Source: an uncultured Erysipelotrichaceae bacterium
GTDB lineage: Bacteria > Bacillota_I > Bacilli_A > RF39 > UBA660
Direction: 5' to 3'
Length of the DNA stretch: 35,176 nt
NCBI GenBank assembly: GCA_902797265.1
Contig: CADBSF010000050.1
Coordinates: forward strand, 1 to 35,176
Positions 1 through 35,176 of this stretch are shown here, one piece after another; the first letter of the stretch is position 1, and every line of letters begins with the position of its first letter. The notes below the pieces were generated by a model, which was not told the origin of the DNA, ran no database searches, and saw only the letters and a program-made list of their open reading frames with translations. The position numbers and the translations under genes were made by a program.

Positions 1-361
1 ATAGAAGATTTTGAAAAAGTAACAGGTTATAAAGTAACAGGTAGAAATATAGATGTTGATAATTTAATGGAGTATATTGATTTTTCATTTGATGACTTTA
101 ATTCCAGCTATATGTATGAATTAAATAATCTGAGATTAGAAAAAGAAGAAATAGAGAAAACTAAAAAACATTCCAACAATTTAAATTGGTTAGATAATTT
201 TAAAAAGAATCAGAATATTTCAGAAATAAATAGAAATATAGTTGATGAGTTCATTAAAGATATATATTTATGAAAATAAAAAGATAGAAATAAAATTTAG
301 ATACAAAGATCAATATGAAGAACTACTAAAGTATCTAAAAAATCAGAATAATATGGTATAA
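1..361 (+). pseudogene. 3' end of a serine site-specific recombinase, frameshifted
   Basis: The frame is open from base 1 and stops at TGA 271-273. The residues around 241-270 read VDEFIKDIY, and a different frame starting near base 266 continues as IYENKKIEIKFRYKDQYEEL and ends at TAA 359-361. Joined, the two pieces give the usual C-terminus of resolvase/large serine recombinases, which ends in 'I-x-x-I-x-V/I-Y-E-x-x-K-I-E-I-K-F' followed by a short basic tail. The upstream part is Lys/Glu/Asn-rich, as in the coiled-coil segment of this family. The frames join if one AT unit is added to the ATATAT run at 260-267, so a 2-nt slippage deletion is the simplest explanation. The catalytic domain lies outside the window. 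Recombinase genes usually sit at the edge of the element they move, so an element probably lies to the left. Family assignment is from the C-terminus only. Confidence 0.6.
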
Positions 362-362
362 T
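354..362 (+). promoter_or_regulatory. Extended -10 promoter of rbgA
   Basis: TGGTATAAT (TGn plus a perfect TATAAT at 357-362) lies about 45 bases before the rbgA start. It overlaps the stop codon of the recombinase remnant. No clear -35 was seen, which is common for extended -10 promoters. Confidence 0.55.
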
Positions 363-407
363 GTATTACGAAGAGTTTTGCATATCAAAACAAAGGAAGT
401 GATACAA

Positions 408-1289
408 ATGGAAAATTTAGAAAAAAATAGTGGGGTTAGTAAAAGCAACATCAACTGGTTTCCTGGTCATATGCAAAAAACAAAGAGGGAGATTAGTGAA
501 AAATTAGATTTAATAGATATTGTTTATGAAGTTATTGATGCTAGAATGCCAATTTCTTCTAAAATTGTAGATATTGATGAATTAATTAAGAATAAACCGA
601 GAATACTTATTGCGACAAAGTATGATTTATGTGATAAAAAAGAAACTGATATCATATTAGAAAACTATAAGAAGAATGGATATTATGTAGTAACATTAGA
701 TTTGGTAAATGGTGATGTTCAAAAATTAATTAATCTAACTAAGACAATCATGGGTGAAAAAAATCAATCTAGAATTGAAAAAGGATTGAAACCAAGAGCA
801 AGTAGAATATTAATTGTGGGAGCTCCTAATGTAGGAAAGAGTACATTGATTAATCGACTTGTTGGAAAGAAAGCAGCTGGAGTTGGAAATACTCCTGGTT
901 TTACTAAAAATTTAAGTTGGATAAGAATCAATCAAGATATGGAATTGTTAGATTCTCCTGGAATCTTATGGCCTAAACTTGAAAATCAAGAAAATGCTCA
1001 TACATTAGCGTCTTTTTCTTCTATTAAAGAAGAAATATTAAATAAAGATGATATTGCTTGCTATATCTTAAAAAAAATGTATGAATTATATCCTGAAAAA
1101 TTGGAAGAAAGATATGGAATTCAATCTTTTGATGATGATTATATTGAACTATATGAAATAATAGGAAAAAGACGAGGAGCTTTAGGAAAAGGTGGAATTG
1201 TTGATTATAATAAAGTGTCTGATATTATTCTTCAAGATTTAAAAACTGGTGTTTTTAAGGAAATTACTTTTGATAGACTTATTTCATAA
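408..1289 (+). CDS. rbgA: Ribosome biogenesis GTPase RbgA (YlqF)
   Basis: This is a circularly permuted GTPase that acts late in 50S subunit assembly. The motifs come in the permuted order: the G4 motif (TKYDLCD) precedes the P-loop GAPNVGKSTLINRL (G1), followed by GNTPGFTK (G2) and DSPGILWPK (G3). The N-terminal NWFPGHMQKT is the family signature. The length of 293 residues is normal. ATG 408 is chosen over the in-frame ATG 378 because AGGAAG at 394-399 sits 8 bases before it and the residues before it are not family-like. The gene follows its own extended -10 promoter. rbgA upstream of rnhB and topA matches Bacillus, although here three other genes separate rbgA from rnhB. Confidence 0.95.
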   Translation: MENLEKNSGVSKSNINWFPGHMQKTKREISEKLDLIDIVYEVIDARMPISSKIVDIDELIKNKPRILIATKYDLCDKKETDIILENYKKNGYYVVTLDLVNGDVQKLINLTKTIMGEKNQSRIEKGLKPRASRILIVGAPNVGKSTLINRLVGKKAAGVGNTPGFTKNLSWIRINQDMELLDSPGILWPKLENQENAHTLASFSSIKEEILNKDDIACYILKKMYELYPEKLEERYGIQSFDDDYIELYEIIGKRRGALGKGGIVDYNKVSDIILQDLKTGVFKEITFDRLIS

Positions 1290-1302
1290 ATTATGATATA
1301 AT
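1274..1302 (+). promoter_or_regulatory. Promoter inside the end of rbgA
   Basis: TAGACT at 1274-1279, a 17-base spacer and TATAAT at 1297-1302, with TGA just before the -10 (extended -10). It would drive the two small genes at 1327 and 1590. Confidence 0.5.
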
Positions 1303-1326
1303 TTTTATGGAATTAGAGGTGTAATT

Positions 1327-1572
1327 ATGGGATTATTTGATAGTATTATTCATAATTTTGTTGGTGGTGCATCTAGTGAAATAGGACGAGCAATTGGAAA
1401 AACAGCTGGTGGTGTAGTAGAACAACTATCCGAAAATTATCAAACCGAGCAAGATTTAAGAAATGAAAGAAGAAGAAAGGAAGCTAATTTACCAGCTAAT
1501 TGTCCACATTGTGGTGCTCCTTCCAATAGCGTATTAGTTTGTGAATATTGCAACTGTAAGATCGTAGAATAA
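1327..1572 (+). CDS. Small zinc-ribbon protein of unknown function
   Basis: An 81-residue protein starting after TTAGAGGTG (SD about 6 bases from the ATG). The first 35 residues are Gly/Ala-rich and could form an amphipathic or membrane-associating helix (FVGGASSEIGRAIGKTAGG). A charged linker follows (NERRRKEA). The C-terminal 25 residues carry two CxxC pairs, CPHCG and CEYC, a typical zinc-ribbon knuckle pair. I do not recognise a named family. The zinc ribbon suggests nucleic-acid or protein binding, but this is inference. The next small gene begins 17 bases downstream, so the two are probably co-transcribed. Confidence 0.7.
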   Translation: MGLFDSIIHNFVGGASSEIGRAIGKTAGGVVEQLSENYQTEQDLRNERRRKEANLPANCPHCGAPSNSVLVCEYCNCKIVE

Positions 1573-1589
1573 AGATAGGAGGATAACTC

Positions 1590-1757
1590 ATGGTTAAAGG
1601 ATTTCAATATGTTGGTAGTTCTCTATTAGGATATCAATTAATCATTGTAAAAGATTCAGGAAGAAAAAATGATGTTATGATTAATTCTAATATTTCTAAT
1701 AAAAAATCAGTTATGAAATTACATACTAAAAAGTTAATCTATAAAGGAAAAAGATAA
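1590..1757 (+). CDS. Small basic protein of unknown function
   Basis: A 55-residue reading frame starting MVKGFQYVGS and ending KLIYKGKR. It has a perfect AGGAGG at 1577-1582 seven bases before ATG 1590, and a terminator hairpin that overlaps its stop codon. Those two signals at exactly the right places are the main argument that it is real. The protein is rich in Lys, Asn and Ser with no Cys, no membrane segment and no motif I recognise. It is probably co-transcribed with the zinc-ribbon gene just upstream. Its function is unknown. Confidence 0.6.
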   Translation: MVKGFQYVGSSLLGYQLIIVKDSGRKNDVMINSNISNKKSVMKLHTKKLIYKGKR

Positions 1758-1780
1758 AAACTATCTTTTTTCTTTTTTTT
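1746..1780 (+). terminator. Intrinsic terminator
   Basis: GGAAAAAGATA, a short AAAAC loop, then TATCTTTTTTC and a long T-run. The hairpin overlaps the last codons of the small gene at 1590. The stem is AT-rich, so it is of moderate strength. Confidence 0.6.
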
Positions 1781-1781
1781 G

Positions 1782-1790
1782 TGGTATAAT
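1782..1790 (+). promoter_or_regulatory. Extended -10 promoter of the HipA-like gene
   Basis: TGGTATAAT, a TGn element plus perfect TATAAT at 1785-1790, directly after the T-run of the preceding terminator. The gene starts at 1819 behind a GGGGGA Shine-Dalgarno. Confidence 0.6.
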
Positions 1791-1818
1791 ATTACCCGTT
1801 CAAAAAGGGGGAATTCTA

Positions 1819-2709
1819 ATGGCTGATAAAGAATGGATGATTCAAGATTGTTTTACTCCAAAGACTCAGATTATTTCGATAACAGATGATTTAGGATATA
1901 CATTTTCAGAAGATAGAGAAGAAGAATATGATTTATTATCCAGTAAAATTAGTCATGATACTGGTATAAAAAAAGCTGATATATACAGTTCGGTTAATAA
2001 ATCATATTTATCTCATTGGCATTCTATCGATGATGAATGGTATTATTTTAAATGTGGTGGAGATTATTTTCATTTTATTCGAGAATTATTAGGAGAAGTG
2101 ATCTCTGAATATTATAGATTAGATACTGTACATTATCAAATTGCTAAGATTGAGAGATTTGGACAAGAACAGTATGGAATTATATCTAAGAATTTTTATG
2201 AAAAAGATGAAAAATATAAACGAGCTTGGGATTATGGAATCTGTTTGAAAAGAGGATTATCTTTATTTCAAGACTTATGGCTAATTTGTCCTAATAGAGA
2301 GAATTCTAATTTTTTATCGATTGATTTAAAAAAGATGATGGTAAGAGATTTTTATTCCTTAGAAGGAGATCGAATGTCTTATAATTTTTTATTTCATGTT
2401 GATAAAAAGAAAGAGATTAGACTAGCTCCATTATATGATTATTCTTTATCATTTGAAAATATAAGACCTTTATATCGTTCTGAAATAGGAGAAATTAATT
2501 TAAATGATAAAGAATGTATCAAACAACTTAAGAATGATGCGACTTTTCAAATTCTATTTCAACAATTAATGGAATCTAAGATGGAAGACTTTTTAAATGA
2601 AGTAGAAAATAGACATCATATTCAAATACCAGGGGATGATTGCTATTATTTTACAAAATATGAAAAAGACATGAAAAAAATGTTACAAAAAAGAAAAGTT
2701 ATTACATAA
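1819..2709 (+). CDS. HipA-like kinase-fold protein, possibly divergent
   Basis: A 296-residue soluble protein. Residues 183-192 (GDRMSYNFLF) followed by 201-208 (RLAPLYDY) resemble the catalytic loop and metal-binding motif of HipA-type kinases, typically 'DRHxxNFGFL' and 'LAPLYD'. D184, N189 and D207 are kept, while the His of DRH is Met here. An N-lobe also looks present: FKCGG (K78), FIRELLGEVISEYY (E89 as the helix glutamate), then YGIISKNF. HipA itself is about 440 residues with an N-terminal subdomain and a HipB partner. Neither is present here, so this is not a standard HipAB toxin pair. Start ATG 1819 has GGGGGA nine bases upstream. The gene stands alone between its own promoter and rnhB. 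The assignment is by motif only; substrate and activity are unknown. Confidence 0.45.
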   Translation: MADKEWMIQDCFTPKTQIISITDDLGYTFSEDREEEYDLLSSKISHDTGIKKADIYSSVNKSYLSHWHSIDDEWYYFKCGGDYFHFIRELLGEVISEYYRLDTVHYQIAKIERFGQEQYGIISKNFYEKDEKYKRAWDYGICLKRGLSLFQDLWLICPNRENSNFLSIDLKKMMVRDFYSLEGDRMSYNFLFHVDKKKEIRLAPLYDYSLSFENIRPLYRSEIGEINLNDKECIKQLKNDATFQILFQQLMESKMEDFLNEVENRHHIQIPGDDCYYFTKYEKDMKKMLQKRKVIT

Positions 2710-2724
2710 AATATAGAAATATAC

Positions 2725-2753
2725 TTGAAATATTCTTTTAATTCATAGACAAT
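2725..2753 (+). promoter_or_regulatory. Possible promoter of rnhB-topA
   Basis: TTGAAA at 2725-2730, 17-base spacer, GACAAT at 2748-2753. If used, the transcript would have only about 10 bases of leader before ATG 2770, so read-through from upstream is also possible. Confidence 0.35.
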
Positions 2754-2769
2754 AGTATTGGTGATAAAA

Positions 2770-3714
2770 ATGAATAAAAAAGAATTATTAGAATTATTAA
2801 ATCAATTACCTGTTTCTTCTGATAAGTTTATTATTGTAGGAAATAGTAGTTTAGTATTACAAGGATTAATTAGAAAATGTGATTCTTTAGAAATTGAATC
2901 TTTAGAAGATTTTTCTTATCCAAAAGTTTCTTTAAAAGTAGTAGATTCTTTGGATGAGAGGGAAGAAAAGAATCACTTTTTTGTTTTATCTTTAAAAAAG
3001 TTGTTAGAAAGAAAAAAAAGAGAGAATAATATAGAAGAGAAGAATATAATAAAAAAGATAACGTTATATCTTGATTCTTTGGATAATTATCAGTATGAAA
3101 GAGATTTAAGAAATCAAGGCTATACGTTAATTGGTGGTGTGGATGAAGTAGGTAGAGGACCTTTAGTAGGACCAGTAGTTGCGGCTTGTTGTATTCTTCC
3201 TTTAGAATTTCATTTAGAAGGATTAACAGATAGTAAAAAATTAAGTGAGGCAAAAAGGAAATATTTTTTTGAAGAAATAAAGAAACAAGCAATTAGTTAT
3301 GGTATTGGAATTGTTTCGGAAAAAAGAATTGATGAGATTAATATTTATCAAGCTACTAAGGAAGCCATGATTCAAGCAATCAATCAATGTAAAATAAAAC
3401 CAGAATATGTTTTAACAGATGCTATGAAATTGGATATTGATATTCCAATTACTCCTATTATTAAAGGAGATTTAAAAAGCATTACGATTAGTGCAGCAAG
3501 TGTATTAGCAAAAGTTACAAGAGATCGTATGTTAGTAGAATTAGATCAAAAATATCCAATGTATGATTTTAAAAATAATGTTGGTTATCCTACTAAAAAA
3601 CATTTGGAAGCAATTGAAAAATATGGTATTATTCCAGAACATAGAAGAAGTTATGGACCTGTAAAGGAGTATCTTTTAAAAGAAAAAACAATTGACAAAG
3701 AATCATATTCTTAG
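2770..3714 (+). CDS. rnhB: Ribonuclease HII with an unusual N-terminal domain
   Basis: Removes RNA from RNA-DNA hybrids and misincorporated ribonucleotides. The catalytic domain starts near residue 108 ([20 protein letters not shown]), with D125 and E126 of [16 protein letters not shown]217 of VLTDAM and D252 of TRDRM as the expected acidic residues. [13 protein letters not shown] and [10 protein letters not shown] are also family motifs. The total of 314 residues is longer than the usual 200-260. Residues 1-105 are not the Bacillus-type N-terminal extension. They contain [20 protein letters not shown] and later [14 protein letters not shown], which resemble a nucleotidyltransferase (MNT/AbiEii-like) fold whose DxD catalytic pair has been lost. 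ATG 2770 is preferred over TTG 2758 because GGTGA at 2760-2764 spaces correctly. topA follows 30 bases on. Confidence 0.93.
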
Positions 3715-3744
3715 TATAAGTATGAAGAGGGAGGACTGATAGTT

Positions 3745-5766
3745 ATGTCAAAAAATTTAGTTATAGTGGAAAGTCCTAGTAAAAGCAAAACAATAGGAAA
3801 ATATTTAGGAAATGATTATAAAGTAGTTTCTTCTAAAGGTCATATTCGTGACTTAGCAACCACAGGTGCCTATGGTTTGGGAGTTGATATAGAGAATGGA
3901 TTTCAACCAAATTATATTCCTATTAAAGGAAAAGGAAATGTAATAAAAGAATTAAAAAAAGATGTAAAAGATAGTGATATCGTTTTTTTAGCATCCGACC
4001 CTGATAGAGAAGGAGAAGCTATTGCTTGGCATTTGAAAGATGCTTTAGGAATTAAAGATAAAAAATATAAGAGAGTTTTATTTCATGAAATTACTCATGA
4101 CAAAGTAATTGATGCGATTAATCATCCTACTGTTATTGATGATAATTTGGTAAAAAGTCAAGAGACAAGAAGAATTCTTGATAGAATTATTGGTTTTCGT
4201 CTTTCTAAATTATTGCAAAGTAAAATTGGTGCAAAGAGTGCTGGAAGAGTTCAAAGTGTTGCTTTAAAGTTGATTGTTGATCGAGAAAGAGAAATTGAAG
4301 CTTTTGTTCCAGAAGAATATTGGAAAATTATTGCGATATTTCCTGAATATGAAGCAGAACTTTTTAAATATAAAGATGAAACTGTTGAATTACATAACGA
4401 AGAAGAAGCCAATCATGTTTTAGATACAATTGGTCCTGATTATACAGTTGAATCTATTGAGAAAAAGGAAAAGAGTCGTAAGAGTAAATTTCCTTTTATT
4501 ACCTCAACTCTACAACAAGAAGCTTCTACGAAATTAGGTTTTCCTGCTAGAAAAACAATGAGTCTTGCTCAAAAATTATATGAAGGTATTGATTTAGAGA
4601 ATGAAACTGTTGGTTTAATTACTTACATGAGAACAGATTCTATTCGATTGAGTGATGATTTTATTAAACCAGCAATGAAATATATTGAAGAAAAGTATGG
4701 AAAAAAATATGTTGGTTATGTAAAACAGGCTAAGAAAAAAGAGAATGTTCAAGATGCTCATGAAGCAATTCGTCCTACTAGTGTATTAAGAGATCCTAAT
4801 CAAGTAAAACCATATTTAACGAATGATGAATTTAAATTATATAGTTTAATATATAAGAGAACATTAGCTTCTTTAATGAGTGATGCAACTGTAAATCAAA
4901 CAACAATTATTTTTGATAATCATGATTATAAATTTAAGACTACAGGAAGTATTTTACTTTTTGATGGTTATTTAAAAATCTATAAAGATTATGAAGAATC
5001 TGAAGATAAAATATTACCAGAAATTGGAGAAAAAGAAGTATGTTCTACTACTAATGTAGAATCAACACAACATTTTACACAACCACCAGCTAGATATTCA
5101 GAAGCAAAGTTAATTAAAGAACTAGAAGAGTTAGGAATTGGACGACCTTCTACTTATGCAACTATTATTGATACGATTAAGTCAAGGGACTATGTTGTTT
5201 TGGAAGATAAAAAATTTAAACCAACTACTATGGGAATTGAAACAACAGATAAGTTACAAGAATTTTTTAGTGATTTAATTAATACTGATTATACAAGAGA
5301 TATGGAAAATGATTTAGATTTAATTGCTGACGGAAAACTGGTATGGAATGAAGTATTAAGTAAGTTTTATGAATTATTTGAACCTCGTGTTAAAAATGCT
5401 TTTTCTGATATGGAGAAAAAAGCACCAGAAGAAACTGGTGAGAAATGTCCAGAATGTGGAAATTCTTTAGTTGTTAGAAATGGTAAATTTGGAGAATTTG
5501 TAGCTTGTAGTAATTATCCAGAATGTAAATATATTAAAAAAGAGGAAGTACCAACTATTGAAGTTTGTGATTGTCCAAATTGTAAAGGAAAAATAGTAGA
5601 AAAAAAGAGTAGAAAAGGAAAAGTTTTCTACGGTTGCAGCAACTATCCAAAATGTAAGACAGCATATTGGGATAAACCAATTGGAGAAAAATGTCCTGAA
5701 TGTGGAGAAATGCTAACAGAAAAAAAAGATATAATAAAATGTTCTAGTTGTGATTATAGTAAATAA
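3745..5766 (+). CDS. topA: DNA topoisomerase I
   Basis: Type IA topoisomerase that relaxes negative supercoils. The Toprim domain is at residues 4-115 (LVIVESPSKSKTIGKYLG; SDPDREGEAIAWHL). The active-site tyrosine is Y294 in LITYMRTDSIRLS. HEAIRPTS and the PARYSEAKLIKELEELGIGR segment are also present. The C-terminus carries three four-Cys zinc modules between roughly residues 580 and 673 (CPECGN...CSNYPEC; CPNCKG...CSNYPKC; CPECGE...CSSC). The length of 673 is typical of Bacillota. The start has GGGAGGAC about 10 bases upstream. It is co-transcribed with rnhB. In Bacillus, dprA precedes topA, and it is absent here. A bidirectional terminator separates it from the convergent sigma factor gene. 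Confidence 0.97.
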   Translation: MSKNLVIVESPSKSKTIGKYLGNDYKVVSSKGHIRDLATTGAYGLGVDIENGFQPNYIPIKGKGNVIKELKKDVKDSDIVFLASDPDREGEAIAWHLKDALGIKDKKYKRVLFHEITHDKVIDAINHPTVIDDNLVKSQETRRILDRIIGFRLSKLLQSKIGAKSAGRVQSVALKLIVDREREIEAFVPEEYWKIIAIFPEYEAELFKYKDETVELHNEEEANHVLDTIGPDYTVESIEKKEKSRKSKFPFITSTLQQEASTKLGFPARKTMSLAQKLYEGIDLENETVGLITYMRTDSIRLSDDFIKPAMKYIEEKYGKKYVGYVKQAKKKENVQDAHEAIRPTSVLRDPNQVKPYLTNDEFKLYSLIYKRTLASLMSDATVNQTTIIFDNHDYKFKTTGSILLFDGYLKIYKDYEESEDKILPEIGEKEVCSTTNVESTQHFTQPPARYSEAKLIKELEELGIGRPSTYATIIDTIKSRDYVVLEDKKFKPTTMGIETTDKLQEFFSDLINTDYTRDMENDLDLIADGKLVWNEVLSKFYELFEPRVKNAFSDMEKKAPEETGEKCPECGNSLVVRNGKFGEFVACSNYPECKYIKKEEVPTIEVCDCPNCKGKIVEKKSRKGKVFYGCSNYPKCKTAYWDKPIGEKCPECGEMLTEKKDIIKCSSCDYSK

Positions 5767-5767
5767 G

Positions 5768-5806
5768 AAAACCCTAATTGGAAATATCCAATAGGGTTTT
5801 ATTTTT
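5768..5806. terminator. Bidirectional terminator between topA and the sigma factor gene
   Basis: Arms AAAACCCTA(A)TTGG and CCAATAGGGTTTT around a 6-base loop: a 13-bp stem with one bulged A, followed by T-rich sequence on the plus strand and preceded by A-rich sequence that serves the minus strand. Confidence 0.85.
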
Positions 5807-8348
5807 TGATATATCTTTTTGCATCCTTATCAATTTCTTCTATCGTATTATCTAGGAATTGATTAATTCTATTTTTATATAATTCTAATGATTTTTTTGT
5901 TATCATTCGAACTTCTTCTTCTTCGATTCCTAAAAAGTTAGAAATAGATTCTGTTGTAAAATATTTATCATCTACATAACCTAGACGAAGCATGAAAACA
6001 ACAATTTCTTTAGGACTTAATATTTCTAACATTTCTAAGAAAGTAGGCGTCTTTAATAAATTAAGAATTTTTCTTTTTTCTTCATCTGGTTTTATTTCTA
6101 TTTGTCTTTCTTCTGGACGTTCTTCTCTTATAATATTTGTTGAAACAAATTCTTTACTAGAATTATCTTGCTTTTCTTTAGGTTCTTCTTTTGGAGCATC
6201 TGTTGAAACAAATTCTTTACTAGAATTATCTTGCTTTTCTTTAGGTTCTTCTTTTGGAGCATCTGTTGAAACAAGTTCTTTACTAAAATCTTGTTTTATA
6301 GTTTTCTTTGGAGTAGATATCTCTTTTTGAATAGAAGGATTTGTTTCTAAATCACTATTCTTTAGTTTTCTATAAGATTCAATCATTCTTTTCATTCTAG
6401 GAAGTAATACATTGTAATAATAATTTGTTTGTTTTTTATCTAATTTACTTACTGGTTTTGGATTTTCTATATTATCTCCATTTTTTTGTATAAATAGATT
6501 TTTATCTCCTTCATTTAAATTATTTAATATGATTACTATTTCTTCTTTGGAACAGTGTAATAATTCATATACTGGTTTTGCTTTTGGCATATATACATTC
6601 TCCTCATTCTCGATATTTTTATATAGTACATTGTATAAATTAATTACTTGAGTAGCTAATTCGCTATTATGACTATTTTTTAACTTGTTGATAGCTGTAT
6701 TTTCAATATCTTCAAGCATCTCTTTATTGATTTTTAAAAAAGCAGATATCTTTTTTAAGGAACTGATTTCTTTTCCATCTAATCCTAATCTTAAAATTAA
6801 TACTTTCTTTTCTATTTCGGAAAGATGACATTCTTCCATTAATTCTATTAATTGATTTTCTATATTATGAAACATTCTACTATCTTTATTATTAGTAGTC
6901 TCTTCTTCTGAAGATTGATTTTCTTCTTCAGATATAGTTGTAAAATCAACATATCCACTTAATATTTTTTTTACTTTTTTGGAAGTTTTTAGTTTTCTTA
7001 TTGTCTTGTTAAGGATTTGTCTTACTCTTTCTCTTGTTAAATGAAATTGGGTACCAATTTCTTCTAAAGTCATTGGTTCTAATCCATCAAAGCCAAACCT
7101 CATTTTCAGTATTTCAATTTCTTTTACTGATAATTTACAAGCTATAATGGCATTTTCAATTTGTTCGTTTAATGTACTTTGTAATACATCTTCTTCTATA
7201 TTTTCCTTGGATGCAAAAAAATCCCCAAATTCTTTCTCTTGTTTATCTCCAACGAAATTATTTAAACTAATGGTATCTTGTACTAATTGGAAGTATTCTT
7301 TTGCTTGAGATACTGAGATTACTAGACTATCTGCTATCTCTTCTAGAGTAGGAGGTCTGTGATATTTTTTCTCTAGTTCTTCTCGCACCATATTAAATTT
7401 TTTTAATTCTTCTGTCTTATGAACTGGTAATCGAATCATTCTTGAATGATTGTAAATAAAACGTGTAATGGCTTGTTGAATCCACCAAGTTGCATAAGTC
7501 GAAAACTTGGTATTGTACGATAAGTCGTACATTTCTACAGCTTTTATAAGACCACAATTTCCTTCTCCAATTAAATCTAATAAAGGAATTCCTCTATCTC
7601 TATATTTTTTCGCAATACTAACAACCAGTCTTAAATTAGATTCAATCATTTTATCTCTTGCTTCTTGATCTTTTTCTTCAATTCTTCTAGCTAATTCGAT
7701 TTCTTCTTCTCTTGTTAAAAGAGGATATCTACCAATATCGTTTAAGTATAGTTTTAAATCACTTGTTATTATGGTTTTATCCTTGACAATATCATCTAAT
7801 GATAAGTCTTCTGTTATGTCAATATTATTAATAGAACAATATAAATATAAAATGTTTACTAGTAAATCATCAGAAGTAACTTCTTCTATCTTTCCACTTA
7901 TAATTTTTTCTTTATTATTGTTAAAAATACAATCGATATAATGATAAAATATCTTGTTGTTTAGTAATTCTTTACTATCATTTTCAGAATTCTTTTTTTC
8001 TCTTATAAAATCTAATATCTCTTGAACATAAGATAAAACATTTTCATAATGATTGGATTCTTTATAGTTACGATTAACGTAATCATGAATTCTAAAGGTT
8101 TCTAATTGATTGTTTTCATTGGATAAGATAGCATTTAGTTTATTATCTAGATATTTTTTGTAATCCATTATATTTCCTTTGAACTCTAATCGAGAATAAT
8201 CAATGATATATAGTACGATTCGATGAAATTCATCACTAGTAATTTGATATTTTTCTATTTTTTCAAAGTATTCACTAATAGTAGATAACATGAGACTATA
8301 TACATTTTCATCGGTAGTTTTATTTAAATCAAATAGTGTGTTTTTCAT
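5799..8348 (-). CDS. rpoD: RpoD-like sigma-70 factor with long N- and C-terminal extensions
   Basis: Promoter-recognition subunit of RNA polymerase, probably the housekeeping sigma. The core occupies residues 198-455: region 1.2 (LYLNDIGRYPLLTREEEIEL), region 2 (NLRLVVSIAKKY, LIGEGNCGLIKAVE, FSTYATWWIQQAITR), region 3 (RPPTLEEIAD) and region 4 (LKMRFGFDGLEPMTLEEIG, LTRERVRQIL). It is 849 residues, about twice a usual SigA. Residues 1-195 are an unrecognised, helix-rich, acidic/Asn-rich extension. After the core come a second region-4-like unit (507-558, HLSEIEKKVLILRLGLDG), a possible third (598-660, ending YYYNVLLPRMKRM), a charged linker with a 21-residue tandem repeat, and a last region-4-like unit (776-826, LSPKEIVVFMLRLGYVDD). 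The start is set by a perfect AGGAGG six bases before the ATG. It is monocistronic, not next to dnaG. The core is certain; that it is the primary sigma is inferred. Confidence 0.85.
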   Translation of the reverse strand: MKNTLFDLNKTTDENVYSLMLSTISEYFEKIEKYQITSDEFHRIVLYIIDYSRLEFKGNIMDYKKYLDNKLNAILSNENNQLETFRIHDYVNRNYKESNHYENVLSYVQEILDFIREKKNSENDSKELLNNKIFYHYIDCIFNNNKEKIISGKIEEVTSDDLLVNILYLYCSINNIDITEDLSLDDIVKDKTIITSDLKLYLNDIGRYPLLTREEEIELARRIEEKDQEARDKMIESNLRLVVSIAKKYRDRGIPLLDLIGEGNCGLIKAVEMYDLSYNTKFSTYATWWIQQAITRFIYNHSRMIRLPVHKTEELKKFNMVREELEKKYHRPPTLEEIADSLVISVSQAKEYFQLVQDTISLNNFVGDKQEKEFGDFFASKENIEEDVLQSTLNEQIENAIIACKLSVKEIEILKMRFGFDGLEPMTLEEIGTQFHLTRERVRQILNKTIRKLKTSKKVKKILSGYVDFTTISEEENQSSEEETTNNKDSRMFHNIENQLIELMEECHLSEIEKKVLILRLGLDGKEISSLKKISAFLKINKEMLEDIENTAINKLKNSHNSELATQVINLYNVLYKNIENEENVYMPKAKPVYELLHCSKEEIVIILNNLNEGDKNLFIQKNGDNIENPKPVSKLDKKQTNYYYNVLLPRMKRMIESYRKLKNSDLETNPSIQKEISTPKKTIKQDFSKELVSTDAPKEEPKEKQDNSSKEFVSTDAPKEEPKEKQDNSSKEFVSTNIIREERPEERQIEIKPDEEKRKILNLLKTPTFLEMLEILSPKEIVVFMLRLGYVDDKYFTTESISNFLGIEEEEVRMITKKSLELYKNRINQFLDNTIEEIDKDAKRYIKK
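6138..6284 (-). repeat. 63-bp tandem repeat inside the sigma factor gene
   Basis: Two nearly identical 63-base units plus a partial third encode a 21-residue unit, roughly SK-E-L/F-VSTDAPKEEPKEKQDNS, at residues 689-737. The unit is charged and Pro-containing, so it is likely a flexible linker. The near-identity of the DNA copies suggests recent duplication, and copy number may vary between strains. Confidence 0.9.
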
Positions 8349-8374
8349 GATACCTCCTATTGCACATATTTCTT

Positions 8375-8403
8375 ATTCTAACAAAATTCTTAATAATAGT
8401 AAA
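8375..8403 (-). promoter_or_regulatory. Promoter of the sigma factor gene
   Basis: Read on the minus strand: TTTACT (8403-8398), 17-base spacer, TAGAAT (8380-8375), with TGT before the -10 as an extended element. It lies about 30 bases upstream of the start codon. Confidence 0.6.
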
Positions 8404-8446
8404 GAAAAAAATAAAAAAATGATTGATGGGAGTAGATAATTATTCA

Positions 8447-8475
8447 TTTTCAATCTATGAAAAAAATGTTATACT
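8447..8475 (+). promoter_or_regulatory. Promoter of the gene at 8524
   Basis: TTTTCA at 8447-8452, 17-base spacer, TATACT at 8470-8475 with a TGT extended -10 element. It is divergent from the sigma factor promoter in the same 175-base gap. Confidence 0.6.
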
Positions 8476-8523
8476 AGGAGTAGAAAAATTGAAAAAACAT
8501 TATAACGAGTAGTGGGGTAAAAT

Positions 8524-9303
8524 ATGGGAATTAAAAATACTTATTGTTTGGTTGGAAGAAATAAAGAGAATGCACAAATTCAATTATTTCCAGAAGTGGG
8601 AAGTTCTTTAGAAGAAATTGATATTTATACGATGAAATGTAAGAATAATTGGGAATTGAATGATAGACTTTCTAGAGATTGTTCTGATTACAAGGTGTTT
8701 TCTTATAATAAAAAATATGATAGATTTTTTTCTCCAATTTATTCTTCTTTTTCTTCTATTCAAGATATTTCAGAAGATTTTCTTCGACAAGATAATAATC
8801 AACATAGAATGCAAATAGAAAGTTACTATAAAGATTTTTGTTACCAAATGAAATATTCTTGTGGTTTTCAAGATACTGTTCTTCATAAAAGAAATGATTT
8901 ATATCCAAAATTTATTGATTATTTTCGTAATCGAGATATGAGTAAAGAATCATTAATTCATAAAGATGGTGGATGGGTTATGAAGACTTATCCTCTTATT
9001 AGAAGTGTTTATCATACTCTAAATAGTTATCCTAATTTGATAGATTCTTCTATTGTTTGGGATAGGATAAGAAATCAATTATGGGAAGAATTTCATCTTT
9101 CTCGAAATGTTTCTGAAGATCCTTATGAATTATTACAAAAACGATTATTATTTTATCAAGCAATGAGAGATGATAGTAAGAATAAAAAGAAAGATATTAC
9201 TTATTATGAGGATATGATTTTACAAATAGAAGATACGATTCAAAAGATAGAAAGGGTTGATTCTAATCATGGATACCAATATCAGAAAAAAATTATTAGA
9301 TGA
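8524..9303 (+). CDS. Hypothetical protein
   Basis: A 259-residue protein starting MGIKNTYCLVGRNKENAQ behind GTGGGGTAA. I do not recognise it. It has no signal peptide or membrane segment and is rich in Tyr, Asp and Ser. The end (residues 205-245) is a charged helix. No catalytic motif is evident. It has its own extended -10 promoter, and its last 35 bases overlap the start of the xerC-like gene, so the two are probably translated in tandem from one message. In Bacillus the gene between topA and xerC is trmFO. This protein has no FAD-binding GxGxxG motif and is much too short, so it is not trmFO. Confidence 0.75.
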   Translation: MGIKNTYCLVGRNKENAQIQLFPEVGSSLEEIDIYTMKCKNNWELNDRLSRDCSDYKVFSYNKKYDRFFSPIYSSFSSIQDISEDFLRQDNNQHRMQIESYYKDFCYQMKYSCGFQDTVLHKRNDLYPKFIDYFRNRDMSKESLIHKDGGWVMKTYPLIRSVYHTLNSYPNLIDSSIVWDRIRNQLWEEFHLSRNVSEDPYELLQKRLLFYQAMRDDSKNKKKDITYYEDMILQIEDTIQKIERVDSNHGYQYQKKIIR

Positions 9304-10192
9304 GTATTTGGAATATTTAGAATATCAAAAAAATTATTCTCATTATACAATTATTAGTTATCAAAAAGATATCTTAGAATTTTTTCAATTTATTGATCGA
9401 GAAAATTTATCTTTTGATCAGATTCAGTATAGTGATGTTAGATTTTTTCTAATTTATTTAAAAGAAGAATTACAACTAGATAATAATTCTGTTGATCGAA
9501 AGCTTAGTTCCTTACGAGGATTCTATAAGTTTTTAGCGAACCATAAAGTAGTTTCTACCAATGTTTTTTCTTTAGTAAATGGATTAAAAAAGAGTAGAAA
9601 ACTACCTAGGTATTTTGAATATAGTGAACTAGAAGAATTATTTTTAGTACCGGATAAAAAAACTCCTATTGGACAAAGAGATAGTGTTATTTTGGAATTA
9701 TTATATGCAACAGGAGTACGTGTTGGAGAATTAGTTTCAATAAAAGTAGAAGATATTGACTTTCATAATAGAAGAATATTAATTCTTGGAAAAGGAAATA
9801 AAGAAAGGTATGTTATTTTTGGAGAATATTGTTTAGATAGTTTAAAATTATATTTAGAAGAGGGAAGAGTTTCTTTAAATACGAATCATGTAGATACGTT
9901 ACTCTTAAATCATAATGGAGGAGAACTTACAGAACGAGGAGTACGATATATTTTAAATCAATTAATTCAAAAAACGAGTATTCAAAAAAATATTTCTCCT
10001 CATATGATTAGACATTCTTTTGCGACACATTTATTAAATGAAGGTTGTGACTTATTAACAGTTCAAAAATTATTAGGACATGAAAGTGTGAAAGCAACTC
10101 AGATTTATACTCATGTTTCAACAGATCGACTAAAAGAAGTGTATTTTCATAGCTTTCCAAGGGCAAAAATATCAAATAATGACAAATTTTAA
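9269..10192 (+). CDS. xerC: Tyrosine recombinase, XerC type
   Basis: Site-specific recombinase that resolves chromosome dimers at dif together with XerD. The N-terminal SAM-like DNA-binding domain is at residues 5-90 (YLEYLEYQKNYSHYTIISYQ). The catalytic domain has Arg in ATGVRVGELVSIKVEDID, Lys in GKGNKERYV, HxxR in SPHMIRHSFATHLL, His in LLGHESVKATQIYTH, and the Tyr nucleophile in that last segment. The end HSFPRAK matches the HPRA-type end of Xer proteins. 307 residues is normal. ATG 9269 is preferred over TTG 9257, with AAGGG about 12 bases upstream. The xerC call rather than xerD rests on position: topA is close by, as in the Bacillus topA-trmFO-xerC cluster. It overlaps the end of the hypothetical gene upstream. 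Confidence 0.85.
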   Translation: MDTNIRKKLLDEYLEYLEYQKNYSHYTIISYQKDILEFFQFIDRENLSFDQIQYSDVRFFLIYLKEELQLDNNSVDRKLSSLRGFYKFLANHKVVSTNVFSLVNGLKKSRKLPRYFEYSELEELFLVPDKKTPIGQRDSVILELLYATGVRVGELVSIKVEDIDFHNRRILILGKGNKERYVIFGEYCLDSLKLYLEEGRVSLNTNHVDTLLLNHNGGELTERGVRYILNQLIQKTSIQKNISPHMIRHSFATHLLNEGCDLLTVQKLLGHESVKATQIYTHVSTDRLKEVYFHSFPRAKISNNDKF

Positions 10193-10224
10193 CAATTCTA
10201 CTTTTCTTTTTTTTTTGAATTCGA

Positions 10225-10230
10225 TATAAT
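10225..10230 (+). promoter_or_regulatory. -10 element of the comN-like gene
   Basis: Perfect TATAAT about 30 bases upstream of ATG 10261. The preceding T-run could end the xerC transcript. No convincing -35 at 17 bases. Confidence 0.4.
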
Positions 10231-10260
10231 GATATTGATTCAAAAAAGGATGTGTCTTTT

Positions 10261-10512
10261 ATGAATTTAGAATTTCACTCTAAAGAAGAACTTTTTTTGA
10301 GAGTAGAACCAGCTTTAAAAACTAAGCTGAGTGAGATGGAAAAACTTGGTTATACAGGGATTTCTAATATTGATATTTGGAATTTTTTAATTCATTCAAA
10401 ATGGAAGCATGGGTTTCAATTAATGCTTTCTGATATTGTGGATGATATTCTTAATACCAATAATCAAGAAATAGTTTCTTATCTAAGTGATTATTCTAAT
10501 AAAGAAGGATAA
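10261..10512 (+). CDS. ComN-like post-transcriptional regulator
   Basis: An 83-residue soluble protein beginning MNLEFHSKEELFLRVEPALK. The pattern of an acidic helix, LGYTGISNIDIWNFLIHSKWK (the family's 'LGY-x4-x-DLW-x-hL-x-x-KW' core) and DIVDDILNTN resembles the short ComN/YrzD family, which in Bacillus affects comE mRNA localisation or stability. The strongest support is position: it is immediately upstream of secDF, as yrzD neighbours secDF in Bacillus. ATG 10261 is chosen over GTG 10252 because AAGGA at 10246-10250 spaces correctly only to the ATG. The biological role in this organism is unknown, since no competence genes are visible here. Confidence 0.6.
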   Translation: MNLEFHSKEELFLRVEPALKTKLSEMEKLGYTGISNIDIWNFLIHSKWKHGFQLMLSDIVDDILNTNNQEIVSYLSDYSNKEG

Positions 10513-10531
10513 TCCTTTCAGGATATTTAGA

Positions 10532-10537
10532 TATAAT
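10532..10537 (+). promoter_or_regulatory. -10 element before secDF
   Basis: TATAAT 15 bases before the secDF start codon. The spacing leaves almost no leader, so it may be incidental, with secDF transcribed from the comN promoter. Confidence 0.25.
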
Positions 10538-10551
10538 ATGAGGTGATTTTT

Positions 10552-12837
10552 ATGGCAAAAGGAAAAAAGAATGGGAAGGAAAAAGTAATATTACATTCCA
10601 TATTTTTAGTTTTGTTAGTAGTAGGAATTAGTTTTTGTTTTATTCCTTTATTTAAAAACTTAAAGTTTGGATTAGATTTACAAGGTGGGTTTGAAATATT
10701 ATATAAAGCAGATTCTATTGATGGATCGAAAATGACTAGTGAAAAATTAACGGCTACTTATAAGACCTTAAGTAAGAGAATTGATAGTTTAGGTGTTAGT
10801 GAACCTGAAATCATTGTTGAGGGTCAAAATCGTATCCGTGTTAAATTAGCGGGTGTTAGTAATCCAGAAGAAGCAAGAAGTCAATTATCTACTGTTGCGA
10901 CATTATCATTTAGAGATATTGAAGACAATTTATTAATGACTTCTGATGTATTGAAAGCAGGAGGAGCAAAGATAGGACAAGCTTCTGATGGCTCTCCAGC
11001 TGTTGCCTTAACGGTTAAAGATAAAGATACCTTCTATAAAGTTACAAAAGAAATTAGTGAACGTGGAGAAGGTAAGAATTATATTGTTATTTGGCTAGAT
11101 TATAATGAATTAAAAGATAGTTATTCAAAAGAAGGTAAATTATGTGGATCTAGTGAATCAAACTGTTTAAGTGCCGCAACCGTATCACAAGGATTTGCTT
11201 CTGATGTTATTATTCAAGGAAAGTTTACACAAGATGAAGTTAGTAATTTAGTAGATTTAATTAATAGTGGTTCTCTACCAAGTAAACTGACTGAAATATC
11301 TTCTAATACAGTAGGAGCATCTTTTGGTGAGAAGACACTACAAACTACTTTAATTGCTGGTATCCTAGCAATCGCTGCGATTATGGTATTCTTGATGATT
11401 ATTTATCATTTTAGTGGATTTATTTCAAGTGTTTCTATGATGATTTATACATTCTTAGTATTCGCTATTTTCTGGTTAGTAGGAGGAGTATTAACCTTAC
11501 CAGGAATTGCAGCTTTGTTACTAGGTATCGGTATGGCAGTCGATTCCAATGTTATTACCTTTGCTAGAATTCGAGAAGAATTATTAAAAGGAAAGAGTCT
11601 TCCTAATGCCTTTAGAGAAGGATCTCGTGAAAGTTTCAGTGCTATCTTAGACTCTAACCTTACTACTTTAATTGTTGCGATAATCATGTTTATCTTTGGA
11701 GAATCTAGTATTAAAGGTTTTGCTACGATGTTGATTATTACTATCGTTGTTACTATGTTTACGATGGTATTCTTAACGAGATTCTTATTAAAGATTTTTG
11801 TTAAGACAGATTTCTTTACTAATAAAGTAAAATTATTTATTAATATTAATCCAAAAGACATTCCAAATGTCGCTAAAAATGAAAAAGTGAAACCAAATCG
11901 TTTCCATAAAATTAATTTCTTTAAACATAAAATGGTTCCTATTACTATTTCGTTATTAGTTATTCTTTCTGGATGTATTATGTTTGGAGTAAAAGGATTT
12001 AATCTTGGAATTGATTATAAATCTGGTACTTCTATTAGTATTGTTAGTGATACAAAACTTACGAAAAAGAAAATTACTAATGATTTAAAAGAATTAGAAT
12101 TAACGGCTAGTAATATAGAAATTGCTTCTGATGAAGTAAATATTCGAATTGATAAGACATTAGATGGAGATAAAGTAAAAGAAGTCAATTATTTCTTCGA
12201 AGAAAAATATGATGCCAAAGTAAATATTGGTGTTGTTACAAACTTAGTTCAAAAAGAATTAATTAAGAATGCTATTTTATCTGTTATTATTGCTTTAATA
12301 GGAATTATTCTATATGTATCGATTCGTTTCAAATTCAGTTATGCAATTGGTGGAGTGATTGCTTTGATGCATGACGTATTGATTATGTTTAGTTTCTTTG
12401 CTATTTTCCGCTTTGAAATTAGTTCTATGTTTATTGCAGCTGTTCTAGCAATCATAGGATATTCTATTAATGATACGATTGTATCGTTTGATAGACTTCG
12501 TGAAAACTTAGAAAAGGAAGATAATAAGAAACTTACCAAAGAAAAATTTGAAAGTATTTGTAATTTAAGTGTACAAGAGACATTTACTAGAACGATATAT
12601 ACGACAGTTACTACATTACTTCCTGTTGTGATTTTAATCCTATTAGGATCTAGTGGAATCTTTAACTTCAACATGGCTATGTTATGTGGATTAATAGCTG
12701 GTACTTATTCTTCTATCTTTGTTGCGACAATTATCTTTATGGCAATAGAAAAGAGAAATTTAGGAAAAGAGAAGAAAGTTAAAAAAGTATATAAAGACGA
12801 TTTAGAAGAAAAGAAAATAAAAGGAATAAATTGTTAA
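10552..12837 (+). CDS. secDF: SecDF fusion, protein-export accessory membrane protein
   Basis: Uses the proton gradient to assist SecYEG-dependent export. The SecD half has FGLDLQGGFEILYKAD near residue 40, the large extracellular P1 domain, then six membrane segments including PGIAALLLGIGMAVDSNVIT. The SecF half begins near residue 460 with LGIDYKSGTSISI and ends with segments containing GYSINDTIVSFDRLREN. The natural SecD-SecF fusion of 761 residues with 12 membrane segments is typical of Bacillota. ATG 10552 has GAGGTGA six bases upstream, while GTG 10543 is inside that SD. The next gene, rel, starts about 12-20 bases on, so secDF-rel-dtd-permease look like one operon. Bacillus has recJ and apt between secDF and rel; both are missing here. 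Confidence 0.95.
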   Translation: MAKGKKNGKEKVILHSIFLVLLVVGISFCFIPLFKNLKFGLDLQGGFEILYKADSIDGSKMTSEKLTATYKTLSKRIDSLGVSEPEIIVEGQNRIRVKLAGVSNPEEARSQLSTVATLSFRDIEDNLLMTSDVLKAGGAKIGQASDGSPAVALTVKDKDTFYKVTKEISERGEGKNYIVIWLDYNELKDSYSKEGKLCGSSESNCLSAATVSQGFASDVIIQGKFTQDEVSNLVDLINSGSLPSKLTEISSNTVGASFGEKTLQTTLIAGILAIAAIMVFLMIIYHFSGFISSVSMMIYTFLVFAIFWLVGGVLTLPGIAALLLGIGMAVDSNVITFARIREELLKGKSLPNAFREGSRESFSAILDSNLTTLIVAIIMFIFGESSIKGFATMLIITIVVTMFTMVFLTRFLLKIFVKTDFFTNKVKLFININPKDIPNVAKNEKVKPNRFHKINFFKHKMVPITISLLVILSGCIMFGVKGFNLGIDYKSGTSISIVSDTKLTKKKITNDLKELELTASNIEIASDEVNIRIDKTLDGDKVKEVNYFFEEKYDAKVNIGVVTNLVQKELIKNAILSVIIALIGIILYVSIRFKFSYAIGGVIALMHDVLIMFSFFAIFRFEISSMFIAAVLAIIGYSINDTIVSFDRLRENLEKEDNKKLTKEKFESICNLSVQETFTRTIYTTVTTLLPVVILILLGSSGIFNFNMAMLCGLIAGTYSSIFVATIIFMAIEKRNLGKEKKVKKVYKDDLEEKKIKGINC

Positions 12838-12857
12838 TTTGAGGGGAGATGAGTTCT

Positions 12858-15011
12858 TTGTCAAAAAATAAAGAAGAAGTTACCATTGAAGAAATAATTT
12901 CTAAGGCACGTGAATATATTGAAGATGAAGAACAAATTCATACAATAGAAAAGGCTTATTTGTTTGCTCGTGAAAAACATGAAGGCCAGTTTCGAAAGAG
13001 TGGGGAGGCCTACATTTATCATCCGATGAATGTGGCCTTAATTCTTATTTCCGTCTATGCTGATTATGAAACAATATCAGCAGGATTATTACATGATGTT
13101 TTAGAAGATTGTGACTGTACTATGGAAGAGATGGAAGAGGCTTTTGGTACTTCGATTGCGAAATTAGTACAAGGAGTATCAAAATTAAGTAAAATTAATT
13201 TTTCTACAGAAAATGAATATTTAATTGATTATTATAAAAAAATTATTGTTGGTATGAGTGAAGATGTTCGAGTTATTATTATAAAATTGGCAGATCGTCT
13301 TCATAATATGAGAACATTGTGGGCGATTCCTCCAGAAAGACAAAAAGTAAAAGCAAGAGAAGCGTTAGAAATACTTGCTCCTATTGCTCATCATTTAGGT
13401 ATTCATAAAATTAAAAGTGAATTAGAAGATTTATCACTTCGTTATTTAAAACCAGATGTTTTTTATGATATTGCTGAAAAGTTAAATAAGACAAAATTGG
13501 AAAGAGATAAAACGGTCTATGATATGCAAACTGAGGTTACAGATTTATTAAATGAGCATCATATACCTCATGAAATAAAAGGACGAGCAAAAAGCATTTA
13601 TAGTATCTATAATAAATTAGATAAAGGTAAGAAATTTAATGATATTTATGATTTATTGGCTCTTAGAATTCTTGTAAATACCGAACAAGAATGCTATTTG
13701 GCACTTGGATTAATTCATTCAAAGTTTAGACCATTACCTAAAAGATTTAAAGATTATGTCGCAATGCCTAAACCAAATATGTATCAATCGTTACATACGA
13801 CTGTTTTTGGAATAAATGGTTATTTATTTGAAATTCAAATTCGTACTTATGATATGGATGAGGTTGCTGAAAACGGAATTGCTTCCCATTGGGCTTATAA
13901 AGAAAATGGAGGTAGTAAAGTAGGTGCTAACTTACAATCTACTACAGAGCAAAAATTACAATTCTTTAAGTCAATTATTGATTTAAGCCATGAAAAAATG
14001 AGTAATGAAGATTTTGTTAATACCGTTAAAGAAGAAGTATTAAACAATAATATCTATTGTTATACTCCTAAGGGAGATGTTATTGAACTTCCAAAAGGAG
14101 CTACTCCTCTTGACTTTGCTTATCATATTCATACGAAAGTAGGAGAAACTACAGTAGGGGCTATTGTTAATAATAATATTGTTCCTTTAAACTATGAACT
14201 TCATAATAATGATATTGTAAAGATTAATACCAATAAGAATTCTACTCCTTCTAAAGAGTGGATTCATATGGTTAAATCTACCGCAACTCGTAATAAGATT
14301 AAGAGCTTTTTTACCAAGAATGATAGAGAAATCTATATAGAAAGAGGAAAATATGCTTTAGAAAAAGAATTACGAAAAAAGAAATATTCTATTTCTGAAT
14401 TTATGAGTGATGAAAATATTAAGAAAATCTGTGAAGCAATCAAAGTAGAAGATTTAGATGAGTTATATTTATCTCTTGGAAATGGAAAAGCTACTGTTAA
14501 TGGTGTCATTCATGTAATTGATAAAAATGAAGAAACTGTGAAACCAAAAAATGTTAAAATTAGTAGTAAATCCATTGATGCTGATATTGTTGTTAGTGGA
14601 ATTGATAAAGTAAAAGTAAATCTTGCAAATTGTTGTAATCCTGTATATGGAGATTCCATTATTGGATATATTACCAAAGGAAATGGAATTACTGTTCATC
14701 GAATGAATTGCCATAATTTAGAGATGTTAGAAGATAGAACTTTGGAAGTTAAATGGAATACTAATATTAATAAAAGATATTTAACTTGTCTATTAATATA
14801 TACTAATGATTTAGAGAATCATATGTTAGAATTAATCCAAACTGTTTCTTTAATGAATGTTAGTGTGGATAGTATTAAAACAGTTAGTGATGATAAAACA
14901 ATGGTATTTGAACTATCTTGTTATGTTACAGGATTGGAACAATTAAATAAATTAATGAATTCTATCATGAAGAATACTTACATAGAGAAAGTTGAGAGGG
15001 AATTTAGATGA
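12858..15011 (+). CDS. rel: Bifunctional (p)ppGpp synthetase/hydrolase Rel
   Basis: Makes and degrades the stringent-response alarmone. Domains in order: HD hydrolase (YHPMNVALILISVY, AGLLHDVLED), RelA synthetase (YDLLALRILV, RFKDYVAMPKPNMYQSLHTT, FEIQIRTYDMDEVAENG), TGS (CYTPKGDVIELPKGATPLDF), a Cys/His-containing conserved domain (NCCNPVYGDSIIGY, HRMNCHNLE) and a C-terminal ACT domain. Catalytic motifs of both halves look intact. Full-length long RSH, about 717-720 residues. Two starts are possible: ATG 12849, which touches the GAGGGGAG Shine-Dalgarno (12841-12848), or TTG 12858, spaced 9 bases from it. I prefer TTG 12858. dtd overlaps its end by 4 bases (ATGA), the same rel-dtd pairing as in Bacillus. 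Confidence 0.95.
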   Translation: MSKNKEEVTIEEIISKAREYIEDEEQIHTIEKAYLFAREKHEGQFRKSGEAYIYHPMNVALILISVYADYETISAGLLHDVLEDCDCTMEEMEEAFGTSIAKLVQGVSKLSKINFSTENEYLIDYYKKIIVGMSEDVRVIIIKLADRLHNMRTLWAIPPERQKVKAREALEILAPIAHHLGIHKIKSELEDLSLRYLKPDVFYDIAEKLNKTKLERDKTVYDMQTEVTDLLNEHHIPHEIKGRAKSIYSIYNKLDKGKKFNDIYDLLALRILVNTEQECYLALGLIHSKFRPLPKRFKDYVAMPKPNMYQSLHTTVFGINGYLFEIQIRTYDMDEVAENGIASHWAYKENGGSKVGANLQSTTEQKLQFFKSIIDLSHEKMSNEDFVNTVKEEVLNNNIYCYTPKGDVIELPKGATPLDFAYHIHTKVGETTVGAIVNNNIVPLNYELHNNDIVKINTNKNSTPSKEWIHMVKSTATRNKIKSFFTKNDREIYIERGKYALEKELRKKKYSISEFMSDENIKKICEAIKVEDLDELYLSLGNGKATVNGVIHVIDKNEETVKPKNVKISSKSIDADIVVSGIDKVKVNLANCCNPVYGDSIIGYITKGNGITVHRMNCHNLEMLEDRTLEVKWNTNINKRYLTCLLIYTNDLENHMLELIQTVSLMNVSVDSIKTVSDDKTMVFELSCYVTGLEQLNKLMNSIMKNTYIEKVEREFR

Positions 15012-15442
15012 GAGTATTGGTTCAAAGAAGTGGGGAAGCTTCTGTAAAAGTAGAGAAGAAAACAGTTGGCAAGATAGATAGTGGACTTGTTTTATTAGTA
15101 GGTTTTTGTGAAGGTGATGATCAAAGTAAAATATCTTATCTTGCAAAAAAAGTAGTGAATCTTAGAATTTTTCCTGATGAGAATGATGTTATGAATAAAA
15201 GTATTTTAGATTATGGAGGAAGTGTTTTATCCATTTCTCAATTTACTTTATATGCAGATACTTCCAAAGGAAATCGTCCTAGTTATATCAATGCTTTAGG
15301 TGGCGATAAGGCTAGTAGTTTGTATGATATGTTTAATGAAGAATTAAGAAAATATATAGAAGTAGAAACAGGTATATTTGGTGCCGACATGGAAGTTAGT
15401 CTTAAAAATATGGGACCTACTACTATATTATTAGAGAGGTGA
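15008..15442 (+). CDS. dtd: D-aminoacyl-tRNA deacylase
   Basis: Removes D-amino acids from mischarged tRNA. 144 residues, the normal length. Family motifs are MRVLVQRSGEASVKVE at the start, SISQFTLYADTSKGNRPSY in the middle (the SQFTL catalytic loop) and NMGPTTILLER at the end, where the family usually has N-x-GP-V-T. The gene overlaps rel by ATGA, so translation is probably coupled. It is downstream of rel and upstream of hisS, as in Bacillus. Confidence 0.95.
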   Translation: MRVLVQRSGEASVKVEKKTVGKIDSGLVLLVGFCEGDDQSKISYLAKKVVNLRIFPDENDVMNKSILDYGGSVLSISQFTLYADTSKGNRPSYINALGGDKASSLYDMFNEELRKYIEVETGIFGADMEVSLKNMGPTTILLER

Positions 15443-15446
15443 TTTG

Positions 15447-16502
15447 ATGTTTTCAAATAAATTAAATTATAAAGTCGTTAATTTGGCAGCTTTGATGTTA
15501 CTTTTATATATTGGATTATCTAATCTTGGATTATGGTGGAAAATAATTGCGAAATGTCTTTCTATATTAGCTCCTTTTATTGCTGGTTTTGCTATGGCAT
15601 ATGCATTTACTCCTCTTGTAAAATGGTTAGAAAAAAAAGGAGTTCCTAAGACTCCAGCTTTAATGATTGTTATTATTGGAATTGTTGTTGTTGTAATTGG
15701 AATATTATTATTAACGATACCAATGCTATATGATCAATTATCTATCTTATTAAAATCATTAGGAGAAGTCTTTAATAATATTAATACCAAGTTTCATATT
15801 AATATCGGAGATGCTGAAATTAAGATAACGGATTATTTAAATGATATTTTAAAAAGCTTAGCGGGAGTGAATTCAACTGCTACTATGAATGTATTGGGTA
15901 AATCAATTGATGTTGTCAGTAAACTAATAGTAGGATTTGTTGCTTTTGCTTATTTCTTAATTGATATGGATAAGATTAGAAGTTGGATTAAAGAGATTAT
16001 TATTGGAAATAAGAGAGCTTTTCAATATATTAAATTGATGGATATGGAAATCAGTAATTATTTAAAAGGATTAGAAATTTTTATGGTAATACAATTTTTT
16101 GAATATAGCTTTATCTTCTTAATCATAGGACATCCTAACTGGTTTATCTTAGGATTACTTGCGTGTGTTACTACTGTTATTCCTTATTTTGGAGGATTGA
16201 TTACCAACTTAATTGCGATCATATTAGCTTCGGTTGTTTCTTTCCCATTATTTATTATGACAATTATTATTTGTTTAATCTTCCCACAATTAGATGGCTA
16301 TGTTATTTCTCCTAAGGTATATGGTAAAACGAATAATATTAATCCGTTAATTACGATTATGGCTGTTTCTATCGGTGGAACGGTTGCAGGTGTTACAGGA
16401 ATTATTGTAGCTTTACCACTTTACTTATTAATAAGAACTACTTACCATTTCTTTAAAAATGATCTATTAAAAGGAATGGATAAAGTAAAAGAGAAAATGT
16501 AA
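15447..16502 (+). CDS. AI-2E family transporter (UPF0118)
   Basis: A polytopic membrane protein of 351 residues with about eight predicted membrane segments. The N-terminal pair (LAALMLLLYIGLSNLGLWW, CLSILAPFIAGFAMAYAF), the ALMIVIIGIVVVVIGIL segment, a soluble middle, and the late motif GGLITNLIAIILA followed by PQLDGYVISPKVYGKTNNINPL are characteristic of this family. Members have been linked to autoinducer-2 export or Na+/H+ exchange; the substrate cannot be told here. ATG 15447 has GAGAGGTGAT 5 bases upstream, preferable to TTG 15444. It ends the secDF-rel-dtd run and is followed by a terminator. Confidence 0.85.
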   Translation: MFSNKLNYKVVNLAALMLLLYIGLSNLGLWWKIIAKCLSILAPFIAGFAMAYAFTPLVKWLEKKGVPKTPALMIVIIGIVVVVIGILLLTIPMLYDQLSILLKSLGEVFNNINTKFHINIGDAEIKITDYLNDILKSLAGVNSTATMNVLGKSIDVVSKLIVGFVAFAYFLIDMDKIRSWIKEIIIGNKRAFQYIKLMDMEISNYLKGLEIFMVIQFFEYSFIFLIIGHPNWFILGLLACVTTVIPYFGGLITNLIAIILASVVSFPLFIMTIIICLIFPQLDGYVISPKVYGKTNNINPLITIMAVSIGGTVAGVTGIIVALPLYLLIRTTYHFFKNDLLKGMDKVKEKM

Positions 16503-16520
16503 AAGTTTTCTTTTTTTTTC
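16492..16520 (+). terminator. Weak intrinsic terminator
   Basis: AGAAAA/TTTTCT arms around an 8-base loop followed by a run of T. It overlaps the stop codon of the AI-2E transporter gene. The stem is short and AT-only except one pair. Confidence 0.4.
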
Positions 16521-16522
16521 TA

Positions 16523-16551
16523 TTGATATTTTCTGATGCTTTCTTTATAAT
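16523..16551 (+). promoter_or_regulatory. Promoter of the HEFGH protein gene
   Basis: TTGATA at 16523-16528, exactly 17 bases, then TATAAT at 16546-16551. Close to consensus. Confidence 0.7.
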
Positions 16552-16572
16552 AAGGAACTACTGGGGGATAAT

Positions 16573-17724
16573 ATGATAGGAGATAATATAGAAGAATTAT
16601 ACAAACGTTTAAGTAAAGCAAACCATTTAATGACTCAAGTAAGAAATAGAGAAGATCGAATGGCTCTTGCAAATTACATAGGAAATTTGTATACAACGAT
16701 AGGAAATGTATTAAATATTAAAGTAAAACCCAAGAAGAAACAAATATTTGGTTCTAAAGATGGCTATAAAAAATTTTATCGAGTATATGATTCTAAAGAA
16801 AATGAAATGTTAGATAATTTAATTAAATATAAAGAATTTCATAGTGAATTATTTTGCGATATTCTTTTTGATGTTAAAGAGATTATGAAAAGTATATGTG
16901 ATGAAGAAATAATTGAAGAAAATATTATTTCTGAAGATTCTTTTTATGAGATTTTTATGGGATTTATGAATTCTATTGGATTAGAAGAATTATTTATCAA
17001 ATTTCTAAAAGAAGGAAGAATTCATACAACAGTTTTAAAAGAGGGAGATACCTGCCTAGGATCCACTATTTATAATCCCTTAACCAAGGACTTAGATATT
17101 TCTATATCGAATTTTGACTATACGGTTATGTGCATGTCAACATTAGCCCATGAATTTGGTCATGTCTATGATTTAGATTCTTTGAACGAAGACAGTATCA
17201 CTTATAATCGTTACTTTTATCAGAGCTTTTTTGGAGAAATTTATTCTCGGTTATTTGAAAGATTATTTATTACTTATATGATAAAAAATAATATTTTAAA
17301 AGATCAAGTCAAGAATACAATATTTCAATTAGAATTGATGAATCATGATTATTTATTAGCTTCTTATATTCTTTCTTTATTACAAGATGAATATTTAAAG
17401 GATTCTTTATACTTATATATAGATAAAAAAAATTTAATTGATATGGTAAAATATCACTTCTACGAAAGTAGTGAAGTGATGGATTATTTATATGGAGTTC
17501 GATCTTTAAATGTAGGAGAAGATTTTACTTATGCGTATGGAGATATTGTTTCTATCTTTTTAAAAGAAAGTGTAGAAAAACATGGATTTTCTAATGTCTT
17601 GGTAAAAGAATTTAGTAGAATTCGTACAGAATTATTTACTCCAGATTTTTTAGAAAAGCATCATATGAATAGTGAAAATTATGTTAAGTTATATAAAAAA
17701 GAAGTAGGACTTTTGAAAAAATGA
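16573..17724 (+). CDS. HExxH metallopeptidase-like protein (M3-like)
   Basis: A 383-residue soluble protein. H193-E194-F-G-H197 in STLAHEFGHVYDLDS is a gluzincin zinc motif, and E222 in FFGEIYSRLFERL lies 25 residues after H197, where the third ligand of M3 oligopeptidases falls. The first 110 residues are helical and charged, and the C-terminal part is all-helical, which fits the M3 fold. M3 enzymes are usually near 600 residues, so this is a shortened or divergent member. It has no signal peptide, so it is likely cytoplasmic. Start ATG 16573 has GGGGGA 4 bases upstream. It has a strong promoter of its own, and its stop is immediately followed by the promoter of the hisS T-box leader. Substrate is unknown. 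Confidence 0.65.
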   Translation: MIGDNIEELYKRLSKANHLMTQVRNREDRMALANYIGNLYTTIGNVLNIKVKPKKKQIFGSKDGYKKFYRVYDSKENEMLDNLIKYKEFHSELFCDILFDVKEIMKSICDEEIIEENIISEDSFYEIFMGFMNSIGLEELFIKFLKEGRIHTTVLKEGDTCLGSTIYNPLTKDLDISISNFDYTVMCMSTLAHEFGHVYDLDSLNEDSITYNRYFYQSFFGEIYSRLFERLFITYMIKNNILKDQVKNTIFQLELMNHDYLLASYILSLLQDEYLKDSLYLYIDKKNLIDMVKYHFYESSEVMDYLYGVRSLNVGEDFTYAYGDIVSIFLKESVEKHGFSNVLVKEFSRIRTELFTPDFLEKHHMNSENYVKLYKKEVGLLKK

Positions 17725-17753
17725 TTGAATCGTTTTCTAAAATGATTTATAAT
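17725..17753 (+). promoter_or_regulatory. Promoter of the hisS-aspS T-box transcript
   Basis: TTGAAT at 17725-17730, 17-base spacer, TATAAT at 17748-17753. Transcription would begin near 17760, just before stem I of the T-box. Confidence 0.7.
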
Positions 17754-17759
17754 AAGAGT

Positions 17760-17946
17760 ATCTTCTTGGGAAAGAGTATTATTTATGATTTAATGAGAGA
17801 GAGTATGGTTGGTGAAAATACTTTAAATGTAGATAAGAAGACATCCTATAAAAAAGAAGCGTGTTACTACGATATCAGTTTTTTAAGTAAAAAATAAGGT
17901 GGCACCGCGGATATTATTCGCCCTTTCTTGTGCTACCTTTTTATTT
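17760..17946 (+). promoter_or_regulatory. T-box riboswitch, histidine specifier
   Basis: Leader that senses uncharged tRNA-His and allows read-through into hisS-aspS. The T-box sequence AAGGTGGCACCGCGG is at 17896-17910, followed by the terminator whose arms are AAGGTGGCAC and GTGCTACCTT (17930-17939) plus a T-run. Stem I is visible: CTTCTT (17762-17767) pairs with AAGAAG near 17854-17859; AGTA near 17775 and GAAG near 17837 form the loop-E side; GAGAGAGTATGGTTGGTG (17795-17813) is the distal conserved region. The specifier loop after GAAGA contains CAT at 17842-17844, a histidine codon that agrees with the downstream gene. Stem assignment was by eye. Confidence 0.93.
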
Positions 17947-17959
17947 TAGGAGGGATACT

Positions 17960-19312
17960 ATGATACAAAGACAAAAAGGTTGTCATGATATTTATGGAAG
18001 GGAAGCTAAGGTATGGAAGTTTGTTGAGAGTGTAATTGATGCTTTAATGGAAAAATATCATTATAATTACATACGTACTCCATTATTCGAAGCTAGTGAG
18101 TTATTTCATAGAGGAGTAGGAGAGACTACCGATATTGTGACAAAAGAAAGTTATGATTTTGTTGATAAAGGTGGAAGAAATATTACTTTACGACCAGAAG
18201 GAACGGCAGGAGTAGTACGTAGTTTTATTGAGAATAAAATGTATGGAGATCCTAGTCAACCAGTAAAGGTTTATTATAATGGAACCATGTATCGTTATGA
18301 AAGACCACAAAGTGGAAGAGATAGAGAACTTACTCAATTTGGAGTAGAGATACTTGGTAGTGATGATCCTTTAAGTGATGCAGAAGTTATCTCTTTAGCA
18401 GTCAATCTTTATAAAATGCTTGGTTTAAAAGAGATTAAAGTAAATTTAAATAGTTTAGGAGATAAAGAATCTAGAATGGCTTATCGAGAAGCTTTAATTG
18501 ATTATTTTAAGCCTCATATTGATGAGTTTTGTGAAGATTGTAAAGTTCGTTTAGAAAAGAATCCTTTACGAATATTAGATTGTAAAGTGGATGCAGATAA
18601 TCCATTATTAAAGAATGCTCCAAAAACTTTAGATTATTTAAATGAGGAAAGTAGAGATCGTTTTGAAAAAGTACAGGAATATTTAGATATTATGCAAATA
18701 TCATATGAAATTAATCCTAGTATTGTTAGAGGACTTGATTATTATAACCATACAGTATTTGAGATTGAAGCTAAGGTTGAAGGTTTTGGTTCTAACAATG
18801 TACTTGGTGCAGGTGGTCGTTATAATGGATTAGTAGATCAATTAGATGGTCCTGAAACACCTTGTGTTGGTTTCGCAACAGGAATTGGTCGTCTTGTCAT
18901 GGCTTTGGAATTAGAACAAGTAAAATTACCAATTGTGGAAGATATTGATTTATTCTTGATGTATGTCAATGAAGAAGAAAAGAAATATGCAGCTTATCTT
19001 GCTCAAGAACTTAGAATGGCTGGATTTATTGTAGAAACAGAATATACAGGTAGAGGTTTAAAAGGACAATTTAAACAAGCTGATCGATATCATGCTAAAT
19101 TTACTTGTGTATTAAATAGTGAAGATTTAAATAATAATGAAGTTAAAATTAAAAATAATAAGACGAAGCAAGAAGATTTGATTAATTTAGATGTTATTAT
19201 TTATTATTTAGATGAAATGATTCATAGTATGGAAGATGATGAAGATTGTTGTGAATGTGGATGTCATCAAGAGGGAGAACATGAATGTCATTGTAAGAAG
19301 GAGGAAGAATAA
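17960..19312 (+). CDS. hisS: Histidyl-tRNA synthetase with Cys/His-rich tail
   Basis: Charges tRNA-His. Class II motifs are clear: motif 2 (GTMYRYERPQSGRDRELTQF), RPEGTAGVVRS, the HisA motif RGLDYYNHTVFE, GAGGRYNGLV, and motif 3 (GFATGIGRLVMALE). The anticodon-binding domain follows. Length is 450 residues. ATG 17960 has AGGAGGG 6 bases upstream; the in-frame GTG 17930 lies in the T-box terminator and is rejected. The last ~25 residues are unusual: acidic, then DCCECGCHQEGEHECHC with six Cys and three His, then KKEEE. This looks like a metal-binding tag and is not part of normal HisRS. aspS begins one base before the stop ends (TAATG), so the pair is translationally coupled under the T-box. 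Confidence 0.97.
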   Translation: MIQRQKGCHDIYGREAKVWKFVESVIDALMEKYHYNYIRTPLFEASELFHRGVGETTDIVTKESYDFVDKGGRNITLRPEGTAGVVRSFIENKMYGDPSQPVKVYYNGTMYRYERPQSGRDRELTQFGVEILGSDDPLSDAEVISLAVNLYKMLGLKEIKVNLNSLGDKESRMAYREALIDYFKPHIDEFCEDCKVRLEKNPLRILDCKVDADNPLLKNAPKTLDYLNEESRDRFEKVQEYLDIMQISYEINPSIVRGLDYYNHTVFEIEAKVEGFGSNNVLGAGGRYNGLVDQLDGPETPCVGFATGIGRLVMALELEQVKLPIVEDIDLFLMYVNEEEKKYAAYLAQELRMAGFIVETEYTGRGLKGQFKQADRYHAKFTCVLNSEDLNNNEVKIKNNKTKQEDLINLDVIIYYLDEMIHSMEDDEDCCECGCHQEGEHECHCKKEEE

Positions 19313-20631
19313 TGGAAAGATTATTTTTAGATGAATTAAAAAATCATTATGGAGAAGAAGTATGTGTTAGTGGTTTTGTTGATAATATTCGTAATTTACA
19401 ATGGGTACAATTTATTGTATTAAGAGATGAAGTAGGAAAAGTACAAATTACTATTGAAAAGAGCGAGGAAGCCAATAAAGAATTAGTAGAGATTGTAAAT
19501 CAATTAAGTGTTGAATCTACTATTACGGTTAAAGGTACTTTAATGGAAAATCCTAAGGTAAAAATGGGTGGTATGGAAATCATTCCGAAAGAGATAAAAG
19601 TGACTAGTGAAAATTTAGGAGAGTTACCATTTAATTATAAAGATATTACAACGGTTAACTTAGATACTAGACTTGATTATCGTTATATTGATTTAAGACG
19701 TGAAAATAATATTTTAATGTTTCAAGTTCAAAGTAGTTTTGTAGAATATATGAGAGAATATCTTTATCAAAATCGTTTTACAGAAATTCATACTCCTAAG
19801 TTTATTGGAGCAGCCAGTGAATCTGGTAGTGAAGTATTTGAAGTAAAATATTTTGATACAAAAGCCTATCTTGCTCAAAGTCCTCAATTTTATAAACAGA
19901 TGGCTTTAGCTGCAGGACTTGGAAGAGTCTTTGAAGTTGCACCTTGTTTCCGCGCAGAAAATTCAAATACTAGTAGACATGCTACAGAATTTACTTCTTT
20001 TGATGTAGAGTTTGCCTATATTCAAGATTATAATGATGTGATGGCTTTAGAAGAAGAAATGCTTACTTATGCTTTAGAAAAGGTAAAAGAAAAATATGGA
20101 GAAAAGATGAAAGAAGTATTTGATATGGATGTAGTTGTTCCTAAACTTCCTTTCCCAAAAATGAGACTTTCTGAAATCTATCAAGAATTAGAAGAAAGAT
20201 ATGATTATCATGTAGATGATTCAGAAAAGAATGATTTAACAACAGAGGCAGAGAGATTATGTTACAAATTAGCCAAAGATAAATTTGATTCAGAATTTTT
20301 ATTTGTTATTGACTTTCCTGCAGAGAAGAGAGCTTTTTATCATATGAGAGATGAAGAAGGAAAATTATTAGGATATGATTTAATTTGGAGAGGTGTTGAA
20401 ATTACAACAGGAGCTCAAAGAGAACATAGATATTCTGAAATAGTAAAGAATGCCAAAGAAAAAGGATTAGGAGAAGATGTTTCTTTCTACTTAGATTTCT
20501 TTAAACATGGATGTCCTCCTCATGGTGGATTTGCAATTGGAATTGATCGACTTACCATGTTATTACTAGGAGTTCCTAGTGTCAAGGAAGTACAATTCTT
20601 ATTTAGAGGACCAAATCGATTAACACCATAA
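19312..20631 (+). CDS. aspS: Aspartyl-tRNA synthetase, archaeal/eukaryotic type
   Basis: Charges tRNA-Asp, possibly also tRNA-Asn. 439 residues, against about 590 for the bacterial type, because the GAD insertion domain is absent. It has an N-terminal OB-fold anticodon domain (VSGFVDNIRNLQWVQFIVLR), then class II motif 1 (EIHTPKFIGAASESGSEVF), motif 2 (FEVAPCFRAENSNTSRHATE) and motif 3 (HGGFAIGIDRLTMLLLG). These match the archaeal AspRS layout (SPQFYKQM, GVEITTGAQREHR). Two residues after the OB-fold G-F, where discriminating archaeal enzymes have Trp, this protein has Asp, so it may be non-discriminating, which would require GatCAB. It occupies the normal bacterial hisS-aspS slot. The start codon overlaps the hisS stop. 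Confidence 0.93.
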   Translation: MERLFLDELKNHYGEEVCVSGFVDNIRNLQWVQFIVLRDEVGKVQITIEKSEEANKELVEIVNQLSVESTITVKGTLMENPKVKMGGMEIIPKEIKVTSENLGELPFNYKDITTVNLDTRLDYRYIDLRRENNILMFQVQSSFVEYMREYLYQNRFTEIHTPKFIGAASESGSEVFEVKYFDTKAYLAQSPQFYKQMALAAGLGRVFEVAPCFRAENSNTSRHATEFTSFDVEFAYIQDYNDVMALEEEMLTYALEKVKEKYGEKMKEVFDMDVVVPKLPFPKMRLSEIYQELEERYDYHVDDSEKNDLTTEAERLCYKLAKDKFDSEFLFVIDFPAEKRAFYHMRDEEGKLLGYDLIWRGVEITTGAQREHRYSEIVKNAKEKGLGEDVSFYLDFFKHGCPPHGGFAIGIDRLTMLLLGVPSVKEVQFLFRGPNRLTP

Positions 20632-20637
20632 TTTTTA

Positions 20638-20668
20638 AGAAAGGATTGAATTCAGTCCTTTTTTTTGA
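20638..20668 (+). terminator. Terminator after aspS
   Basis: AAAGGATTGAA and TTCAGTCCTTT form a near-perfect palindrome with one T-G pair, followed by a run of eight T. Confidence 0.85.
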
Positions 20669-20697
20669 TAAAATTTTCTTAGAATTGAGTGAAGAAA

Positions 20698-21264
20698 ATG
20701 AAGAAAAAGAAAAGAAAATTAAAAAGTGAAGATATTCTATTAAATTCTTCTGTAGAAATTAATCATACGATACAAAGAATTAAAAAACATGAAAAAAGAT
20801 ATACAACTATCTTAGTTATCTTTTTTTTAAGCATCTTTCTATTATTAGGTTATCGACTTATTATGATTGATTCTTCTGATGCTTCTACTATAATATATGG
20901 AGATGAAGTAGAAGGATTAGTATCACAAGGAGAGGTTATTTCATTAACAGATTCTTCTATTATGAGTGATACAGAAGGAAAGAAGAGCAATCCTTATACT
21001 TTTCGTGTTTCTAATCGTAATTTTCAAACAAGTAAATATCAAATTCTATTAAATATTGATGATTCTATTGATACTTCTCCTATTAGATATTCGATTGATG
21101 ATAAGGTATATAGTGTTATGGGAAATCATATTGTTCTTTTTTCTAATGAATTATTAGTTGGTGGAGATGAACGTACTTATCAAATTAGAGTATGGTTAGA
21201 TAAAAGTACTAAGAAACAAGATAATTTAATAAAAGGATATTTTAGCTTAACGGAAACCAAATAA
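20698..21264 (+). CDS. Membrane-anchored protein with TasA/SipW-substrate-like ectodomain
   Basis: A 188-residue protein. A Lys-rich cytoplasmic N-terminus of about 33 residues (KKKKRKLKSED) is followed by one membrane segment (TTILVIFFLSIFLLLGYRLI) and an extracellular beta-rich part. The end, TYQIRVWLDKSTKKQDNLIKG, resembles the closing strands of camelysin/TasA-type, SipW-processed proteins ('Y-x-h-x-WhD-x-S'). No clear signal-peptidase site follows the membrane segment, so it may stay anchored. ATG 20698 is preferred over GTG 20689 because GAGTGA is 5-6 bases upstream of it. It stands alone between two terminators. The family link is inferred from a short stretch, and the protein may act at the cell surface. 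Confidence 0.55.
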   Translation: MKKKKRKLKSEDILLNSSVEINHTIQRIKKHEKRYTTILVIFFLSIFLLLGYRLIMIDSSDASTIIYGDEVEGLVSQGEVISLTDSSIMSDTEGKKSNPYTFRVSNRNFQTSKYQILLNIDDSIDTSPIRYSIDDKVYSVMGNHIVLFSNELLVGGDERTYQIRVWLDKSTKKQDNLIKGYFSLTETK

Positions 21265-21279
21265 TCTGTTAAGTTTTTT
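21246..21279 (+). terminator. Terminator of the membrane-anchored protein gene
   Basis: CTTAACGGA and TCTGTTAAG (one G-T pair) around a 10-base loop, then TTTTTTC. It overlaps the gene's stop codon. The convergent hydrolase gene ends inside it. Confidence 0.75.
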
Positions 21280-22036
21280 CTTTTAAGAAAGCTTCTATTA
21301 TTTTTAATGTTAAATAGGGATTCTCTAGGTAGGAGTAGTGAGAAGCGTTTTTATAGACGATACATTCAGAATCTTTTATTATTTTTTTTAATAGAAAAGC
21401 ATCTTTTAGAGGAGTATCGAAATCTTTTTCTCCCCATAGAATTAATACATCAGATTTTATTTCTTGATACTGATTTCTTAAATCTTTTTGAATGATATTT
21501 TGAAATGTTTTTTTCATGGAAGTAGGAAGATTTCTGTAATCAGAAGAGGAAAAGAATTCTGCTAGTTTCTTTAATTGTTTTTTTTGATATTTTTTAGGGA
21601 AACGTTTTATCAATAATTTTAATAGTTTGTAGATTTTTTCTTTTAAAAATATTTTTAATTTTTTTCTTCTTTTAATACCTGCTACATCGATTAGAAGGAT
21701 TTTTTTTGCATGTATCTGATAGGTTGTTGTAAGAAGTGAAACAATTCTTCCTCCAAAAGAATGGGCAATTATGATGGGATTTTCTATTTTTTCTTTTAGA
21801 AACCATTCTTTTATTTCTTCAGCATAATCATCAATTGTTAATTCTTTTTTAGGAACAGGACTCTTTCCAAATCCAGGATAATCTAGGATATAGATGGTAT
21901 ATTTTTCTTTTAGATTATTTATGAAATAGTAAAAGGTATTTCTTGTATTACCCCAACCTGGTAAGATAACGATTGTATTCTTTTGATATCCTTGTTTTTC
22001 ATAGTAGAAACTTATTTTTTTTCCTTGAAAAATCAT
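21269..22036 (-). CDS. Alpha/beta hydrolase
   Basis: A 255-residue soluble hydrolase. The oxyanion-region motif is VILPGWGNTRNTF, followed by YPGFGKSPVP. The nucleophile serine is in IAHSFGGRIVS (G/A-x-S-x-G elbow), the acid is probably Asp in WGEKDFDTPLK, and the His is in ASHYSYLENP. All three triad members are in the right order. The Lys-rich helical lid (residues 130-175) is typical of esterase or C-C hydrolase-like family members, and the substrate cannot be guessed. On the minus strand AGGTGATAAAC precedes ATG 22036, so that start is chosen over GTG 22045. The gene is monocistronic and divergent from the structured RNA at 22123. Confidence 0.85.
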   Translation of the reverse strand: MIFQGKKISFYYEKQGYQKNTIVILPGWGNTRNTFYYFINNLKEKYTIYILDYPGFGKSPVPKKELTIDDYAEEIKEWFLKEKIENPIIIAHSFGGRIVSLLTTTYQIHAKKILLIDVAGIKRRKKLKIFLKEKIYKLLKLLIKRFPKKYQKKQLKKLAEFFSSSDYRNLPTSMKKTFQNIIQKDLRNQYQEIKSDVLILWGEKDFDTPLKDAFLLKKIIKDSECIVYKNASHYSYLENPYLTLKIIEAFLKEKT

Positions 22037-22086
22037 GTTTATCACCTAGAATAATTTATGATTTCCGAAAAAAGATGTGAAAATAC

Positions 22087-22116
22087 TTGTTAAGATGAAT
22101 CTAGATAGTGTATAAT
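22087..22116 (+). promoter_or_regulatory. Promoter of the structured RNA
   Basis: TTGTTA at 22087-22092, 18-base spacer, TATAAT at 22111-22116. The predicted start near 22123 coincides with the first base of the RNA's closing helix. Confidence 0.75.
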
Positions 22117-22122
22117 GAAATT

Positions 22123-22307
22123 GTCAGATAGATATGTTTTGGCACTTTTTAAAACCGACTAAAGTAACGATACGGGAGTTCGGATCGAGTCAACCGGTGT
22201 TGAATGCCTACATTTATGTAGGAATCCTAATGGTTGAGTATGAACACCCACCTGGTCAGAAGATTAGGTTTTATCGTTTGCTAAGATTATCTATTCTGAC
22301 TTTTTTT
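22123..22307 (+). ncRNA. Structured non-coding RNA, family not identified (raiA-motif or 6S candidate)
   Basis: A transcript of about 185 nt. A closing helix joins the ends (22123-22133 with 22289-22300, one bulge) and runs straight into a T-run, so it also serves as terminator. A second long helix pairs 22163-22172 with 22272-22282. Inside are hairpin CCTACA-TTTA-TGTAGG (22207-22222), TCAACC/GGTTGA (22190-22195/22232-22237) and GGTGTT/AACACC (22196-22201/22243-22248). The last two cross, as do further possible pairings, suggesting pseudoknots. The region is clearly richer in G+C than its surroundings, as expected of a stable RNA in an AT-rich genome. Size and end-pairing would fit 6S RNA, but the compact pseudoknotted core fits a raiA-motif-like RNA better. 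It lacks the SRP, RNase P and tmRNA signatures I know. Confidence 0.75.
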
Positions 22308-22308
22308 A

Positions 22309-22337
22309 TTGCTTTTCAAGTGCTTTTATAGTATAAT
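22309..22337 (+). promoter_or_regulatory. Promoter of the gene at 22357
   Basis: TTGCTT at 22309-22314, 17-base spacer, TATAAT at 22332-22337. It lies just after the terminator of the structured RNA, so the RNA is not a leader of this gene. Confidence 0.55.
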
Positions 22338-22356
22338 ACGCTACGAGGTGATGGAT

Positions 22357-23172
22357 ATGCTAATATTACCGATTGTTAATAAGAAGAGAGTAATGAATGT
22401 AGAAGTAAAACTTAAGACAGCACAAAAGATTAGACGTGGTGTTTGTTTTGATGATGCCAAAGAAAGTGAGATTATTGTAAATCGTGCTAAGTTTTCAGAC
22501 TCTTCTTTTAAAAATTCTAGAGATGATATGGCTCCTATTGATTTTATTCGAAGTAAATCATTACTATATCCTAGAAGTTTTTTAGTGACGACGAAAGAGC
22601 ATGCCAATTCTAATTTATATGATGTTTATGAAGTTGCACCTCCACCTAAAAAAGTAAATGATAGTTTAGATTGTTTATATAGTAAAGCAATTATTGATTT
22701 AGTAAAAGAAATCCCAGGAACTGAAAAAAGAGGAAGATACCTTTCTTTTGAAAATTTAGGAATTGATAAACATTTAACAAATGATAAGATAGCTTCTTTA
22801 CAAAGAATTATTAAAGAAAATAGAGATTCTTCTGTATGGCCTAGATTATTTGAAGAAGCAGGAATTTCTGATTTAAGTGAAACTATTGATTTTATGAATA
22901 ATTTTGAATGTACGGTTTTATCAGATACTTCTATTTCTGAAGAATCATTAGAAGAAACATTAAAAGCATTATCTAATATTCATACGAGAGATTATCGTAA
23001 TTTAAATAAATACTATCAAATGGCTAAATCAAATACGGATATTTATACTAGAATTTCCTATATTCATAAAGTGTTATATGATAAGCCTTTAAATTTGATA
23101 CAAGCAAAAAAACAAGTTCCTAAGAGACTTGTTAAGAAAATGGAGGATGGAGAATACGGAAAAGCAGCCTAA
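22357..23172 (+). CDS. Hypothetical protein
   Basis: A 271-residue soluble protein starting MLILPIVNKKRVMNVE. I do not recognise it. It has no membrane segment and no evident catalytic motif. The Pro-rich stretch VYEVAPPPKKVN near residue 105 separates an N-terminal part from an all-helical, charged C-terminal part with several repeats of Leu/Ile-x-Asn/Lys. ATG 22357 is chosen over ATG 22351 because GAGGTG at 22345-22350 spaces correctly only to the former. The next gene, tcdA, begins inside its last 26 bases, so the two are probably co-transcribed. The position between aspS and tcdA is empty in Bacillus, which makes this an inserted, lineage-specific gene. Confidence 0.75.
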   Translation: MLILPIVNKKRVMNVEVKLKTAQKIRRGVCFDDAKESEIIVNRAKFSDSSFKNSRDDMAPIDFIRSKSLLYPRSFLVTTKEHANSNLYDVYEVAPPPKKVNDSLDCLYSKAIIDLVKEIPGTEKRGRYLSFENLGIDKHLTNDKIASLQRIIKENRDSSVWPRLFEEAGISDLSETIDFMNNFECTVLSDTSISEESLEETLKALSNIHTRDYRNLNKYYQMAKSNTDIYTRISYIHKVLYDKPLNLIQAKKQVPKRLVKKMEDGEYGKAA

Positions 23173-23860
23173 TCGTTTTTCTCGCTTAGAATTATTAGTT
23201 GGAGAGAACAATCTATCTCTTTTTTCTTCTAAATGTGTTTTGATTTTAGGAGTAGGAGGAGTTGGATCTTTTGTAGTTGAGGGTTTGGTTCGCTCTAGAG
23301 TATCAAAAATCATCATTGTTGATTATGATATTGTGGATATTACAAATATAAATAGACAGATTTTAGCACTTACTTCTACGATTGGAAAAAAGAAAGTAGA
23401 TGTATTAGAAGAAAGAATATTAGATATTAATCCTGATTGTCAAGTAATCAAGATTGATTCCTTTATTACGGATGATAATATTTCTTGCTTATTTCAAGAA
23501 AAAATAGATTATTTTATTGACTGTTGTGATACGGTTTCTACAAAGAAACGAGTATTGTTAGAGTGTATCAGAAGAGATATTCCATTTATTTCTTCCATGG
23601 GTACTGGAAATAAATTGGATCCTACTCAATTAGAAATTGTGGATATTCGAAAAACAAGTAATGATCCACTTGCTCGTATTCTTAGAAAATATGTGAAAGA
23701 TCAACATATTACTAAGAAAGTTATGGTATTATGTTCGAAAGAATTACCGATAAAAACAGGTAGTAGAACAGTAGGATCCACATCATTTGTTCCCTCATCT
23801 GCTGGTTTGATGATTGCTAGTTACGTAGTAAGGGAATGGATTAAAAAGAATCAACAATAA
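23147..23860 (+). CDS. tcdA: tRNA threonylcarbamoyladenosine dehydratase
   Basis: E1-like enzyme that cyclises t6A to ct6A at tRNA position 37. N-terminal NRFSRLELLVGENNLSLF is followed by the nucleotide-binding ILGVGGVGSFVVEGLVRS, DITNINRQILALTSTIG, the DCCDTVSTKKRVLLE segment, and SSMGTGNKLDPTQLEIVDI, all characteristic of TcdA/YgdL/YrvM. The catalytic-region Cys of the family appears in VMVLCSKELPI. The start is uncertain: ATG 23147 lies directly after GGAGG with no spacing, while TTG 23129 has only a weak SD. It overlaps the preceding gene. In Bacillus tcdA directly follows aspS; here it does so after a four-feature insertion. Confidence 0.88.
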   Translation: MENTEKQPNRFSRLELLVGENNLSLFSSKCVLILGVGGVGSFVVEGLVRSRVSKIIIVDYDIVDITNINRQILALTSTIGKKKVDVLEERILDINPDCQVIKIDSFITDDNISCLFQEKIDYFIDCCDTVSTKKRVLLECIRRDIPFISSMGTGNKLDPTQLEIVDIRKTSNDPLARILRKYVKDQHITKKVMVLCSKELPIKTGSRTVGSTSFVPSSAGLMIASYVVREWIKKNQQ

Positions 23861-23886
23861 AAAAAGATGAATCTTCATCTTTTTTT
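23861..23886. terminator. Bidirectional terminator between tcdA and lexA
   Basis: AAAAAGATGA, ATCT loop, TCATCTTTTT: a perfect 10-bp stem with an A-run before and T-run after, serving both convergent genes. Confidence 0.85.
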
Positions 23887-24505
23887 AGTCTAATTTTCGA
23901 TATAATCCTATTACTTTTCCTAAAATTGTACATTCTTTTAAGATAATTGGATCCATAGTATCATTTTCTGGTTGAAGTCTAAAGTATCCATTTTCTTTAT
24001 AGAATGTTTTTACAGTAACTTCATTCTCATCATTCATCGCAACAATGGTTTCTCCATTTCTTGCTGTATTTCTTCTTTCAACGATTAAAATATCTCCATC
24101 ATAAATACCTACATTTATCATAGATTCTCCACTTACCTTTAAGGTAAATACTTCCTTTTTATTACTAATTAGATTTGTTGGTAATGAGAAATATTCATCT
24201 GGAGTTTCGATTGCTTCGATTGGTGTTCCTGCTGTTACTTTACCAAGAAGAGGAACATCGACAACAGAATCATTTTTTGTTATATATTCATTAGGAACTA
24301 ATATTTCAATAGTTCTATTTTTTTTGTCATTCTTTTTAATATATCCTTTTTCTTCTAACTTTTTCAAATGAAAATGAATGGTTGCTGGTGAAGATAATTC
24401 TGCTACTTCACCAATTTCTCTTACTGTTGGTGGATAACCATTTTTCGCAATTAATTGTTTTAATACTTGTAAAATTTTTGATTGACCGTTTGTTAATTTT
24501 TCCAT
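23885..24505 (-). CDS. lexA: LexA repressor
   Basis: SOS regulator with self-cleavage. The N-terminal winged helix is at residues 1-70 (YPPTVREIGEVAELSSPATI, the usual recognition region). The cleavage pair is A92-G93 in KVTAGTP, the catalytic Ser is S128 in VSGESMI and the Lys is K166 in EVTVKTF. 206 residues is normal. AGGAGGTT precedes the ATG. A LexA box lies in the intergenic region toward a small divergent gene, and a weaker box overlaps its own -35 element, consistent with autoregulation. In Bacillus lexA is likewise divergent from yneA. Confidence 0.97.
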   Translation of the reverse strand: MEKLTNGQSKILQVLKQLIAKNGYPPTVREIGEVAELSSPATIHFHLKKLEEKGYIKKNDKKNRTIEILVPNEYITKNDSVVDVPLLGKVTAGTPIEAIETPDEYFSLPTNLISNKKEVFTLKVSGESMINVGIYDGDILIVERRNTARNGETIVAMNDENEVTVKTFYKENGYFRLQPENDTMDPIILKECTILGKVIGLYRKLD

Positions 24506-24530
24506 AAAAAATAACCTCCTTTACTGCTTT

Positions 24531-24559
24531 AGTATATCATTATAATTGTCAAATGTCAA
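24531..24559 (-). promoter_or_regulatory. Promoter of lexA
   Basis: On the minus strand: TTGACA (24559-24554), spacer of 16-17 bases, then TATACT near 24537-24532, with TGA just before the -10. Confidence 0.7.
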
Positions 24560-24570
24560 ACAAATGTTTA
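24557..24570. promoter_or_regulatory. Possible weak LexA box at the lexA promoter
   Basis: CAAACAAATGTTTA keeps the C-x-AAC-N4-GTT core spacing of the Gram-positive box (CGAAC-N4-GTTCG) but lacks the outer G/C positions. It overlaps the lexA -35 element. Confidence 0.35.
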
Positions 24571-24578
24571 AAAAAATA

Positions 24579-24608
24579 TTGACACGAATTATTGTTCGAT
24601 ATTATACT
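24579..24608 (+). promoter_or_regulatory. SOS promoter of the small membrane peptide
   Basis: Perfect TTGACA at 24579-24584, 18-base spacer, TATACT at 24603-24608. The LexA box fills the spacer. Confidence 0.8.
24585..24598. promoter_or_regulatory. LexA operator (SOS box)
   Basis: CGAATTATTGTTCG differs from the Gram-positive consensus CGAAC-N4-GTTCG at one base. It starts directly after the -35 and ends 4 bases before the -10 of the divergent small gene, so bound LexA would block RNA polymerase. Confidence 0.85.
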
Positions 24609-24631
24609 ATATTCAGAAAGGAGTGATATGT

Positions 24632-24769
24632 GTGAAAAATATTATGAAGAAAGGGGTAATTGTTCTACTACTATATTTTGCTTTATTTGGATATTTATTA
24701 TTATTAGCTGATAGAATGGAAAAACTCCAAGAAAAAGAAGAAAATGTTGTAGAAATTGCTATGAAATAA
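24632..24769 (+). CDS. Small SOS-controlled membrane peptide, candidate division inhibitor
   Basis: A 45-residue peptide, MKNIMKKGVIVLLL at the start, with one membrane segment (GVIVLLLYFALFGYLLLL, residues 8-25) and a charged tail DRMEKLQEKEENVVEIAMK. The GTG start has AAAGGAG at 24617-24623 eight bases upstream; the other ATG at 24628 leads to a 26-codon frame without this pattern. The SOS promoter and position next to lexA match Bacillus yneA, a single-span cell-division inhibitor, but YneA is about 105 residues with a LysM domain, which is missing here. Small SOS membrane peptides that block division are also known in Caulobacter (SidA). Role as division inhibitor is inferred from context. 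Confidence 0.7.
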   Translation: MKNIMKKGVIVLLLYFALFGYLLLLADRMEKLQEKEENVVEIAMK

Positions 24770-24777
24770 CGATTTTA

Positions 24778-24786
24778 TGATACAAT
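24778..24786 (+). promoter_or_regulatory. Extended -10 promoter of polA
   Basis: TGATACAAT (TGn plus TACAAT at 24781-24786), 20 bases before the polA ATG at 24806. Some polA transcription may also come from the SOS promoter upstream. Confidence 0.5.
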
Positions 24787-24805
24787 AAAATTAGGAGTTG
24801 ATCGT

Positions 24806-27403
24806 ATGAAGAAGATTATATTAGTAGATGGAAATAATTTATTATTTAGAAGTTTTTATGCTACTGCTTATCAAGGAGTTATCATGAAAAATTCGAAAGG
24901 TTTTCCTACCAATGCTCTATATGGTTTTATTAATATGATGAATAAAATTATTAAAGAAGAAGAACCTAGTTATATTATGGTAGCTTTTGATAAAGGAAAG
25001 ACTTTTCGACATGATAAATATGATTCTTATAAAGCAGGAAGAAGTGAAATGCCTGATGAATTGAGAAGTCAATTTCCAAAAGCAAAAGAAGTACTAGATA
25101 GTATGGGAATCAAACATTTTGAAATTGATAATTACGAGGCTGATGATATTATTGGCACATTATCGAGAATGGTTGATGAAGAAAAAGATTTCATAGGTAC
25201 GATTATTTCTAGTGATAAAGATTTATTACAATTAATTAGTGATGAAGTAGTTGTTAAACTATTAAAAAGTAATGATTCTATTTTAATGGATAAGAATGAA
25301 TTCTTTCAGACTTATCAGACAGAACCAATTCATATGATTGACTTAAAAGCTTTAATGGGTGATTCTAGTGATAATATTCCTGGAGTGAAAGGAATAGGTG
25401 AAAAAGGAGCTATTCAATTAATATCTAAATATGGTTCCTTAGATGGTGTTTATCAACATCTAGAAGAATTAACTCCTAAAATGAGAGAAAAATTAGAAGC
25501 TGATAAAGAAAATGCTTATATGAGTTATGATATCGCAACCATCTATAGAGAAGTACCTTTAAATTTTTCTTTAGATGATTGTCAGTATAAAGGATTTATT
25601 CCAGAACAATATAAAGCTATCTTAGAAGAATTAGAATTTTATTCTTTATTAAAGAAACTATCTTTTAATGGAGAGAAGAAAGAAGAAAAAGAAGAGAAAA
25701 AAGAAATTCTTATTAAAGATATTTCTGAGTTTAAACATAAAAATTTCTCTTTCTATTTAGAAACGAGAGGAGAAGTTTATAGTAAGAGTGAAATATTAGG
25801 AATGGGTTTATATGATGGAGAAAATGGTTATTTCTTAACAAAAGAAGAAATCTTTTCTCATTCAAATATCTTTTCTTCTAATGTTGAAAAATATACTTAT
25901 GATTTAAAAAAGAATCTTGTTGTATTAAACCCTCTTTCTATTGTAAATTGTCCTTATGATTTAATGATAGGAGCTTATTTACTAGATTATGTTGTAAAAG
26001 ACGATATTAGCTTTTTAGCAAGATCTTTTTCTTATTCTATTGATGATTATGAATCTTTATATGGTACTTTAAAAAGACCAAAAGAAATAGAACTAGATCA
26101 ATTAAAAAGTGTATGTGTTGAAAAAGCTAGATTTATTTATGAGACAAGAGAAGAAATATTAAAGAAAATAGAGGAAGAAGAAGAAATGAATTTATTTTCT
26201 AAGATAGAGATGCCTCTCATTAAAGTTCTAGCTGATATGGAAATAACTGGAATTAAAGTGGATAAGGATTATTTAAAGGAAGTAGAAAAAGAACTAAAGG
26301 TTTCTATGGAACAAATGGAACAAGAAATCTATCATCTTGCTGGAAGAGAATTTAATATATTAAGTCCTTCTCAGTTATCAGTTGTCTTGTTTGAAGAATT
26401 GCATATTCCTTATCCAAAAAGGGTAAAGGATAATAAATATTCTACTAGTAAGGAGATTTTAGATAAGATTGTAGATAAACATCCTATTGTTCCTTTCCTT
26501 CTTGAATATCGTACGTTAGCGAAATTGTATTCTAATTATGCCGTTGGATTACAAGAAGAAATTCGAGAAGATGGAAGAATTCATACGATTTTTACACAGA
26601 CTCTAACTCGTACTGGTAGACTTTCTAGTATTAGTCCGAATTTACAAAATATTCCAGCTAGAAATGAATATGCAAGATTAATAAGAAAAGCCTTTGTTCC
26701 TGATAAAGATTCTGTTATCTTATCAAGTGATTATTCTCAAGTAGAACTTCGTATCTTTGCTCATATGGCTCACGCTACGAATTTAATTCAAGCTTTTATT
26801 GATAATCAAGATATTCATGCGAAAACAGCTTCTGATATCTTTCATGTACCAATCGAAGAAGTTACCAAAGATATGAGAAGAAATGCAAAAGCCGTTAATT
26901 TTGGAATTTTATATGGAATCAGTAGTTTTGGTTTATCAGAAGATTTAGGAATCGATATTAATACCGCAAAAGAATTTATTGATAACTATTTAGAATCCTA
27001 TCCAGGTATCTATGAATATATGGAAGAAGAAAAAAAGAATGCTTATAAAAATGGTTATGTAAAGACATTGATGAATCGAAAAAGAGTGATTGAAGAATTA
27101 AAAAATAAAAATTATATGATTCGTAGTAGTGGAGAAAGAATGGCTTTAAATACTCCAATTCAAGGAACAGCTGCTGATATTTTAAAGAAAGCAATGGTTG
27201 AAATCTATGAAGAATTTGAAAATAGAGGATTAAAAAGTAAAATGTTAATTCAAGTACACGATGAATTAGTCTTTAATGTATTAAATGAGGAATTAGAAGA
27301 AGTAAAAGAAATTGTTAAAAATATTATGGAAAATACCTTATCATTAAGTGTTCCTTTAAAAGTAGATATAGAAGTTGGAAATAATTGGTATGAAGCAAAG
27401 TAG
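24806..27403 (+). CDS. polA: DNA polymerase I
   Basis: Gap-filling and repair polymerase, 865 residues. The N-terminal 5'-3' exonuclease is complete (DGNNLLFRSFYAT, SSDKDLLQLI, DLKALMGDSSDNIPGVKGIG). The middle 3'-5' exonuclease-like domain is present but lacks the DxE metal-binding motif (SFYLETRGE), so proofreading is probably lost, as in Bacillus Pol I. The polymerase domain has motif A (SSDYSQVELRIFAH), motif B (RRNAKAVNFGILYG) and motif C (QVHDELVF), all intact. AGGAG is 8 bases before the ATG. It is followed within 8 bases by mutM, an arrangement common in Bacillota. Confidence 0.97.
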   Translation: MKKIILVDGNNLLFRSFYATAYQGVIMKNSKGFPTNALYGFINMMNKIIKEEEPSYIMVAFDKGKTFRHDKYDSYKAGRSEMPDELRSQFPKAKEVLDSMGIKHFEIDNYEADDIIGTLSRMVDEEKDFIGTIISSDKDLLQLISDEVVVKLLKSNDSILMDKNEFFQTYQTEPIHMIDLKALMGDSSDNIPGVKGIGEKGAIQLISKYGSLDGVYQHLEELTPKMREKLEADKENAYMSYDIATIYREVPLNFSLDDCQYKGFIPEQYKAILEELEFYSLLKKLSFNGEKKEEKEEKKEILIKDISEFKHKNFSFYLETRGEVYSKSEILGMGLYDGENGYFLTKEEIFSHSNIFSSNVEKYTYDLKKNLVVLNPLSIVNCPYDLMIGAYLLDYVVKDDISFLARSFSYSIDDYESLYGTLKRPKEIELDQLKSVCVEKARFIYETREEILKKIEEEEEMNLFSKIEMPLIKVLADMEITGIKVDKDYLKEVEKELKVSMEQMEQEIYHLAGREFNILSPSQLSVVLFEELHIPYPKRVKDNKYSTSKEILDKIVDKHPIVPFLLEYRTLAKLYSNYAVGLQEEIREDGRIHTIFTQTLTRTGRLSSISPNLQNIPARNEYARLIRKAFVPDKDSVILSSDYSQVELRIFAHMAHATNLIQAFIDNQDIHAKTASDIFHVPIEEVTKDMRRNAKAVNFGILYGISSFGLSEDLGIDINTAKEFIDNYLESYPGIYEYMEEEKKNAYKNGYVKTLMNRKRVIEELKNKNYMIRSSGERMALNTPIQGTAADILKKAMVEIYEEFENRGLKSKMLIQVHDELVFNVLNEELEEVKEIVKNIMENTLSLSVPLKVDIEVGNNWYEAK

Positions 27404-27411
27404 GTGATGTT

Positions 27412-28233
27412 GTGCCTGAAAAACCAGAAGTAATTACAGTTAGTAGAAATTTAAAAGAACCATTATTAGGAAAAGAAATTCAATCTGTTTCTGTTTATTG
27501 GGATAATATTATTGCTTATCCTAGTGTATTAGAATTTCAAGAAAAAATTCGTAATCAAACTATTTTAGATATTACAACCAGAGGAAAATTTCTTGTCTTT
27601 CATCTCTCTAAAGATGTATTGTTGATTCATCTTAGAATGGAAGGAAAGTTTTTGTTTCGAAAAGAAAAAGAGAAAAGAGAGAAACATGAACATGTTGTTT
27701 TTCATATGAATCACGATATTTCGTTTCGATATTGTGATGTTCGCAAGTTTGGAAAGATGTATCTATTTTCTAAAGAAGAAGCTTATTCCCGTAAACCTCT
27801 TAGTGAACTTGGATTAGAGTTCGATAGTGAATCTCTTACGAAGAATTATTTATATAATAAGATTCATAAGAGAACAATTCCTATTAAAACCGTTTTACTT
27901 GACCAAAGTGTTATAGCGGGAATTGGAAACATCTATGCGAATGAAATTTTGTTTTTTTCTCATATTCATCCTTCCAGAAAAGCTAGTAAAATTAGTTTAA
28001 AAGAATGTGAGGATATTATCAAAAACACAAAAAATGTATTATTAAAAGCAATCGATTTAGGAGGAACAACTATTCGTAGTTTTACTTCTAGAGAAGGTGT
28101 TCATGGTAATTTTCAAAATGAATTAGCTGTTCATGGTAAAGATGGAAAATTATGCTCCTGTGGTGAAGTTATAAAAAAAATTACAGTAGGTGGGAGAGGA
28201 ACCTATTATTGTCCTATGTGTCAAAGAAAATAA
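27412..28233 (+). CDS. mutM: Formamidopyrimidine-DNA glycosylase
   Basis: Excises oxidised purines (8-oxoG, FaPy) and cuts the abasic site. After the GTG start come P-E-K-P-E-V, with the catalytic Pro2 and Glu3 conserved. LIHLRMEGKF, VRKFGKMYLF and IAGIGNIYANEILF are family motifs. The C-terminal zinc finger CSCG...CPMC is complete and includes the DNA-contacting GGRGTYYC segment. 273 residues is normal. AGGTGAT lies 5 bases upstream of GTG 27412. Transcribed with polA. Confidence 0.95.
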   Translation: MPEKPEVITVSRNLKEPLLGKEIQSVSVYWDNIIAYPSVLEFQEKIRNQTILDITTRGKFLVFHLSKDVLLIHLRMEGKFLFRKEKEKREKHEHVVFHMNHDISFRYCDVRKFGKMYLFSKEEAYSRKPLSELGLEFDSESLTKNYLYNKIHKRTIPIKTVLLDQSVIAGIGNIYANEILFFSHIHPSRKASKISLKECEDIIKNTKNVLLKAIDLGGTTIRSFTSREGVHGNFQNELAVHGKDGKLCSCGEVIKKITVGGRGTYYCPMCQRK

Positions 28234-28264
28234 AGAACCATTTAAATAATGGTCTTTTTCTTTT
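28233..28264 (+). terminator. Terminator after mutM
   Basis: AAGA(A)CCATT and AATGGTCTT pair around a 5-base loop with one bulged A, followed by a T-run. Confidence 0.8.
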
Positions 28265-28272
28265 ATTTGTTA

Positions 28273-28278
28273 TATAAT
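28273..28278 (+). promoter_or_regulatory. -10 element of pyk
   Basis: TATAAT 25 bases upstream of pyk ATG 28304, with no convincing -35. Confidence 0.45.
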
Positions 28279-28303
28279 TATTTTAATAACGGAGGAGAAG
28301 TTA

Positions 28304-29704
28304 ATGAAAAAAACAAAAATTATTTGTAGTGTTGGACCGGCATGTAATAATGTAGAAATTATGAGTGAAATGGTTTCTAATGGTATGGATTGTGCAAGAA
28401 TTAATCTTAGCCATGCTAGTTATGAAGACTGTTTAAAAGCAATTGAAGTTGTAAGAGAAGTACGTAAAAAATGTAATCGTCCTATTGCGATTATGTATGA
28501 TACAAAAGGACCAGAATTTCGAACGATGGAATTTTCTCATGTGGTTTCTTTAAAAAAAGGAGATACAATTACTTTAGTAAAAGATAATGTTGTAGGAGAT
28601 GAAAATCAATTTAGTGTTAATCATCCAGAAGCTATTTCTTTTATAGAAGTTGGAAAGCATGTATTAATTGATAATGCTTTATTAGACTTAGAAGTAATCG
28701 ATAAGCAAGAAAATTCTCTATTATTAAGAGCGTTATGTGATGGAGAAATTAATAGTCATAAGACAATAAATGTACCAGGAGTAAATTTAAATCTTCCTTT
28801 TATTAGTGAAGTAGATCAGGAAGATATCATATTTGCGGCAAAGCATTCTTGTGATTATTTAGCTTTATCGTTTGTTAATTGCGAGGAAGATGTTCGTTCT
28901 GTTCGTTCTATTATCGAAGCAAATGGGGGAGACGCTAGAATTATTTCTAAGATTGAAAGTCAACGTGGAATCGATAATATTGATGAGATTATTAGAGAAA
29001 GTGATGGAGTCATGATAGCTAGAGGGGATTTGGGTGTTGAAGTTCCTCTTGAAGAATTGCCAGTTCTTCAAAAAAGAATCATTACCAAGTGCCGTGAAAA
29101 TGGGAAGTTTGCTATTGTCGCAACAGAGATGCTTGCTTCTATGTATCAATCTCCTCGTCCTACTCGTGCAGAGGTTTCAGATATTGCGAATGCTGTTTTA
29201 GATGGAACGGATTGTGTGATGTTATCAGGTGAGACAACAGTTGGAAAATATCCTATTCAAGCAGTTTCTTATATGAGTCGTATTGTGGAATATGTAGAGT
29301 CTACTATTGATTATTCAAAACATACTGATTATAAAAGAAAGATAAGTATTTCTGATACCATTGCGAAATTGGTTGTGGATGCTTGTTTATATGATCATAT
29401 CAAATTAATTGTTACTACTACGATGAGTGGTTTTACAGCTAGACGTATTAGTAATCTAAGACCAAATTGTACGATACTTGCTTGTTGTCCTTCTAATCAT
29501 ATTGCAGAAAAAGTATCATTAAATTTTGGTGTAAAACCAGTTGTTACTCCGATATATGATAATACCGATGAGATGATTGATGGTGCAAAAAAGATTGCTA
29601 TTGAGGAATTTCATTTGGTTCCAGGAGATTTAATTGTGATTACAGGAGGATTTCCTTTAGGAGTTGCAAAGTCAACTAATTATATTCGTATTGTTGAAAT
29701 ATAA
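28304..29704 (+). CDS. pyk: Pyruvate kinase
   Basis: Last step of glycolysis: phosphoenolpyruvate + ADP to pyruvate + ATP. The N-terminal ICSVGPACNN and INLSHASYEDC lead the barrel domain, MYDTKGPEFRTM is the substrate loop, SKIESQRGIDNIDEII and GVMIARGDLGVEVP carry the metal-binding and catalytic Lys/Glu/Asp region, and ATEMLASMYQSPRPTRAEVS is the signature. 466 residues, without the extra C-terminal phosphohistidine-like domain found in Bacillus pyruvate kinase (about 585). Start has GGAGGAG 6 bases upstream. Confidence 0.96.
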   Translation: MKKTKIICSVGPACNNVEIMSEMVSNGMDCARINLSHASYEDCLKAIEVVREVRKKCNRPIAIMYDTKGPEFRTMEFSHVVSLKKGDTITLVKDNVVGDENQFSVNHPEAISFIEVGKHVLIDNALLDLEVIDKQENSLLLRALCDGEINSHKTINVPGVNLNLPFISEVDQEDIIFAAKHSCDYLALSFVNCEEDVRSVRSIIEANGGDARIISKIESQRGIDNIDEIIRESDGVMIARGDLGVEVPLEELPVLQKRIITKCRENGKFAIVATEMLASMYQSPRPTRAEVSDIANAVLDGTDCVMLSGETTVGKYPIQAVSYMSRIVEYVESTIDYSKHTDYKRKISISDTIAKLVVDACLYDHIKLIVTTTMSGFTARRISNLRPNCTILACCPSNHIAEKVSLNFGVKPVVTPIYDNTDEMIDGAKKIAIEEFHLVPGDLIVITGGFPLGVAKSTNYIRIVEI

Positions 29705-29726
29705 AAATAGAAAATAGGTGTAGGTT

Positions 29727-31145
29727 ATGAAGAAAAAAATACAAGAGATTACTAATAATCGATTTCTTCTTCTTTTTGTTATTCTTCTAATCAGTCTTTC
29801 TTTCTTCTTACTTATTTTTATGGTAAGAGAATCTGATTATTTTTGGCATATAAAAGCAGGAGAATATATGACTCATCATGGAATTCTAACAAAAGACGTT
29901 TTTTCCTGGACTAAAAGTGGAGGATATTGGATGAGTCATGAATGGCTCTTTGAAATGATTCTCTATGGATTTAAGACTGTCTTTAAGAAATGGCATTTAT
30001 TGATTTATGGATATTTTTGTATTACTTCTTTGTTCATGATTCTGTTTTTTTCAAGAAGAAAGGAATATTTAAGTAATATTCCTTTTAGTCTTATCTGGTT
30101 TAGTTTTTCTCTTATCTTTTCTTCGTTTATGCAAGGAAGACCCAATTTATTAAGTTTCAATTTTCTAGCATTAACCATTTTCATTTTATATGATGCTTAT
30201 CAAAATGAAAATTCTAAGAAACTCTATTTCTTGCCAATTATTTCTATTTTGTGGGCAAATATTCATGGAGGATCTTCTAATCTTGTTTATCTATTTCCTT
30301 TTTTCTTTTCTTTTTGTGGATTCTTTTCTTTTTCTATTGGAAAAATCGAAGCAAAAAGGATTACTAAAAAACAACATATCAAGTTTATAATCATTGGATT
30401 ATTTTCTATGTTTTGTACTTTAATAAATCCTCATGGAATAAAACTTCTTTTCTATCCTTATCAAAATATGTTAGATTCTACTATGTTACAAGTAATTCAA
30501 GAATGGGAACCGATTTCTTTTACTAATTTATCTCATTATCCTTATCTTTTATTACTAATTTTTGTATTATTTCTATTTATCATTAGTAAGAAGAAAATAC
30601 GATTTATCGATTTATCTCTATTTCTATTATCTATTTTTTTAGGATTAAAAAGTATTCGCTTTTCTAGTTATACTTATATTATTATGTCCTTTGTAATTGT
30701 TTCTTATCTATCTCCTCGTAAGATTGATTTGGGAACTACAGGAGTTTTTCTAATTTGTATCATCTTCTGTCTTTCTTCTTTTCTTCTTTTCTTCCCAACA
30801 ATAAAATCTCATATTGAATCACATTCTCTATCGAATAAAATACTTTCTGCTTTAGAAAAAGAAAATCCGAAGAGATTATTCAATGATTATAATATTGGAG
30901 GAGAATTAATCTATCATAATCAATCTGTTTTTATTGATGGAAGAGCTGACTTATATTCGAAAGATATTTTACCTGATTATTTAGTAATTACCTCCTTAGA
31001 GGAAAACTATCAAGAAATCCTGGATTCTTATCAATTTGATTATTTTCTTATCGAAAAGAATTCTAAATTATCTCATTATTTAAAATCTCATTCTTTGGAG
31101 ATTATTTCTGATAATCAATATATCTTATATAAAAAAAGTGAATAA
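29727..31145 (+). CDS. Polytopic membrane protein, GT-C glycosyltransferase-like
   Basis: 472 residues. Residues 14-33 form a membrane segment, followed by ESDYFWHIKAGEYM and DVFSWTKSGGYWMSHEWLFE in the first extracytoplasmic loop, then about nine further membrane segments. The Asp near the start of loop 1 and the W/H-rich loop are typical of GT-C enzymes that transfer sugars from lipid carriers. A soluble C-terminal domain (from about 385, KILSALEKENPKRL) follows. The assignment to GT-C is by layout only. TAGGTGTAGG precedes the ATG. It lies 22 bases after pyk and may be co-transcribed. Its terminator is shared with the convergent gene at 31153. Confidence 0.6.
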   Translation: MKKKIQEITNNRFLLLFVILLISLSFFLLIFMVRESDYFWHIKAGEYMTHHGILTKDVFSWTKSGGYWMSHEWLFEMILYGFKTVFKKWHLLIYGYFCITSLFMILFFSRRKEYLSNIPFSLIWFSFSLIFSSFMQGRPNLLSFNFLALTIFILYDAYQNENSKKLYFLPIISILWANIHGGSSNLVYLFPFFFSFCGFFSFSIGKIEAKRITKKQHIKFIIIGLFSMFCTLINPHGIKLLFYPYQNMLDSTMLQVIQEWEPISFTNLSHYPYLLLLIFVLFLFIISKKKIRFIDLSLFLLSIFLGLKSIRFSSYTYIIMSFVIVSYLSPRKIDLGTTGVFLICIIFCLSSFLLFFPTIKSHIESHSLSNKILSALEKENPKRLFNDYNIGGELIYHNQSVFIDGRADLYSKDILPDYLVITSLEENYQEILDSYQFDYFLIEKNSKLSHYLKSHSLEIISDNQYILYKKSE

Positions 31146-31165
31146 TGTTATGTTATTCACTTTTT
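31133..31165. terminator. Bidirectional terminator between two membrane protein genes
   Basis: AAAAAGTGAATAA and TTATTCACTTTTT form a perfect 13-bp stem around a 7-base loop. Each arm contains the end of one of the convergent genes. Confidence 0.9.
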
Positions 31166-32514
31166 AATATTTCTATATTTTGATAAGGAATTTCTGATAC
31201 CAATTCTTTTTGATAATTATTTCTTACATATTGAATTAATTTCATGGATATAGATTCTTTTTTCTTCTGATTCATCATTCGATTATCTAATACAAATAAA
31301 CATTTTTCTTTTTGACAGATATTATGAATTTCTTTTTGATAGTTTTCTTCTCCTTGATAACCCATATTTCCTTCCCAGATAAAGTCATATTTATTGATAT
31401 TTTCTTTTAAATCTAATTTATAGAAATAAGCATCATAATTGAAATAAAATTTACGATAGTTTTGATATTTCTTTTCTAATATAGAATTAATAATATGAAC
31501 ATTTTGAAAGGTCTCATTATAAATATTATTATTAGAACAATATTTATGTTTACAATCCATTTTTGTGAGGTAAGAATGATCTTTAATCGTGAATAATACA
31601 AGTACATAACTTAGTATAGCTAATCCTTTAAAGATATTTTCTGTGTTTTCTTTTCTAGGAATAGTATCTATAAAATATACGAGAGTTGGAAAAATTGCTA
31701 GTAAGATATGGGTAGTATCAAAGATAGGATAACTCATGATAAGAAAAGATATCAAATACCATGACATTTTATCTTTTTTTCTATGGAAGAAAAGATAAAT
31801 TCCTATGATAATTAAAACGATGATTAAGAAATTAAAATTATGAGTTCCATGAATAGAACTGGTACTATTTCGAAAATCAAATAATCCAAGAATTGTATAA
31901 TTCATAAATCCAGGTAAGATATTCGTAATCAAAAGAAGGAATAGAATAATACTAGATAGAAGTATAAAAGATAGAAATCTTTTTCTTATTTTTTTAGGAT
32001 TTTTGTAATGTATGAGAAGAGTTGGTATTATTAAGAAGATACCAATACTGATTTTGGTAAAGAATAACAAAGATAAAAAGATTCCTATTAAGTAGTCTTG
32101 TTTCTCATCTTCTTTTTTCTCTAGATAGTAAATAATATAAAATAACAATAAGGAAAACGTATTGTATTTCGCAATCAATACATTTTGAAATAAGATAAAT
32201 AGTAATAATGATAATGAATTTGGATTATCCTTTTTTATGATTCTATAAATTCCTACTACAAAAAGGGAATTGATGATATTAAAAACCAATAGATTTTTCC
32301 CTAATATCATTAAGAAAAGAGATACAAATATGGGATAGATAGGACCGATTACGATGTTAAAATCTTGATAGATTTTTAATCCATTTGAAATACTATAACA
32401 ATGAGTAAAATCAATGATATGATCATAGGTTGTATCGAATATAGAATTATAAATGAAAATAACAAGAAAAAGAAAAAGATAGGATAATATTTCTTTTTTC
32501 TTTACTTTATTCAT
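31153..32514 (-). CDS. Polytopic membrane protein, GT-C glycosyltransferase-like
   Basis: 453 residues with 10-11 membrane segments. The first loop has DTTYDHIIDFTHCYSISNGL and KIYQDFNIVIGPIYPIFVSL, a pattern shared with GT39/PMT-like and other GT-C transferases (acidic residues, then Gly-Leu-x-x-Tyr-x-Asp). A soluble C-terminal region of about 120 residues contains CSNNNIYNETFQ and several Asn/Tyr-rich stretches. Family is by layout; donor and acceptor unknown. It overlaps nothing but starts one base from the end of the small gene at 32516, in the same minus-strand operon with gmk and tmcAL. Confidence 0.6.
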   Translation of the reverse strand: MNKVKKKEILSYLFLFLVIFIYNSIFDTTYDHIIDFTHCYSISNGLKIYQDFNIVIGPIYPIFVSLFLMILGKNLLVFNIINSLFVVGIYRIIKKDNPNSLSLLLFILFQNVLIAKYNTFSLLLFYIIYYLEKKEDEKQDYLIGIFLSLLFFTKISIGIFLIIPTLLIHYKNPKKIRKRFLSFILLSSIILFLLLITNILPGFMNYTILGLFDFRNSTSSIHGTHNFNFLIIVLIIIGIYLFFHRKKDKMSWYLISFLIMSYPIFDTTHILLAIFPTLVYFIDTIPRKENTENIFKGLAILSYVLVLFTIKDHSYLTKMDCKHKYCSNNNIYNETFQNVHIINSILEKKYQNYRKFYFNYDAYFYKLDLKENINKYDFIWEGNMGYQGEENYQKEIHNICQKEKCLFVLDNRMMNQKKKESISMKLIQYVRNNYQKELVSEIPYQNIEILKSE

Positions 32515-32515
32515 T

Positions 32516-32848
32516 TTAAGATTTCCATTTCTTTTTTAATTCAAAATAGAGATTATATAACTCTTGAGTTCCATTCTCTAACTTATAATAATGAAAGATA
32601 TAGGGAATAAATAATGCTAGTGTTATCAAAAAGAGTAATAGTAGGGGAATAGATTCAAAATATAAGCTTCCCAATAGGAAAAGAATGGTTCCCATTCCTG
32701 TAAAGAAGGTTACAATTAAGTGGATTAATCGTTCATGTTGAAAAAATAAGATCCAAGTATAAGTATCTTCTATTACATCTTTGTCTATTTGATTATTATC
32801 AATTCTTTCTTTTAATTCTTTTCTATATTCTTCTAATTTCATTTTCAT
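32516..32848 (-). CDS. Small two-span membrane protein
   Basis: A 110-residue protein: charged N-terminal helix (LEEYRKELKERIDNN), two adjacent membrane segments (IHLIVTFFTGMGTILFLLGS and IPLLLLFLITLALFIPYIF) and a charged C-terminal tail. Its start overlaps the gmk stop as ATGA, so translation is coupled; ATG 32842 is an alternative. I do not recognise the family. The short gap to the GT-C-like gene suggests that the two are made together, possibly as a complex, but this is inference. Confidence 0.7.
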   Translation of the reverse strand: MKMKLEEYRKELKERIDNNQIDKDVIEDTYTWILFFQHERLIHLIVTFFTGMGTILFLLGSLYFESIPLLLLFLITLALFIPYIFHYYKLENGTQELYNLYFELKKKWKS

Positions 32849-33531
32849 TCAATTCTTTCTCCTATACTTCTATTATCAAATTCTAAATGATCAATTAATA
32901 ATTCATGAATTTCTTCTTCTTTTGTATCTAGATAAACTTCTTCAATTCTATCGACACGACATTTTTCTGATTTAATAATTGCTTCTATTTTATCAACAGC
33001 AGCTTCTACAATATCATTTACTACGACATAATTATATTTAGATACTTCATTAATTTCTTTATATGCATTGTGAAATCTTTTTAATATTTTTTCATTTGAT
33101 TCTGTACCTCTAGTTTTTAATCGTTTTACTAATTCTTTTAAAGAAGGAGGCATAATAAAAATAAAAATTGCTTCTGGAATAATTTTTTTAATATTAGTTG
33201 CTCCTTCAATTTCTATTTCTAGGATAACATCAATTCCATCTTGAAGTTTTTCTTTAATATACTCTTTTGGTGTTCCATAATAATTATCGGCATACTTGGT
33301 ATATTCTAAAAAATAATCTTCCTTTATTTTTTTTTGAAATTCTTTTTCTGTTAAATAATAATAATTGACCCCTTCTATTTCACCCTCTCTTTTTTCTCTT
33401 GAAGTAGCAGAAACAGATAACCATCTAGTTTTATTATCTCTTCTTAATAATTCTTTAATGATGGTACCTTTTCCTGCACCTGATGGGGCACTAATTACAA
33501 TTAATTGACCGGTCGTTTTATTTCTTATCAT
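32845..33531 (-). CDS. gmk: Guanylate kinase
   Basis: Phosphorylates GMP to GDP. The P-loop is SAPSGAGKGTII near residue 14, followed by SVSATSREKREGEIEGVNYY (GMP-binding) and LEIEIEGATNIKK. The KRLKTRGTE segment is the LID-type region. 228 residues is slightly longer than usual (about 205), from a C-terminal extension. AGGAGA lies about 7 bases upstream of the ATG. It overlaps the end of tmcAL by 14 bases and is coupled to the next gene. Confidence 0.96.
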   Translation of the reverse strand: MIRNKTTGQLIVISAPSGAGKGTIIKELLRRDNKTRWLSVSATSREKREGEIEGVNYYYLTEKEFQKKIKEDYFLEYTKYADNYYGTPKEYIKEKLQDGIDVILEIEIEGATNIKKIIPEAIFIFIMPPSLKELVKRLKTRGTESNEKILKRFHNAYKEINEVSKYNYVVVNDIVEAAVDKIEAIIKSEKCRVDRIEEVYLDTKEEEIHELLIDHLEFDNRSIGERIE

Positions 33532-34672
33532 AATAATCTCCTATATAAAGAATACTCTTATATTCTTGATTTACTAAATTCTTATTGTTCATTATATCAT
33601 AAATACTAGTGGTATTAATTTCAAATTCTAACATTTTCTCTTTATCTCTTTTTACTTTACTAATTAATGGAACAGGAAGATCTTTCTTGATTTGATTTAG
33701 ATACTTTCTTCCTTTTTGATTAAATCCTAAAATTCTAATATAAGTAATATTTTGAAACTCTTTAGCTTGTTCCTTAGTAAAATCACATAAGATATGAATT
33801 ATCATTCTACTTAGTTTATTATAAGTATATCGCTTACTTTTTATTCTTTCTTTGAATTCTCTCATGGAGCAAGAAGAAGAAATCTCTTTTTTTAATAAAT
33901 TTTCAATACCTTCTTCTACCGTTTGGTAAATAGATAAATCTTTACAGGTTAATATTTTATATTTTAAAAGAGGAAAATAATCTTCTATATCATAAAGAGT
34001 ATCAAAGTACTTTATTTCTTCTTTTGGAATTTGTTTTTCAATGGATATATTCTCTTTTAAGCATTTTCTTATCGATGTCCCTGATGAAATCATTTCTGTT
34101 AATTGTTCTTCATGGTAATTGTTGGTTCTTTTTATAGTTTCAGGAATCAAATGATAATGATTCTTCAAAATAGTTTTGATATAGCTAACTCCTAATAAAT
34201 CATTGGGAGTAGTTATTTTTTTTCCTGTTAACTCTTCAATACTAGCTGAAATAGCAGTAGGATAATTCTTTCCCATTTTTGAATAGATTTTTACTAACTT
34301 ATCAAAGTCTTCATTTTCAATTTGAGTTTTCGCTATGAATTCTATTTCTTCTAAATTATCAGATTCACTACCAAATATCATTCTTTCCACTTTTAAATAT
34401 TCAAGAAGAGTAATCGCTCCATAAGCAAAGTAATCTCCTGATTGAGTAGCAAATGGGAAAGGCAATTCAACAACTAAGTCAACTCCATTTAACAAGGCTA
34501 TTTCCGAACGTTTCCATTTATCGATGATGGTTGGCTCGCCACGTTCTGTGAAATTTCCACACATAACAACAACAATCGTATAATCCGGATATTTTTCCTT
34601 TATTTTTTTTATTTGATAACTATGTCCATTATGAAATGGATTATATTCAGCAACAATACCAATCGATTTCAT
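33518..34672 (-). CDS. tmcAL: tRNA(Met) cytidine acetate ligase TmcAL
   Basis: ATP-dependent acetylation of the wobble cytidine (C34) of elongator tRNA-Met. N-terminal IGIVAEYNPFHNGHSYQI is the nucleotidyltransferase-like HxGH motif; VVVMCGNFTERGEPTIIDKW and VVELPFPFATQSGDYFAYGA follow; MISSGTSIRKCL carries the family's SGTSIR motif. The length of 384 is right. ATG 34672 is chosen over an upstream in-frame ATG (34696) because AGAGGT lies 6 bases before it. It heads the minus-strand operon tmcAL-gmk-32516 gene-31153 gene. Confidence 0.93.
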   Translation of the reverse strand: MKSIGIVAEYNPFHNGHSYQIKKIKEKYPDYTIVVVMCGNFTERGEPTIIDKWKRSEIALLNGVDLVVELPFPFATQSGDYFAYGAITLLEYLKVERMIFGSESDNLEEIEFIAKTQIENEDFDKLVKIYSKMGKNYPTAISASIEELTGKKITTPNDLLGVSYIKTILKNHYHLIPETIKRTNNYHEEQLTEMISSGTSIRKCLKENISIEKQIPKEEIKYFDTLYDIEDYFPLLKYKILTCKDLSIYQTVEEGIENLLKKEISSSCSMREFKERIKSKRYTYNKLSRMIIHILCDFTKEQAKEFQNITYIRILGFNQKGRKYLNQIKKDLPVPLISKVKRDKEKMLEFEINTTSIYDIMNNKNLVNQEYKSILYIGDYYDKK

Positions 34673-34696
34673 ATATACCTCTTTTCTTTTTTTCAT

Positions 34697-34725
34697 ATTT
34701 TAACATACTTTTCTCCATAAAACAA
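34697..34725 (-). promoter_or_regulatory. Promoter of tmcAL-gmk operon
   Basis: On the minus strand: TTGTTT (34725-34720), 17-base spacer, TAAAAT (34702-34697) with TGT before the -10. Confidence 0.55.
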
Positions 34726-34764
34726 TTTATACTGATTTAGTTGTAATGATAGAAATAATAATAC

Positions 34765-34793
34765 TTGACACACCCATTTTTTTTCGATAGAAT
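34765..34793 (+). promoter_or_regulatory. Promoter of the exported protein gene at 34945
   Basis: TTGACA at 34765-34770, exactly 17 bases, TAGAAT at 34788-34793. Nearly ideal. It leaves a leader of about 145 bases before ATG 34945. Confidence 0.75.
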
Positions 34794-34820
34794 TAAGTCA
34801 AAATAGGAGAGTGCTTGATA

Positions 34821-34841
34821 ATGAAAAAAGTATCATGTTAA
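34821..34841 (+). other. Possible six-codon leader peptide
   Basis: ATG followed by five codons (MKKVSC) and TAA, about 11 bases after an AGGAGAG Shine-Dalgarno. It lies between the strong promoter at 34765 and the gene at 34945, so it might be translated in the leader. It could also be chance. Confidence 0.25.
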
Positions 34842-34944
34842 CTTATACATACATATTCTAAAATACCTTCAAATTAGGAATTATCAGTGTACCTCTAAAA
34901 AAATATTAATGATTTTAAAAATAAAAAGAAGGGAGAAATAGTAA

Positions 34945-35176
34945 ATGATTAGTGACAAAGAAAAAAATAATAATATACGCTTCAAAGATAAACGTGGCAA
35001 ATTGGTAATTGCAATTCTACTTTTAATTGCAGTAATTGGAGTAGGGTATGCTGCCTTAGGAGCAAATCTAAAAATTAATGGAGTAGCGAATATTCCAGCA
35101 TCCACTTGGGATGTACACTTTAAAACGGGAAGTATTGCTGTTACAAGTGGAAGCGTTACGGGTACTAATGTAACAA
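34945..35176 (+). CDS. N-terminal part of a SipW/TasA-like exported protein (runs off the window)
   Basis: 77 residues are visible. A charged cytoplasmic start (MISDKEKNNNIRFKDKRGK) is followed by a hydrophobic segment (LVIAILLLIAVIGVGYAALG) and a mature-type region ANLKINGVANIPASTWDVHF with Ser/Thr/Gly-rich continuation. The G-x-x-A-Y-A-A-L-type end of the hydrophobic segment, followed by 'x-L-x-I-x-G-x-A-x-I' and 'TWDVHF', is typical of proteins processed by the SipW-type signal peptidase and of TasA/camelysin-related surface proteins. AAGGGAG is 9 bases before ATG 34945. The 188-residue protein at 20698 has a similar ectodomain end. The rest of this gene lies to the right. Confidence 0.7.
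   Translation, partial: MISDKEKNNNIRFKDKRGKLVIAILLLIAVIGVGYAALGANLKINGVANIPASTWDVHFKTGSIAVTSGSVTGTNVT

Follow-up and report, generated by a model that had tools for sequence, protein, structure and literature searches.

In Bacillus subtilis, the gene of 6S-1 RNA (bsrA/ssrSA) lies downstream of aspS and near tcdA/yrvM, yrvM being the tcdA homologue. The RNA belongs to Rfam family RF00013 and has a central bubble, a 3′ bubble hairpin, a P2 template strand and a central bubble collapse helix, and the last of these was inferred from structure probing and mutants (PMC8876501). Small RNAs of the aspS–yrvM region of B. subtilis are documented (Suzuma 2002, as cited in PMC12005410), and these represent the 6S-1 locus. 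The 6S RNAs of lactic acid bacteria have an outer closing stem, a 5′ bulge, a 3′ hairpin and an apical stem, their predicted pRNA contains a conserved GG, and rarA and uspA usually flank their gene (PMC8414754). In the literature examined, our search on 6S RNA in Mollicutes returned nothing relevant.

Here we describe a structured RNA in a 35,176-nucleotide stretch of DNA (the window) from an uncultured Erysipelotrichaceae bacterium. It shares with 6S-1 the family, the genomic place and all four structural elements, and with the lactic acid bacterial RNAs the overall layout and the GG, whereas its gene lies between aspS and tcdA. A preliminary description had seen in it a free-standing RNA with possible multiple pseudoknots, of ribozyme-like organisation, and had named raiA-motif RNA as first candidate, 6S RNA as second and a new class as a further option. 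We conclude that the RNA is almost certainly an ordinary 6S RNA, encoded by a gut-type Bacilli genome of low G+C content at a place that corresponds to that of B. subtilis 6S-1 (bsrA).

Family assignment and genomic place

When the whole window was searched against all Rfam models, 6S RNA (RF00013) was the only match. It spans positions 22119–22305 of the forward strand and covers 187 of 187 model positions, with a score of 47.4 bits that exceeds the curated gathering cut-off of 46.4 bits by only 1 bit. Under permissive settings, the 601-base stretch around the RNA again returned 6S (E = 2e-8) and no other credible family; OmrA-B and the remaining Rfam families gave no credible match. A family-specific covariance model, R1, also matches the RNA, at 140.9 bits, a score that is partly so by construction because the window copy is among the 32 family sequences from which R1 was built. 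Across the family, the Rfam 6S model matches in at least 122 of 145 genomes, and R1 finds the RNA in 10 of 20 tested among the remaining genomes, one of these matches lying at the end of a contig and being partial. With a known, common RNA matched, the novelty suggested by the preliminary description is gone.

The neighbourhood points the same way. Upstream of the RNA lie relA, hisS and aspS, and downstream tcdA, lexA and polA; the order relA–hisS–aspS–6S–tcdA–lexA–polA recurs in other Bacilli genomes. Retrieval of loci by means of aspS, among relatives that are uncultured gut Bacilli, Erysipelotrichaceae and Tenericutes, yielded 23 other genomes, some of them possibly within the 145-genome set, in which a 6S match scoring 95–146 bits with R1 lies downstream of hisS–aspS on the same strand. 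Among the 23, tcdA was recognised 3′ of the 6S match in 18, and beyond it come lexA and polA as far as the sequence extends. Another 57 aspS loci, the majority more distant, had no 6S match in the stretch examined; in those genomes the RNA may lie elsewhere. A place near aspS and tcdA supports the assignment without strictly defining the family, and because it is the same chromosomal place as that of B. subtilis 6S-1, it argues for a normal gene rather than a new class.

Comparable size and a structured intergenic setting are all that speaks for a raiA-motif RNA. The raiA model gave zero matches in the 601-base stretch at E-values up to 10, a raiA gene is not among the identified neighbours, and the 6S model matches in full length an RNA whose rod covaries as in 6S (see below). 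We therefore regard raiA as refuted and its probability as vanishingly small; it was the second candidate, 6S, that held up on score, synteny and covariation alike.

Several other features of the neighbourhood were recorded. Unlike the B. subtilis locus, the window has an alpha/beta hydrolase gene between aspS and tcdA and, downstream of it, an unnamed gene (22357–23172, forward strand) for a conserved protein of 271 aa that belongs to no Pfam or NCBIfam family. The latter gene adjoins tcdA and in many relatives begins about 55 nt 3′ of the 6S gene. Two more forward-strand open reading frames have no Pfam or NCBIfam family: one at 16573–17724, and one at 20689–21264 that is weakly conserved (25–32%) and keeps its place after aspS. 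AspS itself (19312–20631, forward strand) matches PRK05159, an aspartate–tRNA(Asn) ligase type, at 475 bits, rather than the longer bacterial type. Upstream of hisS, a T-box leader (17760–17928, forward strand) scores 89.6 bits, just below the Rfam cut-off of 93, and the T-box leaders of the relatives L034, L036 and L037 exceed that cut-off.

Transcript, rod structure and covariation

The RNA is preceded by a sigma-A type promoter (22087–22116, forward strand) with a −35 element TTGTTA, an 18-nt spacer and a −10 element TATAAT, which predicts a transcription start near 22123. Among 110 homologues, 84 have a perfect TATAAT on their 5′ side, in most cases 2 nt ahead of the model start; shuffles predict about 13. 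The transcript probably runs from about 22123 to 22307, a length of about 185 nt. Its local G+C content is about 40%, compared with mostly 20–30% in the surroundings, and its folding energy of −58.1 kcal/mol compares with −39.1 kcal/mol for shuffled sequences (z = −4.67). An open reading frame that overlaps the RNA (22134–22331) has no Pfam family. Thus the earlier picture of a free-standing, G+C-rich structured RNA with its own promoter, starting at a helix that joins both ends, was borne out.

An RNAalifold consensus of 32 sequences gives the 6S rod: the 5′ bubble stays open between a closing stem and an apical arm, and the 3′ side of the bubble carries a hairpin. All elements lie on the forward strand. 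The closing stem (22123–22300) begins with GTCAGA (22123–22128) and ends with TCTGAC (22295–22300); as the positive control in a test against re-dealt partner strands it reached z = 24.5. The P2 helix TAAAACC/GGTTTTA (22150–22156 with 22267–22273) is nearly invariant with few compensated variants, so covariation says little on it. Between P2 and the apical arm lies the 5′ central bubble (22157–22173). The apical arm (22174–22249) comprises the GGG.GTTCG and TCAACC/GGTTGA helices and a terminal stem-loop, and the 3′ bubble hairpin ACCTGGTC/GATTAGGT (22250–22269) scores z = 9.7 against re-dealt partners. The conserved CCCACCT and GGGA blocks also agree with 6S.

Compensatory changes on both sides, each in at least one sequence, occur in 26 of the 35 predicted pairs of the 32-member alignment, and projection of the Rfam structure onto this alignment yields a covariation of 0.354, compared with 0.172 when shuffled and 0.09–0.12 when slid.

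The crossing pairings proposed at the outset fared unequally. AAAACC/GGTTTT, which is P2, and TCAACC/GGTTGA are real 6S helices, and the second covaries strongly (0.888 versus 0.256 shuffled, 0 of 500 shuffles). By contrast, CCTAAT/ATTAGG behaves as a chance pairing, as 150 of 500 shuffles of the 32 homologues pair as well and three of its six pairs are present in just 7 to 13 of the 32 sequences. GGTGTT/AACACC has no two-sided change and no association (412 of 500 shuffles), and is unsupported as a competing helix, its 3′ columns varying with partners in the apical arm. With both pairings unconfirmed, multiple pseudoknots are unsupported.

Central bubble collapse helix and predicted cycle

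The covarying alternative helix was absent from the pairings first proposed. It is AACGATA/TATCGTT (22166–22172 with 22272–22278, forward strand), and its equivalent in B. subtilis 6S-1 is known as the central bubble collapse helix. In 103 homologues its own strands pair at 15.04, versus 12.39 for re-dealt strands (sd 0.22, z = 12.0, 0 of 2000 permutations), and the signal is also seen in sequences without the common core (12.84 versus 10.04). In the latter sequences, variant helices such as AGTGAT/ATCACT, TTGGATA/TATCCAA and AAGATAA/TTATCTT occur. The permutation test removes relatedness incompletely, and silent comparison segments serve as the guard: of five neighbouring segments, four, without a known partner, gave no positive signal in the same test. 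The fifth, the pre-P2 strand on the outer strand of the rod, scored high too; it is an unclean negative control, since its real partner lies in the same region of the rod.

A new pseudoknotted, ribozyme-like class that merely resembles 6S could draw on the marginal Rfam score and on one crossing helix that covaries, yet that helix is the counterpart of the refolding helix known for 6S-1 (PMC8876501), and the rod, the conserved blocks and the location agree with 6S. Together with the RF00013 match, this leaves such a class unsupported and, in our estimate, extremely improbable.

For the 6S RNA, the collapse helix crosses P2, so the two are mutually exclusive unless they form a pseudoknot. The minimum-energy fold contains the collapse helix (−58.1 kcal/mol) and the P2 form lies at −55.1 kcal/mol. 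The energy model thus favours the collapse helix even when the RNA is free, against the standard 6S picture, in which the free form of B. subtilis 6S-1 is described as containing P2. A tentative and rather unlikely suggestion is that in this gut Bacilli family the conserved, covarying collapse helix may form already in the free RNA, or may form an H-type pseudoknot with P2.

By analogy with studied 6S RNAs, family membership suggests that the RNA mimics a promoter, sequesters polymerase, serves as template for a pRNA and then refolds. Made from the housekeeping promoter in front of it, the transcript of about 185 nt would fold as a rod, interrupted by a central bubble, that imitates an open promoter, and as growth stalls it would occupy the holoenzyme of RNA polymerase and main sigma factor. 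Once nucleotides are back, the polymerase would copy the 5′ bubble into a short predicted pRNA, 5′-(A)GUCGGUUUUAAAAAG. Its start, judged by the position pattern of the GG in predicted pRNAs (PMC8414754), would be C22159 (GG at 4/5), which is invariant in 32 of 32 sequences, or U22160 (GG at 5/6, beside a conserved A). Synthesis of the pRNA is predicted to open P2, upon which the collapse helix would form and the polymerase would be released.

Second 6S copy and meaning of the finding

The same genome has a second, diverged 6S copy on contig C64 (G000:C64:28772–28956, reverse strand, locus L001), between rpsR and a DHH-domain gene. As a second paralogue with a less structured central bubble it appears to resemble B. 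subtilis 6S-2, and unlike 6S-2 it stands between rpsR and the DHH gene. Another species of the genus (G013) has both copies at the same two sites; the C64 copy is 80% identical to that species' same-site copy and 72% to the window copy. Overall, C64-type copies, in which the collapse helix is weak, are about 65–73% identical to aspS-type copies. A further family member (G025) has two 6S copies in other surroundings (G025:C27:34862–35040 and G025:C48:550–731).

The C64 copy scores 50.7 bits with the Rfam model, slightly above the window copy, as would suit a reading in which the window copy is a diverged, non-working pseudogene and the C64 copy is functional. With R1, however, the window copy scores better (140.9 versus 107.6 bits, both being in the training set). 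It also retains the promoter, P2 and the collapse helix, it occupies the widely shared site, and both copies are retained in the congener. We consider a pseudogene very improbable and take the window copy as a normal 6S gene.

The 6S identity closes the finding, and a new RNA class is unnecessary. The two copies clearly illustrate that a genus can retain a second 6S RNA whose collapse helix is weak. As a by-product, about 100 sequences lend comparative support to the collapse helix, for which the evidence in B. subtilis 6S-1 is structure probing and mutants. If the helix does form in the free RNA, 6S RNA of this family would be a two-state switch in its ground state, and not merely after pRNA synthesis.
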